From contig CALSSA010000009.1 of NCBI GenBank assembly GCA_943788875.1, positions 124,001 to 188,000 of the forward strand: DNA of 64,000 nt. Direction: 5' to 3'. Below are positions 1 through 64,000 of this stretch, piece after piece. The notes below the pieces were generated by a model. It was not told where the DNA came from. It ran no database searches and saw nothing but the letters and a program-made list of their open reading frames with translations. Both the position numbers and the translations under genes were made by a program. Each line of letters begins with the position of its first letter. Positions within the stretch are counted from its first letter, which is position 1. Source of the stretch: an uncultured Pseudomonadales bacterium. Its GTDB lineage: Bacteria > Pseudomonadota > Gammaproteobacteria > Pseudomonadales > Porticoccaceae.

Positions 1-28
1 TACCGGGCGCAAGTCCTAGGTCTCAGTT

Positions 29-790
29 ATGTCGTTTATTGTAGTGATACCAGCCCGTTATGCTTCAACCCGCCTGCCGGGCAAGCCTCTGCGTGATATT
101 GCCGGTATACCGATGATTCAGCATGTCTGGCAGCAGGCCCGGAAAAGCACTGCTGTGAGGGTGGTGATTGCTACAGATGACAGCCGCATACAGGCTGTCG
201 CTGCGGGTTTTGGGGCTGAGGTGTGCATGACTAGAGCTGACCATGTATCCGGCACCGATCGCCTGCAAGAGGTGGCTGAGTTATTGGGGCTGGGAGATGA
301 GCAGCTGGTGGTCAATGTGCAGGGGGACGAGCCCTTGATTCCGCCAGCGGTGATTGATCAGGTCGCTGGAAATTTGGCCGCAAATAACCAGGCTGGTGTC
401 GCAACACTCTGCGAGCCACTGACTTCGTTAGATGACTTTCATAACTCCAATGTGGTTAAGCTGGTGGCCAATGATCAGGGTATGGCCCAGTATTTTAGCC
501 GGGCACCGATCCCCTGGCCTCGAGATCATTTCCAGCGACAGCAGTCTGGTATGCCGGAAGACAGTATTGCTCGCCGTCATATAGGTATTTATGCTTATAG
601 GGTGGCCCAGCTCAACTGTTTTGTCCGCTGGCCCGTGGCTGTGCTAGAACGCTTTGAATCTCTGGAGCAGTTGCGTTTTATTGCTAATGGCGTAGGCATT
701 CATGTGGCTTATGCGGTGGAAGCTGTGCCTGGGGGCGTGGATACAGAGCAAGATCTTGATTCGGTTATAAATACAATAAAATCATTATAA
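29..790 (+). CDS. kdsB: 3-deoxy-manno-octulosonate cytidylyltransferase (CMP-Kdo synthetase)
   Basis: Activates Kdo with CTP to give CMP-Kdo, the sugar donor for the inner core of lipopolysaccharide; cytoplasmic. The 253-residue length matches the family (about 250). The N-terminal nucleotide-binding motif [14 protein letters not shown] (residues 8-21) and the [10 protein letters not shown] segment (about residues 95-104) that carries the metal-binding Asp are both present. It heads a same-strand run with the phosphatase and murB, the order seen in Pseudomonas. The 28 bases before it are too short to identify the upstream gene. Confidence 0.96.
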
Positions 791-846
791 TTCAATAGAT
801 TAAATGATTTAACTAGAAATAATATTAAGTTATTTTGGTGCGGTCT

Positions 847-1332
847 ATGAATAAAACCTCAGTGCTATTTGTCTGTCTCGGCAATATTTGTCGGTCGCCC
901 ACCGCCCATGCTGTGTTTCAATCAATGGTTCAGACTCGGGCTTTGGCGGAGCAGGTTACTGTGGATTCCGCTGGCACTGGCGATTGGCATCTGGGTCATG
1001 CTCCAGACAGACGAACAAGTGCGGTTGCGGCAGAGCGAGGCTACCCTATGGACGACTTGCGGGCGCGGCTAGTAGAGCCCGGTGACTTTGAGCAGTTTGA
1101 CTATATCGTTGCTATGGATGAGGAAAATCTGGCCAATTTAAGAGCCATGTGCCCAGCAGATTACCATGGCAACCTCGGGTTGTTTCTGGATTATTCAGTC
1201 AATCCGGAATATGCGGATACCAATGCTGTGCCGGACCCCTACTATGGTGGCGACAATGGTTTTACTCTGGTATTAGATCTGGTCGAGGATGCTTCTGCAG
1301 GGCTACTTGACCATATTGCGGCCCAGCTATGA
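847..1332 (+). CDS. Low-molecular-weight protein-tyrosine-phosphatase
   Basis: Cytoplasmic phosphatase of the LMW-PTP family, 161 residues. The P-loop CLGNICRSP has the nucleophile C10 and R16 of the CX5R signature, and the general acid lies in DPYYGG (D130). The reading frame is open upstream to a TTG at 835, but the ATG at 847 fits the family start, which places the P-loop about ten residues in. Its stop overlaps the murB start by four bases (ATGA), suggesting coupled translation. The physiological substrate cannot be told from sequence; in the LPS/peptidoglycan context it may be a housekeeping phosphatase. Confidence 0.92.
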   Translation: MNKTSVLFVCLGNICRSPTAHAVFQSMVQTRALAEQVTVDSAGTGDWHLGHAPDRRTSAVAAERGYPMDDLRARLVEPGDFEQFDYIVAMDEENLANLRAMCPADYHGNLGLFLDYSVNPEYADTNAVPDPYYGGDNGFTLVLDLVEDASAGLLDHIAAQL

Positions 1333-2363
1333 TCGAGTCCTCTGCAATTGAGATCATTGAGAATGCTGATCTGCAGCCGTTTACCACTATGGCTGTGCCT
1401 GGTCGAGCGGAGTATTTTTGCAGAGTTGATAATCAACAGCAACTGCTGCAGGCACTGGATTATGCCAGAGACAGGCAGTTGCAAGTAACGGCGCTTGGGG
1501 GCGGCAGCAATCTGCTGCTGGCTGCTGACATTGTCGGCCTGGTTGTGCAGCTCAATTTAATTGGAATCGAGGCGTCTGAATTTGCCCCAGGGCAGTTCCA
1601 TGTCAGTTTTGCCGCAGGTGAAAACTGGCATCAGGCAGTAGAGCACTGTCTGCAGCAGAGTTGGTACGGGCTGGAGAATCTATCTCTGATTCCGGGCAAT
1701 ATGGGTGCGGCACCTATACAGAATATTGGCGCTTACGGCGTTGAACTCTGTGATCTGTTTGTCAGCCTAGAGGCGATTGAAATCAGCTCAGGTAAGCTGG
1801 TGGTTATGGATAAGCAGGCCTGTCAGTTTGCTTATCGCGACAGTATTTTCAAACAGGCCTATAAAGGTCGCTATCTGATTACTCAGGTAACTCTGCTCCT
1901 GTCCTCTGTGGCTCAAGTTAATATCCAATATCCAGCTTTGGCCTCGGCACTGGAGGGCACAGAGCCCAGTCCGGAGCAGGTGAGTGCTGCAGTGTGCCGC
2001 ATTCGCCGGGAAAAACTGCCGGATCCACAACAGATCCCCAATGCAGGAAGCTTTTTTAAAAACCCGGTGATCGGCGCGGAGTTGTTGCAGAGTTTGCTGG
2101 AGACCAATGCAGCTATGCCATATTTTAAGCAGCCCAATGACCGGGCCAAGGTGCCTGCAGCCTGGTTAATTGATCAATGTGGTTTTCGCGGGTTGCGCTC
2201 AGGCAAAGTCGGCGTGCATCAGCACCAGGCTCTGGTATTGGTCAATTTTGGTGGCACTGGCGCTGAAATTTTACAGCTTGCTGAACAAATTCAGCTGGCA
2301 GTGCAGGAGCGCTTTGCAATCGCTCTTGAGATTGAGCCCCAGATCTATGGCCTGCCCAGCTAA
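1329..2363 (+). CDS. murB: UDP-N-acetylenolpyruvoylglucosamine reductase
   Basis: FAD enzyme that reduces UDP-GlcNAc-enolpyruvate to UDP-MurNAc with NADPH, the second committed step of peptidoglycan synthesis. At 344 residues it is a type I MurB (E. coli form about 342). Visible landmarks are the FAD-binding GGGSNLLL stretch, the IPGNMGAAPIQNIGAYG segment, and GSFFKNP with the proton-donating Ser at residue 241. The C-terminal EIEPQIYG holds the conserved Glu. It starts inside the stop of the phosphatase gene (ATGA overlap). Confidence 0.96.
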   Translation: MIESSAIEIIENADLQPFTTMAVPGRAEYFCRVDNQQQLLQALDYARDRQLQVTALGGGSNLLLAADIVGLVVQLNLIGIEASEFAPGQFHVSFAAGENWHQAVEHCLQQSWYGLENLSLIPGNMGAAPIQNIGAYGVELCDLFVSLEAIEISSGKLVVMDKQACQFAYRDSIFKQAYKGRYLITQVTLLLSSVAQVNIQYPALASALEGTEPSPEQVSAAVCRIRREKLPDPQQIPNAGSFFKNPVIGAELLQSLLETNAAMPYFKQPNDRAKVPAAWLIDQCGFRGLRSGKVGVHQHQALVLVNFGGTGAEILQLAEQIQLAVQERFAIALEIEPQIYGLPS

Positions 2364-2374
2364 CAGGCGCCAAT

Positions 2375-2983
2375 ATGGATCTTTTTGACCAGCAAGTAAT
2401 ACCTGTCAAGCTGAGCCCTGAACTGGGAGCCAGCAATATTACATTCTGGCCCAACTGGCTGTCTGGTGTGGAGGCCGATCAGCTCTTGAACAGGGCGATG
2501 GCGCAGACAGACTGGCGCCAGGACAGTATTCGAATTGCCGGTAAAACTATTCCACTACCGAGATTGCAAAATTGGTTCGGCGATCCTGCAACCAGCTATA
2601 CTTACTCGGGTATTCGCTTACAGGCAGTCAGTTTTCCTGACTGGATGGAGCGGCTTAGACTGTCGGTAGAGGATCAGACCGGACAGCAATTTAATCGCGC
2701 TCTGGTCAATTATTATCGTCATGGCCGTGACAGTGTTGACTGGCATGCGGATGATGAAAAAGAACTGGGACCCGCTCCAGTTATCGCTTCAGTCAGCTTG
2801 GGAGCCGAGCGAGTGTTTCAGTTGCGCCACAATCTCAGCAAGGAGAAACTGTCCATCAGTCTGCCCCATGGGTCGCTGCTGCTTATGGGAGCAGGTATTC
2901 AGCAATACTGGCAGCACCGGCTGGCCAAGGTGGGAGCTTTACAAGAACCCAGGGTCAATTTTACCTTTAGGTATATGGAGTAA
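2375..2983 (+). CDS. AlkB-like 2-oxoglutarate/Fe(II) dioxygenase
   Basis: Probable oxidative DNA/RNA dealkylation enzyme of the AlkB superfamily, 202 residues. The iron ligands can be read as H124-x-D126 (WHADDE) and H181 (WQHRL); arginines near 193 and 199 in EPRVNFTFRY fit the 2-oxoglutarate-binding RxxxxxR. The segment VNYYRHGRDSVDWHAD is typical of the AlkB/ALKBH2-3 group. It lies 11 bases after murB and 21 before avtA on the same strand. Substrate (methylated DNA or RNA) is inferred from family only. Confidence 0.88.
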   Translation: MDLFDQQVIPVKLSPELGASNITFWPNWLSGVEADQLLNRAMAQTDWRQDSIRIAGKTIPLPRLQNWFGDPATSYTYSGIRLQAVSFPDWMERLRLSVEDQTGQQFNRALVNYYRHGRDSVDWHADDEKELGPAPVIASVSLGAERVFQLRHNLSKEKLSISLPHGSLLLMGAGIQQYWQHRLAKVGALQEPRVNFTFRYME

Positions 2984-3004
2984 CACAATTATTACAGGGT
3001 ATGT

Positions 3005-4279
3005 ATGTTGAAATTATCAAATTTTGGTAAGAAATTTACCGCTGCCACAGGCATCGTTGAATTGATGGATGATCTGGGCACCGCGCTGAATGAAAATCCG
3101 GGCATGGTTTTTATGGGTGGCGGCAACCCGGGACGAATTCCTGAGGCTGAGGCAATTTTTAAACAGCGTCTAGAGACTGTAATGGCAGATCCAGATCAGC
3201 TGCACAGCCTGATGGGCATCTATCAGTCCCCCCAGGGTGACAAGCTGTTCCGGGATCAGATTGCCAGCCTGCTAAAAAAAGAATTTGGCTGGAAGCTCAG
3301 TGGGCGCAATATTGCGGTGTCCAATGGCAGCCAGTCAGCGTTCTTTATTCTCTACAATATGCTGGCAGGCAAAATGCCTGATGGCAGCAGTAAATGTATT
3401 CATCTGCCTCTGGCGCCAGAATATATTGGTTACGGGGATATTGGTTTGCAGGACGATTTTTTCACTGCTACCAAGCCGGAAATTGAACTGCTTGATGACA
3501 ATCTATTTAAATACCATGTGGATTTCTCCCAGCTAAAAGTAAGCGAACAATCCACAGGGGCGCTCTGCGTTTCTAGGCCTACCAACCCCACTGGCAATGT
3601 GCTAACAGACAATGAAATAGAACATCTGGATGAGATTGCCCGGGGCGTAGATATTCCTTTTATTATTGATGGCGCCTACGGGCTGCCGTTTCCGGGAATC
3701 CTGTTTAACCAGGCCAAACCCCATTGGAACGACAATACAATACTGGTGTTGAGCCTCTCGAAGCTCGGCCTTCCCGGCGTGCGCACCGGTATTATTGTGG
3801 CTCGCGAGGACATAATCCAGGCCTATAGCAATGCCAATACTGTGGTCAGCCTTGCCTGCGGTAATCTAGGGCCCACTATTGCTCGAGAACTATTCCGTAC
3901 GGGAGAAATTCTTAGTCTGAGCCGTGAGCTGGTCGGGCCTTTTTACCAGCAGCGAGCCGAGCAGGCAGTCAACCTGTTTAGGTCCGCACTTGGGGATCTG
4001 CCCTATAGAATTCATCGGCCAGAGGGCGCTATATTCCTGTGGCTTTGGTTTGATGGTTTGCCTATTAGCAGTCAGGAGTTGTATGAGCGGCTTAAAGCCC
4101 GCGGTGTGTTGGTGGTTCCAGGGCATAATTTCTTCCCCGGTATGGATTCTGGCTGGCGGCATCAGCAGGAATGTATCCGCGTGTCCTATGCTCAGGATGC
4201 TAAGACCGTTGAGCTGGGTATTAAAATGATTGCTGAGGAGGTCATGGCGGCCTATCAGCAGGAGATACAACCGGTATAG
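3005..4279 (+). CDS. avtA: Valine--pyruvate aminotransferase
   Basis: PLP-dependent fold-type I transaminase that interconverts valine and alanine (2-ketoisovalerate/pyruvate). 424 residues, close to E. coli AvtA (417). The N-terminus LSNFGKKFTAATGIVELMDD and the MGGGNPGRIPE motif are characteristic of AvtA. The Schiff-base lysine is K253 in SLSKLGLPGVRTG. The ATG at 3005 gives the usual AvtA N-terminus. The gene is followed after 10 bases by trmH. Confidence 0.93.
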   Translation: MLKLSNFGKKFTAATGIVELMDDLGTALNENPGMVFMGGGNPGRIPEAEAIFKQRLETVMADPDQLHSLMGIYQSPQGDKLFRDQIASLLKKEFGWKLSGRNIAVSNGSQSAFFILYNMLAGKMPDGSSKCIHLPLAPEYIGYGDIGLQDDFFTATKPEIELLDDNLFKYHVDFSQLKVSEQSTGALCVSRPTNPTGNVLTDNEIEHLDEIARGVDIPFIIDGAYGLPFPGILFNQAKPHWNDNTILVLSLSKLGLPGVRTGIIVAREDIIQAYSNANTVVSLACGNLGPTIARELFRTGEILSLSRELVGPFYQQRAEQAVNLFRSALGDLPYRIHRPEGAIFLWLWFDGLPISSQELYERLKARGVLVVPGHNFFPGMDSGWRHQQECIRVSYAQDAKTVELGIKMIAEEVMAAYQQEIQPV

Positions 4280-4289
4280 GTTTGCTTTT

Positions 4290-4964
4290 ATGACGGCTCA
4301 GCGTTTTGCGAGATTGGTAGAGGTGCTTGATTTGCGCCAGCCGGACCTTACGGTGGTCAGTGACTCGGTCCACAAAGGGCAGAACCTGTCGGCCATTGTG
4401 CGCACCTGCGATGCAGTGGGGATTATGGATGTGCATGCAGCACTGGACAAAGCTAGCTTTCGGGCCCATACGGGTACAACCATGGGCACCCATAAATGGG
4501 TTCAGACCCATGTCTATCAGGATGTCTCTGAGCCCTTAAAGCAACTTAAATCTGCCGGCTACCAGGTGGTTGCAGCTGATACTGCAGGTGAGTCTGTCGA
4601 CTATCGGGAGGTTGATTTTACTCGGCCCACAGCACTGTTATTGGGTGCTGAAAAGTATGGTATTAGTGAGGCTGCTTGCAGCTTTATCGACAGCAGAATT
4701 ACTGTGCCCATGCTGGGAATGGTGGAGTCTTTCAATGTCAGTGTCGCCTGTGCCATTATTTTGTCCGAGGCTAGGAGGCAGAGAGAGGATGCCGGCTTTT
4801 ATCTGCAGCGCAGGTTGGATGATAAGCGCTATCAGCAACTGTTGTTTGAATGGTCCCAGCCTCTGCTCGCCAGATATTGCCAAAAGCATCAACTGAAGTA
4901 CCCGGCTCTCGATGAGCAGGGTGATATTGTTGATCGGGATTGGCGCACTGACCACCAGCTCTAA
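4290..4964 (+). CDS. trmH: tRNA (guanosine(18)-2'-O)-methyltransferase
   Basis: SPOUT methyltransferase that 2'-O-methylates G18 in the D loop of tRNAs using S-adenosylmethionine. From the ATG at 4290 the product is 224 residues, near E. coli TrmH (229). The open frame extends to 4230, but that start would overlap avtA by 50 bases and add 20 non-family residues. SPOUT motifs are visible: NLSAIVRTCDAVG (motif 1), LLLGAEKYGIS (motif 2) and the knotted VPMLGMVESFNVSVA (motif 3). It converges on pabB. Confidence 0.93.
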   Translation: MTAQRFARLVEVLDLRQPDLTVVSDSVHKGQNLSAIVRTCDAVGIMDVHAALDKASFRAHTGTTMGTHKWVQTHVYQDVSEPLKQLKSAGYQVVAADTAGESVDYREVDFTRPTALLLGAEKYGISEAACSFIDSRITVPMLGMVESFNVSVACAIILSEARRQREDAGFYLQRRLDDKRYQQLLFEWSQPLLARYCQKHQLKYPALDEQGDIVDRDWRTDHQL

Positions 4965-4986
4965 AATTTGCGTTGCAATGCTTGGT

Positions 4987-6378
4987 CTACATCGCTTCCA
5001 ACGTTTGCAGTAACAGGCGGATCTTGTTCATAGATTCTTCAAATTCTTTGTCGGCTTCGGAATCTGCCACTATGCCACCGCCGCCCCAACAGTGAATGCG
5101 GTCGCCATCGGCGATCAACGTACGAATAGCGATATTGGTATCCATCCGGTTGGATGCGCTGATATAGCCAATGCTGCCGCAGTACACTGAGCGTTTAACT
5201 GGCTCGAGCTCTTCAATAATTTCCATAGCGCGCTTTTTCGGTGCCCCGGTAATTGAGCCCCCGGGAAAGCTGTCGCGGAGCAGATCAATAACGCTGCTAC
5301 CTGACTTCAGTACGCCGGTGACTGTGCTGACGAGATGATGCACATTGGGAAAGCTCTCAAGACTAAATAGTTTGGGAACCCTGATACTGCCGGGCTCACA
5401 GTTTTTGCCCAGGTCATTGCGCAGCAGATCCACGATCATTAAGTTTTCAGCGCGATCCTTGCTGCTATTGAGCAGTTCAATAGCATTTTTTTGATCTTGC
5501 TCGACAGTGCTGCCGCGCAGCATCGTACCCTTAATGGGTTTGCTCTCCACGGTAATCTGACCATTATCGATATCGGCTTTAATAAAGCGCTCCGGTGATA
5601 GCGACAGCACAGCTTTATCAGCCCATTGCCAATAAACTCCATAGGGAGCAGGGGATGCATCACGCAGGGCCAGATAGGCCTGCCATAGGTCACCCTGATG
5701 TGGGGCGCTGAGATGCTGGGTAAAGTTAGTCTGATAGCAGTCGCCACTGGCAATATAGTCTTTAATAGTGCCTATAGATTTATTGTACTGTTGATGGGTC
5801 AATGTGGCTGCAAAGGGCTGCAGTAGCTTAAAGTTAGTGGCTGGCTGAGGTTGGTTTATGTGTATGGCTCTGTCCAGGCGTTCGCAGATATCCTGCTGCA
5901 GTGTCGCCGGGCATTGCTGATGGAAAAACAGCTGGCTGCGGCGGGATTGATGATTGACCACCAGACTCCACAGATAGCGACCCAGACGCATATCCGGCAG
6001 ACCGGTAACAGTATCAGCAATATCCTCAATACTTATCAGTTGGCGGCCCAAATCATAGCCAAAATAACCCAGTAGACCGCCGACAAAGGGCGCGTCGATA
6101 CTGGGGTCTATGGGTAACAGAGGCTCTAGTAACTGCTTGGCCAGAGTAAAGGGGGCTGTGTCAGAACTGTGTTTTTTAGTACCCTCATAAATAGTCGACA
6201 GTTTGCCGGTGGTTTCAATCAGAGCATCTGGACTGGCAGAGATGATATCAAAGCAACCCTGCAGGCTTTTGGGCTTGCCACTGTCGAGCCAGATAGCCTC
6301 GGGCAGATCTCGCAGGGCGGCAAATAACGGTGCGCTGTCGGCCTGATAGGGGATATCTCTGACTTCAATGGATTGCAT
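4987..6378 (-). CDS. pabB: Aminodeoxychorismate synthase component I
   Basis: Converts chorismate plus ammonia to 4-amino-4-deoxychorismate for folate synthesis, with a PabA glutaminase that is not in this window. 463 residues. Chorismate-binding family motifs: PIKGTMLRG, the metal-binding IVDLLRNDLGK and GSITGAPKKRAMEIIEELEP. PIKGT (Lys) is the signature of PabB rather than anthranilate synthase TrpE (PIAGT). Its partner pabC lies 21 kb away at 27951. The gene stands alone on the minus strand between convergent trmH and divergent GNAT genes. Confidence 0.94.
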   Translation of the reverse strand: MQSIEVRDIPYQADSAPLFAALRDLPEAIWLDSGKPKSLQGCFDIISASPDALIETTGKLSTIYEGTKKHSSDTAPFTLAKQLLEPLLPIDPSIDAPFVGGLLGYFGYDLGRQLISIEDIADTVTGLPDMRLGRYLWSLVVNHQSRRSQLFFHQQCPATLQQDICERLDRAIHINQPQPATNFKLLQPFAATLTHQQYNKSIGTIKDYIASGDCYQTNFTQHLSAPHQGDLWQAYLALRDASPAPYGVYWQWADKAVLSLSPERFIKADIDNGQITVESKPIKGTMLRGSTVEQDQKNAIELLNSSKDRAENLMIVDLLRNDLGKNCEPGSIRVPKLFSLESFPNVHHLVSTVTGVLKSGSSVIDLLRDSFPGGSITGAPKKRAMEIIEELEPVKRSVYCGSIGYISASNRMDTNIAIRTLIADGDRIHCWGGGGIVADSEADKEFEESMNKIRLLLQTLEAM

Positions 6379-6533
6379 TTAATCTGTCTTTGGGAGGCTT
6401 TACTTTGGCTCTGAATTAAGAGCTCCGATGCTGGCTACTCTATGTGCTTCGATAGGATTACGCAATGGCCAATTATGGAGATCAGTGGTTTAATTTACAT
6501 TTGCAAAAGACAATATTTTGAGGGGCTTCAGAG

Positions 6534-6989
6534 ATGTTAAAAATACGTACAGCGACCATTGAAGACTGTGACTTACTAACCGCTCACAACTGCGCTATGG
6601 CACTGGAAACTGAGAATAAGACTTTGGATCCAGAGGCGGCAATTCTGGGAGTTGAGGGCCTGTTTGAGCGGCCACAATTTGGTTTTTATCTGGTAGCTGA
6701 AGAGGGTTCCGCAGCAGCGGCAACATTGATGGTGACCTATGAATGGTCTGATTGGCGCAATGGTCTTATTTGGTGGATTCAGTCTGTCTATGTCAAGCCA
6801 GAGTATCGTCGCAAGGGAATTTACAGGGCGATGTACAGTCAGCTGCAGGCCATGGCAAAGGCCTCTAAAGTTCCGGTATGTGGTTTTAGGCTCTATGCTG
6901 AAACTGAGAATACCAATGCCCATGCCACTTATAAAAAGTGCGGCATGGAGGTCTGTGAATATTTGATGTTCGAGCAGATGTTGAACTAG
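6534..6989 (+). CDS. GNAT-family N-acetyltransferase
   Basis: 151-residue single-domain acetyltransferase. The acetyl-CoA binding motif A is seen as WIQSVYVKPEYRRKGIYRAM (about residues 80-99), with the R/Q-x-x-G-x-G/A type loop as YRRKGI. The C-terminal NTNAHATYKKCGMEV is the usual GNAT end. The substrate cannot be predicted. Start at 6534 has GAGAT upstream as a weak ribosome site. It ends 4 bases from the convergent feoB stop. Confidence 0.85.
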   Translation: MLKIRTATIEDCDLLTAHNCAMALETENKTLDPEAAILGVEGLFERPQFGFYLVAEEGSAAAATLMVTYEWSDWRNGLIWWIQSVYVKPEYRRKGIYRAMYSQLQAMAKASKVPVCGFRLYAETENTNAHATYKKCGMEVCEYLMFEQMLN

Positions 6990-7007
6990 CTATTTAAGCA
7001 AATAGCT
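6988..7007. terminator. Hairpin shared by convergent GNAT and feoB ends
   Basis: A perfect 8-bp stem (AGCTATTT/AAATAGCT, 4-base loop) covers both stop codons. There is no clear T-run, so it may be a weak bidirectional terminator or a 3'-end stabiliser. Confidence 0.35.
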
Positions 7008-8841
7008 CAACCAGATTAAACACTGTGAGTGCTGCAACATAGGCAAAGATGCTGTAGCTGATAAACAGCTGTACAGGCAGTCGCCAGGAACCGGTTTCCC
7101 GCTGTAGCACAGCCAGAGTAGAAACACATTGCAGGGCAATGGCAAAGAATACTAACAGCGCAGCGCCAGAGCCTAGAGGCAAACCGCTATCCTGAATCTG
7201 TTGGGCCAGGGAGGTGAAGTTTTCTTCTGCGCCCTCAATGCCAAACATGGTGCCAAGGGTGCCTACGAACACCTCTCTAGCGAGAAATGATGACAGTATG
7301 GCGACGCCATAACGCCAGTCTAGACCAATAGGTTCAAATATTGGCTCAATCCACTGGCCCATAGTGCCCAGCCAGGAGCCGCCCAGTGATTCACCATAGT
7401 TGGGGAAATAGCCCAGTATCCAGATAACCACCGTGACCATAAAGATCACCTTGCCCGCTTTGGTGACAAAGTGCTTGCAGCGGTTCCATGCATTGCGCAG
7501 CAGGGGCTTCCATGAGGGCAGGCGATAAGGAGGCATCTCTAAGACGAAAGGCAAATCGGTGCGCAGTTCAGCGCTGCTGCGCGAGACGATTGCAGTGACC
7601 ATCAGAGCGCAGACTATGCCGAGTAAATAGATGGCAAACATGGCCAGTCCCTGCCAGCCAACCAGCCCGCCGAGAGCTTTGTTAGCTGGTATAAAGGCAG
7701 CAATGATTAAGGTGTAGACCGGCAGTCGGGCAGAGCAGGGCATCAATGGTATGGCCAGATAGGTTAGCCAGCGCTTGCGGGTTGACTCCACTGTGCGTGC
7801 GGCATAGATACCGGGAATAGCACAGGCTACGCCCGACAGCATAGGGATAAAGCTTTTCCCGGTAAGACCAAAAAAGCGTAATGGTTTGTGGCAGATCACC
7901 GCTGCTCTGGCCAGATAGCCGCTATCTTCAAGCATGCCTACCACTAGGGTGAGCACAAAGATCTGTGGCACAAAGACCAGGAATGCGCCAATGCCACCAA
8001 AAATGGCATCAGAGGCGAAGTCGGTAGCAACGCCAGCGGGGATTATTGGCAGAACCACTGCGGCCAGCCATTGGATGGCGGCTTCAACTGCGTCCATCAC
8101 TGGTGAGGCCCAGGTGAAAATGGATTGAAACAGCAAATACATGATGACGAAAAAGCTAAGACCGCCAAACCATGAATGGAGGAAAAAGCTATCCAGTCTG
8201 GTCTGGGTGTTTATCAGCAGGTCGCCCTTGGGGCCGTGCTGCTCTGCCAGTTGCTGGGCATGAAGATGATTGATGGATTCATCGCTGGCAATAATATCGC
8301 TTTCAAATTTCTGCGGAGGCACATTGGCTTTGGCGATAGCTTCTGCAAGCTCAGATAAGCCAAGCCCAGTTCTGGCGGAGATCGGCAATACTGGTATTTT
8401 AAGGGTCTCTGCTAGCCCTTGAGGATCAAACTGCATGCTGTGTTGATCTAATACATCCACCATATTGGCGGCGATCAGCATAGGTTTGTTATAGCGATGA
8501 CAGGTTTCCAGTACCTGAAGGGCAAAAATAAGGCCTTTCTCCAATCTGGTGCTGTCAACTATACAGATTACTGTATCTAAAAGATCCTCTTCCAAAGCGC
8601 GAGTAAAGGCTTCGACAGCGACCAGCTCTTCACCAGAAAGTGCCTGCAGGGAATAGACCCCGGGAAAATCTAGATATTGGATGCTGCTATCGTCGATGCT
8701 TTGCCCTGAGGCAATGTCCACGGTAATGCCGGGGAAGTTTGCAACTTTCTGGTTGAGGCCGGTAAGCCGGTTAAATAGCAGGCTTTTGCCTGAATTGGGA
8801 CTGCCAATTAATGCGATTTTGGCTGCAGAGGCGACTGGCAT
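6994..8841 (-). CDS. feoB: Ferrous iron transporter FeoB
   Basis: Inner-membrane Fe(II) permease with an N-terminal GTPase domain. G motifs: GSPNSGKS (residues 13-20), DFPG (58-61) and NMVD (126-129). A helical linker follows, then a membrane domain with about eight hydrophobic segments, including the Cys-containing gates GVACAIPGI and MPCSARLPVY. At 615 residues it is much shorter than E. coli FeoB (773), lacking a large C-terminal extension, but the core is intact. It follows feoA by 15 bases and is presumably Fur-regulated through the site at 9141. Confidence 0.95.
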   Translation of the reverse strand: MPVASAAKIALIGSPNSGKSLLFNRLTGLNQKVANFPGITVDIASGQSIDDSSIQYLDFPGVYSLQALSGEELVAVEAFTRALEEDLLDTVICIVDSTRLEKGLIFALQVLETCHRYNKPMLIAANMVDVLDQHSMQFDPQGLAETLKIPVLPISARTGLGLSELAEAIAKANVPPQKFESDIIASDESINHLHAQQLAEQHGPKGDLLINTQTRLDSFFLHSWFGGLSFFVIMYLLFQSIFTWASPVMDAVEAAIQWLAAVVLPIIPAGVATDFASDAIFGGIGAFLVFVPQIFVLTLVVGMLEDSGYLARAAVICHKPLRFFGLTGKSFIPMLSGVACAIPGIYAARTVESTRKRWLTYLAIPLMPCSARLPVYTLIIAAFIPANKALGGLVGWQGLAMFAIYLLGIVCALMVTAIVSRSSAELRTDLPFVLEMPPYRLPSWKPLLRNAWNRCKHFVTKAGKVIFMVTVVIWILGYFPNYGESLGGSWLGTMGQWIEPIFEPIGLDWRYGVAILSSFLAREVFVGTLGTMFGIEGAEENFTSLAQQIQDSGLPLGSGAALLVFFAIALQCVSTLAVLQRETGSWRLPVQLFISYSIFAYVAALTVFNLVELFA

Positions 8842-8856
8842 AGGAAACGGTCGCGC

Positions 8857-9081
8857 TTAGGCTACTTCGATTAACGATGCAATGCTGTCATCGAGAGAGT
8901 AAACGGTGTTGTTGACGCGGTACAGTTTAGGTGCGCCCAAACTAGGCGATAGTACACAAGAGATATGCTCGCCTGGGTGAAAACCAAGTTCGCTGAGACG
9001 GGTACGGTAGCCACTTTGAATATTGGATTTAAAGCTGCTGACTTTGGCGCTGGCGCCCTGTGTAAGATCCCAAAGAGTCAT
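8857..9081 (-). CDS. feoA: Ferrous iron transport protein FeoA
   Basis: Small SH3-like cytoplasmic partner of FeoB, 74 residues. The motif RLSELGFHPGEHI is typical of FeoA. The frame is open to a TTG at 9093, but the ATG at 9081 with GAGAA about 8 bases upstream is the better start. It is the first gene of a feoA-feoB operon on the minus strand; no feoC follows, since the GNAT gene sits convergently at the other end. Confidence 0.9.
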   Translation of the reverse strand: MTLWDLTQGASAKVSSFKSNIQSGYRTRLSELGFHPGEHISCVLSPSLGAPKLYRVNNTVYSLDDSIASLIEVA

Positions 9082-9140
9082 AGTGTTTCTCAATCCATTC
9101 CGCTGTTTTCAGCATTGTACGATAGTTTTCATTAAATGTT

Positions 9141-9159
9141 AATAATATTGATTCTCATT
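9141..9159. promoter_or_regulatory. Probable Fur box upstream of feoAB
   Basis: The 19-mer AATAATATTGATTCTCATT lies 60 bases upstream of the feoA start, in an AT-rich region. By eye about 10 of 19 positions match the Fur consensus GATAATGATAATCATTATC, and the TTGATTCTCATT half is typical of Fur sites. Its place before a ferrous-iron operon supports the call. Confidence 0.55.
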
Positions 9160-9256
9160 CGCAAAATAGTTTATGTGGGTCCATTTGGCCCTTGGGTATA
9201 TGTTTTAAGTTATTAAATGCACAAATCAGCTACAATGCCGCGGTTTTAAATCCATT

Positions 9257-11452
9257 ATGTCAACAAAGCGTATTTCAGTTATGACTGCATTTTCAGCGAA
9301 GCCCAAGGCACTCTTCGATTATCCAAAATACTGGGCTGAATGTTTTGGGCCTGCCCCATTCTTGCCCATGACTCGGGCAGAGATGGATCAGCTTGGCTGG
9401 GATAGTTGCGATGTGATCCTAGTGACTGGTGATGCCTATGTGGATCATCCCAGTTTTGGTATGGCAGTGATCGGGCGAGTACTGGAATCTCAGGGTTACC
9501 GAGTCGGTATTTTGTCCCAGCCAGATTGGCGTGACAAAGAGGCTTTCCGTGAGCTGGGCAAGCCCAACCTGTACTTTGGTGTCACTGCAGGCAATATGGA
9601 TTCCATGATTAACCGCTACACAGCGGATCGACGCCTGCGCCATGATGATGCTTACACCGCTGGTGATGAGGGCGGCAAACGACCGGATCGCGCTGTGACT
9701 GTGTATACGCAAAAATGTCGTGAGGCTTTTTCCGATGTGCCTGTGGTTGCCGGTGGTATTGAGGCCAGCCTGCGACGGCTGGCACATTATGACTACTGGT
9801 CGGAAACGGTGAAGCGTAGTGTATTGATGGATTCGACTGCGGATATTCTGCTCTATGGTAATGCCGAGCGCGCTATGGTGGAGCTGACCCATCGTATGGC
9901 TAACGGCGAGAATATTCGCCAGATTACTGATTTGCGCGGCAGCGCTTTTCTCTGTCGTGAGATACCAGCTGGCTGGTCTGAGATTGACTCCACCTCAGTG
10001 GATCAACCGGGTCGAGTCGAAAAGCAAAAGAATCCCTACGAGGGCGCGCACCCAACACAATGTGATGATGCGAAAGATATTCGTATTAAAGCGGATAAGG
10101 CGATGGCTGAAGCTGCCCCGGCGGCGGCAACAGTGCCACTGGCGATTATCCCAGATACCCAAGCGATTAAAACTGATCCCGGCAGCACCTATATTCGCAT
10201 GCCATCTTTTGATCAGGTCGTGGCAGACCCGGTACTCTATGCCCATGCAGACCGGATTTTTCACCGCGAGACTAATCCAGGCAACGCACGCCCATTAGTG
10301 CAGAACCAGGGTCGCAATGATATTTGGGTCAATCCGCCGCCGATCCCTCTCGAGACCGAGGAGTTGGATTGGGTGTTTGAACAGCCCTATAAAAGGGTGC
10401 CTCATCCATCCTATGGTGAGAGTAAAATCCCTGCCTACGATATGATTCGCTTTTCAGTAAATATTATGCGCGGCTGTTTTGGTGGCTGCACATTCTGCTC
10501 TATTACTGAGCATGAGGGGCGCATTATTCAGAGCCGGTCTGAAAAATCCATTCTTGATGAAGTGGAAAAAATTCGTGATATGACCCCTGGATTTACCGGG
10601 GTTATTTCTGATCTTGGTGGACCAACCGCCAATATGTATCGTTTAAATTGCAAAGATAAAAAGATTGAAGAAACCTGTCGCAGGCCTTCCTGTGTGTATC
10701 CGTCGATCTGTGTCAATCTTGAAACTGACCATAAGCACACCACCCAGCTGTACCGTAAAACCCGCGAACTTGAGGGAGTTAAAAAAGTGGTTGTGGCCTC
10801 GGGGCTGCGCTATGACCTTGCGGTTAAAGATCCGGAATATGTTAAAGAGCTGGTCACCCATCATGTGGGCGGCTATTTAAAGATTGCGCCTGAGCATTCC
10901 GAAGATGGTCCGCTGACCAAGATGATGAAGCCAGGAATGGGCAGCTATTACGAATTTAAAGAGATGTTCGAGCGGTTCTCGAAAGAGGCGGGTAAGAAGC
11001 AGTATTTGATTCCATACTTTATTTCGGCCCATCCAGGCTCCACCAATGAAGATATGATGAGTCTGTCTCTGTGGTTAAAAAATAATGGCTTTCGGGTGGA
11101 TCAGGTACAGAACTTTTATCCTTCTCCTATGGCGTCAGCGACAACCATGTATTACACCGAGAAGAATCCATTGAAGCCCCTTGGGCGCAACAATGATGAG
11201 AAGATATTTAGCGCCAAGAGCAAAGAGCAGCGCACCCTACACAAGGCGTTTCTGCGTTATCACGATCCAGAAAACTGGCCGATGTTGCGCAAGGCTTTGC
11301 GCCGTATGGGCAGGGCTGATCTGATTGGGAGTGGCGATGCTTTTTTGGTGCCTGGCGAGTCCCGCAGGGAGAGAGAGCTCAAGAAGCGCGAAACTAAGAA
11401 GCAGCGGCCGCAGTCGAGATCATCTCGATCAGCGCCGCGCAGAAGAGGCTAA
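9257..11452 (+). CDS. YgiQ-family radical SAM protein
   Basis: 731-residue UPF0313/YgiQ radical SAM enzyme of unknown reaction. N-terminal domain (about 1-300) has the family start [24 protein letters not shown], followed by a B12-binding-like region. The [4Fe-4S] cluster motif CX3CX2C is C407, C411, C414 ([12 protein letters not shown]). The C-terminus is basic and low in complexity ([19 protein letters not shown]), common in this family. ATG at 9257. The gene is monocistronic and convergent with rsmE. Confidence 0.92.
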
Positions 11453-11466
11453 TTGAGAGAGATCCT

Positions 11467-12177
11467 CTAGGCTGGATATAGGCGGGAGATAAGCGCTGGT
11501 ACTGCGGTTTCAACACGTAATATTCGCGGCCCTAAATGCACCGACTCAAAGCCTATCTGGTTAAGTTTTTCTACTTCGTAGGGGATAAATCCGCCCTCTG
11601 GGCCAATGGCCAGACTTATAGGCCCTGCACTATTTACTGGACAGCTCTTATCGGTACCTGGATGAGCAACTAAAGCTGTGGACTGGGTAATAATGTCAGC
11701 TAGTTCATCCTCGACAAACGGCTTGAAGAGTTTACGCATAATAATTTCTGGCATCTGCGTATCTTGAGCTTGCTCCAATCCCAAAATAAACTGCTCCTGT
11801 AATGCCTCTGGTTGCAGGAATGGTGTTTGCCAAAAGCTTTTTTCCACCCGGCTGGAATTAATCAGATAGAGTTTCTTTACGCCCATAGCTGCAATGGTCT
11901 GCAGTATTCGGCGCAGCATTTTGGGGCGCGGCAGAGCCAGAATCATGGTTAGTGGTAATGGTGGAGGTGGCTGGGTGTCAAGGCTCAGCTCGATGGTTGC
12001 AGACTGGCTGTCGAGGGCGCTGATTAGACCCTGACCCATCATCCCATTGATTGCACCAACGCGAATTGAATCGCCCACTGCGGCTCGCTGCACGGATATC
12101 AGATGCTCAAGTTGGCGACCTGTGATCAGTGCAGATTGTTGATTGATTTGCTGTGGATTTAGTAGCAGTAAATTCAT
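11467..12177 (-). CDS. rsmE: 16S rRNA (uracil(1498)-N(3))-methyltransferase
   Basis: SPOUT methyltransferase that methylates U1498 of 16S rRNA in the 30S subunit. 236 residues, near E. coli RsmE (243). An N-terminal PUA-like domain (HLISVQRAAVGDSIRVG) is followed by the SPOUT knot with SLAIGPEGGF and the C-terminal LGPRILRVETA. In many Gammaproteobacteria rsmE precedes gshB; here it is alone. Confidence 0.94.
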   Translation of the reverse strand: MNLLLLNPQQINQQSALITGRQLEHLISVQRAAVGDSIRVGAINGMMGQGLISALDSQSATIELSLDTQPPPPLPLTMILALPRPKMLRRILQTIAAMGVKKLYLINSSRVEKSFWQTPFLQPEALQEQFILGLEQAQDTQMPEIIMRKLFKPFVEDELADIITQSTALVAHPGTDKSCPVNSAGPISLAIGPEGGFIPYEVEKLNQIGFESVHLGPRILRVETAVPALISRLYPA

Positions 12178-12245
12178 AGGGGTGATTGTAATAGATATTC
12201 ATGGCTTTAGGGGTTGCTGATACTGGAGGTTTGCCCGATTTGCCC

Positions 12246-12251
12246 TATAAT
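12246..12251 (+). promoter_or_regulatory. -10 element for tRNA-Arg
   Basis: A perfect TATAAT ends 9 bases before the mature 5' end of tRNA-Arg. No good -35 hexamer is seen at 16-18 bases spacing. Confidence 0.5.
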
Positions 12252-12260
12252 AAGGTTCAG

Positions 12261-12336
12261 GTCCCGTTCGATTAACTGGATAAATCCGTCGCCTCCTAAG
12301 CGACTGCTGGGGGTTCAAGTCCCTCACGGGACACCA
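12261..12336 (+). tRNA. tRNA-Arg (anticodon CCU)
   Basis: 76-nt cloverleaf with CCA encoded. The acceptor stem pairs GTCCCGT with ACGGGAC. The anticodon arm is GTCGC-CTCCTAA-GCGAC, giving anticodon CCU, which reads AGG. The T arm carries GGGTTCAAGTCCC. It stands alone, with no neighbouring tRNA and no integrase beside it. Confidence 0.95.
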
Positions 12337-12586
12337 GTTTTCTGCCATCTATAGTCTTTAATTAGCGCCTTTTTTAGCCTGTTACATATTAAATATATTA
12401 ACTAGCCGTCGTGGTTTTTGGTAACCCAAGCCGTATCCGGTTGTATATTGTTCGCAGTTGGGCTTAGATTGGTCTGTTATTTAAGTGTATTAGCCTTTAC
12501 GGAGTACACAAGACCACCGTCTGAGATGAGCTTTCAATAAAAATTAATCCAGACTATCTTTATTTTTAAATACAAGGGGTAGCTCA
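12337..12586. other. Intergenic region after tRNA-Arg
   Basis: 250 bases, AT-rich, with no supported gene. It should hold the tRNA transcript end and the promoter of the following lipoprotein gene. A short direct remnant of the tRNA 3' end, as expected from an attachment site, was looked for and not seen. Confidence 0.5.
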
Positions 12587-13405
12587 ATGAGCAAATTATT
12601 AACTGTCTGTATAGCACTGGCTTTTTTGGTTGGTTGTGCCAAAGAAGAGGTTTCAATTCAGGTTGTAGAAGAGCCTATTATTCAAGAGCAGGCTGCTGTA
12701 TCTAGCCCTATGCTGGTTGAATTTATGTGGTGTAAGGATGGCGCAGATTTTAGCCCGGATAGCTTTGCGGTTATGGTGGCTGAATGGAATGCACTGGATG
12801 CCGCTTCAACTAATCAGGCCGCAGGCGCGTTTGTGCTAGTACCTGAGATGGAATCTACTGACTTTGATCGTATCTGGGCCAATATTTGGAGTAGTCAAGA
12901 TGCCAGAGATGCTGGCTGGAAAGAATGGTTGGAGAATGATGCTGCAGACTTTGGCGCCAAGTATGACAGTGTGATGGCCTGTAACCCGGAGCGGGTATTT
13001 CTGTTTGAATCAGAGCGCGTAGTGTCTCCTTCGGTTGCCTGGGAAGGTACCGGTCCTTTCCCCGCCAGATATAGTTTTTGTAATCTCAATGAAGGAAAAA
13101 CTGAAGCAGATGTTGCTGCAGCAATTGGCCAGTTCCAAGAATGGGTTGCGGCTGGTCGTGAGGCTACTGGTGGCAATGGCTTTATGTCAACAAATCTGAC
13201 ACCTCAGTTTGATCCGTCAGCTACTGAAGGTGCGACGAGCGTCGATAGCTATCAGGGTGCTTTCTGGGGTAGTGCTGAAGAGCGCACTGCTGGAATGGCC
13301 GGGTGGATGGCTAAAGGTAATGCGGCCCGTGAAGCTTATGAGGCTGTATTCAGCTGCGACGACGTTGACTTTGACTTGCTTGGTGTTAAAGCTTTGAGAT
13401 TTTAA
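12587..13405 (+). CDS. Lipoprotein with two related alpha/beta repeats, unknown function
   Basis: 272 residues. The N-terminus SKLLTVCIALAFLVGC is a lipoprotein signal with lipobox LVGC (Cys 17), so it is probably anchored in the outer membrane. The mature part appears to be two copies of a domain of about 105 residues. The end of copy 1 (FDRIWANIWSSQDARDAGWK ... YDSVMAC) aligns with the end of copy 2 (YQGAFWGSAEERTAGMAGWM ... YEAVFSC), and both begin with a strand ending in Cys (EFMWC, RYSFC). This resembles tandem ferredoxin-like dimeric alpha/beta-barrel domains, but no family is recognised. RBS AGGGGT lies about 8 bases before the ATG. A strong terminator follows. Confidence 0.75.
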   Translation: MSKLLTVCIALAFLVGCAKEEVSIQVVEEPIIQEQAAVSSPMLVEFMWCKDGADFSPDSFAVMVAEWNALDAASTNQAAGAFVLVPEMESTDFDRIWANIWSSQDARDAGWKEWLENDAADFGAKYDSVMACNPERVFLFESERVVSPSVAWEGTGPFPARYSFCNLNEGKTEADVAAAIGQFQEWVAAGREATGGNGFMSTNLTPQFDPSATEGATSVDSYQGAFWGSAEERTAGMAGWMAKGNAAREAYEAVFSCDDVDFDLLGVKALRF

Positions 13406-13414
13406 CTGTGGTTG

Positions 13415-13443
13415 AAAAAAGGCTGCCTTGGCAGCCTTTTTTT
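13415..13443 (+). terminator. Rho-independent terminator after lipoprotein gene
   Basis: A-run, stem GGCTGCC/GGCAGCC with a TT loop, and T-run; begins 10 bases after the stop. Confidence 0.85.
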
Positions 13444-13503
13444 GTAGACTTTAGCACTACAGGTGCTATTGTTTTTAGCCTAAAAAAATAAACGAGTAAG
13501 TAT

Positions 13504-16500
13504 ATGTATTTATACTTCAGAGGAATACTAATAACGACAGCGGTTTTACTTGCCTCATGCGGTGGCGGTGGCGGTGGCAGTGGCAGTGGCAGTGGAAGTA
13601 CGACTTCTGCGGTAGCGAATTTGGCTCCTTTATTTTCTGGCACTGACAGTTTTGAGATCCTTGAAGGGCGCCAACCTAATTTAAGCTTAAATTTTTCTGA
13701 TCCGGAAGGGGCAGTCATAGCCACTTCTATTACTGGTGGTGTCGATCAGGGCCTGTTTGAGTTGTCTCAATCAGGCGTGGTTCGCTTTCTGTCCCTGCCT
13801 GATTATGAAAGTCCTGCCGATGAGGGCGGTGATAATAATTATAGGATTATTATCACCGCTTCAGATGGCACAAATCAGACTATTCAAAGTATTAATATTA
13901 CTGTGATGGATGCACTCGAGGCGCGTGTCGTCGATGGTCCGGTTGCTCGTAGTCGAGTATCTATTGTTGACAGTGGTGACTCTGGCGCCAATGCAATTGA
14001 ATCTAGTACGACCACTGATGAGCAGGGTTTTTTTGTATTACAACCACCAGAGACTAGTTGTGTTACCCCCGATGGCTGCGAAATTGTCATACTGGCTGTG
14101 GGTGGTGTGGATATTGTCACTAACAATGATTTGGGAGATCTGGTTTTATCTGGCAGTGCCTTGCTGGACAGGAACTTTAATATAACCCCCATAAGTACCA
14201 TGTTGGTTAATGCCGCTAACCCGCAGCTATTGTTAGACGGCTTTGGCCTGAATCTGACATTAGAAGATATAGCCACCATAGATCCCTGGCAGCTTGCACA
14301 GGATGAAAACTATGCCGCTGAGCAACTCTTAAGGGCTAACCAGCAATTGCTCGGTCTGATGTTAACGGCAAATAGCCTGATCGACGATGGGCAGATTGGG
14401 TCTGAGGACGTTAATTCAGCACTTGCAGCTGCATTGTCGAGTGCCATACAAAGCAACAGTGAAACTTTAAACCTTGCCAATGCGGATGTTCTATCTTCCA
14501 TATTGATTGCTTCTGCTGCGTCCCTAGGTGCACCTTTGATAGAGGGCTCTGCAGAAGTCGTTGCCGCCAGACTGGCAATGTTGAATCAGGTACTGGCCAA
14601 TGATGATGTTGCTCCTACAGAGAATGTTGCGGCCGCTGTGATTAGCAGCTCGCAGTTGGAGCTGCAATCTGCGGTTGAACAGCTCAGCGCCGGCGAGATA
14701 GATTCTGTCGAGTTTAGTAGTTTAACCTCTGTGGATGAGCTATTTGCCGAACTTCCCGTGTTTGCTCTATTTCCAGATTACGATGGCGATGGATTGGCTG
14801 ATGTCACTGATGAAGATGATGATGGAGATGGGGTTGATGACGAGCGCGACCCTTTTCCTTTGGACAGTAGTCTAACCCCACCAACAGCGCTCATTGCGAG
14901 TAACGTAGTTTCCGGTTCAGTGCCCCTAGTAGTGAGTTTTGATACTAGCGATAGCAGCATTGGCAGTGGCAATGTTAGTGATGTGACTTATAGTTGGTCT
15001 TTTGATGATGGATCTCAGGCCAATGGTCAGGAGGTTGAGAACGTTTACGCCATTGATGGGGAATTCTCTGCGCAATTGACTATCACAAATGGGGATGACC
15101 TCAGTCATAGTGCGGCTGTGGTCATTTCGGTTGCTCCGTCAGAGACTAGTTACACAGTTGCCGGCACGATTAAAGTGGCTGAATCTATGGCTGTGGATTT
15201 GGATGTTAATAATAGCGACTCAGCGCCCACCGAAAACAATAGTCGGGAGACTGCCCAGCTTGTTTCTAACCCAGTGACCCTAGCCGGTTATGTCAATACA
15301 GCAGGCGTAGGTGAGGAGGGTACCTCCAAGGTCTCTGGCGACGTTGATGATGTATTTGCCATCAATGCACTCGGCGGTGAAATTATTAATCTCAATATGT
15401 CGGATCCTAATCAAACAGATTTGGATCTGTATATTTATGACAGCATTGGAGAGCTGATCGACTACTCTATTGGTGTTACTCAGTTTGAAAGCTCTAAGCT
15501 TCCAGATATTGGAGGACTCTATTATATCAACGTCACGGTCTATGATACTGGCGCTTCCACCTACGTGCTGACTGTTGGTCGCGATGCAGAGCAGACCAGC
15601 ACAGGTTGGTCAGCGGCAGATGATATTGTGATTGGTGATGTGATTGTCCAGCAGCGTCCTAGTAAATTGCGCTCGATCAGCAATTTTATGGCCCAGCAGA
15701 AGTCCCTTGCTGCGGTGCGTAGCGCCGGGAACTCAGGTCCAGCGCTCTATAGCTATGGGCAGTCGGTTGCTGACCAGCCCGTTGCGTCTAAAACCAGATC
15801 AATTACAACTCAGGCACTTTCAGAATTAGAACTCAAGGCGGCGACATTGCGCAAGGTCAAGGCCATCTCGAAACAGGTTGGAGTGGAATACGCAGAACCA
15901 AACTATATACACAGGCGTTTGGCAATAACGCCAAATGACCCTCGTTATCAGGCTCAGTGGCACTATCCTAAAATCAACCTGCCTGCAGCCTGGGATATCA
16001 GTACTGGCGATATCAGTGTAAAGGTTGCCGTGCTAGATACGGGAGTTTTTGATCAGCACCCGGATCTGGTTAATCGCTTGTCAGCAGATGATTATGACTT
16101 TATCGATGATATCAGTAACTCTGGTGATGGCGATGGAATGGATGCGGATGGCACTGACCCGGGCGATGGTCGCGACAATGAGCTTTGCTCTAACAGTGAC
16201 TATGCTACCTCCAGTTTTCACGGCACCCATGTGGCGGGCACAATTGGTGCTGACAGTAACAATGATATGGATGTGGCTGGTGTTACCTGGGCGGGCGAGA
16301 TTATGAATCTCAGAGTGCTGGGCTGCCTTGGGGGCTATGACTATGATATTGCCAATGCGATTAGATATGCTGCCGGTTTGGATAACTCATCCGGCGTGAT
16401 TGTGGCCGATCCCGCAGATATTATCAATATGAGCCTTGGCGGTGGTGGTAGCAGTAATACTATGCAGCAGGCGGTGACGGATGCCCGTAATGCAGGACTG

Positions 16501-17610
16501 GTGATTATCGCTGCTGCTGGTAATTCTTCTAGCTCCCAGTTTTTCTACCCGGCAGCCTATGAGGGTGTAGTCTCTGTCTCCGCAACCAATTCACAGGACG
16601 GCCTTGCGAGTTATTCAAATTATGGAACCAGCATTGATATCAGTGCTCCTGGCGGGGAATATGGGGATAGTGATGGTGATGGCTATCAGGATTTGGTGTT
16701 TAGTACTCTAGCCATCATTGAAGATGGCGTTATTCAGCCTACTGTAGCCGCCTATCAGGGCACATCAATGGCTGCTCCTCATATGGCCGGCGTGGTCTCG
16801 CTTATGAAGGCTATCTATCCGCAGCTGACGCCGGATGATCTAGATGCGTTGATTGTCAGTGGGGAAATCAGTATTGATTTGGGCAGTCCTGGGCGAGATA
16901 ACGACTTCGGTCATGGCCGTATTGATGCGTTAAAAGCAGCCAACTATGCCGACCTGCTGGCCAATGGAACACCGATTCCGATGACGCCGATTTTACAGAT
17001 GAGTTACTCCTACTTAAATTTTGGGCGCCTTTTAAGCGCCATTGATGTATCGGCTTACAATAGCGGTAACGGCGATCTGGTGATATCTGATGTGCAGATA
17101 TCAGAGAGCTTTGTGACAGTTTCCAGCCCTGATTCGAACGATGGTCTGGGGGTTTATCAGGTGACTATAGATCGTACCGGGTTGGCTATAGGTATCTACG
17201 GGGCAACAATAACGTTTAACTCCAATGGCGGCGACATTGCTCTTGATGTGAGATTCGAGGTGGCGGCAGAGGATGACCTGACCTCGGGCAATGCTGGGTT
17301 GATCTACACGATTCTCTATAATGTGGCTGGCGATGAAACAGTATCTTCGACAATCTCTTCAGCGACTGATGGAGAATACCAGTTTAGTCTCGATATTCTG
17401 GGTGGCGTCTATAACCTGATTGCAGGGTCAGACAGTGACAATGATGGTTATATTTGTGGCCCCGGTGAAGCCTGTGGTCTTTATCCACTAATCGACTCTC
17501 CTGTCGATTTGATTCTCAATCAAGACCTGAGCGAGGTTGATTTTGGTGTGACCTTTGTAATTCCGTCCAGCTCAGATGCTGGTGTCAATCAGGCATTTAA
17601 AGTTAGATAG
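13504..17610 (+). CDS. Large surface subtilase (S8 family serine peptidase lipoprotein)
   Basis: 1368 residues. Lipoprotein signal with lipobox LLASC (Cys 19), then a Gly/Ser linker (20-32), suggesting anchoring at the cell surface or outer membrane. Domains in order: cadherin-like (about 38-135), an alpha-helical middle region (200-420), a calcium-binding Asp-rich repeat of the thrombospondin type 3 kind (423-455), a PKD domain (459-545), a pre-peptidase C-terminal-like beta domain (about 613-696), an I9-like propeptide remnant (about 760-800) and the S8 catalytic domain (about 820-1150). The catalytic triad reads D845 (VLDTG), H906 (FHGTHVAG) and S1088 (GTSMAAPH), with oxyanion N1007; all residues are present. 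A beta-rich tail (about 1150-1368) follows. Likely degrades extracellular protein. It has its own promoter region after the terminator at 13443. Confidence 0.88.
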   Translation: MYLYFRGILITTAVLLASCGGGGGGSGSGSGSTTSAVANLAPLFSGTDSFEILEGRQPNLSLNFSDPEGAVIATSITGGVDQGLFELSQSGVVRFLSLPDYESPADEGGDNNYRIIITASDGTNQTIQSINITVMDALEARVVDGPVARSRVSIVDSGDSGANAIESSTTTDEQGFFVLQPPETSCVTPDGCEIVILAVGGVDIVTNNDLGDLVLSGSALLDRNFNITPISTMLVNAANPQLLLDGFGLNLTLEDIATIDPWQLAQDENYAAEQLLRANQQLLGLMLTANSLIDDGQIGSEDVNSALAAALSSAIQSNSETLNLANADVLSSILIASAASLGAPLIEGSAEVVAARLAMLNQVLANDDVAPTENVAAAVISSSQLELQSAVEQLSAGEIDSVEFSSLTSVDELFAELPVFALFPDYDGDGLADVTDEDDDGDGVDDERDPFPLDSSLTPPTALIASNVVSGSVPLVVSFDTSDSSIGSGNVSDVTYSWSFDDGSQANGQEVENVYAIDGEFSAQLTITNGDDLSHSAAVVISVAPSETSYTVAGTIKVAESMAVDLDVNNSDSAPTENNSRETAQLVSNPVTLAGYVNTAGVGEEGTSKVSGDVDDVFAINALGGEIINLNMSDPNQTDLDLYIYDSIGELIDYSIGVTQFESSKLPDIGGLYYINVTVYDTGASTYVLTVGRDAEQTSTGWSAADDIVIGDVIVQQRPSKLRSISNFMAQQKSLAAVRSAGNSGPALYSYGQSVADQPVASKTRSITTQALSELELKAATLRKVKAISKQVGVEYAEPNYIHRRLAITPNDPRYQAQWHYPKINLPAAWDISTGDISVKVAVLDTGVFDQHPDLVNRLSADDYDFIDDISNSGDGDGMDADGTDPGDGRDNELCSNSDYATSSFHGTHVAGTIGADSNNDMDVAGVTWAGEIMNLRVLGCLGGYDYDIANAIRYAAGLDNSSGVIVADPADIINMSLGGGGSSNTMQQAVTDARNAGLVIIAAAGNSSSSQFFYPAAYEGVVSVSATNSQDGLASYSNYGTSIDISAPGGEYGDSDGDGYQDLVFSTLAIIEDGVIQPTVAAYQGTSMAAPHMAGVVSLMKAIYPQLTPDDLDALIVSGEISIDLGSPGRDNDFGHGRIDALKAANYADLLANGTPIPMTPILQMSYSYLNFGRLLSAIDVSAYNSGNGDLVISDVQISESFVTVSSPDSNDGLGVYQVTIDRTGLAIGIYGATITFNSNGGDIALDVRFEVAAEDDLTSGNAGLIYTILYNVAGDETVSSTISSATDGEYQFSLDILGGVYNLIAGSDSDNDGYICGPGEACGLYPLIDSPVDLILNQDLSEVDFGVTFVIPSSSDAGVNQAFKVR

Positions 17611-17945
17611 ACTGTGGGATATGGATTGATCTCTTCGGCTAGGAGCCGAAGCGACCCCTCTGGGGCTGCGTCGCGTCGCGACTTGTCCAAAATGCGATGC
17701 ATTTTGTCGAACCCACTAGGATTCTCACGTTATTTCCCATACATAAGAAAGGACTTTTAAAAAGGACTTTTAGATATTGCACTGGGATAGGGATTGATCT
17801 CTTCGGCTAGGAGCCGAAGCGACCCCCCTGGGGCTGCGTCGCGTCGCGACTTGTCCAAAATGCGATGCATTTTGTCGAACCCACTAGGATTCTCACCCTA
17901 TCCCACCGCCATAAAAAAAGCCCCTTAAAAAGGGGCTTTTAAATA
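17611..17945. repeat. Two tandem 168-bp structured units next to tRNA-Ser
   Basis: Two copies, about 17611-17778 and 17779-17945, align base for base at an offset of 168. The core (about 17625-17729 and 17793-17897) is nearly identical. Each unit has imperfect terminal inverted repeats (GGGATAGGG ... CCCTATCCC in copy 2), with the left end resembling the 3' end of tRNA-Ser (T-arm and acceptor strand). Inside are hairpins CTTCGGCT/AGCCGAAG and CAAAATGC/GCATTTTG, and a CCCC/GGGG stem within GCGAC/GTCGC. Each core is followed by a terminator-like A/T hairpin: intact in copy 2 (17913-17940), decayed in copy 1 (17747-17773). No ORF is present. Confidence 0.8.
17913..17940 (-). terminator. Terminator of tRNA-Ser
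   Basis: Stem AAAAGCCCC/GGGGCTTTT with T-run on the minus strand, starting 6 bases after the tRNA 3' end. It is near-symmetrical and could act in both directions. Confidence 0.85.
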
Positions 17946-18036
17946 TGGCGGTGGGATAGGGATTCGAACCCTAGATACGCTATTAACGTATGCCAGTTTT
18001 CAAGACTGGTGCATTCAACCGCTCTGCCATCCCACC
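17946..18036 (-). tRNA. tRNA-Ser (anticodon UGA)
   Basis: 91-nt class II tRNA on the minus strand with encoded CCA. The acceptor stem pairs GGTGGGA with TCCCACC, with G73 as discriminator. The anticodon arm is CCAGT-CTTGAAA-ACTGG (anticodon UGA). There is a long variable arm (ATACG-TTAATAG-CGTAT) and the T arm AGGGTTCGAATCCCT. It is intact. The two repeat units lie directly downstream of it. Confidence 0.96.
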
Positions 18037-18077
18037 TGATACAGTTATGACTGGATCCATTCTGCTGCGACCCTGAC

Positions 18078-18109
18078 AATAAAGGCGCTGATTATACAGC
18101 GCCTTTATT
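18078..18109 (-). terminator. Terminator of rne
   Basis: Perfect 13-bp stem (AATAAAGGCGCTG/CAGCGCCTTTATT, 6-base loop), 16 bases downstream of the rne stop and between it and tRNA-Ser. Confidence 0.8.
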
Positions 18110-18125
18110 TACTGACAAGTAACAA

Positions 18126-20894
18126 TTACTCCTTTGGCGCTTTTTCAGCAGATTCCTTTGCTACAGGCGCTTCTGGACTGACTTTAGGCTTTAATTTCTC
18201 CACAATTCTTTTCTTGCGCGGATCATTTGATGCCCTTGGTGCGGCGACCTTTGGCGTTGCTTTTGCTGCTGGCGCTGCTGTTTCAGCAGATTTGGCTGCA
18301 GCCACGACAGGGCGCTCGGTGCTAATTTCTACTTTGCTGGCCGATTTGGGTTTATGTCTTGGGTCATTGCTGGCTCGAGCACCTGATGCTTCTTCTGATT
18401 GCGCCTCAACCGCTGCCTTTGGTTTTGCCTTGGCTTTAGGTTTGGCTTTGGCCTTTGCTTTGGCTTTTGGTGTAGCCTTGGCACTGTCAGGTTTTGATGC
18501 TTCATCAGCGGGCGAGGCACTGGCTGGAGAGCTTGCTTCACTCTCTGCTACAGGTGCGTCTTTCTTTACTGCTTTTGGTTTGGCCGCTGCTTTGCGCTTT
18601 GGTTTTGCTGCTGCTGCTGGTTTGTCAGTGGCTGCATCTGCAACTGGACTGGCTACCGGTGCTTCGGCTGCTGCTGGAACTGCTGCTGGAGCATCCGTCT
18701 TGTCGGCTGTCGTCGGACTCTGTGCAGTTTTATCAAGCATTTCCTGAGGCACATCTTGGCGCTGACGACGACGGCGGGGACCTCTGCGTTTTTCATCTGG
18801 ACGACGTTTTAGTTGATCGCCCTGAACCGTTTTGTCCTCTGCGTTGTTCTCAACTGGTTTGCTATCCTTAGTGGCATTGTCGGTCTTTTTATTTTGATCG
18901 CGGCGGCTATTGCGGCGGCTATCATTATTGCGAGGCTCGTTGCTACGAGATTCGCTGTTACGAGACTCATTATTACGTGCCTCGTTATTTCTGTTGCGGT
19001 TGCCGTTATTCCGGTCTTCTGTCTGCTTGTCACCGGACTGATCGTTCCTGCGATTATCATTGCCACGATTGTCGTTACCGCGGTTATCAGTATTGCGGTT
19101 ATTAGAGCGACGGTTGTTGCGGCCACGATTATTTTGTCCACCACGGCTGCGATTATTGCGGCTTTTTGGTTTTGGCTTTTCCTCTTCCTCTTTGGCAGGG
19201 GTTCCACCAAACATGCTATCCCACAAGCGTTTTGCCAGACCTGGGGTCTTGGGTTTTTCCTCGACAACTGGCGTAATGGTGGGTGCTGGGGTTGAGGGAA
19301 CAATCGTTTTTACTGCTGGCTGTGCAAGTACTTTTGCATTGTCTCCGGTCTCCGCAATTACTTCAATTTCTGGCTTGCTCAGCTCATGGGCCATCTTGTA
19401 GCTGAAGTCAGAACTGTCTTCATCCTGGGTGCGGATTCTCACCACTTCAAAGTGCGGCGTTTCCATTTCGGTATTGGGCAGTACTGTAACTTGAATTTTG
19501 TTGCGTGCTTCAATATCCGAGATTTCTTTACGTTTTTCGTTGAGCAGGAAGGTAGCCACTGGGACAGGAACAATGGCACGAATCTCACGGCTGAATTCCT
19601 TCTGTGCTTCTTCCTCTACTAAACGTAGGATAGATAGCGCCAGTGATCTGGTACCACGAATCGTGCCTTGACCTTTACAGCGAGGACAAATCTTGGACAT
19701 GGTTTCTTCAAGGGAAGGGCGCAGACGCTGTCGAGACATTTCCAGCAGGCCAAAGCGAGAAATGCGCCCAACCTGAACTCTGGCACGGTCAACCACCAGG
19801 GCATCACGCATTTTATTCTCAACTTCTTTTTGGTGCTTGCTGTTAAGCATATCGATAAAGTCGATAACAATCAGGCCACCGACATCGCGCAGTCGCAGCT
19901 GGCGTGCAATTTCTTCTGCGGCTTCTTTATTTGTATTAAATGCAGTCTCTTCAATATCGCCACCCTTAGTTGCTCGGGCGGAATTGATGTCAATGGAGAC
20001 CATGGCCTCGGTGACATCAATAACAATTGAGCCGCCAGAGGGCAGTGACACTTCTCGACAGAATGCTGTCTCGATCTGATTTTCAATCTGGTAGCGATTA
20101 AATAAGGGAATTTCGTCCTGATAAAACTTCACCTTGCTGGTGAAGTCAGGCATTACCGTACCAATAAACGCCGCTGCCAGAGCGTAGGCTTCTTCACTAT
20201 CGACAATAACTTCGCCAACATCCTGGCGCAGGTAGTCGCGAATGGCGCGCACAATAACATTGCTCTCTTGGAACAGAAAATGCGGTGCTTTGGAACCGGT
20301 GGCTTCCTCAGTGATGGTAGTCCACAGCTGCAGCAAGTAATCCAGATCCCATTGCAATTCTTCTGTGGCGCGACCTATGCCTGCAGTCCGGACAATGGCG
20401 CCCATTCCATCGGGAATGGTCAAGCCGCGCATGGCTTCACGCAGCTCAGCTCGCTCATCACCTTCAATGCGACGGGATATTCCTCCGGCACGAGGATTGT
20501 TTGGCATCAGCACCAAATAGCGACCAGCAAGACTCATAAAGGTTGTCAGAGCAGCGCCTTTGGATCCGCGCTCTTCTTTCTCTACCTGTACCAGGACTTC
20601 CTGGCCTTCTTTGATGGCATCTTGAATGCGCACCCGACCACCGTCTGAAGAGTTCTTTTTAAAGTACTCACGTGAGATTTCTTTTAATGGCAGAAAGCCA
20701 TGACGCTCGGCGCCGTAGTCGACAAATGCGGCTTCCAGGCTTGGCTCTACTCGGGTAATTTTACCCTTGTAAATATTGGATTTTTTTTGTTCTCTGGTTC
20801 TGTTTTCAATATCCAGATCGTATAGCCGTTGGCCATCGACCATTGCAACTCGCATTTCTTCTGTGTGCGAGGCGTTAATTAACATGCGTTTCAT
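18126..20894 (-). CDS. rne: Ribonuclease E
   Basis: Endonuclease that starts mRNA decay and matures rRNA/tRNA, and scaffolds the degradosome at the inner membrane. 922 residues. N-terminal catalytic half: S1 domain near residues 36-120 and the DNase I-like site with Asp residues in [10 protein letters not shown] and [10 protein letters not shown] (equivalents of E. coli D303 and D346). The Zn-link is CPRCKGQG. The C-terminal half (about 530 onward) is low complexity: an Arg/Asn-rich block with repeated NRGNDN-type units, then Ala/Pro/Lys runs, typical of the disordered RNA-binding scaffold. Its long upstream region may serve autoregulation, as known for enteric rne. It is divergent from rluC as in Pseudomonas. 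Confidence 0.97.
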
Positions 20895-21519
20895 AGTTCA
20901 CCTTTACTCATAATTTAGAGTGAGCAGTAGTGAATTGAGGCAAAGGGAAGAGGTTTAAAACGAAGGGCTTTACATCTTTTTGTGGCTACCAACAATGTGT
21001 CTCTAAGCAGCTCAACTCCTTCATGGCCCGTAGTTACTGGGGCGGGGGAGGATGTTGGCTACATCAGCAGCGATGTAATTCAATACTGTTTAAGGCTGTC
21101 GGTTATCTCTATTAACCCAGCGGTGCTGGTCGTGGATAAACCTTGTAACATCAAACAATATTAATAAAATCTTTCGTTTTGCTATTGCGCAATCACTGAA
21201 TTCTGACCAGCTAAAGGGACTGTTTAACAAAATGTTGCAGTCTATCCTGGTGCAGTGATGGCTCTAAAAACCTGTTTCTAAACCTGTCTTTCACTGGCTG
21301 AGCTCACTCAGCTGTTGTCGGTTAACCGCTTCTTTTATGGAGCAGAAAACCATCTATTCTTAACCCAGATTCAATCTTGGGAGCAGTTCATCCTTGGGCA
21401 CACACATAATTTTTTTTGTCTAACCAAGGGACTTCGCGGGCTGCAATATAACAACAAATGCCAGTGGCTACAATTGAAAGCGATAAATAAGTTGGGTGAA
21501 TCTCTCTCTGGTGGTTACA
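20895..21519. other. rne leader and rne-rluC divergent promoter region
   Basis: 625 bases with no supported gene; the short ORFs in it have no family-like features. On the minus strand a small hairpin (ACTC ... GAGT around AAATTAT) lies just upstream of the rne start. By analogy with enteric rne, a long structured 5' leader used for RNase E autoregulation is likely here, but the fold was not computed. Confidence 0.45.
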
Positions 21520-22512
21520 ATGACGCCGTTTTCACTAGCCTACAGTTGTCCTACCTTGTCTGATTCAGAGTCAAAGCCAAATTTTAGTAAAGTTACCTTC
21601 GTCGATATTGGCCCGGAGCACGATGGCCAGCGCCTGGATAACTTTCTGATACGCCACCTTAAAGGTGTACCGAAGTCGCGAATTTATAATCTGCTGCGCA
21701 AGGGTGAGGTGCGGATCAATAAAGGTCGCGTGAAGCCGGATACCAGAGTCAAAGACGGCGATATTTTACGTATTGCGCCGATTCGCACGGCTCAGCGTGG
21801 TGCAGTGCCGGAGCCTGGGCAGCAGTTAAAGCGCTATCTGGCGGAGAATATTCTCTTTGAAGACGATGGGTTGTTGGTGATTAACAAGCCTAGCGGTTTG
21901 GCTGTCCATGGTGGCAGTGGTATTAGCCTCGGAGCAATTGAGGCGCTGAGGGCAGAGCGCCCACAGCAGCGGTTTCTTGAGCTTGTTCATCGCCTGGATC
22001 GAGAGACCAGTGGCTGTTTAATGCTGGCCAAGAAGCGCTCGGTGCTTTTGGCACTGCAGACAGCCATGCAGCGCAATCAGGTAGAAAAACGCTATAAAGC
22101 GCTGGTGAAAGGTCAGTGGCCCAAGGGCAAGGCAACTATTAATGCACCGTTGCGCAAGAACACGTTGTCTGGTGGTGAGCGGGTTGTCAGGGTAGACGCT
22201 GATGGCAAACCCTCGGTTACCCATTTCAAGATTGAACAGCGCTTTAAGCAGGTGACCTTGCTGGATATTAAGCTGGAGACTGGGCGGACTCACCAGATAA
22301 GGGTGCATTGTCAGTTTTCTGGTCAACCGATAGCTGGTGACCCCAAGTACGGTGAAGGTCCATTTAACGAAAGCCTCAAAGACTCTGGATTAAAGCGCCT
22401 GTTTTTGCACGCCAGTAATCTGCGTTTTAGGCATCCGCTCTCTGGAGACTGGGTAGAGATCGAGGCGCCATTGCCTAAGGATCTGGATTCAGTGCTAGGT
22501 AAATTGCTGTAA
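21520..22512 (+). CDS. rluC: 23S rRNA pseudouridine synthase RluC
   Basis: RluA-family pseudouridine synthase that modifies U955, U2504 and U2580 of 23S rRNA in E. coli. It has an N-terminal S4 RNA-binding domain (RIYNLLRKGEVRINKGRVKP) and the catalytic motif HRLDRETSG with Asp at residue 160. The open frame begins at a GTG (21496); the ATG at 21520 leaves about 330 residues, close to the family length (319). It is followed after 2 bases by the HAD phosphatase gene, probably co-transcribed. Confidence 0.93.
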   Translation: MTPFSLAYSCPTLSDSESKPNFSKVTFVDIGPEHDGQRLDNFLIRHLKGVPKSRIYNLLRKGEVRINKGRVKPDTRVKDGDILRIAPIRTAQRGAVPEPGQQLKRYLAENILFEDDGLLVINKPSGLAVHGGSGISLGAIEALRAERPQQRFLELVHRLDRETSGCLMLAKKRSVLLALQTAMQRNQVEKRYKALVKGQWPKGKATINAPLRKNTLSGGERVVRVDADGKPSVTHFKIEQRFKQVTLLDIKLETGRTHQIRVHCQFSGQPIAGDPKYGEGPFNESLKDSGLKRLFLHASNLRFRHPLSGDWVEIEAPLPKDLDSVLGKLL

Positions 22513-22514
22513 TA

Positions 22515-23168
22515 ATGATGGCTAAAGAATCTCCTAAGCTAATTATTTTTGACTGGGACGGCACTCTGTCTGATTCTGTGTCTCGCATTGTTAGCTGTAT
22601 TCAGCTGGCGGCCGCAGATCATCAAATGCCAGAACCCACATTTGATCAGGCCAAGGATATTATTGGTCTTGGATTACGCGAAGCGATTGCGCAGCTATTT
22701 CCCGCTGCCGAACAGGGTCTGGTCGAGGAATTCTCTCTCAGCTACTCAGCTCATTATCGGGGCCAGGATAGCAGTCCCTGTGATTTCTTCCCCAACGTGT
22801 TGGACAGCTTGCAGCAGCTGCGGAATCAGGGCTACCTGTTAGCAGTGGCCACTGGTAAAAGTCGAGCTGGATTGGATCGGGTATTGCAGGCTACTGGGTT
22901 AAATAATATGTTTCATGGTTCGCGCTGCGCTGATGAGACTGCGTCTAAACCGCAGCCCTTGATGCTAGAGCAGCTATTGCAGGAGTTTAAGGTGCTGCCG
23001 CAGCAGGCGTTGATGGTCGGTGATACCGAGTTTGATATGGAGATGGCGGTCAATGCTGATATGCCAAGGCTTGGGGTATCCTATGGGGCGCATCACGCAG
23101 ACCGATTGCTGGCCTATCAGCCGATTGCCTGTATAGATCATTTCCCAGAAATAATTAATCTACTGTAG
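22515..23168 (+). CDS. HAD-superfamily phosphatase (Gph-like)
   Basis: 217-residue haloacid-dehalogenase hydrolase with the nucleophile motif IFDWDGTLSDS (I), ATGKSRAGL (II), a Lys in ASKPQP (III) and VGDTEFDMEMA (IV). It resembles phosphoglycolate-phosphatase-like proteins. The same gene follows rluC in Pseudomonas. The substrate is unknown. It starts 2 bases after rluC and converges on the maf gene with an 8-base gap; the sppA gene found here in Pseudomonas is absent. Confidence 0.88.
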   Translation: MMAKESPKLIIFDWDGTLSDSVSRIVSCIQLAAADHQMPEPTFDQAKDIIGLGLREAIAQLFPAAEQGLVEEFSLSYSAHYRGQDSSPCDFFPNVLDSLQQLRNQGYLLAVATGKSRAGLDRVLQATGLNNMFHGSRCADETASKPQPLMLEQLLQEFKVLPQQALMVGDTEFDMEMAVNADMPRLGVSYGAHHADRLLAYQPIACIDHFPEIINLL

Positions 23169-23176
23169 TCAATTGC

Positions 23177-23761
23177 TCAGGGTATCTTAATATCCCATTC
23201 CCTGAGCATGGAGCAGAGATCAATGAGAGGTAGTCCTACTAGAGAGCTGGGGTCATTGCTGTTGACTGCGGCAAACAGACTGATCCCCAGAGCCTCTGCT
23301 TTAAAGCTGCCAGCACAGTCATAGGGTTGGTCTGCAATAAGATAATCTTCGATCTGCTGTGCACTCAGGGTTCTAAAACACACCTCTGTGCTATTGACCC
23401 TAGATTGCTGGGTCAGTTTACCCAGGCTGATCTGAGCAATGCTGATGCCGCAGTGAAACAAAACTCTGCGGCCCGATTGAGCTGCCAGCTGAGCGACAGC
23501 CCTTTGATGATTGCCTGGCTTGCCTAGAATTGTACCGTCGAGTTCCTCGACCTGATCTGCTCCAATCACAATGGCCTGGGGGTAATCTTGTGCAATTCGC
23601 TGGGCCTTTTGTTCTGCGAGCCGCTGGGCCATGGTGATTGCGGTTTCTCCCGCTAGAGGGCTTTCATCTATATCTGGTGACACGCAGGTGAATTCAATGC
23701 CAAGACGCTGCAGAAGCATTTTTTTATAGGGAGACGACGAGGCGAGTATTATTGGTAGCAT
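23177..23761 (-). CDS. Maf-family nucleotide pyrophosphatase (YceF type)
   Basis: 194-residue Maf protein, a house-cleaning nucleoside triphosphate pyrophosphatase. The N-terminal LASSSPYKKMLLQRLGIEF and VIGADQVEELDG motifs are those of the YceF subgroup, which hydrolyses 7-methyl-GTP in E. coli. The yceF-yceD-rpmF order is conserved, but here this gene is on the opposite strand to yceD. Confidence 0.92.
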   Translation of the reverse strand: MLPIILASSSPYKKMLLQRLGIEFTCVSPDIDESPLAGETAITMAQRLAEQKAQRIAQDYPQAIVIGADQVEELDGTILGKPGNHQRAVAQLAAQSGRRVLFHCGISIAQISLGKLTQQSRVNSTEVCFRTLSAQQIEDYLIADQPYDCAGSFKAEALGISLFAAVNSNDPSSLVGLPLIDLCSMLREWDIKIP

Positions 23762-23901
23762 GGGGTCTATTGTACGCTAACTTGTAGCTGGTTTTAGCGC
23801 TTCTCTGAGGCTGTCGGGTTGGATAATTATGCCATGGTCGAGAATAGGCCGGCCTGACTGCTGGAATAAGCCCTCAAGCCCTGTAATTTGCGCAATTTTC
23901 T

Positions 23902-23930
23902 TTGACAGATCACGGTCTTGACCCTATCAT
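23902..23930 (+). promoter_or_regulatory. Sigma-70 promoter for the yceD-rpmF-plsX operon
   Basis: Consensus -35 TTGACA (23902-23907), 17-base spacer, -10 TATCAT (23925-23930), 28 bases before the yceD start. It fits the strong promoter expected for a ribosomal protein operon. Confidence 0.75.
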
Positions 23931-23958
23931 GCGCGCCTAACTGGGTACCACCGTAATT

Positions 23959-24465
23959 ATGGCACTGCCAACTCTTATAGATCCGCGCAAACTGGCACTT
24001 CAGGGCAATGTCCTTGAAGGCACTGTAAACGTTGAAGATCTGCCGAGACTAGATTCCTCAGTGAATTCTATCTGCGGGCCGCTAGAGGCAAAGGTGCAGT
24101 TTGGGCTCGATGAGTCTAGGGCCAAGGTTGTTAATGGCGATGCCAAGGTATCTGTAGAGACAATTTGCCAGCGCTGCTTGGACCCACTAGTGGTCGAATT
24201 GAAGGCAGAGTTTGCGGTTCAGGTTATTTGGTCGGAAGAGCATATCAACCGTGTCGCAGCAAACTATGAGCCCTGGCTTGTGCTGGACAAAATGGCAAAC
24301 CTCAATGAGTTGCTTGAGGATGAGATTTTATTGGCTTTGCCGCTGGTCAATTACCATGATTTTGGTGAATGTACTGGCGATACCTTTTTAAACGAGGTCG
24401 AAGCCGTTGGTGATGAGGTTGTCGCAGACAATCCATTTAATGTTTTGCTGCAGCTGAAGAAGTAA
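23959..24465 (+). CDS. yceD: YceD family protein (DUF177), 23S rRNA accumulation
   Basis: 168-residue DUF177 protein; E. coli YceD is linked to 23S rRNA accumulation. It contains the family Cys pair CQRCLDP and the acidic C-terminal half with HDFGECTGDTFLNE. It is always next to rpmF and here precedes it by 33 bases, downstream of a near-consensus promoter. Confidence 0.92.
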   Translation: MALPTLIDPRKLALQGNVLEGTVNVEDLPRLDSSVNSICGPLEAKVQFGLDESRAKVVNGDAKVSVETICQRCLDPLVVELKAEFAVQVIWSEEHINRVAANYEPWLVLDKMANLNELLEDEILLALPLVNYHDFGECTGDTFLNEVEAVGDEVVADNPFNVLLQLKK

Positions 24466-24498
24466 CAGCTGCTAAATATTTTTACGTAGGAGTAATCT

Positions 24499-24678
24499 AT
24501 GGCCGTTCAAAAGAGTCGTAAAACCCGATCCAAACGTGGCATGCGCCGTTCACATGACGCACTGACCGCAGCCACTGTCTCTGTTGATGCTGTTAGTGGC
24601 GAAAAGCATCTGCGTCACAATGTGACTGCGGATGGTTTTTACCGTGGTCGCAAAGTCATTGAGACCAACGTCGACTAA
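24499..24678 (+). CDS. rpmF: 50S ribosomal protein L32
   Basis: 59-residue basic ribosomal protein. The start [20 protein letters not shown] is the classical L32 N-terminus. A good ribosome site (TAGGAG) lies before the ATG. It links ribosome synthesis to the lipid synthesis genes plsX-fabD-fabG-acpP behind it, as in other Gammaproteobacteria. Confidence 0.97.
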
Positions 24679-24691
24679 CTGAAAGACTTTC

Positions 24692-25717
24692 TTGGCAAGT
24701 TCTATCAGAATTGCCGTTGACGCTATGGGTGGGGATTCAGGTCCCCGCACTGTAGTGGCCGCGCTGGTCAAATCGCTTCGCAAACATCCCACAGTTTCTG
24801 CGCTGTTGTTTGGTGATCAGCAATGCCTGCAGGATGAACTCAGTCTCTGCACTGACCAGTCCCTTCTATCCAGAATTGACGTCTGCCATTCTCCGGACGT
24901 TGTCGCCAGTACCGATCAGCCCTCAGTTACACTGCGTCGCAAGCGTAATACCTCCATGGGTATGGCCCTTAGAGCTGTCGCCGATGATCGTGCCAGCGCC
25001 TGTATCAGCTGCGGCAACACCGGCATGCTGATGGCTCTGGGTATGCTTGAACTAAAAACATTGCCCGGCATTGCCCGACCAGCTATTTGTGCAATATTGC
25101 CGACGAGTCAGGGGCATTCATATATCCTTGATCTGGGTGCAAATCTGGACTGCTCCGCGCAACAGTTGCTGGAATTTGCTCTGCTCGGCTCATTGACTGC
25201 CCAAGCTCTCGATGGGCTCACTTCACCTCAGGTGCGGTTGCTCAATGTTGGCGAGGAAGTTAGCAAAGGAAGCGAGGTGATCAAAGTAACGGCTGAGTTG
25301 CTTAATGTCGAACCTTTGATTAACTATGCTGGCTTTATTGAGGGTGATGGTATTTTTAAAGGGCTAGCCGATGTTGTGGTCTGCGATGGCTTTACTGGCA
25401 ATGTGACACTTAAATCCAGCGAAGGCGTAGCCAGGATGATAGGGGGTTTGATCGAAGATTCATTTCGCGGTAGCTGGCTGAGTAGGCTGCTGTCATTGTT
25501 TCTGGCTGGCACCATTAGAGATCTTCGTCGCAAGCTGGATCCAGCGGTTTATAACGGCGCTCATTTGCTGGGTTTGACCGGAGTTGTGGTGAAAAGTCAT
25601 GGTGGCGCTGACGAGCATGCCTTTGGTTATGCTCTGGATGTGGCGATAGAAGCGGCTAAACACAATCTTCCTGAGGTTTTGTCACCTATACTTCAGGCTA
25701 AATATCAGCAACATTAA
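24692..25717 (+). CDS. plsX: Phosphate acyltransferase PlsX
   Basis: Makes acyl-phosphate from acyl-ACP, the first step of phospholipid synthesis with PlsY; peripheral membrane enzyme. 341 residues. N-terminal IRIAVDAMGGDSGP and the GNTGMLMALG and VCDGFTGNVTLKSSEG segments are diagnostic. The start appears to be TTG at 24692, since no in-frame ATG lies upstream and the next (24723) would delete the first conserved strand. It begins 13 bases after rpmF. Confidence 0.93.
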   Translation: MASSIRIAVDAMGGDSGPRTVVAALVKSLRKHPTVSALLFGDQQCLQDELSLCTDQSLLSRIDVCHSPDVVASTDQPSVTLRRKRNTSMGMALRAVADDRASACISCGNTGMLMALGMLELKTLPGIARPAICAILPTSQGHSYILDLGANLDCSAQQLLEFALLGSLTAQALDGLTSPQVRLLNVGEEVSKGSEVIKVTAELLNVEPLINYAGFIEGDGIFKGLADVVVCDGFTGNVTLKSSEGVARMIGGLIEDSFRGSWLSRLLSLFLAGTIRDLRRKLDPAVYNGAHLLGLTGVVVKSHGGADEHAFGYALDVAIEAAKHNLPEVLSPILQAKYQQH

Positions 25718-25729
25718 TATAGAGGACTT

Positions 25730-26668
25730 ATGGAAAAGAGTAACCTGGCATTTGTATTTCCCGGACAGGGATCGCAGAAGATTGGCATGTTGTCAGAGTT
25801 GGCAGCGGCCAATTCCCTTGTTGAATCAACTTTTGCTGAGGCCTCTGAAGCGCTGGGCTATGACCTGTGGGCGATGATTCAGCAGGGTGAGCAGGAGGAT
25901 ATCAACCTCACTGAGCGCACCCAGCCTATGTTGCTTGCCAGCAGTGTCGCTATTTGGCGCCTGTGGAATGATAAAGCCGGGCCACTGCCTGCCCAGATGG
26001 CTGGGCACAGCCTTGGCGAGTGGTCTGCTCTGGTCTGCGCCGGTGCTGTCGATTTTGTCGATGCAGTAAAAATTGTCCGGGCGCGGGGCGCCTATATGCA
26101 AGAGGCAGTGCCTGTTGGAGTAGGCGCTATGGCAGCTATTTTGGGCCTGGATGACCAAATCATTGTTGAAGCCTGTGAGTCGGCTCGTCAGGATGAGGTC
26201 GTAGATGCGGTTAATTATAATGCGCCGGGTCAGGTAGTTATTGCCGGTTCGGCTGCCGCAGTGGATCGCGCCATTGATATTTGCAAGCAAGCTGGCGCCA
26301 AACGCGCTATGGCACTACCTGTTAGTGCGCCTTTCCATACCTCATTGATGAAGCCAGCGGCTGATAAACTCGCTGAGCTGGTTGGGGGCACCCAGTTTAA
26401 TACTCCACAGATTCCTGTTATTCACAATGTTAATGCCAAGTCAGAGGCTGACCCAGCGGCGATCAAGGCGTTGATGTTGGAACAGATATACAGGCCAGTA
26501 ATGTGGGTCGACTGCATTACAGCGCTCAAGCAGGGCGGTGCAAACCTGTTTATAGAATGCGGCCCAGGTCGGGTACTCAATGGTCTGACCAAGCGCATCG
26601 ATAGAGATTTAACCTCATTGGCCACCGATGACTCGCCAAGTCTGGACAATGCATTAACCTCAGTTTAA
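25730..26668 (+). CDS. fabD: Malonyl-CoA:ACP transacylase
   Basis: Loads malonate onto acyl carrier protein. 312 residues. Active-site Ser94 in GHSLGEWSA and His203 in SAPFHTSLM are visible; FPGQGSQ near the N-terminus is the family motif. It begins 12 bases after plsX, so there is no room for fabH, which lies between them in E. coli. Co-transcribed with fabG. Confidence 0.97.
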   Translation: MEKSNLAFVFPGQGSQKIGMLSELAAANSLVESTFAEASEALGYDLWAMIQQGEQEDINLTERTQPMLLASSVAIWRLWNDKAGPLPAQMAGHSLGEWSALVCAGAVDFVDAVKIVRARGAYMQEAVPVGVGAMAAILGLDDQIIVEACESARQDEVVDAVNYNAPGQVVIAGSAAAVDRAIDICKQAGAKRAMALPVSAPFHTSLMKPAADKLAELVGGTQFNTPQIPVIHNVNAKSEADPAAIKALMLEQIYRPVMWVDCITALKQGGANLFIECGPGRVLNGLTKRIDRDLTSLATDDSPSLDNALTSV

Positions 26669-26690
26669 AAAATAATTTAAGGAGTACAGA

Positions 26691-27434
26691 ATGACTGCAG
26701 AACAAAAGGTAGCTTTGGTAACTGGCGCGAGCCGCGGTATAGGTGCAGCCATTGCCGACAACCTAGGCAGTGCGGGCATTGTCGTTGTAGGCACAGCGAC
26801 TACTGAAGCTGGAGCTGAGAAAATTAGCCAGCGTTTTGCGGAGAACAATATTGTAGGCCGTGGCATGGTTCTCAATGTCACTGAGGTCGACTCCATCAAT
26901 ACTGTGCTGGCAGCCATAGCAGAGGAGTTTGCAGCGCCAACTATATTGGTCAATAACGCCGGTATCACTAAAGATAATATTTTAATGCGCATGAAAGAAG
27001 AGGAATGGACGGACGTGGTGGATACCAATCTAACCGCTGTCTTCCGCCTGGCTAAGGCCTGTGTGAGAGCAATGACCAAGGCGCGCTGGGGTCGAATTAT
27101 AAATATTAGCTCGGTAGTGGGCTCTATGGGCAACGGTGGGCAGAGCAACTACTCAGCGACCAAAGCTGGTGTAGAGGGCTTTTCCAGAGCTCTGGCTAAG
27201 GAATTGGGTTCAAGAAGCATTACGGTCAACGCTGTGGCGCCAGGCTTTATTGCGACGGATATGACTAAAGATCTTCCAGAGGCAAATAAAGAGGCTATGC
27301 TTAGTCAGATTCCGCTGGCTCGCTTAGGTAACCCAGATGAGATCGCTGCGGTGGTCAATTTTCTGGTTTCTGAGGCCGCTGGCTACATAACTGGGGAAAC
27401 AATCCATGTAAATGGTGGAATGTATATGTCCTAA
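26691..27434 (+). CDS. fabG: 3-oxoacyl-ACP reductase
   Basis: NADPH-dependent short-chain dehydrogenase of the fatty acid elongation cycle, 247 residues. Cofactor motif TGASRGIG (11-18); the catalytic triad is S141, Y154 and K158 (NYSATKAG). C-terminal TGETIHVNGGMYM is typical of FabG. A clear ribosome site AAGGAG precedes the ATG. It follows fabD by 22 bases. Confidence 0.97.
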   Translation: MTAEQKVALVTGASRGIGAAIADNLGSAGIVVVGTATTEAGAEKISQRFAENNIVGRGMVLNVTEVDSINTVLAAIAEEFAAPTILVNNAGITKDNILMRMKEEEWTDVVDTNLTAVFRLAKACVRAMTKARWGRIINISSVVGSMGNGGQSNYSATKAGVEGFSRALAKELGSRSITVNAVAPGFIATDMTKDLPEANKEAMLSQIPLARLGNPDEIAAVVNFLVSEAAGYITGETIHVNGGMYMS

Positions 27435-27596
27435 GTGATTGATTTTTCGGGAAAAGCAGGGTTTTTTTCATAGGGTACTAGCATTTTAGGATTTGTAAGG
27501 TAAAATGCGCGCCACTTAAACACAGATTATAGTTACCAGAGCTCTCTGGGCTTGGTAACAGGACAGACATCAGATCCCCATAGGAGTGGAAACACG

Positions 27597-27830
27597 ATGA
27601 GCAATATTCAAGAACGCGTTATCAAAATGGTTGCAGAGCAGCTTGGTGTTAAAGAAGAAGAAGTGCAGATTTCGTCATCCTTTGTAGAAGACCTGGGTGC
27701 AGACTCACTGGATACAGTGGAGCTGATTATGGCTCTGGAAGAGGAATTTGATGCTGAGATTCCTGACGAAGACGCCGAAAAAATTGCAACCGTTCAGGAT
27801 GCAATCACCTATATTACTGCCAACGGCTAA
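27597..27830 (+). CDS. acpP: Acyl carrier protein
   Basis: 77-residue acidic four-helix carrier. The 4'-phosphopantetheine attachment Ser is S37 in GADSLDTVE. The frame is open to 27552, but the ATG at 27597 gives the usual MSNIQERV start, with GGAGTGG about 10 bases upstream. The 162-base gap after fabG has a TAAAAT element at 27501-27506, a possible separate acpP promoter. It is followed directly by a strong terminator. Confidence 0.97.
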
Positions 27831-27845
27831 GTTTAGCTGGTAGAC

Positions 27846-27875
27846 AAAAGCCGCTCCTTTCGGGGCGGTTTTTTT
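27846..27875 (+). terminator. Terminator after acpP
   Basis: Stem CCGCTCC/GGGGCGG with one G-T pair, loop TTTC, followed by a T-run; 15 bases after the acpP stop. It separates acpP from pabC, where fabF lies in related genomes. Confidence 0.88.
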
Positions 27876-27950
27876 ATGGGCGGTACTTTTGTGGCAAAGG
27901 TTTGACATAATGCAACTCTTTACCAGAGCGACAATAGATAGACGGCCTCT

Positions 27951-28832
27951 ATGCAGCAGATAAAATTCTATTCAAGTATTAATGGCGAGCTCAGCGCTGG
28001 CGGACGAGCGGCAAGACTGCTTCAGGATCGCGGCCTGTTCTATGGCCATGGTCTGTTTGAGTCTATGGCGCTGCAATCTGCCCAGGTGCCGCTTTTGGCC
28101 GAACATCTGCATCGGCTCTACGAAGATGCTCCTAAGCTCGGTATTAATCTGCAGGCTGGCTCAGTGGAGTCCTGCCTAGAGCCGTTTATAGCAGCGCTAA
28201 TGGCTGATGGTTTGCAGACCTGTGTGATCAAGATAATAGTTACGGCTGGTGTAGGGGGGCGTGGTTACCAGAGCCCGACACCTATCAAGCCCAGAATAAT
28301 CTGCCTCAGCGCGCCTATGCCTGAGGATATGGCTGCACAGAGGACCGAGGGCGTTAGTCTGTGGCGCTGTGACTACAGGTTACCTGTTAATCCTGTGCTC
28401 GCCGGGATTAAGCACCTCAATCGACTTGATCAGGTGTTGGCGCGCAATGAATGGCAGTCCTCAGAGTTTGCCGATGGTTTGATGTTGACTGCTGACGACA
28501 ATCTTGTAGAGGCTATCTCGGCAAATATTTTTGTTAATACTGAGAATGGTTGGGCGACCCCAGCCATAAATAATGCCGGTGTTAATGGCGTGATGCGCAA
28601 GTTGCTGCTAGAGCAGATATTTGCCAAGGCTGCAATACCTGTTGTGAGTCGAACTATCAATGCAGCGGAACTAACGGAATGCAAAGAGATATTTATCTGT
28701 AATTCAATCAGAGGACTTTTGCCCGTGTTAGCCGTTAGAGGCTCGAGTCACGAATTTAATCTGGATCTGGCTATCGGAGCGCAGACAAAAATGCTTCAAT
28801 CTTGTCTCAGGGATAACTATGTTGGCTTTTAA
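27951..28832 (+). CDS. pabC: Aminodeoxychorismate lyase
   Basis: Fold-type IV PLP enzyme that cleaves aminodeoxychorismate to p-aminobenzoate and pyruvate for folate synthesis; partner of PabB (4987-6378). 293 residues. PLP Lys154 sits in GIKHLNRLDQVLAR, and the early DRGLFYGHGLFES motif marks the class IV fold. Its stop overlaps the mltG start by one base (TAATG). Confidence 0.92.
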   Translation: MQQIKFYSSINGELSAGGRAARLLQDRGLFYGHGLFESMALQSAQVPLLAEHLHRLYEDAPKLGINLQAGSVESCLEPFIAALMADGLQTCVIKIIVTAGVGGRGYQSPTPIKPRIICLSAPMPEDMAAQRTEGVSLWRCDYRLPVNPVLAGIKHLNRLDQVLARNEWQSSEFADGLMLTADDNLVEAISANIFVNTENGWATPAINNAGVNGVMRKLLLEQIFAKAAIPVVSRTINAAELTECKEIFICNSIRGLLPVLAVRGSSHEFNLDLAIGAQTKMLQSCLRDNYVGF

Positions 28833-29887
28833 TGATTAGATCCACCTGTCGTGTTGCCGGGCTATTTGCTGTGCTGCTAGTTATTGGCGGGCTGTGGCTG
28901 TTTGGTTGGGTGCAGGGCCATCTGGATGCGCCAGTTGATCTGCAACAGCAGACAGTTGATAAACAGGGGCAGTTAATCTGGACAGTCCCCCGGGGCACTA
29001 CATTAGGGCGAATTAATCGGCAGCTTTTTGCCCGCCAGATTCTATCTCACCCGAAAATTATGTCGGGCTATGCAAAGTTAACTGACCGCACCTCAATTCA
29101 GGCAGGTAGCTACTGGATAGACTCTAAGGACAGTGCCCGCACATTGCTGGACAAATTTAATCGCGGCGAGGTTATTCGCCATCAAATCACCTTTCCCGAG
29201 GGCTGGTCATTTAAGCAGTGGCTTGGCCATCTGGCGAGCCAGTCGCAGTTTTCAGTGGTAGCAGATAGCTCAGTGGAGCAGCTATTGGCATCGGCAGATA
29301 TTGATCTGGCACATCCCGAGGGATGGTTCTTTCCGGATACCTATAGTTATACTGACACAGACTCGGCAGTGCATATTTTGCGTCAGGCCCACATTAAAAT
29401 GAAAATCGTACTCGAAGATGCCTGGCAGGACCGTGAGTTTGGGCTGCCCTACAAGTCTGCCTACGAGGCGTTGATTATGGCCTCAATTATTGAAAAGGAG
29501 ACTGGGTTAGTGGAAGAGCGGGATGCCATTGCCGGTGTCTTTGTGCGGCGCCTGAATCTGGGTATGCGCCTGCAGACAGATCCCACTGTGATCTATGGTA
29601 TGGGAGATAGTTACAACGGCAATATTCGCCGCTCGGATTTAAAACGACTTACTCCATACAACACTTATAGAATAAAAGGCCTGCCGCCGACACCTATTGC
29701 AATGCCAAGCGCTGCGGCAATTAATGCAGCGCTTCATCCACTGGACGGTTCTAGCCTATACTTTGTAGCGCGAGGTGATGGTGGCCATTATTTTTCTGAT
29801 AGTCTTGAGCAGCACCACCGTGCTGTTAAGCAGTATCAGATTAGGAACAGGGTGAAAAATTATCAGTCAGCACCACCAACGGACTAG
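28832..29887 (+). CDS. mltG: Endolytic murein transglycosylase MltG
   Basis: Inner-membrane enzyme (YceG family) that cuts nascent glycan strands and sets their length. 351 residues: one N-terminal membrane helix (about 9-28), a LysM-like region and the catalytic YceG domain. The catalytic Glu is E221 in ASIIEKETG, with the family segment MRLQTDPTVIYGM downstream. It overlaps pabC by one base and lies 13 bases before tmk. Confidence 0.95.
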   Translation: MIRSTCRVAGLFAVLLVIGGLWLFGWVQGHLDAPVDLQQQTVDKQGQLIWTVPRGTTLGRINRQLFARQILSHPKIMSGYAKLTDRTSIQAGSYWIDSKDSARTLLDKFNRGEVIRHQITFPEGWSFKQWLGHLASQSQFSVVADSSVEQLLASADIDLAHPEGWFFPDTYSYTDTDSAVHILRQAHIKMKIVLEDAWQDREFGLPYKSAYEALIMASIIEKETGLVEERDAIAGVFVRRLNLGMRLQTDPTVIYGMGDSYNGNIRRSDLKRLTPYNTYRIKGLPPTPIAMPSAAAINAALHPLDGSSLYFVARGDGGHYFSDSLEQHHRAVKQYQIRNRVKNYQSAPPTD

Positions 29888-29900
29888 AAGCAGGATCCAG

Positions 29901-30539
29901 ATGCGCGGCAAATTTATTACTATTGAAGGCACAGAAGGGGTGGGCAAGACCACCAATATCCAGTTTATTCAGGATTGGATGCAGGCCAAGAAATTACCTT
30001 TTGTTGCCACCAGAGAACCGGGCGGTACACCGCTCGCAGAACAGATCAGAGAATTGCTGCTGGCCCCCAGAGAAGAACTTGTCTGTGACACTGCTGAATT
30101 ATTACTGATGTTTGCCGGCCGCGCCCAGCATCTCAATCAGGTGATTGAACCCAGTCTGGAAGAGGGTGCCTGGGTGCTATGCGACCGCTTTACCGATGCC
30201 ACCTATGCGTATCAAGGCGCAGGTCGCAATATGCGTAACGATCTCATTGGCGAGCTGGAAATGATCGTTCAGGGCAGTTTGCGACCTGACCTGACCCTGA
30301 TTCTTGATATCCCAGTCGAACTGGGTCTAAAGCGTGCCAGCGACCGCAGTGAGCCTGATCGTTTTGAGCGTGAGAAAACTGAATTTTTTGAGTTGGTGCG
30401 CAATGGTTATCTGAAGATTGCCAAACAAAATCCTGATCGCTGTGTGTTAATTGATGCGTCGCAACCTCTGGCCAAAGTACAGCGGGATATTAACGTTGCC
30501 CTCGAGGCCTTCTGGTTTTCGTCCGAGGAGTCTGGTTAA
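29901..30539 (+). CDS. tmk: Thymidylate kinase
   Basis: Phosphorylates dTMP to dTDP. 212 residues. P-loop EGTEGVGKTTN, the DRFTDATYAYQGAGR motif and the Arg-containing LID ASDRSEPDRFE are present. The stop overlaps the holB start by one base, as often seen in this tmk-holB pair. Confidence 0.97.
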   Translation: MRGKFITIEGTEGVGKTTNIQFIQDWMQAKKLPFVATREPGGTPLAEQIRELLLAPREELVCDTAELLLMFAGRAQHLNQVIEPSLEEGAWVLCDRFTDATYAYQGAGRNMRNDLIGELEMIVQGSLRPDLTLILDIPVELGLKRASDRSEPDRFEREKTEFFELVRNGYLKIAKQNPDRCVLIDASQPLAKVQRDINVALEAFWFSSEESG

Positions 30540-31504
30540 TGGCGCTGGCCCAGGAATCAGATCAGGTTGCTCTAGCCCTGCCTCTGCCCTGGCAAGAGCA
30601 GCTGTGGCAACGTTTTAATCAACGCCTGGAGCAGGGTAGGCTGCCACATGGGATGATGCTCTCAGGCCCAGCTGGAATAGGTGTTGAGCGCTTGGCCACG
30701 GCATTCTCTCAGCGTCTGCTATGTAATGCTGAAATGAGTAAGTATGCTTGCGGCTCCTGTAAAGGCTGCAAGTTATTAATGGCTGGCACTCATCCGGATC
30801 TTTCAATTCTTGAGCCTGCGGATGTGGGCAAGGGCATTCTGATTGACTCGGTGCGCAATCTGATAGCCCGGCTAGGTAAAACCGCTCAGCAGGGGGGCTG
30901 GAAAGTCGCCTTGATCAGTCCTGCGGAAGCCATGAATGAAAGTGCCTGCAATGCGTTGCTCAAAAGTCTTGAAGAACCGCAGGCGAAAACGCTGTTAATA
31001 CTTGTATCACACAGAGCCAGTCTGGTGCCTGCGACGATTCGCAGTCGCTGTCAGATAGATAATTTGCCGGTGCCGGATCATCAGGTTGCCCGGCAATGGT
31101 TGATTGAGGTTGCGGGTGAGCAGCAGTCGATTGATCAGTCTCTGGCGTTAGCTGGGGGTAAGCCGCTGCTGGCACTGGAATATATGCAGAGCGATAGTCT
31201 TGAAAAGCGACACATGTTCGAGCAGTTAGTCGACAATATTCGCCACGGGGATCTGTCGCCAATGAGCGCGGCTCAGCAGGTGCAAAAGCTTAACAATGAT
31301 CAGATGCTTGACTGGTTTATGCACTACCTGCATCGTCTGGTAACCGGAGAGCTGCAAAACTCTCTCAATCCAGCCTTATTTGAGTTTGGTGACCAGCTGC
31401 GCAAGGCTCGGGGCTGGGTGCTATCAGGGTCTAATATCAATCCACAGCTTATGTGGGAGGGTTTGTTTATGGACTGGGTAAAGGTATTCCGGTCGCCTCG
31501 ATAG
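30539..31504 (+). CDS. holB: DNA polymerase III subunit delta'
   Basis: Clamp-loader subunit, 321 residues. It has the AAA+ fold with a degenerate Walker A (SGPAGIGVERLA), as expected for delta' which does not hydrolyse ATP. The zinc module CNAEMSKYACGSCKGCK, the SRC-like RSRCQ and the LLKSLEEP motif are present. In operon with tmk and, downstream, pilZ. Confidence 0.94.
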   Translation: MALAQESDQVALALPLPWQEQLWQRFNQRLEQGRLPHGMMLSGPAGIGVERLATAFSQRLLCNAEMSKYACGSCKGCKLLMAGTHPDLSILEPADVGKGILIDSVRNLIARLGKTAQQGGWKVALISPAEAMNESACNALLKSLEEPQAKTLLILVSHRASLVPATIRSRCQIDNLPVPDHQVARQWLIEVAGEQQSIDQSLALAGGKPLLALEYMQSDSLEKRHMFEQLVDNIRHGDLSPMSAAQQVQKLNNDQMLDWFMHYLHRLVTGELQNSLNPALFEFGDQLRKARGWVLSGSNINPQLMWEGLFMDWVKVFRSPR

Positions 31505-31539
31505 GCTGACCAGCGCAGTCTGTGCTAGGCTCTGAACAG

Positions 31540-31586
31540 GATGCTGAGTTTTATAATGAAGCAAGATGCTGTGTTTTATAATGAAG
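31540..31586 (+). repeat. 25-bp direct repeat carrying two TATAAT boxes before pilZ
   Basis: Two copies (31540-31561 and 31565-31586) of a 22-base sequence differing at one position, period 25. Each contains a perfect TATAAT (31552-31557 and 31577-31582). They lie between holB and pilZ and may form tandem promoters, although no good -35 is seen. Confidence 0.6.
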
Positions 31587-31608
31587 TGTGCAGGGAGAGG
31601 TATTGCTT

Positions 31609-31968
31609 ATGGCGGGCAAGAAAGGATTTGGTGGTGGCAGTGGTGGTATTTTGGCCTTGGAGATTAAAGATGAGGCCCAACTCTACGAGCATTATATGTC
31701 TTTTGTCAGTGGCGGAGGTCTGTTTGTCCCCACTAAGAAAAGCCATGAGTTGGGTGATGATATTTTCTTTCTGTTAACCATTTACCTGAGCAATGAGCCT
31801 ATTCCCATGACCGGTAAAGTGGTCTGGGTGACCCATAGTGGTTCTGGCAGTTCAAAACGGGAGGGAGTTGGCGTGCAGTTCACTGATGAGCAAGCCGACC
31901 TAAAGATACAGATAGAGCAGGCCCTGACTGGTATGGTGCAATCCCACCATCCCACCTTAACCATGTAA
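31609..31968 (+). CDS. pilZ: PilZ-domain protein
   Basis: 119 residues, about the size of Pseudomonas PilZ (118), which is required for type IV pilus biogenesis. It occupies the conserved holB-pilZ-tatD position. The PilZ fold is visible (VPTKKSHELGDDIFFLLTI ... GKVVWVT ... GVGVQFTDE). The canonical c-di-GMP motif RxxxR and DxSxxG are not clear, as in true PilZ. The frame begins earlier at a GTG (31588), but the ATG at 31609 has GGGAGAGG 8-10 bases upstream. Confidence 0.88.
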   Translation: MAGKKGFGGGSGGILALEIKDEAQLYEHYMSFVSGGGLFVPTKKSHELGDDIFFLLTIYLSNEPIPMTGKVVWVTHSGSGSSKREGVGVQFTDEQADLKIQIEQALTGMVQSHHPTLTM

Positions 31969-32052
31969 AAGGCCCGCAGCAACCATGTGGAAAAGCTGAA
32001 TCGAGCAAATAGTCAAAGCTTAAAATAATTAAATAATAGGCGCGTTATAACC

Positions 32053-32844
32053 ATGTTGGTAGATTCTCATTGCCACCTAGATCATCTGGATTTAACAGAT
32101 AGAGAGGGTGGCCTCAGTGCCGTATTGGCGGATGCTAATGCTCGGGGCATTACCCAGTTTCTCTCGGTTGCGGTAGACCTAAAAAGCTCTGCCTCTCTGG
32201 TGGACCTCACTGCTCAGCACAGTAATATTTACTCCTCAGTAGGCGTGCATCCATTGCAAAAAGTGGATCAGCCTGTACCCACAGTGGAACAGCTACTGAG
32301 CTTAGCTAGGGCGCCCAATGTAGTGGCTATCGGTGAGACTGGGCTGGATAATTTTTATAGTGCCGATACCCATCAATGGCAGCGGGATAGTTTTATTAAT
32401 CACCTGCAGGCTAGTCAGGAATGTGGCAAGCCGATTATCATCCATACCAGAGATGCGCGGGAAGAGACTATTGATCTGCTGCGCCAGTATCCACTGTCAG
32501 CTGGCGGGGTGATGCACTGTTTTACTGAGACTTGGGAGATGGCTGAGGCAGCTATAGAGCTCGGTTTCTATATTTCATTTTCTGGCATTGTGACCTTTAA
32601 CAGTGCCGAGGATTTACGTGACGTTGTTCGGCGTGTGCCCCTAGACAGAATACTGGTGGAGACCGACTCACCCTGGCTGGCGCCTGTACCTTACCGCGGC
32701 CGCCAGAATGAACCGCAGTATGTGCTCGAAGTGGCCCAGACTGTGGCTGGGTTAAAAGGTATCAGTGTTGAACAATTAGCTGAAATTACCACACAAAATT
32801 TCTACCGATTGTTTAGAATAGCCGATCTAAAATCCGAACTTTAA
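32053..32844 (+). CDS. TatD-family metal-dependent hydrolase (DNase)
   Basis: 263-residue TIM-barrel amidohydrolase of the TatD/YcfH group. Metal ligands: DSHCHLDHL (HxH), IGETGLDNF (Glu), IHTRDA (His), MHCF and the C-terminal VETDSPWLAP (Asp). It is the equivalent of E. coli ycfH, which also closes the tmk-holB cluster. The likely role is 3'-5' nuclease activity on DNA; in vivo substrates are not known with certainty. Confidence 0.93.
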   Translation: MLVDSHCHLDHLDLTDREGGLSAVLADANARGITQFLSVAVDLKSSASLVDLTAQHSNIYSSVGVHPLQKVDQPVPTVEQLLSLARAPNVVAIGETGLDNFYSADTHQWQRDSFINHLQASQECGKPIIIHTRDAREETIDLLRQYPLSAGGVMHCFTETWEMAEAAIELGFYISFSGIVTFNSAEDLRDVVRRVPLDRILVETDSPWLAPVPYRGRQNEPQYVLEVAQTVAGLKGISVEQLAEITTQNFYRLFRIADLKSEL

Positions 32845-32879
32845 AAACATATCTCCAAGATCAGTATTGAGTAATTATT

Positions 32880-33533
32880 ATGACCGACCCAGCAGTTCCT
32901 GAATCACAGTTTATTATTCGTACATTTCCTGTCGGGCCTCTTGGCTGCAACTGCTCAGTTATTGGCGACAGACTGTCAGGGCGGGCGCTGGTGATTGACC
33001 CAGGTGGCAATGCTGAGCAGATATTGGGCCTGCTCAACGAATTAAACTTAAAAGCTGTGGCGATTATCCACACCCATGCTCATCTCGATCACATTCTTGC
33101 AGCCGGTGAAATTAAAAATGCCACCGGGGCACCGATCTATCTCCATGAGGGTGATCAGTTTCTGTGGGATATGGTTGAAGAGCAGTGCGCTCGATTTGGT
33201 GTGCCGCCAGTCAAGCTCCCCGAACCTGATAATTATTTGCACGATGATCATGATCTGGGCTGCTGTGGTGGTGTGGCTATTCACACTCCGGGGCACACGC
33301 CGGGATCAATCAGTTTTTGGTTTGAAGAATACAAAACCTTGATTGCCGGAGACACGTTGTTTCAGGGCAGCATTGGCAGAACTGATTTGCCCGGTGGCAA
33401 CTTCGATCAAATTATTACCTCGATCAAAGAGCGTATCTATAGTCTTGATGATGATGCGGTGGTGGTAACAGGGCATGGCCCCAATACCAGTATCGGCTAT
33501 GAAAAAATGTCCAACGGTTTTGTTCGCGCATAA
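32880..33533 (+). CDS. Metallo-beta-lactamase-fold hydrolase (YcbL/GloB-like)
   Basis: 217 residues with the metal motif THAHLDHILAAG, HTPGHTPGSISF, and a third His in TGHGPNTSIGYE. It resembles the type II glyoxalase-like YcbL group that hydrolyses S-lactoylglutathione. Other thioesters are possible. It lies 9 bases before the dUTPase gene on the same strand. Confidence 0.86.
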   Translation: MTDPAVPESQFIIRTFPVGPLGCNCSVIGDRLSGRALVIDPGGNAEQILGLLNELNLKAVAIIHTHAHLDHILAAGEIKNATGAPIYLHEGDQFLWDMVEEQCARFGVPPVKLPEPDNYLHDDHDLGCCGGVAIHTPGHTPGSISFWFEEYKTLIAGDTLFQGSIGRTDLPGGNFDQIITSIKERIYSLDDDAVVVTGHGPNTSIGYEKMSNGFVRA

Positions 33534-33542
33534 GGAATTACA

Positions 33543-34163
33543 ATGAAACAACAATTAGCAACCATGTTGAAACTGCAGTCTGAGATGAATACTAAGGTTC
33601 ATGCCGACTGGCGGCAGCAAAATTTTGAATGGTACAGAGCTATCTGGATTGAATGTGCTGAGCTTCTCGATCATTACGGATGGAAGTGGTGGAAAAAACA
33701 AACTCCGGATGTGGATCAAATCGCTCTTGAGTTGGTTGATATCTGGCATTTTGGACTGAGTATTTTGCTTCTGTCGGAGGACAGTGTCGACAGCATAAGC
33801 GAAAGAGTTATCTCTGATTTTGAGGGTCAGCATGGCACGGGTGACTTTGCCGCCGATCTGGAGCATTTTACAGCCGCAACACTGGTCAATAAGGATTTTG
33901 ATATTGCTGGTTTTGCCCGTTTGATGGATGGCATCAATATGGATTTCGAAACGCTCTATGTTGGCTATGTGGGTAAAAACGTACTGAATTTTTTCCGCCA
34001 AGATAATGGTTATCAGGACGGTAGCTACCACAAGCAATGGGGTGGCAAAGAAGACAATGAACACCTGGTTGATATTGTTGCCCAGATGGACACATCTTCG
34101 GCCACTTTTTCCGATGAGCTATACAGCCAGATGAAGGCTGTTTACCTAAAGCTTACCGGGTAG
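33543..34163 (+). CDS. Dimeric all-alpha dUTP diphosphatase
   Basis: 206-residue dUTPase of the dimeric (MazG-related) class that removes dUTP/dUDP to keep uracil out of DNA. Metal-binding motifs ExxE (IECAELLDHYGWKWWKK) and ExxD (LELVDIWHFGLS) are intact, and the N-terminal LKLQSEMNTKVHADWR is typical. This class is best known from phages, kinetoplastids and some bacteria, but is also chromosomal in several marine Gammaproteobacteria. Position beside housekeeping genes argues against a phage remnant. Confidence 0.88.
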   Translation: MKQQLATMLKLQSEMNTKVHADWRQQNFEWYRAIWIECAELLDHYGWKWWKKQTPDVDQIALELVDIWHFGLSILLLSEDSVDSISERVISDFEGQHGTGDFAADLEHFTAATLVNKDFDIAGFARLMDGINMDFETLYVGYVGKNVLNFFRQDNGYQDGSYHKQWGGKEDNEHLVDIVAQMDTSSATFSDELYSQMKAVYLKLTG

Positions 34164-34201
34164 ATATTAGCCCTACCAATAATCTCTACAAGGCCGCGGC
34201 A

Positions 34202-34232
34202 TTGATGCAATTTTCTGCTGCGGCACTATAAT
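34202..34232 (+). promoter_or_regulatory. Promoter of mdh
   Basis: TTGATG (34202-34207), 19-base spacer, TATAAT (34227-34232), about 67 bases upstream of the mdh GTG. Confidence 0.5.
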
Positions 34233-34298
34233 GACCGCCTCACTGATCCTTAGTGGTCTAAATTCTATAATCAACTACCAGATTTACGGAGATACATT

Positions 34299-35279
34299 GT
34301 GACTTCACCAGTTCGCGTTACCGTTACAGGCGCAGCAGGACAAATTAGTTATTCCCTGCTGTTCCGCATTGCCGCCGGCGAAATGCTTGGCCCTAACCAG
34401 CCTGTTATTTTACAGATGTTGGAAATTACACCTGCCCTTGAGGCGTTGAAAGGTGTTGCTATGGAATTAGAAGACTGTGCGTTTCCATTACTGGCAGGCA
34501 TGGTTTGTACCGATGATGCAGCGGTTGCATTCAAGGACTCTGATTATGCACTACTGGTTGGTGCTCGTCCCCGTGGTCCCGGTATGGAGCGCAAGGATCT
34601 GCTGGAAGCTAATGCAGCGATTTTCTCGGCCCAGGGCAAGGCACTGAATGATAATGCCTCTAAAGATATTAAAGTACTGGTTGTGGGCAACCCTGCCAAC
34701 ACTAACTCATTGATTGCTCAGCGCAATGCGCCGGATATCAATCCTCGTCAATTTACTGCTATGACTCGCTTAGATCACAATCGCGCCATGAGCCAGATTG
34801 CCAACAAAACTGGCACTACGATTAATGACGTTACCCATATGACCATCTGGGGCAATCATTCTGCGACTCAGTATCCGGATCTTCACGAAGCTAAGGTCAA
34901 TGGTCAGTCGGCTATCGATATGGTTGATCAAGCCTGGTACGAAGATGACTTTATTCCTACAGTTCAACAGCGCGGCGCGGCGATTATTAAAGCGCGCGGT
35001 GCTTCCAGTGCAGCCTCGGCGGCCAATGCTGCTATCGCACATATGCGTAGCTGGGCACTGGGCACGGCAGAGGGTGACTGGGTGAGCATGGGTGTCTACA
35101 GCGATGGCAGCTATGGTATTGCTGAAGGTCTGATTTACTCATTTCCCTGTGTCTGCAAAGACGGCGACTGGGAAATTGTTCAGGGTTTGGAAATCAATGA
35201 TTTCTCTCGCGCCAAGATGACAGCTACTGAAATTGAACTAACTGAAGAGCGTGATGCAGTGCAGCACCTGCTACCCTAA
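34299..35279 (+). CDS. mdh: Malate dehydrogenase
   Basis: NAD-dependent oxidation of malate to oxaloacetate in the TCA cycle. 326 residues; of the longer cytosolic-like MDH type common in marine and soil proteobacteria, not the 312-residue enteric type. Rossmann motif TGAAGQISY, the substrate loop [14 protein letters not shown] and the catalytic His in [12 protein letters not shown] are visible. The start is GTG at 34299, preceded by ACGGAGA. A strong terminator follows. Confidence 0.96.
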
Positions 35280-35311
35280 GCTCGATAAGCTAGTCTAGCT
35301 ATTTAGAGGCT

Positions 35312-35349
35312 AAAAAGACCACTTGGCGCTGCTGGGTGGTCTTTTTTTT
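35312..35349 (+). terminator. Terminator after mdh
   Basis: Stem AAAAAGACCAC/GTGGTCTTTTT with an 11-13 base loop and T-run, 33 bases after the stop; A/T-rich on both sides, so possibly bidirectional. Confidence 0.82.
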
Positions 35350-35447
35350 ACGCAGATAAAAATAAACCAAGGTTTCAATGGCCGTGCTCAGGAAAAGTTT
35401 GCTAAAGTACGCAGTCAACATATGGTAACCGCAGTAGGGAGAATTCA

Positions 35448-35924
35448 GTGGCATTTGCTCAAGTCGGGAAAGTCGCCCCGGCCTTTTCACTCTTGGATCA
35501 AAGAGGCAACAAGGTCAGTCTTAAACAGTTTCGAGACAGCAAAAATGTGGTGCTTTATTTCTACCCCAAAGCCATGACCCCCGGTTGCACCGTGCAAGCC
35601 TGCGGTATTCGTGATAGCAAGGCGGAATTTGAAGCGCTGGACACAGTAGTGCTGGCGGTAAGCCCTGACTCTGTTGATCGGCTAGTAAAGTTTGAAGACA
35701 AGCAGGAACTTAATTTTACTCTGCTCTCTGATGAAGATCATGCCATCACCGATAAATATGGTGCCTGGGGCCTAAAGAAATTTATGGGTCGCGAGTTTAT
35801 GGGCGTACTGCGTTCGACTTTTATTATTGGCAAAGATGGTCGTATTGCCTATGTGATGGAAAAGGTTAAAACCAAAAGCCATCACGAAGATGCCCTTAAT
35901 TGGGTACAAGAAAATCTCAGTTAA
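35448..35924 (+). CDS. bcp: Thioredoxin-dependent peroxiredoxin (Bcp/PrxQ)
   Basis: 158-residue atypical peroxiredoxin that reduces hydroperoxides. Peroxidatic Cys47 and resolving Cys52 are seen in MTPGCTVQACGIRD. The start is GTG at 35448 with GGGAGAA upstream. It is followed 28 bases later by yajC. Confidence 0.93.
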   Translation: MAFAQVGKVAPAFSLLDQRGNKVSLKQFRDSKNVVLYFYPKAMTPGCTVQACGIRDSKAEFEALDTVVLAVSPDSVDRLVKFEDKQELNFTLLSDEDHAITDKYGAWGLKKFMGREFMGVLRSTFIIGKDGRIAYVMEKVKTKSHHEDALNWVQENLS

Positions 35925-35952
35925 AATTTAATTAGTCTAAGGAAGTTTATTC

Positions 35953-36279
35953 ATGTTATTTATTTCAAGTGCTTATGCTCAGTCCGCCGGTGCCCAAGAG
36001 GCAAACCCAATGGTCACTCTGGTGATGTTCGGCGGCCTGTTTTTGTTTATGTACTTTTTGATTATTCGCCCACAGCGCAAACGTCAAAAAGAGCATACAG
36101 ATCTAGTTGGTGCGCTGGGCAAAGGTGATGAAGTGGTAATGACCAGCGGTATGCTGGGCAAAATTACTAAGATTGAAGGCGATTATGTCGTGCTTGAAGT
36201 CAATAACAACCTTGAGCTTAAGTTTCAGAAAGTGGCTGTGCATGCGGTTCTTCCGAAAGGCACGATCAAGGCTATCTAG
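35953..36279 (+). CDS. yajC: Preprotein translocase accessory subunit YajC
   Basis: 108 residues: a single membrane helix (about 20-40, LVMFGGLFLFMYFLIIRPQRKR) and a small cytoplasmic domain (GDEVVMTSGMLGKI). It works with SecDF at the Sec translocon. Normally it sits in a tgt-yajC-secD-secF operon; here none of these neighbours is present. Confidence 0.94.
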   Translation: MLFISSAYAQSAGAQEANPMVTLVMFGGLFLFMYFLIIRPQRKRQKEHTDLVGALGKGDEVVMTSGMLGKITKIEGDYVVLEVNNNLELKFQKVAVHAVLPKGTIKAI

Positions 36280-36309
36280 CCTGAGCAGTTTTGCTCTGAT
36301 CAATCGCTG

Positions 36310-37302
36310 ATGGTTAATTACCCAGAACGCCTGAGGTTGGCACAGACGCCAACGCCACTGCTGCCATTGGCGCGTTTATCAACACAGCTAGGCGGGCCTA
36401 AGCTCTGGGTCAAGCGAGATGATTTAACTGGCTCTGCCAGTTCTGGCAACAAGGTGCGCAAGCTTGAGTTTCTTTTGGCCGAGGCCATGGCTCAGGGTTG
36501 TGACACCATTATTACCTCCGGCGGGGTCCAATCTAACCACTGCCGTGCTGTCGCTGTTCTCGGCGCGCAGCTAGGGCTTAAAGTCCATCTTTTATTGCGC
36601 TCTGATATTGCCCCTGAGCCTGTAGGCAATCTTTTTCTCGATCAGCTTGCGGGTGCGAGCATTAGTCATTACAGCGTTGCTGAGTTCCGCGATCTGGATG
36701 GGTTGTTTAAGCATTGGAGTGATTATTATCAACAACAGGGCCAAAAAACCTATGCTATTCCTACTGGTGGCAGCAATGGTACTGGTACCTGGGGCTATAT
36801 AGCTGCCGCTGAAGAGTTGGCTGCTGACTTTGCCTCCCAGGAGATCAATCCCTATGCGGTGGTTCATGCTACCGGTTCTGGCGGTACTCAGGCAGGGTTG
36901 ATGCTAGGGTTTCATCTGCATCAAGTGGACTGCAAGGTGATTAGCTATGCGGTTTGTGATGATGAAGCCTACTTTAGCGACAAGGTAGGCGATGACTTAA
37001 AGCAGTGGCAGAGTAAGTATTCAACTCAGACAGATTTGTCTGCACTGATACCTCATACCAATGCTGGCTATGTGGGTCCGGCCTATGGGGTTGCACCAGT
37101 CGAAGTGTTGGAGACAATAAAATATGTCGCCGCGCTGGAGGGGCTTATTCTCGACCCTGTTTACACTGGCAAAGCTTTCCATGGCTTAATAGAAGATATC
37201 AAACAAGGTGTCTATGCGGAACAGCAAGATCGGGATATCGTGTTTTTACACACCGGCGGTATTTTTGGCTTATTCGCTCAACAACAAACAATGGGTTACT
37301 AG
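36310..37302 (+). CDS. D-cysteine desulfhydrase / ACC deaminase family PLP enzyme
   Basis: 330-residue tryptophan-synthase-beta-fold enzyme. PLP Lys51 lies in SSGNKVRKLEFLL. GGVQSNHCRAVA and TGSGGTQAG are the phosphate/substrate-binding loops. The family includes D-cysteine desulfhydrase (releases pyruvate, sulfide and ammonia) and ACC deaminase; sequence alone does not separate them, but most bacterial members of this kind act on D-cysteine. It lies just upstream of an alanine/glycine-type symporter (20 bases), suggesting amino-acid use as nutrient. Confidence 0.87.
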   Translation: MVNYPERLRLAQTPTPLLPLARLSTQLGGPKLWVKRDDLTGSASSGNKVRKLEFLLAEAMAQGCDTIITSGGVQSNHCRAVAVLGAQLGLKVHLLLRSDIAPEPVGNLFLDQLAGASISHYSVAEFRDLDGLFKHWSDYYQQQGQKTYAIPTGGSNGTGTWGYIAAAEELAADFASQEINPYAVVHATGSGGTQAGLMLGFHLHQVDCKVISYAVCDDEAYFSDKVGDDLKQWQSKYSTQTDLSALIPHTNAGYVGPAYGVAPVEVLETIKYVAALEGLILDPVYTGKAFHGLIEDIKQGVYAEQQDRDIVFLHTGGIFGLFAQQQTMGY

Positions 37303-37322
37303 AAAAATAATAAGAGGTCAGT

Positions 37323-38681
37323 ATGTTTGAACAGCTAGTGTTAACGGTTTATGGGATTGTTTGGGGGCCAGTAATGCTGCTCCTGTTATTAGGCACGGGC
37401 ATCTTTTTAACCATTGGTCTAAAAGGCATGACCATCCGCCGTATTCCCTATGCTTTTAAGCAGCTGTTAAAGGGTCGAAAAGGCTCAGGTGAAGGGGAGG
37501 TGAGTCCGTTTAATGCCTTGATGACCTCGCTATCATCCACTGTTGGTACAGGTAATATTGCGGGTGTGGCTACAGCGATCACGCTGGGCGGACCAGGCGC
37601 GCTGTTCTGGATGTGGTGCACAGCGCTGGTCGGCATGGCTACCAAATTTGCCGAGGCGGTATTGGCAGTCAACTACCGCGAAACCGATAGCCAGGGTAAA
37701 AAAGTCGGCGGTCCTATGTATTATATTAAAAATGGCCTGGGTAGTAACTGGAAATGGCTGGGCATTCTGTTTGCGGTGTTTGGCTCACTGGCGGGTTTTG
37801 GTCTGGCTAATACTGTGCAGTCCCATGAGGTTTCCCGAGTGCTGGCAGAAAACTATCAGATTCCCTCCCATTACAGTGGTTTGGTAATGGCTTTTCTGGT
37901 GGGCATTGTTTTGCTGGGAGGCATTAAGCGTATTGCCTCGGTAGCCGGCAAGCTGGTGCCATTTATGACCATTGTCTATGTGATCTCTACGTTCTTCCTG
38001 CTGATGAGCTTCTATGAGGCAATTCCTGCTGCCATTGCACTGATTGTCGACAGTGCCTTTAATGGCGCAGCTGCAACGGGCGGCTTTGCTGGAGCGGCAA
38101 TGATTGCTGGCCTTAGAGCCGGTGTGGCCCGTGGTATCTTCTCTAATGAATCTGGTCTGGGCTCTGCGCCTATTGCCCACGCCGCAGCGGAGACTGATAG
38201 TCCTGTGCGTCAGGGCACTATCGCTATGCTGGGTACCTTTATTGATACTCTGGTTATCTGCACCATGACTGGTCTAGTGTTGGTTGCGTCCGGCGCCTGG
38301 AGTGGTGATTTGGTGGGGGCCAATATGACTCGCAGTGTGTTTACCAATGGTCTTCCATTTGGTGACACTATATTTACTCTGTCCCTGGTGCTGTTTGCTT
38401 TTACCACTATGCTTGGCTGGAGCTACTACGGCGAGCGCTGTGCTGAGTTTTTGTTTGGTCCCAAAGTGATTACCCCCTACAGAATTCTATGGGTGGTAGG
38501 TATCTACGTAGGGACTCAAATGGACGGTGGCATTGTTTGGAAGCTGGCCGATATTCTTAATGGTATGATGGCATTCCCCAACTTGATTGCGCTGCTGTTC
38601 CTGTCACCCGTTGTATTTACCCTGGCTAGAGAGTATTTTGCTGAGGAAGAGGATGCAGCGGTTGCTGCCAAAGAGAGCTAA
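37323..38681 (+). CDS. Sodium:alanine/glycine symporter (AGCS family)
   Basis: 452-residue inner-membrane transporter with about eleven hydrophobic segments. AGCS signature segments are SSTVGTGNIAGVATAI near residue 70 and RGIFSNESGLGSAPIAHAAA near 270. It imports alanine or glycine with Na+. It is in probable operon with the PLP enzyme upstream and the 5'-nucleotidase 5 bases downstream. No glycine riboswitch can fit in the 20-base gap. Confidence 0.92.
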   Translation: MFEQLVLTVYGIVWGPVMLLLLLGTGIFLTIGLKGMTIRRIPYAFKQLLKGRKGSGEGEVSPFNALMTSLSSTVGTGNIAGVATAITLGGPGALFWMWCTALVGMATKFAEAVLAVNYRETDSQGKKVGGPMYYIKNGLGSNWKWLGILFAVFGSLAGFGLANTVQSHEVSRVLAENYQIPSHYSGLVMAFLVGIVLLGGIKRIASVAGKLVPFMTIVYVISTFFLLMSFYEAIPAAIALIVDSAFNGAAATGGFAGAAMIAGLRAGVARGIFSNESGLGSAPIAHAAAETDSPVRQGTIAMLGTFIDTLVICTMTGLVLVASGAWSGDLVGANMTRSVFTNGLPFGDTIFTLSLVLFAFTTMLGWSYYGERCAEFLFGPKVITPYRILWVVGIYVGTQMDGGIVWKLADILNGMMAFPNLIALLFLSPVVFTLAREYFAEEEDAAVAAKES

Positions 38682-38686
38682 ATTCC

Positions 38687-39607
38687 ATGGGTAAAAATGC
38701 TGGGCCAAAGCTAGTTATCGCTATATCGAGCACTGCGTTGTTCGATATGCGCGCGAGCCACAGTATTTACGAGAACGAGGGTGTAGCTGCCTATGCTCAG
38801 TATCAGCGCGAGCATGAGGACGATATTCTTGAACCGGGCGAAGCGTTTCCTCTGGCAACCAAATTGTTACGTATCAATGAGAAGCTTGGCGGTGACCCCA
38901 GCGTAGAGATTATTCTGCTGTCGCGAAATTCTGCGGACACTGGGCTGCGGGTATTTAATTCTATTGCCCACCATGGGTTGAATATTACCCGGGCTGCTTT
39001 CTCTGGCGGCAACAGCCCCTATAGATATGTGTCAGCCTTTGCCTGCCATCTGTTTCTGTCTACCCATGCCGACGATGTGCGCAGCGCTTTGGATAGTGGT
39101 ATGGCTGCTGCTACTTTGCTGCCATCTCAAGGTGGCCCGAGTCAGTCTGATGAACTGCGCTTTGCCTTTGATGGCGATGCTGTACTGTTTTCAGATGCGT
39201 CGGAGCGGATATTTAAAGAGCGTGGTCTGGATGCCTTTACTGAAAATGAAAAGGCCGCGGCTCATCAGCCTATGGATCCCGGGCCCTTTAAAGACTTTCT
39301 GCAGGCACTGCATGCACTGCAGTCTGAATTTCCCGATGGCGACTGTCCGATTCGTACTGCGCTGGTGACTGCCAGAGCTGCACCTGCCCATGAGCGGGTG
39401 GTGCGCACATTGCGGGAATGGGATGTGCGTATCGATGAAAGTCTGTTTCTTGGTGGTCTTAGCAAAGGCGACTTTTTGAACTCCTTTGGTGCAGATGTTT
39501 TCTTTGATGATCAGCAGATGCACTGTACCAATGCCAGCGAATATGTGGCGACTGGCCATGTGCCCCATGGCGTTGCCAACGAGGTCAAGCCTGAGTCAGG
39601 TTCCTGA
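38687..39607 (+). CDS. 5'-nucleotidase (PF06189-type)
   Basis: 306 residues. The pattern AISSTALFDM near the N-terminus and SADTGLRVFNSIAHHGLNITRAAFSGG, GGLSKGDFLNSFGADVFFDDQ near the C-terminus belong to the cytosolic 5'-nucleotidase family related to eukaryotic NT5C1 enzymes. Probably dephosphorylates nucleoside monophosphates. Starts 5 bases after the symporter stop. Confidence 0.85.
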   Translation: MGKNAGPKLVIAISSTALFDMRASHSIYENEGVAAYAQYQREHEDDILEPGEAFPLATKLLRINEKLGGDPSVEIILLSRNSADTGLRVFNSIAHHGLNITRAAFSGGNSPYRYVSAFACHLFLSTHADDVRSALDSGMAAATLLPSQGGPSQSDELRFAFDGDAVLFSDASERIFKERGLDAFTENEKAAAHQPMDPGPFKDFLQALHALQSEFPDGDCPIRTALVTARAAPAHERVVRTLREWDVRIDESLFLGGLSKGDFLNSFGADVFFDDQQMHCTNASEYVATGHVPHGVANEVKPESGS

Positions 39608-39609
39608 CA

Positions 39610-39855
39610 TTGATCAGGTCAAAAAAATTTCAGGGGCTGTCAGACCAACAGATTCTTGATCGCTATGTAGATAGTCCCAAAGGTGAGTCGCTGTTTTTTC
39701 TAAATATAGAAATTGAGCAGCGGGGCCTTGAGGAGAAGGCGGCTATCAATTCTAGGGAGAAACAAAAGAAGTCGCGCCACTCAGTTCTCTATTATTTATT
39801 CTATGTGTTCTTGTTCGCTATGTTTTTGGGGCGATTTGGCAAAGACCTTTTCTGA
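39610..39855 (+). CDS. Small hypothetical membrane protein
   Basis: 81 residues if the TTG at 39610 is used; no ATG fits the frame start. The N-terminal 50 residues are charged (KKFQGLSDQQILDRYVDSPK), and a C-terminal hydrophobic helix follows (SVLYYLFYVFLFAMFLGRF). It begins 2 bases after the 5'-nucleotidase stop, so translation may be coupled. No family is recognised. Confidence 0.5.
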   Translation: MIRSKKFQGLSDQQILDRYVDSPKGESLFFLNIEIEQRGLEEKAAINSREKQKKSRHSVLYYLFYVFLFAMFLGRFGKDLF

Positions 39856-39871
39856 TTCTCAGACCTGGATC

Positions 39872-40660
39872 CTAAAAAACAGCAAACTTAATGCCCATCC
39901 CTAATAGCATGGTTGCAATAGTGGTCTGCAGTAATTTGCCTGGCAACTTCGAGGCTAGCGCTGTGCCCAGATGAATTGCTGGCAGAGATCCCAGCAGTAA
40001 GCAGCCGAGCAGTGTAAAGTCCACATTACCCAGCAGCAAAAAATGAGCTAGTCCGGCAATCAGCGTTAAAGGCACGGCATGGGAGATATCTGTGCCTATG
40101 ATGTGCAGTGCTGGCATGCGCGGATATAGCACCATCAGTATGGCGGCACAGAATGCCCCTGCGCCCACTGATGACAATGTTACAAATACGCCGAGAAACA
40201 GACCTGAGCAGAATACAACAGCATCACTGTGTCGCTGTATAAATTGACTGGCGGCGCTGGTGCGCTGCTCAGATCGCGATTTAAGCCGACCATTAAGCAG
40301 AATAACCGTGGCGGTCAGCACCAGCATTACGCCCAGACTGCGTGTGAGGATGGTCTGATATTCAGCGGAGTCGATAAATACAGTTTTGAGCAGCTGTGCA
40401 GTGATAAGAGAGGCGGGCAGGCTGCCGGCGGCGAGGTAGCCTACGGTGCGCCACTGTACTGTCTTTTGCCGGGCATGGGCGGCCATGCCGCCAGCCTTGG
40501 TAATGGCTGCATAGAGCAGATCCGTGCCTATAGCAACATTGTAGGGAAAACCAAACATGATAAGCAGTGGCGTCATTAATGAGCCACCTCCGACGCCGGT
40601 TAAGCCTATGGCTAGTCCTACTGCCGCTCCCGCAGCAATATAAAACAGAATATCAATCAC
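39872..40660 (-). CDS. TauE/SafE-family sulfite/sulfonate exporter-like permease
   Basis: 262-residue membrane protein with about eight hydrophobic segments and the family motif GLTGVGGGSLMTPLL near the N-terminus, repeated in weaker form in the second half (SSVGAGAFCAAILM). Family members export sulfite, sulfoacetate or related anions. It is divergent from cysB, which supports a sulfur-related role and possible CysB control through the 128-base shared region. Confidence 0.86.
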   Translation of the reverse strand: MIDILFYIAAGAAVGLAIGLTGVGGGSLMTPLLIMFGFPYNVAIGTDLLYAAITKAGGMAAHARQKTVQWRTVGYLAAGSLPASLITAQLLKTVFIDSAEYQTILTRSLGVMLVLTATVILLNGRLKSRSEQRTSAASQFIQRHSDAVVFCSGLFLGVFVTLSSVGAGAFCAAILMVLYPRMPALHIIGTDISHAVPLTLIAGLAHFLLLGNVDFTLLGCLLLGSLPAIHLGTALASKLPGKLLQTTIATMLLGMGIKFAVF

Positions 40661-40770
40661 AATTTGGTGGTACCAAGAGAATTAGAAAGGCACTGTAACA
40701 ATGGATAGCTATTCTAAGAAGGAATAAAATTGTATATTTTTATGCCTTTAGAGTATATTTAAATAATTGA

Positions 40771-41763
<993 letters not shown>

Positions 41764-42099
41764 CTAGATAAAGTCCAGATCAGGATTGTCATTCATAATT
41801 TCCTGTAGTTCATCGTCTTCACTGGTTTGGGCATTTAAGACTTCTTTTACAAACTTGAAATACACGGTGTATATTTCGACTGCTCCGGAATCCTGCTCGA
41901 CAATAAAAAATGGCGCTCGATCAACATCATGCTGTGTTGCCAGCAGCATGCCAGCTGAAGCTGTATCTGCTTCGTCGGCAATCACAATCTGGTCAATTCG
42001 CTCAAGCTGTCCCGCCTGCTGCATCTTGTGTTCGACCTCTGCACATTTTTTGCAGGGGGAACCATCGGCGAACAGCTTTTTTACCATGGTAATTTTCAT
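41764..42099 (-). CDS. Small CxxC protein downstream of cysH, unknown
   Basis: 111 residues. An N-terminal strand (MKITMVKKLF) followed by SPCKKCAEVEHKM gives a thioredoxin/glutaredoxin-like CxxC start, and APFFIVE corresponds to the cis-Pro strand. It starts 2 bases after the cysH stop and so is co-transcribed. It could supply electrons to CysH, but that is inference; its acidic C-terminus (EDDELQEIMNDNPDLDFI) is unlike standard thioredoxin. Confidence 0.72.
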   Translation of the reverse strand: MKITMVKKLFADGSPCKKCAEVEHKMQQAGQLERIDQIVIADEADTASAGMLLATQHDVDRAPFFIVEQDSGAVEIYTVYFKFVKEVLNAQTSEDDELQEIMNDNPDLDFI

Positions 42100-42101
42100 G
42101 C

Positions 42102-42836
42102 TTAATTATCTATGTTGACCGCATGCAGGCCACATTCTTTCTTGGTTGCTTCTTCCCACCACCAGCGGCCTTCGCGCTCATGCTGACCTGGGCCAGTAGG
42201 GCGGGTGCAGGGTTCGCAGCCGATGCTGATAAAGCCACGCTCATGTAGCTCGTTGTAGGGCACATTGTTGGTGCGGATATAATCCCAAACCTGCTGCGAT
42301 GTCCAGTTGGCTAGAGGGTTGTATTTGGTTAGCTGATCATCGGTGCGAGCAAATGCCTTATCATCCTGTATTACTGGGACCGCAGCTCTTGTGCCAGGGC
42401 TCTGATCGCGGCGCTGTCCGGTGATCCAGGCATCTACAGTTAGTAGTTGTTTGCGCAGTGGGGCGATCTTGCGAATACCGCAACATTCTTTATGATCATC
42501 TTCATAGAAGCTAAAAAGACCTTTTTCCTTGACCAGAGCTTCGACCCTGGCACCCTCAGGCATAACCACATCAATCTTGATATCATAATGCTTGCGCACT
42601 TTTTCAATAAACTGGTACGTCTCAGCATGCAACCGGCCTGTGTCCAGAGAAAAGACCTGGATATCAGAGCGAATCTTATGGGCCATATCAATCAGCACAA
42701 CATCTTCGGCACCGCTGAATGAGATGGCAATATTGTCGTGGTTCTCCAGCGCATAACGCAGGATTTCCTGAGGTGACTGGGCGGATAAGTTAAGATCGAT
42801 ATCTTCGAGATTGATCGTAGATGCTGGGTTGCTCAT
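42102..42836 (-). CDS. cysH: Assimilatory adenylyl-sulfate (APS) reductase, Fe-S type
   Basis: 244 residues. Reduces adenylyl sulfate (or PAPS) to sulfite in sulfate assimilation. Two Cys pairs, KECCGIRK and GCEPCTRP, are the [4Fe-4S] ligands of the APS reductase subtype (Pseudomonas/plant-like), and the catalytic Cys is in the C-terminal KKECGLH. Enteric PAPS reductases lack the pairs, so APS is the likely substrate. P-loop-like ISFSGAEDV binds the nucleotide. Confidence 0.94.
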
Positions 42837-43030
42837 TGCTAATTCTCTGGTTTAGAGGGTGGTTGATCTGCAGCCATTGACTACAGTGGCGGGACTATAA
42901 CAAAACCATGGCCCTGGGAATAAGAATTAGGCGCTATAGCCTTATAACTTTTAGCTTTGTTCCAAGTTCAATTGCGGACTGCAGCTTATTTGCGTAGAGT
43001 GCAGTTATAAATTTTTTCTGGGGAAGTTGT

Positions 43031-43648
43031 GTGGAAATTGCATGTTTAGACCTTGAAGGTGTTTTGGTTCCAGAGATATGGATCGCCTTTGCTGAAAAGA
43101 CTGGTATAGAAGAGCTAAAGAAGACGACCAGAGATGAGCCTGATTATGACGTACTGATGAATTATAGGCTTGATATCCTGCGTCGCGAGGGTCTTGGTTT
43201 AAATGAAATTCAAGAGGTTATTGCCACATTGAAACCACTTGATGGTGCTATTGATTTTGTCGACTGGCTGAGAGAGCGTTTCCAAGTAGTTATCCTGTCA
43301 GATACCTTTTATGAATTTGCCAGTCCGCTAATGGCGCAGCTGGGCTACCCCACATTACTCTGCCATCGACTTGAGACTGATGCTCAAGGGCAGGTGACTA
43401 ATTATAGACTGCGTCAGGCAAATCCGAAAAGACAGGCCATCGTCGCCTTTAAAAGCATCTATTATAGAACTATAGCAGCGGGGGATTCGTATAATGATAC
43501 GGCCATGCTTGCTGAGGCAGATGCGGGGATTTTGTTTCACGCTCCGCAAAATGTTATTGCGGAATTCCCACAGTTTCCGGCTGTTCAGAGGTTCGCTGAG
43601 CTGAAACAGGAATTTATTAACGCCAGCAATAGGTCTCTGAGCCTTTAG
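43031..43648 (+). CDS. thrH: Phosphoserine phosphatase / phosphoserine:homoserine phosphotransferase ThrH
   Basis: 205-residue HAD enzyme. The nucleophile motif is CLDLEGVLVPE, followed by ILSDTFYEFA and AAGDSYNDTAML. The start ACLDLEGVLVPEIWIAFAEKTG is the ThrH signature known from Pseudomonas, where the protein transfers phosphate from phosphoserine to homoserine. GTG start at 43031, preceded by GGGGAAG. Transcribed alone, divergent from cysH. Confidence 0.92.
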   Translation: MEIACLDLEGVLVPEIWIAFAEKTGIEELKKTTRDEPDYDVLMNYRLDILRREGLGLNEIQEVIATLKPLDGAIDFVDWLRERFQVVILSDTFYEFASPLMAQLGYPTLLCHRLETDAQGQVTNYRLRQANPKRQAIVAFKSIYYRTIAAGDSYNDTAMLAEADAGILFHAPQNVIAEFPQFPAVQRFAELKQEFINASNRSLSL

Positions 43649-43684
43649 TCTGGGCTCGATTATGAGGATTAATTCTTACTTATT

Positions 43685-44362
43685 ATGAATAGAAAAACGT
43701 CCAGTGCCGATCGTATTCGCGAGAAGAAAAAACTTTTCCTGGATCGTGAACAGTCGATTATCGATGCGGCCTTGGAGCTCTTCCTCGCGGAGGGGATAGA
43801 CAGGGTGACTGTGTCGAAAATTGCTGCTGCGGTGGGCATAGGCAAGGGCACTGTCTACAAACACTTCCTGACCAAAAATGAAATTCTTCTGCGCATTATG
43901 ATCGACTATGAGCGCAATATTACCAAATGTCTGGCGGCGGGCATTATTAAAGCTGAAAATGGTGATTCCGGTGCTGCAGCGAAGGGTTATTTTGAAGCCC
44001 GCCTAGCTCGCCCTGAGCTGGATCGACTGGTGCAGCAGCTGGAAGTAAGGCTTGCGGATGCTGAGGACATTGCAGAGCAAATAGACGAACTGCATGTAAT
44101 CAGACGCTCTAATGAGGAGTCGCTCCACAGTCTGATGAGCGAGCTTATCGGCAAAGATATCCTCGAAGACGTGCCACCACATTTCCACTATCTGGCTTGC
44201 TGGGCATTGGCTCAGGGTGCTGTTGAGCTGTGGTTTAATAAAAGCTGGAATTATCGCACCGATACCAAAGAGCTGATGGAGTTCATCTCCAATATCGGCG
44301 TGACCATGGGTAATCGAGGCCAGTATCACAATATGGATAGCAACAAAGTTAGCGATAAATAA
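43685..44362 (+). CDS. TetR/AcrR-family regulator
   Basis: 225 residues. N-terminal helix-turn-helix (IIDAALELFLAEGIDRVTVS, AVGIGKGTVYKHFLTKNEIL), followed by a helical ligand domain. Overlaps the DUF1285 gene by one base (TAATG), so the two are co-transcribed. Target and ligand unknown. Confidence 0.88.
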   Translation: MNRKTSSADRIREKKKLFLDREQSIIDAALELFLAEGIDRVTVSKIAAAVGIGKGTVYKHFLTKNEILLRIMIDYERNITKCLAAGIIKAENGDSGAAAKGYFEARLARPELDRLVQQLEVRLADAEDIAEQIDELHVIRRSNEESLHSLMSELIGKDILEDVPPHFHYLACWALAQGAVELWFNKSWNYRTDTKELMEFISNIGVTMGNRGQYHNMDSNKVSDK

Positions 44363-44955
44363 TGACTCCCCCAACAGATTCCAATAGCAGCCTAGAGCTG
44401 CTGTTTGCAGATCTTCTAAAACAGCAGTTCGAGTCCTCGGCCAAACCCCCTGTGCATCTTTGGAAGCCTGAAAAGAGCGGTGACATGGATATGCGTATCG
44501 ACCGCGAGGGGCGCTGGATTCACGAGGGCGGTGAAATTAAACGACCAGCTCTGGTGAAATTATTTGCCAGTATTATCAAGCGGGAAGGGGATTGCTACTT
44601 TCTCGTAACGCCGGTTGAAAAATGGCAGATCAATGTTGATGTCGCTCCTTTCTTTATTGTTGCAGCAAAGCTTGAGGTACGCGGCTCCGAGCAAGCGGTA
44701 GTGCTGACTAGTTCGACTGCAGAACAGCTGGTGGTGGGCACCAATAACCCTATCTGGGTAGACTATGATCCACATGATAATCAGCCGATACCCCTAGTAA
44801 CTCTGAGGGATAATCTATCTGCGCTGATCAGCCGCTCTGTCTTCTATCAGCTGATTGAATGGGGGCAGATGGTGCCGGGCACAAACGGCGAGGATCTATT
44901 TTTGCACAGTATGGGTGAGCAATTTTTGCTCGGGCATATTGAGGCGGGCTCCTGA
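44362..44955 (+). CDS. DUF1285-domain protein
   Basis: 197 residues of the DUF1285 family, whose biochemical role is unknown. The N-terminal PPVHLWKPEKSGDMDMRIDR and GRWIHEGGEIKRPALVKLFA are the family signature; the C-terminus is probably cytoplasmic beta structure. Adjacent TetR gene overlaps it, an arrangement also known in Pseudomonas-like genomes. It ends 28 bases before a terminator. Confidence 0.85.
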   Translation: MTPPTDSNSSLELLFADLLKQQFESSAKPPVHLWKPEKSGDMDMRIDREGRWIHEGGEIKRPALVKLFASIIKREGDCYFLVTPVEKWQINVDVAPFFIVAAKLEVRGSEQAVVLTSSTAEQLVVGTNNPIWVDYDPHDNQPIPLVTLRDNLSALISRSVFYQLIEWGQMVPGTNGEDLFLHSMGEQFLLGHIEAGS

Positions 44956-44982
44956 GGTCGAAGCGGGTTGCAAAGCAGGATA

Positions 44983-45016
44983 TAAAAAAAGGCGGCCATT
45001 GAGACCGCCTTTTTTA
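44983..45016. terminator. Bidirectional terminator between DUF1285 and ETF-QO genes
   Basis: A-run, stem GGCGG/CCGCC with a 9-base loop, T-run; sits between convergent genes and has T-runs on both strands. Confidence 0.75.
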
Positions 45017-45029
45017 ATGCCTGAGGGAA

Positions 45030-46655
45030 TTACATATTTGGGTAGTTGGGCCCGCCCGCACCCTCAGGTGTCACCCAGTTAATATTTTGGCTGGGTTCTT
45101 TGATATCACAGGTTTTACAGTGCACACAGTTCTGTGCATTTATCTGAAAACGCTTACTGCCATCATCATTGGCCACTACCTCATAGACACCTGCAGGACA
45201 GTAGCGCTGGGCAGGCTCATCATAGAGTTCGAGGTTCTTGTTTATCGGCATGTCCGGATCAGCCAGTACCAAATGGCAGGGTTGATCTTCTTCATGGTTA
45301 GTATTAGACATAAATACCGACGAGGCTTTGTCAAAACTCAATACCCCATCGTACTTAGGGTAATTAATCTTGGCGCACTCACTGGCAGGCTTTAAGGTAT
45401 CGTGATCTGCCACCTTATCGCTCATGGTCCAGGGCAGTTTGCCATTAAAGATATTGATATCAATAAACGCGTAGGCGGAACCAATAATATTGCCAAATTT
45501 ATGCTGCGCTGGGCCAAAGTTGCGCTGCATATGCAGCTCTTTATAGGCCCATGACGCTTTGTAGGCCGCCGCATATTCTTCAAGATCAGTATTTTGCTGC
45601 TCAGCCGCTAGAGCCTGGGCAACAGTTTCTGCGGCCACCATGCCTGATTTCATTGCTGTGTGGCTGCCTTTAATTTTGGCAAAGTTCAATGTGCCTGCAT
45701 CGTCACCAATCAGCAAACCGCCGGGGAAAGACATTTTTGGCTGCGACTGCAGACCACCTTTTAGAAGTGCCCGGGCACCATAGGTCAGGCGCTCGCCACC
45801 TTTGAGATGTTTGGCGATCTCTGGATGGTGCTTGTATCGCTGAAACTCGTCATAGGGGCTGACATGGGGGTTGGTATAAGACAGGTTGGTAATCAAACCC
45901 AGAGCTACCTGATTGTCTTCTAGGTGGTAGAGAAATCCACCGCCCAGTGACTTGCTTTCATCCAGAGGCCAGCCGGCGCTGTGGACGACCAGACCCTGTT
46001 GATGCTGCTCGGCGGGTATTTTCCATAGCTCCTTGATGCCGATCCCGTAATGCTGGGGATCCTTGCCTTCATCCAAAGCATATTTAGCGATAAGCTCTTT
46101 ACCCAGATGGCCACGACAGCCCTCTGAAAATAATGTGTACTTGGCGCGCAGTTCCATACCTTGCATATAGCCGGCTTTCTGCTCGCCATTGTGGCCTATA
46201 CCCATATCGCCCGTAGCGATGCCTAGCACTTCATTATTGTCACCGTACAGCACTTCTGCTGCGGCAAAACCAGGAAATACCTCAACGCCGAGGTTCTCTG
46301 CCTGGTCGGCGAGCCAGCGGCACAATTTGCCCAGACTGATAACATAGTTGCCATTGTTATGCATGGTTTTAGGTGCAAATAGGCCTGGTACCTTGATGCG
46401 CTTTTCAGGACCGGTGAAGACAAATATCTCATCGCCGGTCACTGGGCTGTGCAGTGGTGCGCCGAGTTCTTTCCAGTCAGGAAAGAGTTCGTTTAAAGCG
46501 CTGGGCTCAAGTACAGCTCCGGAAAGGATATGAGCTCCTACTTCTGAGCCTTTTTCAACCACACAGACGGTGATTTCTGCATTGACTTGCTTTAGACGAC
46601 ATGCAGCGGCGAGGCCAGCTGGGCCTGCACCTACAATAACCACATCGTAATCCAT
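45030..46655 (-). CDS. Electron transfer flavoprotein-ubiquinone oxidoreductase
   Basis: Membrane-associated FAD/[4Fe-4S] enzyme that takes electrons from ETF and reduces ubiquinone. 541 residues from the ATG at 46655 (MDYDVVIVGAGPAGLAA); the frame is open 23 codons further (46724), but these lack family similarity and a ribosome site GGAAC fits 46655. The FAD motif GAGPAGLAAA is followed by the C-terminal ferredoxin domain with Cys in NCVHCKTCDIKEPSQ plus the CPAGVY Cys. It is divergent from etfBA. Confidence 0.95.
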   Translation of the reverse strand: MDYDVVIVGAGPAGLAAACRLKQVNAEITVCVVEKGSEVGAHILSGAVLEPSALNELFPDWKELGAPLHSPVTGDEIFVFTGPEKRIKVPGLFAPKTMHNNGNYVISLGKLCRWLADQAENLGVEVFPGFAAAEVLYGDNNEVLGIATGDMGIGHNGEQKAGYMQGMELRAKYTLFSEGCRGHLGKELIAKYALDEGKDPQHYGIGIKELWKIPAEQHQQGLVVHSAGWPLDESKSLGGGFLYHLEDNQVALGLITNLSYTNPHVSPYDEFQRYKHHPEIAKHLKGGERLTYGARALLKGGLQSQPKMSFPGGLLIGDDAGTLNFAKIKGSHTAMKSGMVAAETVAQALAAEQQNTDLEEYAAAYKASWAYKELHMQRNFGPAQHKFGNIIGSAYAFIDINIFNGKLPWTMSDKVADHDTLKPASECAKINYPKYDGVLSFDKASSVFMSNTNHEEDQPCHLVLADPDMPINKNLELYDEPAQRYCPAGVYEVVANDDGSKRFQINAQNCVHCKTCDIKEPSQNINWVTPEGAGGPNYPNM

Positions 46656-46927
46656 AAATTCGCGTTCCAAAATCGTTCTCCACCGTTTGATTTGAATGTC
46701 CAGTTCGTAGTTTACGCACATCATATTAGCTTAGCTATACTGAATATCAATAGCCGTAATTTATATAGTTCACAGGGGCTGCAAGCTGACTCAATAGTCG
46801 TTTTTTGTGTGCCCTATGCTTGATTTATGCAAGTGATCTAGGCAATATGACGGCGTCTAAAAACGGGGTCTGCCGCTAGTGAGCGAGCCAGATTTCAACC
46901 TCAATTTACTAATCTAAAGGGATGACC

Positions 46928-47680
46928 ATGAAAGTACTGGTAGCCGTTAAGCGCGTTGTCGATTACAACGTCAAGGTTAGACCTAAGTCAGATAATACAG
47001 ATGTCGACTTGGCTAATGTCAAAATGTCCATTAATCCATTTTGTGAAATCGCCGTAGAAGAAGCGGTACGCCTAAAAGAGAAGGGCGTTGCCACTGAGAT
47101 CATTGCGGTTTCCGTAGGCCCTCAGCAGGCACAGGAGCAGTTGCGTACTGCACTGGCACTGGGTGCAGACCGCGCTATTCTGGTCAATACCGACGATGTG
47201 CTTGAGCCATTATCAATTGCTAAATGCCTGAAGGCTGTGTGTGATTCCGAATCCCCTGATATTGTTCTGATGGGCAAGCAGGCGATCGATGGAGATAACA
47301 ATCAGACCGGTCAAATGCTGGCAGCTCTGGCGGGCTATGGTCAGGCGACCTTTGCCTCTGAACTGGGACTGGAAGATGGTCAGGTCAGGGTTACCCGCGA
47401 AGTTGATGGTGGTCTTCAGACGCTGTCACTGAAGCTTCCTGCGATTGTGACTGCTGACCTGCGTCTCAATGAACCGCGCTACGCATCGCTGCCCAATATT
47501 ATGAAAGCCAAGAAAAAGCCTCTGGATATGTCGTCTCCGGCAGACCTGGGTGTTGATACTGCGGCTCGCGTCACTCTGTTGGGTGTTGAACTGCCTGCCG
47601 AGCGTCAAGCCGGTATTGTGGTAGAAGATATGGCCCAGCTAATGGATAAACTGAAAAACGAAGCCAAGGTGATCTCATGA
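46928..47680 (+). CDS. etfB: Electron transfer flavoprotein subunit beta
   Basis: 250 residues. [18 protein letters not shown] is the standard start, and the AMP-binding DGDNNQTGQ segment is present. ATG at 46928 has AAAGGG 6 bases upstream; the ATG at 46922 is too close to that site. Forms the FAD/AMP heterodimer ETF with EtfA, accepting electrons from acyl-CoA dehydrogenases. It overlaps etfA by four bases (ATGA). Confidence 0.95.
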
Positions 47681-48606
47681 GTAATTTAGTTATCGCTGAA
47701 CACGACAACAGCAACCTTAATGTTGCCACTCTTAACGCCATTACCGCAGCTCAGGCTATAGGCGGCGATATTGACATTCTGGTTGCCGGTACTGGCTGTC
47801 AGGACGCTGCAGCTCAGGCTGCGCTGGTTGCTGGTATCAACAAGGTATTGGTTGCTGACAGTGAAGCCTATGCCAACTTGTTGGCAGAAAATGTGGCTCC
47901 TCTGATTGCAGAGGTCGGTGCTGGCTACAGCCATATTCTAGCGACTGCCACCACCACAGCCAAGAATATCATTCCTCGCGCAGCCGCGTTGCTGGATGTT
48001 CAGGCTATCTCTGATATCAGCGCCGTGGTCAGTGATGACACGTTTAAGCGGCCGATCTATGCGGGCAATGTGATTGCTACTGTGCAGTCTTGCGATGCTA
48101 CTAAAGTGTTGACTGTTCGTGGCACAGCATTTGATGCCGCCGCAGCTGAGGGTGGTTCTGCTAGCATCGAAGCCGTGGCTTCAGCTCATAATTCTGAGTT
48201 GTCTTCATTTGTGGGTGAGGAAGTTGCTGTATCTGATCGCCCTGAGTTAACCGCAGCTGAGATTGTTATCTCAGGTGGTCGCGGTATGGGCAATGGTGAA
48301 AACTTCCATATGCTTTACAGTATTGCCGATAAACTTGGTGCCGCTGTCGGCGCATCCCGCGCTGCGGTTGATGCGGGTTTTGTTCCCAATGATATGCAGG
48401 TAGGGCAGACCGGTAAGATCGTCGCGCCTGACCTCTATGTTGCTGTGGGTATCTCTGGTGCTATCCAGCATCTGGCTGGTATGAAGGACAGCAAGGTAAT
48501 TGTTGCGATCAATAAAGACGAAGAGGCGCCTATTTTTTCGGTTGCTGACTATGGTCTGGTTGCTGATCTGTTTACGGCACTGCCTGAGTTTGAAGCCAGT
48601 CTTTAA
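47677..48606 (+). CDS. etfA: Electron transfer flavoprotein subunit alpha
   Basis: 309 residues; carries the FAD. The signature VSGGRGMG-like [14 protein letters not shown] and the C-terminal [21 protein letters not shown] are visible. Translationally coupled to etfB. The divergent ETF-QO gene completes the route from fatty acid and amine oxidation to the respiratory chain. Confidence 0.96.
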
Positions 48607-48626
48607 ATAGCTAGTCACGCGATATA

Positions 48627-48657
48627 TAAAAAAAGGCCCTTAGTTGGGCCTTTTTTT
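48627..48657 (+). terminator. Terminator after etfA
   Basis: Stem AAGGCCC/GGGCCTT with TTAGTT loop, A- and T-runs; also positioned to serve the convergent ECF operon. Confidence 0.82.
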
Positions 48658-48683
48658 ATAGCTGAATTATTTTAATCTGTTGT

Positions 48684-49226
48684 TTATTGCTTTGCTGATG
48701 ACTGTCTCTGCCGTTTGATTTCGTCTAGAAACTCACGCCGCTCCTCTGCGGTCATCTTCTTAACTTTTTCGCGTATCTCCCTCTGCTTGGCAGGGGAGAG
48801 CTGCGGCTGTTGGCGCATTTTTTCAGTTAGCTTACGCCGCTCTTCTGGACTCATATTTTTCCAATGATGGCGCAACTTTTCACGTTTGTGCAGCGGTAAC
48901 TGATCAAAACGCTGCTGTGCCTTGCGCACTTTTCTGCGCTCTACTGGCTTCATATTGTTCCAGTGTTCGGCCTGAGCCTTAAAATGCTTGCGCTCTTCTG
49001 GACCCGCTGTGCGAGCTTTGTCTATTAGCATGAGCTGTCGTTGAGGCCCGAGCCTGTCCCAATTATTGGCGAATGGGGCCAGAGTTTCTTGGAGTTCCTC
49101 AGGTAGTTTGGCAAAATCGGCGGGCTCCTGGGCACTGGCAAAAGAGGTAAGAAATGCGCAGGCCAGACCTAGTAGCCACAGTCGTTTTTTAGTAGGACGA
49201 GATTGATAATTATTTATATAAGTCAT
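48684..49226 (-). CDS. DUF3106/CpxP-like periplasmic protein, last gene of ECF operon
   Basis: 180 residues. N-terminal signal peptide (LWLLGLACAFLTSFASA, cleavage near 32). The mature part is a chain of basic helices with a recurring motif of the type NM.P.ERRK (PVERRKVRKA, SPEERRKLTE, TAEERREFLD), like DUF3106 and LTxxQ/CpxP proteins. Often found in sigma-factor operons. It starts 3 bases after the TM protein gene. Possible envelope sensor or metal-responsive adaptor; the function is not known. Confidence 0.78.
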   Translation of the reverse strand: MTYINNYQSRPTKKRLWLLGLACAFLTSFASAQEPADFAKLPEELQETLAPFANNWDRLGPQRQLMLIDKARTAGPEERKHFKAQAEHWNNMKPVERRKVRKAQQRFDQLPLHKREKLRHHWKNMSPEERRKLTEKMRQQPQLSPAKQREIREKVKKMTAEERREFLDEIKRQRQSSAKQ

Positions 49227-49229
49227 CAG

Positions 49230-49562
49230 TTAACTGGTTCCATTCTGATCTGTCTCGGCCAGCCAGTAATAAAAGTCGAGATCTTCATAGAATTCAATGC
49301 TGTCGCCGATGATGATCTCGCTAGCGAGCTGGTTGTCTAGTTCCGTATTGTCTGGCTGGATGATCAGCACCATGGCGATTAGTGCTGAGGCCATTGAGGC
49401 GCCCATGACGGGCCACAGAAATTTGCCTGATTTTGCTTTTGTCTGCGCCAGAGCGCGGTTTCTGGCCTGAGCTAGACGGAATATTTCTGGTGCGCCAGTC
49501 GTTTCTTCAAGGGTATGCAGTTCATCCCTCAGTTCGGCTTCAAATTTACTGTATTTAGTCAT
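49230..49562 (-). CDS. Single-pass membrane protein, probable anti-sigma factor
   Basis: 110 residues: a cytoplasmic helical N-terminus (1-48), one membrane helix (about 50-68, VMGASMASALIAMVLIIQP) and an acidic periplasmic tail. Overlaps the sigma factor gene by 8 bases. Size, topology and position fit an anti-sigma factor (DUF3619-like). No sequence family was confirmed. Confidence 0.65.
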   Translation of the reverse strand: MTKYSKFEAELRDELHTLEETTGAPEIFRLAQARNRALAQTKAKSGKFLWPVMGASMASALIAMVLIIQPDNTELDNQLASEIIIGDSIEFYEDLDFYYWLAETDQNGTS

Positions 49563-50169
49563 TGCGGTAATCCTCCAGCATCTCTCTCAATGAATGCATG
49601 GCTCTTGAATAATGGGTTTTTACGCTACCTTCTGAGCATTGCATGGCAGCGGCAGTTTCAATGGTGCTTAATCCCTCCCAGCAGCGCAGCATAAATGCCT
49701 GGCGCTGACGGTTAGGTAGTTGCTGCACAGACTGATCGAGTCTGGCGATGCGCTGGCTGCGCATAAGCATCTGGTCAGGTGTTTCAGAGGCCCTCCCAGG
49801 AGTGCTGTCTGCTGGATCATAAAACTGCTGATTCTCATCTGTAGTCTGCGACTTTGACCAGACAAATACTTTGTCACGGATGGCTTTACGACGGTAATAG
49901 TCGGTCAGCTTACTGCTCAGGATTCGATAGAATAAAGGTTTCCATTCCCCGGCAGTTTTATCGGAATACTTCTCTACCAACTTGTACATGGCATCCTGCA
50001 CTATATCCAGTGCAGTATCGGCATTGCCGGTATTTATCCTCGCCATATGAAAGGCGCGGCGTTCGATAAATTTTAAAAATTCCTCAACAGTACTGTAGGA
50101 CGGCGGGGCAGTCGTCAGATCAGCAATGCTGTCCTGGCGACGAGGTGCTTTGTCAGCCTGCAGTTTCAT
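49555..50169 (-). CDS. ECF-type RNA polymerase sigma factor
   Basis: 204 residues. Region 2 (DTALDIVQDAMYKLVEKYSD) and region 4 helix-turn-helix (LPNRQRQAFMLRCWEGLSTIETAAAMQCSEGSVKTHYSRAM) are clear. It has an extra N-terminal 30 residues and an insert of about 25 residues between the two regions (SQTTDENQQFYDP). Expected to be held by the membrane protein encoded next and to control this operon. Confidence 0.92.
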   Translation of the reverse strand: MKLQADKAPRRQDSIADLTTAPPSYSTVEEFLKFIERRAFHMARINTGNADTALDIVQDAMYKLVEKYSDKTAGEWKPLFYRILSSKLTDYYRRKAIRDKVFVWSKSQTTDENQQFYDPADSTPGRASETPDQMLMRSQRIARLDQSVQQLPNRQRQAFMLRCWEGLSTIETAAAMQCSEGSVKTHYSRAMHSLREMLEDYRND

Positions 50170-50175
50170 TGTGTT

Positions 50176-50664
50176 CTAGTAGCCTTCGTCATAGATATCA
50201 TTGAGCAGATACATTATCCCCAGCCATTCTAAATAGTCATTATCATGATCGTGGCGATCATGATGTCTGTAGTGACCAATATGATACTTTCGATAATGAC
50301 GCTGATGGCGATCATAATGTCGCGCCGGGCCATAATGATGTATGTAGACCTCTCTGGTATTTACCAGCCGATGATTGTAACGATTGTTGTTAACCCAGTT
50401 TCTGTGGCGCTGCTGGGCAACTCTATGTTTTTTGACTCTGTGTTTAACGGCTCGGTAATCGGTTCTTACAATATGTTTGGCATGTTTGTCTCTGACTGAA
50501 GCTCTATGTCTGTCATCAGTTCGACGATGCTCCCTGTGATGTTGCCACTGCTGCTCATGCTTATGGTAGCCCTTGTGTTTCTTATCGGCTGATGTGGCGA
50601 CAGCATTTAGGGGAAACGTCAGCATGGCAATAACGGCGGTGCTGATAATGACGGTTCTTTTCAT
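50176..50664 (-). CDS. Histidine-rich secreted protein, first gene of ECF operon
   Basis: 162 residues. Signal peptide MKRTVIISTAVIAMLTFPLNA, then a mature part unusually rich in His and Arg, with HH, HRH and RHH clusters spread over residues 30-145, ending in a non-His helix (DYLEWLGIMYLLNDIYDEGY). Likely periplasmic, possibly metal-binding. Shares general traits with RcnB-like proteins but no family is recognised. It has a strong ribosome site (AAAGGAG) and lies 6 bases before the sigma gene. Confidence 0.8.
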   Translation of the reverse strand: MKRTVIISTAVIAMLTFPLNAVATSADKKHKGYHKHEQQWQHHREHRRTDDRHRASVRDKHAKHIVRTDYRAVKHRVKKHRVAQQRHRNWVNNNRYNHRLVNTREVYIHHYGPARHYDRHQRHYRKYHIGHYRHHDRHDHDNDYLEWLGIMYLLNDIYDEGY

Positions 50665-50694
50665 GTCGATCTCCTTTGTTCACTGCATAATAGA

Positions 50695-50716
50695 ACGCGG
50701 CTGCCGCTATTCGGTT
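50695..50716 (-). promoter_or_regulatory. Possible ECF-type promoter of the His-rich/sigma operon
   Basis: On the minus strand AAC and CGT elements are separated by 16 bases, the spacing typical of ECF promoters. They lie about 30 bases before the ATG, in a 67-base gap after xthA. Autoregulation is inferred. Confidence 0.35.
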
Positions 50717-50731
50717 GACTGCTATGTCAAT

Positions 50732-51556
50732 TTAAAGCGTAAAGTCAGCCCAGATAGGGCAGTGATCTGAAGGCTTTTCCGATGCCCGCGCCTCAAAGTC
50801 TATGCCTGTATCTTGCAACTGGTGCATTGCAGCATGGGAGGCCAGTATAAGATCAATGCGCAGCCCGCTCTTGGGGTCCTGCTCAAACCCGCGGCTGCGA
50901 TAGTCAAACCAGCTGTAGGATCTTGTGTCTTCTGCGTTCATGGATCTGTAGCTATCCTGCAGTCCCCAGTCGCAGAGGCGCTGCAGCCATTCACGCTCTT
51001 CGGGCAGAAAGGCGCATTTTCCGGTCTTCAGCCAGCGTTTGGCATTTTCCGGCTTGATACCAACATCTATATTTGCGGCGGCTACATTCATATCCCCCAT
51101 CACCACTACTTTATCTTCTGGGGTGAAGTTATCTTGCAGATACGTTAGCAGGTCAGCGTAAAACTTCTGTTTGGCGGGAAACTTGGTTGGGTGGGCTCGA
51201 CCTTCGCCCTGAGGGAAATAACCGTTGATAACATGGATACTGTCGCCATTGATACTGTATTCACCATGAATCATGCGTCGCTGGGCTTCAGCATCATCAC
51301 TGGGGTAGCCTCGAGTAATTTTACTAGCAGTGATCTTACTCAAGAGAGCCACGCCATAATGACCTTTTTGGCCGTGGATATCGACGGCATAACCCATATC
51401 TGCAATGGCCTCAAAAGGGAATTCCTCATCGCTGACTTTGGTTTCCTGAAGTCCGATAATATCCGGACTGTGTTGATCAATGACCGCCTGCAGTTGATGC
51501 AGACGAGCACGCAGACCATTGACGTTAAATGAAATAATACGAGTTTTAATAGTCAC
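50732..51556 (-). CDS. xthA: Exodeoxyribonuclease III
   Basis: AP endonuclease / 3'-phosphatase / 3'-5' exonuclease of base excision repair. 274 residues. Metal and catalytic motifs are present: IGLQETKVSDEEFP (Glu), GDMNVAAANIDVG (Asp/Asn) and SDHCPIWADF (Asp-His). It lies 12 bases after prc on the same strand. Confidence 0.95.
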   Translation of the reverse strand: MTIKTRIISFNVNGLRARLHQLQAVIDQHSPDIIGLQETKVSDEEFPFEAIADMGYAVDIHGQKGHYGVALLSKITASKITRGYPSDDAEAQRRMIHGEYSINGDSIHVINGYFPQGEGRAHPTKFPAKQKFYADLLTYLQDNFTPEDKVVVMGDMNVAAANIDVGIKPENAKRWLKTGKCAFLPEEREWLQRLCDWGLQDSYRSMNAEDTRSYSWFDYRSRGFEQDPKSGLRIDLILASHAAMHQLQDTGIDFEARASEKPSDHCPIWADFTL

Positions 51557-51568
51557 TAGGGTTTTGGC

Positions 51569-53671
51569 TCACTTAGTTGATTTTTTATTGACCTGCGCCA
51601 ACTGAGGCTGGCCAGTTTTTTTAAGTCTAGCTTGTAGGAGTATTTGGTCGGTCAAAATATAACCTGCTTCCTGCAATAACGGATCAGATTCAGCAATATC
51701 TTCCTTTTCGGGATCCTCTGCCTCTTTCCAGGTTGTAATATCGATATAGGGCTTCAGGCCTTTTTTGCTGCGGCGGGTATTTTCGAGGCTAAACAGCTCA
51801 GTATCCCATTTTGCGCTGCGCTCTCGGCGTTTTTCAATATTGAGAGACAGTGCCTGGTCCTGATCCCAGCTTTTGGTCAGGGCAAGCATATCAACCAGAT
51901 TGGCGTAGTCGGGATTGGCCGCACTGCGCCGCTGGTGGGCTTTGGTCAGGGGCAGGATAAAACCCTCGAGCTCAGTGCTATTGGTATGGGGGACGCCGCG
52001 AATTTGATCCCAGGGCAGGGCGTTGTCCTGATGACTTTCACCGACCTCTTCTGGGTCGTAGGCGGACGGGAACGCAATATCTGGAAGGACACCGCGATGT
52101 TGGGTGCTATCTCCGGAGACGCGATAGAATTTGGATATGGTCAGTTTTAGCTGGCCGCTGCTGAGTCCAGTCACATCCTGCACTGTTCCCTTGCCATAGC
52201 TTCGACTGCCAACAACCAACGCGCGGCCATAATCTTGCAGGGCGCCGGCGAAAATCTCAGAAGCTGAGGCGCTTAACCGATTAATCATTACAAGCATAGG
52301 GCCATTGTAGAGGGCAGGCTTCGTGGCTCTCTGATTGCGGTAGATGCGCTGATTTGAGTCACGGATCTGCACCACTGGACCGCGGTCAATAAACAGGTCG
52401 GTCAGTGCTGTAGCTTCAAATAACGAACCGCCACCATTGTTGCGGAGGTCTAAAACAATGCCATCGACCTGTTGCTCAGTCAGGTCGATTAGCAGTTTGC
52501 TCACATCTCTGGTGGTACTTTTATAATCTGGATCACGGTTGCGGTAAGCTTCAAAGTCGAGATAAAAGGCGGGGATATCAATGACCCCGAGCTTGTAGGT
52601 TTGACCTTCCTGCTCTATTTCAAGGATCTTGCTCTGGGCGGATTTGTCTTCCAATTTTACCTTGTCGCGAACTATGGATATCAAGACCGTACTATCTGCA
52701 GCCTCACCTTTGCCCGGAATGACTTCCAGACGTACGGTAGAGTCTTTGGCTCCTCGGATCAGATCAACCACTTCATCGAGGCGCCAGCCGACCACGTCGA
52801 CAATTTCCTCGTCATCCTGACCTACACCGATAATTTTATCTTCGGCTTTAAGAATGTCCTGCAAATCTGCTGGGCCACCAGGAATAATCCGTACCACTTT
52901 GGTATGTTCGTCTTCAGTGGTAAGTTCGGCGCCAATGCCTTCGAGAGACAGAGACATATTTATTTGAAAGTTTTCTGTGGTGCGCGGTGAGAAATAAGAG
53001 GTGTGTGGATCATATAGCGTAGCCAGCGCATTGACGTATAACTGGAACACGTCTTGGCTGTCACGCTGCTTGAACTGTTTTATTTGATTCTCGTAGCGCT
53101 TGATTAATAACTCTCGTGCCTTGGCGTCTTCTTTATCATTGAGCAGCAGGCGAATCATTGAGTCTCTGATCCGTTTGTGCCAGAACACCTCTGCCTCGGC
53201 AGCGTCACTTAACCATTCGCGTTCATCACCATCCAATACCAGGCTGTCATCGCCTGTATAATCAAAGGATCGCTCGGCTTCTTGGAGCAGGGCGATATTC
53301 CATTTTAGCTGAGCCGTCGCTCGTTCACGCAGGCGATTAAAGATAACAAAACCCGGTTTGACATCACCCCGTTTGGCCAGATCATCAAGCTTGGTTTGCC
53401 ACTGATTAAATTCATTGATATCAGACTGAAGGAAATAGCTTTTTAGTGGGTCCAGTTGATCAATGTATTGTTCCAGATAGCGTTTGGACAATTCATCGTC
53501 AATCTTCTGTCCACGATAGTGGCGGGTGGCCAGACGATCAAAAATTTCCCGGTACAGTGCTGTCTGTTCCGATTGTTTTTCGATAGGACTGATTTCATTG
53601 TCGGAGGCTGTGGAGATAAACCCGAGGCTGGCGCAAATAATAATCAGGGACGCGACTAAAGCACGATGCAT
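51569..53671 (-). CDS. prc: Tail-specific protease (Prc)
   Basis: Periplasmic C-terminal processing protease, 700 residues from the ATG at 53671 (MHRALVASLIIICASLG signal peptide). Fifteen more upstream codons to 53716 would spoil the signal. N-terminal domain, PDZ (VRIIPGGPADLQDILKAEDKIIGVG), and the S41 domain with Ser in RLSASASEIFAGAL and Lys in GSRSYGKGTVQ. C-terminal DUF3340-like part (HTNSTELEGFILPLTKAH) is typical of Prc. Cleaves misfolded and lipoprotein targets and processes PBP3 in E. coli. Confidence 0.95.
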   Translation of the reverse strand: MHRALVASLIIICASLGFISTASDNEISPIEKQSEQTALYREIFDRLATRHYRGQKIDDELSKRYLEQYIDQLDPLKSYFLQSDINEFNQWQTKLDDLAKRGDVKPGFVIFNRLRERATAQLKWNIALLQEAERSFDYTGDDSLVLDGDEREWLSDAAEAEVFWHKRIRDSMIRLLLNDKEDAKARELLIKRYENQIKQFKQRDSQDVFQLYVNALATLYDPHTSYFSPRTTENFQINMSLSLEGIGAELTTEDEHTKVVRIIPGGPADLQDILKAEDKIIGVGQDDEEIVDVVGWRLDEVVDLIRGAKDSTVRLEVIPGKGEAADSTVLISIVRDKVKLEDKSAQSKILEIEQEGQTYKLGVIDIPAFYLDFEAYRNRDPDYKSTTRDVSKLLIDLTEQQVDGIVLDLRNNGGGSLFEATALTDLFIDRGPVVQIRDSNQRIYRNQRATKPALYNGPMLVMINRLSASASEIFAGALQDYGRALVVGSRSYGKGTVQDVTGLSSGQLKLTISKFYRVSGDSTQHRGVLPDIAFPSAYDPEEVGESHQDNALPWDQIRGVPHTNSTELEGFILPLTKAHQRRSAANPDYANLVDMLALTKSWDQDQALSLNIEKRRERSAKWDTELFSLENTRRSKKGLKPYIDITTWKEAEDPEKEDIAESDPLLQEAGYILTDQILLQARLKKTGQPQLAQVNKKSTK

Positions 53672-53923
53672 AATGTTTTTCCTTGTCTTGGGCTGAGAGT
53701 TTAGCAAGAACTCCAATTACTGAATATAGACCACGGGAGAGTTTGTTAAATCCCATAATAGCCGATGGGAGAGCTTTAGAGTCATATCCCCATTTATCAT
53801 GTCCTCTAATCTCAATTAGTGGACATAGCTAGACAGTAGATAAATAGCCTGATACAGTACTTTCTAGCCGAAACCCACCGTTAACAGTGCCTGTAGCCCC
53901 TTAGTCAGGATTTAGAGCCGCCC

Positions 53924-55201
53924 ATGTCGAAACAGTTTAAAGCCACCCCGTTGTTTGATGCCCACAAAGCTTTTGTTCGGCTACCCATGGGTATGGCAAT
54001 GTTTGACGACTACCCGGACTCAAAACAATTTATCCTTGCTCTTAGTGAAACCATTCCTGAGGTCCGTGAAGATGTTTTGCACACACAGTCATTCCTCAAA
54101 AGCTACAGCAGGAAATCTGAAGCAACCTTTAGAGGCTACCGCAATGAAGTTGAGCGCCTGCTGCTGTGGGCCTGGACCGTGGCTAATAAGTCGGTTATCC
54201 AGCTTAAGCGCCCTGATTTAGAGGCTTACTTTGATTTTGTTCATGGCCCGAGTGCCAGCTGGGTGGCGAGCTCGGTGCAAGATCGATTTAAAATTATCGG
54301 CGGAGAGTCCCGTCAAAATGAAAATTGGCGGCCATTTGCCGCGAAAATCGCTAAGGAAGACCGTGCTGAGGCGCTGGCTGAAGGTCTAAGCCTGGAAATC
54401 AGCACAGACGGGCACCTGTTATCCCATGAGGCGATGAAAATCTGTTATTCGGCGATTTCCTGCTTCTATGACTATCTGACCGATGAAGGCTATGCCTTTG
54501 GTAATCCAATACCGGCGATTCGCAAACAATCTGCCTACCTTATTAAAGGTGCCACCCAGAAAAATATTAAACGACTGTCTGACCTGCAATGGGAAACAGT
54601 GCTGGAATGTGCCCAGACCGCTGCCGACAATGACCAATCCCATGAGCGCACCCTATTTATTATCGCCATGCTTAAAACCCTGTATTTGCGGGTGTCAGAG
54701 CTATCCGAGCGATCCAACTGGCAGCCCGCCTGGAAGCATTTCTGGCAGGATAGTGACGGCAATCAATGGCTCAAGGTGCTGGGTAAGGGTAATAAGATAA
54801 GAGATATCTCTGTGCCAAGTGCCCTTTTCCCTTATATTCAGCGTTATCAGAAGTACCGCGCCAGCCTTAACCCTAATTTTGGTGTTAACTCAGCACTGGT
54901 GGCCAAGAATCGTGGCGCTGGTGGCATGACGTCGCGGCAGCTGCGGCGCATAGTACAGCAGGGATTTGATCTGGCGTACGAAAAAATGCGCGCAGAGGGA
55001 TTTACTGATGAAGCCAAAGCCCTGCGCGAGGCAACTACCCATTGGCTCAGGCACACAGGTGCATCCCAGGATATCGCCACCAGGCCACTCAAGCATATGG
55101 CGGACGACCTGGGTCATGCTAGCATGGGCACTACAGATCAGGTGTATATCCAGTCAGACATGAAAGAGCGCGCACGCTCAGGCAAAAACAGAGAAGTTTA
55201 A
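53924..55201 (+). CDS. Orphan tyrosine recombinase (phage-integrase family)
   Basis: 425 residues. N-terminal SAM-like DNA-binding domain (FLKSYSRKSEATFRGYRNEVERLL, residues 57-80) and a C-terminal catalytic domain with R256, K288, H373-x-x-R376, H398 and nucleophile Y408. All active-site residues are present. No excisionase, phage gene, att repeat or tRNA was seen beside it. It is longer than XerC/D (300) and has an insert near residues 120-165. It may be a remnant of an integrated element or a housekeeping recombinase of this group. Confidence 0.85.
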   Translation: MSKQFKATPLFDAHKAFVRLPMGMAMFDDYPDSKQFILALSETIPEVREDVLHTQSFLKSYSRKSEATFRGYRNEVERLLLWAWTVANKSVIQLKRPDLEAYFDFVHGPSASWVASSVQDRFKIIGGESRQNENWRPFAAKIAKEDRAEALAEGLSLEISTDGHLLSHEAMKICYSAISCFYDYLTDEGYAFGNPIPAIRKQSAYLIKGATQKNIKRLSDLQWETVLECAQTAADNDQSHERTLFIIAMLKTLYLRVSELSERSNWQPAWKHFWQDSDGNQWLKVLGKGNKIRDISVPSALFPYIQRYQKYRASLNPNFGVNSALVAKNRGAGGMTSRQLRRIVQQGFDLAYEKMRAEGFTDEAKALREATTHWLRHTGASQDIATRPLKHMADDLGHASMGTTDQVYIQSDMKERARSGKNREV

Positions 55202-55204
55202 AAT

Positions 55205-55230
55205 ACTGTTATATTTCATATATATACAGT
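55205..55230. terminator. AT-rich hairpin between recombinase and octaheme genes
   Basis: ACTGT...ACAGT stem of about 10 pairs with one mismatch between convergent genes; no GC core, so terminator activity is uncertain. Confidence 0.35.
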
Positions 55231-55246
55231 GTTTATATAAAGTAAA

Positions 55247-57508
55247 TTATAGGCTATTCAGGAGCTGCATTGCGCCGCTGTCACCGGGAAACCTCTCCAC
55301 TAATTGGCGCGCGAATGCCCTTGCCTGACCCAGCTCTCCGCGGTCGCGGTTAAATGTTACCAGCGCGATCAGCAGGTCTCGATCAAGGGGATGAATAACC
55401 AGTGCCTCGCTCAAGATATCAATGGCTTGCTGAGTTTTGCCCTGGCTATTGAGGGCCACAGCATAGACATAACTATAGCGACTGTTATCCGGCTGCAGCT
55501 CTGCGGCTCGGCGCAAGCTTTCCAGAGCTGGCTGTTGACGGCGAAACTGCGCCAGACCCAGAGCATGCAGCAGCATAGGGTCATCCGGTATAGCCTTATT
55601 ACTTTTCACTAACAGATCCAGCGCCTGCTGGTGCTGTCCCTGAGCGCGCAAGCTATCGGCAAAGTTATTGATGGCCACATTATTTAGGGGGTCCAATACC
55701 AGTGCATGTTCAAAGGCACTATCTGCTTGCTTATAAAGACCCTGAGCGAGATAGGCACTTGCTATAGCAAGCTGGCCATTGGGTCTATCAGCCCGCAGTA
55801 GCAACGCATCCATATACTCGTCGACATAGGCAGCTGACAGGCGACCATCGCCAAGTAATAGTCTGCTGGCTTCAAGCCTGACTGCCTTTACCTGATCTTG
55901 CAGCATTGGCGATATATCCGCCCAGCGCTGCAGCAGCGGCAGAAATTGCAAGGTTTCAAGTGCGCCCAACCGCACCATCGGGTCATTGTCGGAGAGTTGC
56001 TGCCGAGCGGTTTTGTAGCTAGCCTGACTGGGATAATACTGCAACAAGCCAAGTGCGGTGGCTCTGGCGATACTGTTGATGCTGGTGTTATTGGCTAGCT
56101 CGGTTAGTTGCAGGCCGGCCCCCTGCTGCCTTGCTCTGCCGGCTGCAATTGTCTCCCCATAATGGCTGGGTTGATTGTCGCTGGTATCTGGCTGTAGCTG
56201 CAGCCAGATGCTAATCGCGCTGCTGGCCCAGGCATTGGTTTTATTCTGGTGACAGCTGTTACAGGCATTGGGCGCGCCAATGCTTTCCGCCATTGTTGGA
56301 TTTGGAATACGCATACTGTGATCCCGTCGCGTATCCACCCCCATATAAGTCGTACTGGGCATATGGCAGTTTACGCACTGGGCCCCTGCGCTATCAGCTG
56401 GTGTGTGAAAATGGTGCTTGGGGCTATCATAGGTTTCCGGCGCGTGGCAGTCAGCGCAGACCTTATTGCCCGGCGCTTTTAATTCAAGGCTGTGGGGTTC
56501 GTGGCAATTACTGCAGCGCACGCCGCGCTGATGCATTTTGCTCTGAATAAACGATCCGTAGACATACACCTCTTCCTGAATCTGACCGTCTGCATGGTAC
56601 AGCCCTGCTCTCAAAGTCTGTGGTTGATAATGATCGAGAAGCTCTGTTTCAGGCTGGTGGTTATTGACTGCATCGGCACTTATTTTTGCTCGCCTTGAAT
56701 GACATCCAGCGCAGGACTCTATCTCTATTTTGCTGCCAGCATGGGGGTCACCTGCAGGCTGGGCAATATCCGTTCCCTCGGCAATCACCCATTGTAGCTG
56801 CGGTGAATAGGCCACCGGCAGAGGCAGCTTCGGGTCGCTGCTGTGGGCTGATCCTGGACCATGGCAGCTTTCGCAGCTGACATTAATCTCAGCCCAGGTG
56901 CTGTTATAGCTGTTGGTCGATTGAGAATAATTCTCCTGCAGTCCAGTGGAATGGCAGGCCGCGCACTGGGTATTCCAGTTATAGTAGACCCCAGTCCAGT
57001 GCAGGCTTTCCCCTGGTTGGCCCAGATCATTGGGCATCAGCTGATACCAGCGCTGACCACCCTGCTCCGCTGCCCTGCTGTCCCAGGCAATGGTCAATGC
57101 CTGGTAGCGGCCATTGGGAAAGCCTATAAGATATTGCTGCAGCGGCTCAGCACCAAAGGTATAGGCGATTTGAAATTGTTGATATTTGCCATCGGCACCC
57201 TGAGTGCGAACAAAGTATTGGCCATCATTGCGGGTAAAGCTGGTGGTAACGCCCTGATGGCTAAAGGTGGCATTATTGAAATCCCCCAGCACGCTACTGG
57301 CATTGGCCTCGCGCATTGCCCAGTCATGGTGAGAGCCCTGCCACTGCTGAAATTCCTTGGCATGGCAGGTCTGACAGGTGTGGCTGCCGGCATAGGTTGC
57401 CTGCGCCTGACTGGCAGTGCTCAGAGGGCTTAATAGCAGCGCCGTTAGAGGCAGCAGCCTGACAAGGCTACTGCCAACCGTAAAAAATGTTTTAAACGCT
57501 GCTATCAA
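55247..57508 (-). CDS. Octaheme cytochrome c fused to HEAT/TPR-like repeats
   Basis: 753 residues. Signal peptide (cleavage near 35, STASQA) for periplasmic export. Eight CxxCH heme motifs start at residues 45, 182, 212, 266, 332, 351, 378 and 416. A helical HEAT-like region (about 440-560, DNDPMVRLGALETLQFLP) follows, then TPR repeats (about 575-753: DSAFEHALVLDPLNNVAINN, QQAIDILSEALVIHPLDRDL). Heme number and spacing resemble the doubled-CXXCH and related multiheme families, but substrate is unknown. It is transcribed alone, convergent with the recombinase. Confidence 0.85.
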   Translation of the reverse strand: MIAAFKTFFTVGSSLVRLLPLTALLLSPLSTASQAQATYAGSHTCQTCHAKEFQQWQGSHHDWAMREANASSVLGDFNNATFSHQGVTTSFTRNDGQYFVRTQGADGKYQQFQIAYTFGAEPLQQYLIGFPNGRYQALTIAWDSRAAEQGGQRWYQLMPNDLGQPGESLHWTGVYYNWNTQCAACHSTGLQENYSQSTNSYNSTWAEINVSCESCHGPGSAHSSDPKLPLPVAYSPQLQWVIAEGTDIAQPAGDPHAGSKIEIESCAGCHSRRAKISADAVNNHQPETELLDHYQPQTLRAGLYHADGQIQEEVYVYGSFIQSKMHQRGVRCSNCHEPHSLELKAPGNKVCADCHAPETYDSPKHHFHTPADSAGAQCVNCHMPSTTYMGVDTRRDHSMRIPNPTMAESIGAPNACNSCHQNKTNAWASSAISIWLQLQPDTSDNQPSHYGETIAAGRARQQGAGLQLTELANNTSINSIARATALGLLQYYPSQASYKTARQQLSDNDPMVRLGALETLQFLPLLQRWADISPMLQDQVKAVRLEASRLLLGDGRLSAAYVDEYMDALLLRADRPNGQLAIASAYLAQGLYKQADSAFEHALVLDPLNNVAINNFADSLRAQGQHQQALDLLVKSNKAIPDDPMLLHALGLAQFRRQQPALESLRRAAELQPDNSRYSYVYAVALNSQGKTQQAIDILSEALVIHPLDRDLLIALVTFNRDRGELGQARAFARQLVERFPGDSGAMQLLNSL

Positions 57509-57554
57509 AGGATGCTTCTAGAACGTGATTTGTCTCTAGTTTACCTTATGGGGC

Positions 57555-58898
57555 CTAAACATTGAGCAATAAATGCTCCCGCTCCCAAGAAGAAATAACC
57601 TGGTTAAATTCCTCAAACTCAATCAGCTTTATTGAGGTATAGAGCTGAATAAAGCGCTCGCCAAACAGATCGGCAATTTCGCTGTCCTCTTGCAGGCCTC
57701 GCAGGGCTTCCTCCAAGGTTCTGGGCAGAGCCTGCTCCTCCTCGTAGGCATTACCCTCATAGGGTGCAGAGGGCTCGATCTTGTTTTTCATGCCCAGATA
57801 GCCACAGGCCAGCGTTGCCGCAATCGACAGGTACGGGTTGACGTCAGCACCGGGGAAGCGATTTTCGATACGATAGTTCTTGGCATTGGCGTCAGGAACA
57901 CGCAGACCAGTAGTGCGATTATCAAAACCCCAGTGTAGATTGATCGGTGCTGACACCTCGCGAGTAAAGCGGCGATAGGAATTAACATTGGGCGCAAAGA
58001 AGCTCATCATAAAAGGCGTATACTTTTGCAAGCCGCCCAGATAATGATAGAACGCCTGGCTGTACTCACCCTCTTTGGTGGCAAAAATATTGCTGCCATC
58101 CGCTGTGGAAATAATGCTCTGATGAATATGTTTCGCCGAACCGGGCTCCGTGGTCATGGGTTTGGCCATAAACGTGGCATAAATATCATGTTTAAGGGCC
58201 ACCTCCCGCACCATGCGTTTAAAGGTAAACACCTGATCGGCCAGATCCAGCGCATTGCCATGGATAAAATTGACTTCCAACTGGGCAGCGCCAGACTCAT
58301 GAATTAATGTGTCGATATCCAGCCCCATGGCCTCACCATAGGCGTACATATCTTCCACAAAGGGCTCAAACTCATTGGCCGCATCAATGCTATAGGACTG
58401 GCGGGCTGTCTCCGGGCGCCCAGAACGACCCACCGGCGGCTTAAGTGCCATATCTGGATTGATGTTGCGCTCCACCAGATAAAACTCCATTTCAGGAGCT
58501 ATCACTGGGGTTAGGCCCTCTTTCTCATACAGACTAAGAATATGCTTTAACACTGACCTGGTGCTGAAGGGGTGAGGCTGGCCATCTTTGGTGAAGCAGT
58601 CGTGAATAATTTGGCCGGTAGTTTCATTGGCCCAGGGTACCGTGCGTTTGGTACTGGCATCTGGTTCAAGCAGCATATCCCCATCAATTGTATCCAGCAG
58701 CTCCCAATAATCGTCTGAGTATTCTCCGGTCACTGTCTGGGCAAGGATACCCTCGGGCAGGCGGCTGTCTTCCTTGAGAAACTTTTTCGCCGGAATAAAT
58801 TTACCCCGGGCATTACCGGTCATATCAGGCACCAGGCATTCCACCTCTGTGATCTGATTGTCTTTAAGCCAACTCTCAATTTCCTCGTGGGACTGCAT
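57555..58898 (-). CDS. Glutamine-synthetase-family gamma-glutamylpolyamine synthetase (PuuA-like)
   Basis: 447 residues of the GlnA fold. ATP/metal motifs are visible: IAPEMEFYLVER (Glu), the E-x-E-type segment AQLEVNFIHG, AKHIHQSI (His) and IENRFPGADVNPYLSIAA. The start MQSHEEIESWLKDNQITEVECLVPD matches PuuA-type ligases that join glutamate to putrescine and other amines, rather than true glutamine synthetase. It is divergent from a PuuB-like oxidase over the palindrome at 58959. Confidence 0.86.
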   Translation of the reverse strand: MQSHEEIESWLKDNQITEVECLVPDMTGNARGKFIPAKKFLKEDSRLPEGILAQTVTGEYSDDYWELLDTIDGDMLLEPDASTKRTVPWANETTGQIIHDCFTKDGQPHPFSTRSVLKHILSLYEKEGLTPVIAPEMEFYLVERNINPDMALKPPVGRSGRPETARQSYSIDAANEFEPFVEDMYAYGEAMGLDIDTLIHESGAAQLEVNFIHGNALDLADQVFTFKRMVREVALKHDIYATFMAKPMTTEPGSAKHIHQSIISTADGSNIFATKEGEYSQAFYHYLGGLQKYTPFMMSFFAPNVNSYRRFTREVSAPINLHWGFDNRTTGLRVPDANAKNYRIENRFPGADVNPYLSIAATLACGYLGMKNKIEPSAPYEGNAYEEEQALPRTLEEALRGLQEDSEIADLFGERFIQLYTSIKLIEFEEFNQVISSWEREHLLLNV

Positions 58899-58958
58899 GG
58901 TGCACCTGCGTTTGTTTAATGGGTTGTTATGAGTTCTTAACTAGGTTTTTTAGTTATA

Positions 58959-59002
58959 TTTTCGAATAATAGTTCAATTATTATTGAATTATTATTCGAA
59001 AA
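58959..59002. promoter_or_regulatory. 44-bp near-perfect palindrome, probable operator
   Basis: Two 20-base arms (left arm starts TTTTCGAATAAT; right arm is its reverse complement apart from one base) around a 4-base TATT centre. It lies between the divergent PuuA-like and PuuB-like genes, 60 and 40 bases from their starts. A TetR regulator encoded downstream is the likely binder. As RNA it would be too AT-rich and has no T-run. Confidence 0.75.
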
Positions 59003-59042
59003 CGTCATAATGTCAATCTAAGCTTTTACTCATGGTGATAAT

Positions 59043-60302
59043 GTGAGCTCTTACTATCAATCCAGCGCAAACAGCAAGCCAGATTTCCCTACCTTAGAGG
59101 GCCAGTTGCAGGCTGATATCTGTATTGTTGGGGCAGGTTATACCGGCCTCTCCTCTGCCCTGCATCTCGCCGAACGGGGCTATAAAGTGATTGTTTTAGA
59201 GGCTCAGACAGTGGGTTACGGCGCCTCTGGTCGCAATGGCGGTCATGTGGGTACAGGCCAGCGGCAAGATCAGATGTATCTTGAACAGAAGTTCGGTCAT
59301 GAGATCGCATCCGCATTGTGGGATATGGGTCTGGAGGCCGTAGATACTGTCCAACACCTGATTAAAAAACATAAAATTAAATGCGATCTCAAGCATGGCA
59401 ATATCCACTTTGCCCACCGCGCCAAATACAATGGCGAACTGGAAGAGGAAGTCAGCTTTCTGCGCGACCGCTATGGTTTTGAGCAGATGGACTATGTACC
59501 CAAAGACAAGCTCTCTGAGGTGATTGGCAGCGATGTCTTTCACAGCGCTGTTGTCGATCGAGCGGCCAAACACCTCCATCCGCTTAATTTTGCCCTGGGC
59601 CTGGCCAAGGCAGCTGTCAGCGCTGGAGTCGAAATCTATGAGCAGTCCCAGGTCACCAGCTACGCCGGTAGCCCGGTAGTGATCAAAACTGCCCGGGGAC
59701 AGGTGACCGCTAGCGAGATGATACTGGCCTGCAACGGCTATATCGGCAAGCTGGAGCCCAAGATTAATGGCCGTATTATGCCAATTAATAACTTCATGCT
59801 CGCTACAGAACCCCTTTCAGAAGAGCTGGCTGCTCAGGTAGCGCCTCTAGATACCTCCATGTCCGACAGTCGCTTTGTGATCAATTATTGGAAGCTATCA
59901 GCCGACAACCGCCTGCTATTTGGTGGTGGTGAGAATTATCGTCGCGGCTTTCCCTCTGACATCAAAAACTTTGTGCGCCAGTATATGTTGCAGATATATC
60001 CGCAGCTCGCCGACACCAAAATCGATTATGGCTGGGGCGGCACCTTGGCCATCACCCTCAACCGCCTGCCCCACTTTGGTCGGCTGCAAGACAATATCTG
60101 GTATATGCAGGGCTATTCCGGTCATGGCGTGCCAACGGCAACATTTGCAGGCAAGCTAATAGCTGAGGCGATTTCCGGCAAGCTCGAGCGGTTCGACTTA
60201 ATGGCCAATCTGCCAACTCAAAAATTTCCCGGCGGCACATTGTTGCGCTGGCCCGGTATGGTTGCCGGTATGCTCTATTACGCACTCAGGGACCGCCTCT
60301 AA
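59043..60302 (+). CDS. FAD-dependent gamma-glutamylpolyamine oxidase (PuuB-like)
   Basis: 419 residues. N-terminal dinucleotide motif IVGAGYTGLSSALHLAERGYKV (starts near residue 29), followed by the DAO-fold segment GYGASGRNGGHVG typical of PuuB/OrdL. Would oxidise glutamylputrescine to an aldehyde with release of ammonia and peroxide. GTG start at 59043, weak ribosome site. It overlaps the TetR gene by one base. Confidence 0.86.
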   Translation: MSSYYQSSANSKPDFPTLEGQLQADICIVGAGYTGLSSALHLAERGYKVIVLEAQTVGYGASGRNGGHVGTGQRQDQMYLEQKFGHEIASALWDMGLEAVDTVQHLIKKHKIKCDLKHGNIHFAHRAKYNGELEEEVSFLRDRYGFEQMDYVPKDKLSEVIGSDVFHSAVVDRAAKHLHPLNFALGLAKAAVSAGVEIYEQSQVTSYAGSPVVIKTARGQVTASEMILACNGYIGKLEPKINGRIMPINNFMLATEPLSEELAAQVAPLDTSMSDSRFVINYWKLSADNRLLFGGGENYRRGFPSDIKNFVRQYMLQIYPQLADTKIDYGWGGTLAITLNRLPHFGRLQDNIWYMQGYSGHGVPTATFAGKLIAEAISGKLERFDLMANLPTQKFPGGTLLRWPGMVAGMLYYALRDRL

Positions 60303-60931
60303 TGACCAGTCTACGCAAGACAGAATCCAGAGCGCAGCCCGTGCAAAAGCGTGCGCAAGAACGCCGCAATATGATACTGGGTGTAACTGCTGAGCTTCTT
60401 GAGGAGGTTGGCCAGGATGACCTGACGACTATCCTGGTGGCCAAGCGCGCTGGGGTATCTGTGGGTACGCTGTATCATTACTTTCCCAACAAATACGCCA
60501 TTATGTATGCCCTCGCTGAGCAGTGGGTGGGTGAGATGGATGTGGCGCTGCAGGCGCTAGAGGCCGAGCCGGTCGAGAGCTACAGTGTTAAACGATTTGT
60601 TGAAGGCAGTGTTGAGCGCATGCTGGAGGTGTATACCAATCAGCAGGGTTTATTGCCGCTGGTGCAGGCTATGTATGGAGTGCCTGAGCTAAAGGAGCTT
60701 GATCTTATTCATGATGAGCTGATTATCAGTTCGATGGCGCGTATGTTTAAGCGTATGGATATTAGTAGCAAAGCCAGCGAGCTGGAGCGCTTGGGGAGCA
60801 CCTACCTTGAATTGAGTCACGCGTTGATTATTGTGGTGGTTAATCAGAATAAGGCGGATGGAGAGAAGACGCTGAGTGAATTGAAGTTTTTGAATCTTTC
60901 GCTGCTGGAGCGAGCTAAGAGTCAGTTTTGA
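60302..60931 (+). CDS. TetR-family regulator linked to glutamylpolyamine genes
   Basis: 209 residues. Helix-turn-helix at about 28-70 (GVTAELLEEVGQDDLTTILV, RAGVSVGTLYHYFPNKYAIM). Co-transcribed with the PuuB-like gene (TAATG overlap). It probably binds the 44-bp palindrome upstream and thereby controls both divergent units; this is inference. In Pseudomonas the comparable genes are controlled by a Cro/CI-type regulator, PauR. Confidence 0.86.
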   Translation: MTSLRKTESRAQPVQKRAQERRNMILGVTAELLEEVGQDDLTTILVAKRAGVSVGTLYHYFPNKYAIMYALAEQWVGEMDVALQALEAEPVESYSVKRFVEGSVERMLEVYTNQQGLLPLVQAMYGVPELKELDLIHDELIISSMARMFKRMDISSKASELERLGSTYLELSHALIIVVVNQNKADGEKTLSELKFLNLSLLERAKSQF

Positions 60932-60997
60932 TTGGGATTGTTGCGGTATGAGGCCCTTCAGCCGCTCTGCTCTTTCAGAATGACAGGTTGCCTATGT

Positions 60998-61048
60998 CAT
61001 CCTGCGTCTAGGACGCTTTGTGGGGTATTCCAAGCGCTGCGAAGGATG
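60998..61048. repeat. Short intergenic inverted repeat
   Basis: Imperfect inverted repeat with ends CATCCT...AGGATG and inner GCG/CGC pairs. A similar 15-base end occurs at 63986-64000. Resembles dispersed intergenic repeats of marine bacteria. Confidence 0.45.
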
Positions 61049-61129
61049 TCAAAAACTCAGTACCAACATCAATGTTCCACGCTTATAATCTAATTTAACT
61101 TAAAGGCATAAGCTATTGATAATAAATAG

Positions 61130-62488
61130 CTATCTAGCCCTTTCTCGCAGAGTAACAAACTCCTCAGCCGCCGACGGATGAATACCCACAGTGGCATCAA
61201 AATGCGCCTTAGTCGCACCAGCTTTCAGCGCAATACCCAAACCCTGAATAATCTCAGCCGCATGTTCACCGACCATATGACAGCCAATAACCCTGTCAGA
61301 GGCGGTATCCACAATTAACTTCATGGTAATTCGGTCAGTGCCACCGCCAAGGGTTTGCAACATCGGCTTAAAATCGGACACATACACCGCAATATCTGGA
61401 TACTCTGCCCTAGCCTGCTCTTCGCTAAGCCCTACTGTACCGAGCTCCGGCTGGCAGAACACAGCGGTGGGAATATCGCTGTAATCAATCTGTGCCAGTC
61501 CCTCACCAAACAGATGATCAACCAGCACCATAGCCTCCTGAATCGCCACAGGTGTTAGCTGCACTCTATCAATCACATCTCCCAGGGCATAAATACTCGG
61601 CTCTGCGGTAGCAAAATGCTCATTTACAGCAATAGCGCCATTGTTGCGTACCACCACATTGGTGGTTTCCAGGCCTAGGCCCGCGGTGTTGGCTACACGC
61701 CCAGTTGCATAGAGCACTAGACCTGCTGCCATATCGGCCTGATTATTTAGCGCCACAGTAAGACTGTTATCAGTCTTGGTTATCGTATTAATCTCTGTAT
61801 TCAGGTGGATATGAACACCTTTATCGACCATACCCTGCTTAATCTTGTCGCTCATTTCACGATCAAATGACTTGAGCAAATGGGGGCCGCGGTAAATAAG
61901 ATGAGTCTCAACCCCAAGCCCATTTAAAATGCCGGCAAACTCCACGGCAATATAGCCGCCACCCACTACCACCGCTGTCTTGGGCAGCTGATCAAGAAAG
62001 AACATCTCGTTAGAGCTAACAGCATGCTCACTGCCGGGAAACTCCGGAATATAGGGCCAGCCGCCGGTCGCGACCAGAATAGTTCGGGCTCGGTAGGTCT
62101 CGCCATTCACAGACACAAGGTGGGGCCCGGCGATAGTGGCGCGGCCGTCAAAAAGATCGGCACCGCTGTTATCAATAAGACTGTTATAGATGCCGTTTAG
62201 GCGCTCGATCTCGGCGGTTTTATTGTCCCGCAGGGTCGGCCAGTCTAATGTGGGTGCCTGGGGAATAGTCCAACCAAAGCCAGCACTGGCATGAAACGCC
62301 TCCGGAAACTGGGAGGCATAGACAAATAGCTTCTTGGGTACACAGCCTACGTTGACACAGGTGCCCCCCAGATAGCGCTCCTCTGCAACAGCGACCTTCT
62401 TACCCTTAGAGGCTGCCATGCGCGCTGCCCGCACACCGCCAGAGCCGGCGCCGATAACAAATAAATCGTAGTCAAAACTCTCGCTCAT
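61130..62488 (-). CDS. gor: Glutathione-disulfide reductase
   Basis: NADPH-dependent flavoprotein that regenerates glutathione. 452 residues. FAD motif GAGSGGVRAARMAA, redox pair C44/C49 in GGTCVNVGCVPKK, the NADP-binding region GGGYIAVEFAGI and C-terminal HPSAAEEFVTLR with the active His-Glu pair. It follows cysG by 21 bases on the minus strand, probably in operon. Confidence 0.95.
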   Translation of the reverse strand: MSESFDYDLFVIGAGSGGVRAARMAASKGKKVAVAEERYLGGTCVNVGCVPKKLFVYASQFPEAFHASAGFGWTIPQAPTLDWPTLRDNKTAEIERLNGIYNSLIDNSGADLFDGRATIAGPHLVSVNGETYRARTILVATGGWPYIPEFPGSEHAVSSNEMFFLDQLPKTAVVVGGGYIAVEFAGILNGLGVETHLIYRGPHLLKSFDREMSDKIKQGMVDKGVHIHLNTEINTITKTDNSLTVALNNQADMAAGLVLYATGRVANTAGLGLETTNVVVRNNGAIAVNEHFATAEPSIYALGDVIDRVQLTPVAIQEAMVLVDHLFGEGLAQIDYSDIPTAVFCQPELGTVGLSEEQARAEYPDIAVYVSDFKPMLQTLGGGTDRITMKLIVDTASDRVIGCHMVGEHAAEIIQGLGIALKAGATKAHFDATVGIHPSAAEEFVTLRERAR

Positions 62489-62509
62489 ACCTCATCCTCA
62501 AGTCCGTTA

Positions 62510-63961
62510 CTAGGACTCATTATTCTTGTTAATCACGCCTTCGAGCTTGCCGTCAGTGTTATTAAACCACGCTAACTTACTTTGCAGACTCACCACATGG
62601 CCCACAATAATAAGCGTTGGAGCCTTAGGGCCAGCCTCGCGAACTATGCCGGGTAGCGTATTTAAATTACCGGTAAACACCTGCTGCGCGTCAGTGGTGC
62701 CCTTCTCAATTAGCGCTGCTGGTGTGGCGGCGTCTAAGCCATGGTCTATCAGCCCCTGGCAAATAGCCTCCATGCCGCTTAAGCCCATATAAAAGACCAG
62801 CGTTTGGTTGGGCAGCACCAGCTCGGGCCAGTTTAAATCTCGTTTACCGCCGCGCATATGGCCGGTAATAAAGCGTACCGACTGGGCATGGTCGCGGTGA
62901 GTCAGGGGAATACCTGCATAGCTGGCACAGCCAGAGGCCGCGGTAATGCCCGGCACCACCTGAAAGGGAATGCCGTGCTCGGCCAAGGTTTCAATCTCTT
63001 CGCCGCCGCGACCAAAGATAAATGGGTCACCGCCCTTAAGCCGCACCACACGGTTGCCCTCAAGGGCATAGCCGACCAGCTTTTGGTTTATATTGTCTTG
63101 GGTTACCGGATGGTCGCCGGCAGTTTTGCCCACATAGATACGCGTAGCATCACGACGTACCAGATTCAGAACTTCGGGGGATACCAGCCTGTCGTAGAGC
63201 ACAATATCCGCCTGCTGCATCAATCGCAGAGCCTTAAAGGTCAGCAGGTCCGGGTCACCGGGGCCACCGCCCACTAAATAGACTTCGCCAGTTTTAAACT
63301 CGTCGGTACTCTCCAGCTTGTCGGCCAATAGCCGCTCAGCTTCCTCCAAATTATTGGCATAGGCCTGCTCAGCAATAGGCCCATAGAACACCTCTTCCCA
63401 AAATGCCTTGCGGTCCGCGCCATTGGAAAACTTGGCTTTAACTCGCTCGCGAAAGCTGCCGGCCAACGAACCGAGTTTAGACATGCCGGCTGGTAATAGA
63501 CTTTCAAAACGTGTGCGTAGCAAGCGCACTAGCACTGGGGCATCACCGCCGCTAGAGATAGCCACCTGAATGGGTGAGCGATCGACAATGGACGGGAATA
63601 TTACGGTAGAAAATCCCGGATCATCCACCACATTAGACAGCATATTAGCGGCCTGAGCCTGCTCAGATACCAGACGGTTTAGATCGCGGTCGTTTGTGGC
63701 CGCAATGACCATAACTGTATCTGGGTAGGCTAAAAGGTGTTTGTGTTCATAGGGAGCGGTTATTAGCTCAAGGCCGTTGCAACCGTCAGCTGTGTCTTTG
63801 GCGTCCATCTCTAGCAGGTCTGGGCAGTAGTCTTTGGCAATAATGGTGATTAAGGCGCTGGCTTCTTGAACCAGGCGCACCTTGCGCAGAGCGATTTCAC
63901 CGCCGCCGACGACGACAATGCGCCGGCCTTTAAGGTTGTGGAAGAGTGGTAGGTAATCCAT
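62510..63961 (-). CDS. cysG: Siroheme synthase (multifunctional CysG)
   Basis: Methylates uroporphyrinogen III, then oxidises and chelates iron to make siroheme for sulfite/nitrite reductases. 483 residues: N-terminal NAD domain (VVVGGGEIALRKV, near residues 15-27), bismethyltransferase-associated SISSGGDAPVLVR, and the C-terminal SUMT domain (VYLVGGGPGDPDLLTFKA, GGDPFIFGRGGEE). Links to the cysB/cysH sulfur genes by function only. Same strand as gor. Confidence 0.96.
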   Translation of the reverse strand: MDYLPLFHNLKGRRIVVVGGGEIALRKVRLVQEASALITIIAKDYCPDLLEMDAKDTADGCNGLELITAPYEHKHLLAYPDTVMVIAATNDRDLNRLVSEQAQAANMLSNVVDDPGFSTVIFPSIVDRSPIQVAISSGGDAPVLVRLLRTRFESLLPAGMSKLGSLAGSFRERVKAKFSNGADRKAFWEEVFYGPIAEQAYANNLEEAERLLADKLESTDEFKTGEVYLVGGGPGDPDLLTFKALRLMQQADIVLYDRLVSPEVLNLVRRDATRIYVGKTAGDHPVTQDNINQKLVGYALEGNRVVRLKGGDPFIFGRGGEEIETLAEHGIPFQVVPGITAASGCASYAGIPLTHRDHAQSVRFITGHMRGGKRDLNWPELVLPNQTLVFYMGLSGMEAICQGLIDHGLDAATPAALIEKGTTDAQQVFTGNLNTLPGIVREAGPKAPTLIIVGHVVSLQSKLAWFNNTDGKLEGVINKNNES

Positions 63962-63985
63962 GGGGGTTGTTGCTGGCTCCTAGAG

Positions 63986-64000
63986 ATCCTTCGCTGCGCT
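63986..64000. repeat. Partial copy of dispersed repeat at right edge
   Basis: ATCCTTCGCTGCGCT matches the reverse complement of AGCGCTGCGAAGGAT at 61033-61047 except for one base. The element probably continues beyond the window. Confidence 0.4.

Follow-up and report, generated by a model that had tools for sequence, protein, structure and literature searches.

The window, a stretch of 64,000 nt from an uncultured bacterium of the Porticoccaceae, carries on its minus strand a tRNA-Ser(UGA) gene with two tandem structured units on its 3′ side, at lower coordinates, spaced 168 bp apart. Read on that strand, the order is tRNA, intact terminator-like hairpin, unit 1 (17911-17777), decayed hairpin, and unit 2 (17743-17609) (Table 1). 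The match of unit 2 extends to the stop codon of a convergent gene (13504-17610, plus strand) for an S8 peptidase with a PKD domain, and the other neighbor of the array encodes a ribonuclease E/G family protein; 17611-18125 is free of ORFs of at least 60 aa. The sigma-70-like promoter match is weak, with one found vs. 0.9 expected in shuffled sequences.

Table 1. Features of the array at tRNA-Ser(UGA), in window coordinates
Feature	Coordinates	Strand	Basis or detail
Sigma-70-like promoter match, 5′ of tRNA-Ser(UGA)	18091..18118	-	Motif scan; TTGTCA-16-TATAAT, 11/12
tRNA-Ser(UGA), host, 3′ end copied in the units	17946..18036	-	tRNA search
Intact terminator-like hairpin, between tRNA-Ser(UGA) and unit 1	17912..17945	-	CCCTTTTTAAGGGG + T tail
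TLR unit 1, adjoins tRNA	17777..17911	-	R1 121.5 bits; R2 103.7 bits, E = 5.5e-27
Unit 1, 5′ arm	17896..17911	-	CCCTATCCCACCGCCA, exact reverse complement of the last 16 nt of the tRNA, CCA included
Unit 1, helix P2 (GAATCC/GGGTTC)	17877..17892	-	Sequence, fold, model
Unit 1, core	17796..17874	-	P3 17856-17874, P4 17838-17850, P5 17822-17834, P6 17801-17819
Unit 1, 3′ arm, copy of the tRNA 3′ part	17783..17795	-	AATCCCTATCCCA; 16/19 to tRNA end over 17777-17795
Decayed copy of the terminator hairpin	17744..17776	-	Inside a 51-nt direct repeat, 78% identical to the intact one
TLR unit 2, outer, arms decayed	17609..17743	-	Core 17628-17706; R1 105.6 bits; R2 79.1 bits, E = 3.9e-20

The array is built on a direct repeat of 151 nt (17615-17765 and 17783-17933, 90% identical, spacing 168), and the two cores are 98% identical over 114 nt. 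The minus-strand fold of unit 1 reaches -67.7 kcal/mol (z = -5.98), with none of 200 shuffles as good; the plus-strand fold is weaker (-56.7 kcal/mol, z = -4.65), likewise with 0/200 shuffles as good. The intact hairpin, the tRNA end, and the 5′ arm of unit 1 make up together a quasi-palindrome with 29-nt arms, 83% complementary and 8 nt apart. The overall layout had been described in the original prediction, and it holds: two units behind the tRNA with near-identical cores and strong hairpins, the T-loop-like GGGTTCGAC present in both units (when read on the minus strand), plus-strand left ends that resemble the 3′ part of tRNA-Ser (16/19 in the inner and 15/19 in the outer unit), and terminator-like hairpins, intact beside the tRNA and decayed further out. 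The general view of a structured element, partly derived from tRNA-Ser, with acceptor-like ends and in tandem behind the tRNA, is likewise borne out. The terminal inverted repeats GGGATAGGG/CCCTATCCC, proposed to mimic an acceptor stem, are intact in the inner unit; in the outer one, 4 of the 10 pairs of P1 are non-standard. What went unrecognized is that the units belong to a named family, the tRNA-linked repeats (TLRs).

The window pair is a two-unit TLR array, of the family of E. coli tyrT/rttR. At curated cut-offs, Rfam returns for the window two tRNAs and nothing else. Below the cut-offs, unit 1 aligns with RtT (RF00391), the RNA of the E. coli tyrT operon, at all 130 of 130 positions with 16.4 bits (cut-off 45). 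This full-length match is sub-threshold, whereas a pair at tRNA-Tyr in the same genome passes (68.8 and 62.4 bits). Both window units also match AaHKsRNA22 (RF02902) at full length, over all 101 positions, again below the cut-off of 39.8 (24.6 and 24.4 bits, E = 0.011 and 0.013). Other sub-threshold Rfam matches (a microRNA, sX4, etc.) were set aside, sX4 lying mainly on the tRNA and the rest being judged chance or palindrome matches. In a control set of 14 well-known genomes, RtT matches in one, E. coli.

When all unit types were aligned together with MAFFT, the consensus structure had just two pairs; 20 type-A units were then aligned separately. Two covariance models were used: R1, built from 20 units with the two of the window among them, and R2, for which 17 units were used, none of them from this genome or from E. 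coli; the E. coli units are in the training of neither, and the E-values of both models are rough. R2 finds the window pair (Table 1) and four units behind E. coli tyrT/tyrV (E = 3e-6, 5.9e-4, 8.1e-4, and 0.0095), one of them annotated as rttR, which lies behind tyrV in the annotated E. coli record. In R2 the sequences are held out and the structure is not, its pair list being inherited from an alignment (A2) that includes the window units, and its training units are relatives by choice, having been picked by DNA similarity to the window or by RtT. A blastn search of the window region against an E. coli collection (5,426 genomes) gives no match, so that the homology to E. coli is visible at the level of structure only.

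TLRs were first described in 1978 (Egan and Landy 1978; Rudd 1999; both via PMC8144298). According to PMC8144298, E. coli K-12 has 22 TLRs at ten loci, each with 18-19 bp at its 3′ end identical to the end of the upstream tRNA or rRNA, and no function was known before that paper's own 5S-linked work in 2021. Elsewhere, Northern signals are given for Actinobacillus RNAs of the RtT family (PMC4986893), covariation support is mentioned for the tyrT RNA (PMC8250186), and RtT loci covered by reads are listed for an E. coli data set (PMC5331693). TLRs are defined as lying on the same strand as a tRNA or rRNA gene and 3′ of it, one to five per locus; the two units of the window lie in just this way. 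They share with the TLRs of E. coli K-12 the tandem arrangement, the unit end that copies the tRNA 3′ end, and the match to the same covariance model. They differ in the host tRNA-Ser(UGA) and in the lineage (Porticoccaceae), in a P3 helix that reads AAAATGC/GCATTTT and departs from the E. coli form, and in their degenerate tail copies, at 16/19 and 15/19 vs. 18-19 bp of identity in the E. coli definition. At the same tRNA in relatives, the copies reach 19/19 (locus L048) and 18/19 (locus L014). The 5S-linked RrA, RrB, and RrF, of the TLR family like the window units, are processed read-through RNA; they bind Hfq and CsrA according to PMC8144298, whereas the window units are without GGA loops. 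The window array is real and clearly belongs to this known but poorly understood family, of which it is a member with decayed ends at a new location.

In these units, helix P1 is formed by a copy of the T-stem/acceptor 3′ strand of the tRNA paired with a complementary 5′ arm. Inside P1 are P2 (GAACC/GGTTC), P3, P4, P5 (CCC-loop-GGG), and P6. The 5′ arm agrees about equally well with its own unit (25 informative positions) and with the tRNA (21), a balance that favors neither. The model covers five helices, with P4 outside it, and all five covary in relatives. Among 80 matches (71 distinct) at 50 loci of this genome and of its genus, family, and order, 81.0% of the cells are paired, vs. 63.5% in shuffles and at most 47.3% in slid controls, and 34 of the 35 pairs have changes on both sides. 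For 77 matches (72 distinct) at 68 other loci, the pairing is 88.9% (shuffles 69.1%, slid at most 62.5%) and two-sided changes are found in 31 of the 35 pairs, with just 2 of 6 for P2. These counts come from model-fitted alignments, which favors the model.

The family is widely but unevenly distributed. DNA matches to the window unit are found in 17 of 56 genomes, its own included; 14 of these 17 are among the 34 other genomes of the genus. Over the class, R1 detects units in at least 66 of 274 genomes (own included), and RtT in at least 51 of the same 274, at least 19 of these above its cut-off. In a sample of the phylum, R1 gives at least 44 of 299, own included, with 27 outside the class and 25 of those in one family; the R1 and RtT tallies are lower bounds, with stricter filters and a limited number of candidates scored per genome. 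In named genomes, a DNA pattern occurs in 36 stretches, including Porticoccaceae, Oceanicoccus, Marinagarivorans, a Solemya symbiont, and records titled Rickettsiales and Micavibrio; of the 45 pattern matches in them, 31 follow a same-strand tRNA at a distance of no more than 700 nt. The original prediction had left room for a chance local duplication, with no copies elsewhere and no conserved pairing in homologs; DNA and model matches do occur in other genomes, and the homologs covary.

Copy number varies. Behind tRNA-Ser(UGA), relatives have 1 to 3 units. The search of this genome with R1 yields 20 matches at E ≤ 1, of which 16 at E ≤ 0.006 are on the strand of the adjacent tRNA: two at Ser(UGA), one at Pro(GGG), four at Arg(ACG), two at Asp(GUC), four upstream and one downstream of Ser(GGA), and one upstream and one downstream of Ser(GCU). 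With the two Tyr matches added by RtT, the tRNA loci with matches are seven. Tandem units with equal or near-equal scores recur at other loci of the genome.

Several arrays have features of their own. In a same-genus genome, the array behind Ser(UGA) (L048:1340-1638) has a first unit with P3 of the window type and a second unit closer to the E. coli-like form, so that core types differ within one array. Some units at L009, L015, L030, and L163 resemble, by eye, two cores fused head to tail with no tRNA end between them. At L158 (record titled Rickettsiales), a coding sequence of ∼1.3 kb, transposase-like by eye, lies between tRNA-Ser(GGA) and two TLR units. Four tandem units with 18/19 end copies follow tRNA-Phe in this genome (L140, on C6). 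This Phe array was not retained as model-supported, its core matches being antisense only (E = 0.0042; with R2, 0.0056; in the R1 genome search, 0.074).

The ends of the units follow the neighboring tRNA. For 126 of the 157 matches, a tRNA or tmRNA gene on the same strand is found no more than 700 nt upstream (Ser, Tyr, Arg, Gln, Pro, Lys, Asp, and tmRNA), and the unit end is 19/19 identical to it in 56 of the 126. Compared with the best-matching end among tRNAs of the set for other amino acids, the cognate end is better in 90 cases, tied in 7, and worse in 29 (cognate median 18, non-cognate mean 11.3). Among the 31 matches with no tRNA upstream are some at contig edges, some units that precede a tRNA, and the antisense matches at Phe. 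These rates are biased, the loci having been fetched as TLR-query matches; the 157 include double fetches (at least L085/L122, L092/L125, L096/L112, and L104/L131) and four antisense Phe matches, and, the sequences being related, the counts are not independent events. TLR units are seen behind tmRNA in L057 and L130, with a unit end in L057 identical at 19/19 to the tmRNA 3′ end. The suggestion that the whole unit is a decayed and expanded tRNA-Ser is not supported: The ends alone track the tRNA, and homologous cores lie beside genes for Arg, Pro, Tyr, Lys, Gln, and Asp tRNAs and for tmRNA.

The reading that we prefer for the locus, with a probability of roughly 0.7, is that of a TLR array in which each unit would form a domain of the RNA made when transcription reads through past the tRNA. 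Such a unit may be seen as the "top half" of a tRNA in which the T-loop is replaced by a core of ∼80 nt, with P1 predicted to close a junction of five hairpins (P2-P6). The copies of the tRNA end at the boundaries are direct repeats, because of which unequal recombination could add or delete whole units, terminator included. Exchange from one locus to another may also occur, given that the nearest counterparts of some cores, including the window's, sit at other tRNAs. The RNA would most likely be released by the enzymes of tRNA maturation, because P1 imitates the acceptor/T-stem, and would then act as a small structured RNA. With a terminator-like hairpin between the tRNA and the units, read-through may be low.

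The units could also be neutral leftovers, duplications of the tRNA end with terminator palindromes that arose by replication slippage and persist without function. The decay of the arms and terminator of unit 2 and of both tail copies agrees with this, as do the DNA matches in only 14 of 34 other genomes of the genus and the decayed units at other tRNAs of this genome. Five helices that covary across a class, detected in at least 66 of 274 genomes (own included), are not expected of such leftovers; nor are cores that remain 98% identical while the arms decay, although a recent duplication could explain the latter. We consider a neutral origin rather unlikely.

Quite improbable is the insertion, at the 3′ end of the tRNA, of a small mobile element, either MITE-like or a target of a tyrosine recombinase. 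Each unit does lie between direct repeats of the tRNA end, as known from integrase att sites. Similar cores also occur at different tRNAs: The Ser(GGA) core of one genome and the Ser(GCU) core of another are similar at 0.92, and the closest core to that of the window is one at Arg(UCG), at 0.79. However, cores at Tyr and at Pro group by locus across genomes within the genus, the units contain no ORF of 60 aa or more, and phages, plasmids, and viral contigs, searched at the DNA level, gave no match.

Cores of the TLR type are found also in other positions relative to tRNA copies. The 142 tRNA genes in the TLR-chosen loci have 111 partial same-strand copies of at least 14 nt, a rate biased by that choice. 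Anchored at the tRNA 3′ end are 77 copies, 76 of them downstream, and 59 measure exactly 19 nt and are thus broken in the T-loop. Another 24, all upstream, are anchored at the 5′ end; the break is at the D-loop end in the 13 of them that measure exactly 22 nt. The remaining 10 copies are internal. The 22-nt copies precede Ser tRNAs and continue into a TLR-like core; they occur in this genome, in four 155-bp units, and in L030, L032, L052, L097, L105, and L119, with a 20-nt copy of the same kind in L074. The four units of this genome (L137:709-1308, C2:179408-180007) are in tandem upstream of tRNA-Ser(GGA), and in each of them a TLR core comes after copied sequence, namely the tRNA leader and the first 22 nt of the tRNA, which makes them a 5′-side, D-loop version. 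At L119, ∼180-285 nt upstream of tRNA-Ser(GCU), a single Ser(GCU) copy has both its D-loop and its T-loop occupied by a core, the two being similar by eye. At L170:6870-7320 (record titled Micavibrio), tandem copies of tRNA-Gly(UCC) with the T-loop interrupted by a core are upstream of the intact gene, and in L174 and L175 Ser(GGA) copies are interrupted in the T-loop. Excision of the core restores a tRNA detected by ARAGORN at 2 of 205 candidate sites (L170 and L174; control 0 of 205), so whole interrupted tRNA copies are rare in the sample. The passages of PMC8144298 consulted do not mention upstream or D-loop copies, and a literature search, with most subscription papers outside its coverage, returned no paper title on them.

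The motif of CsrA is a GGA in a hairpin loop. It is also discussed in PMC8144298. In 123 distinct cores (49 of the window genus and 74 outside it, selected with our own filter), the loops were compared with shuffles of the unpaired letters; P3 and P6 were taken as the first and last predicted hairpins, an assignment that can err where a fold has fewer hairpins. Outside the genus, GGA is present in the first loop of 34 of 74 cores (8.1 expected) and in the last loop of 32 of 74 (8.2 expected), vs. 6 of 116 middle loops (7.6 expected); 31 of 57 genomes have it in the first or last loop and 25 in both. In the window genus there is no such enrichment (P3 1/49, 1.6 expected; P6 0/47, 1.8 expected) and the pattern is opposite, with 7 of 70 middle loops vs. 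1.8 expected. The loops of the window units (ATC, GAC, CAG or AGA, and CCT) hold no GGA. In L130, P6 of the tmRNA-linked unit reads GTACAGGGATGTAC, which resembles the CsrA SELEX consensus. The csrA gene adjoins directly tRNA-Ser(GCU) and its TLR units in genome G000 (C2:38587-38742 and 38866-39265), and csrA and a TLR are within ∼1 kb of each other also in G005, G225, and G103.

That the units act as CsrA/RsmA sponges released with the tRNA transcripts is very improbable here: The enriched first and last, and not middle, loops outside the genus, the presence of csrA in 51 of 58 TLR genomes (this one included, a non-discriminating count), and the in vitro binding of CsrA by E. coli 5S-linked TLRs (PMC8144298) speak for it, but the window genus lacks the P3/P6 enrichment and has the opposite middle-loop pattern, the other 19 E. 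coli TLRs score below 0.01 in a CsrB/C predictor (PMC8144298), and the window units are without a GGA loop, so that this reading does not cover them.

Together with the positions of the interrupted copies, the loops suggest a tentative and rather doubtful extension of the preferred TLR reading. The TLR core could be a discrete structured module (∼75-100 nt) that seats in the loops of tRNA copies, either at the end of the D-loop or, behind TTCGA, in the T-loop, and both 5′ and 3′ of an intact tRNA. In that case the classical 3′ TLR would represent the truncated T-loop version, and the tRNA scaffold would carry a structured RNA, in many Gammaproteobacteria with paired GGA loops for CsrA.

The wider comparison is the interesting part, beyond the window array itself. 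One covarying architecture is found in E. coli, in marine Gammaproteobacteria, and in some genomes of other classes, with ends that follow the adjoining tRNA. The scattered names RtT, rttR, TLR, and probably AaHKsRNA22 become those of one family. The copies interrupted in the D-loop or T-loop offer a concrete test of the origin of the core, and the GGA loops a concrete test of the binding partner in many relatives.
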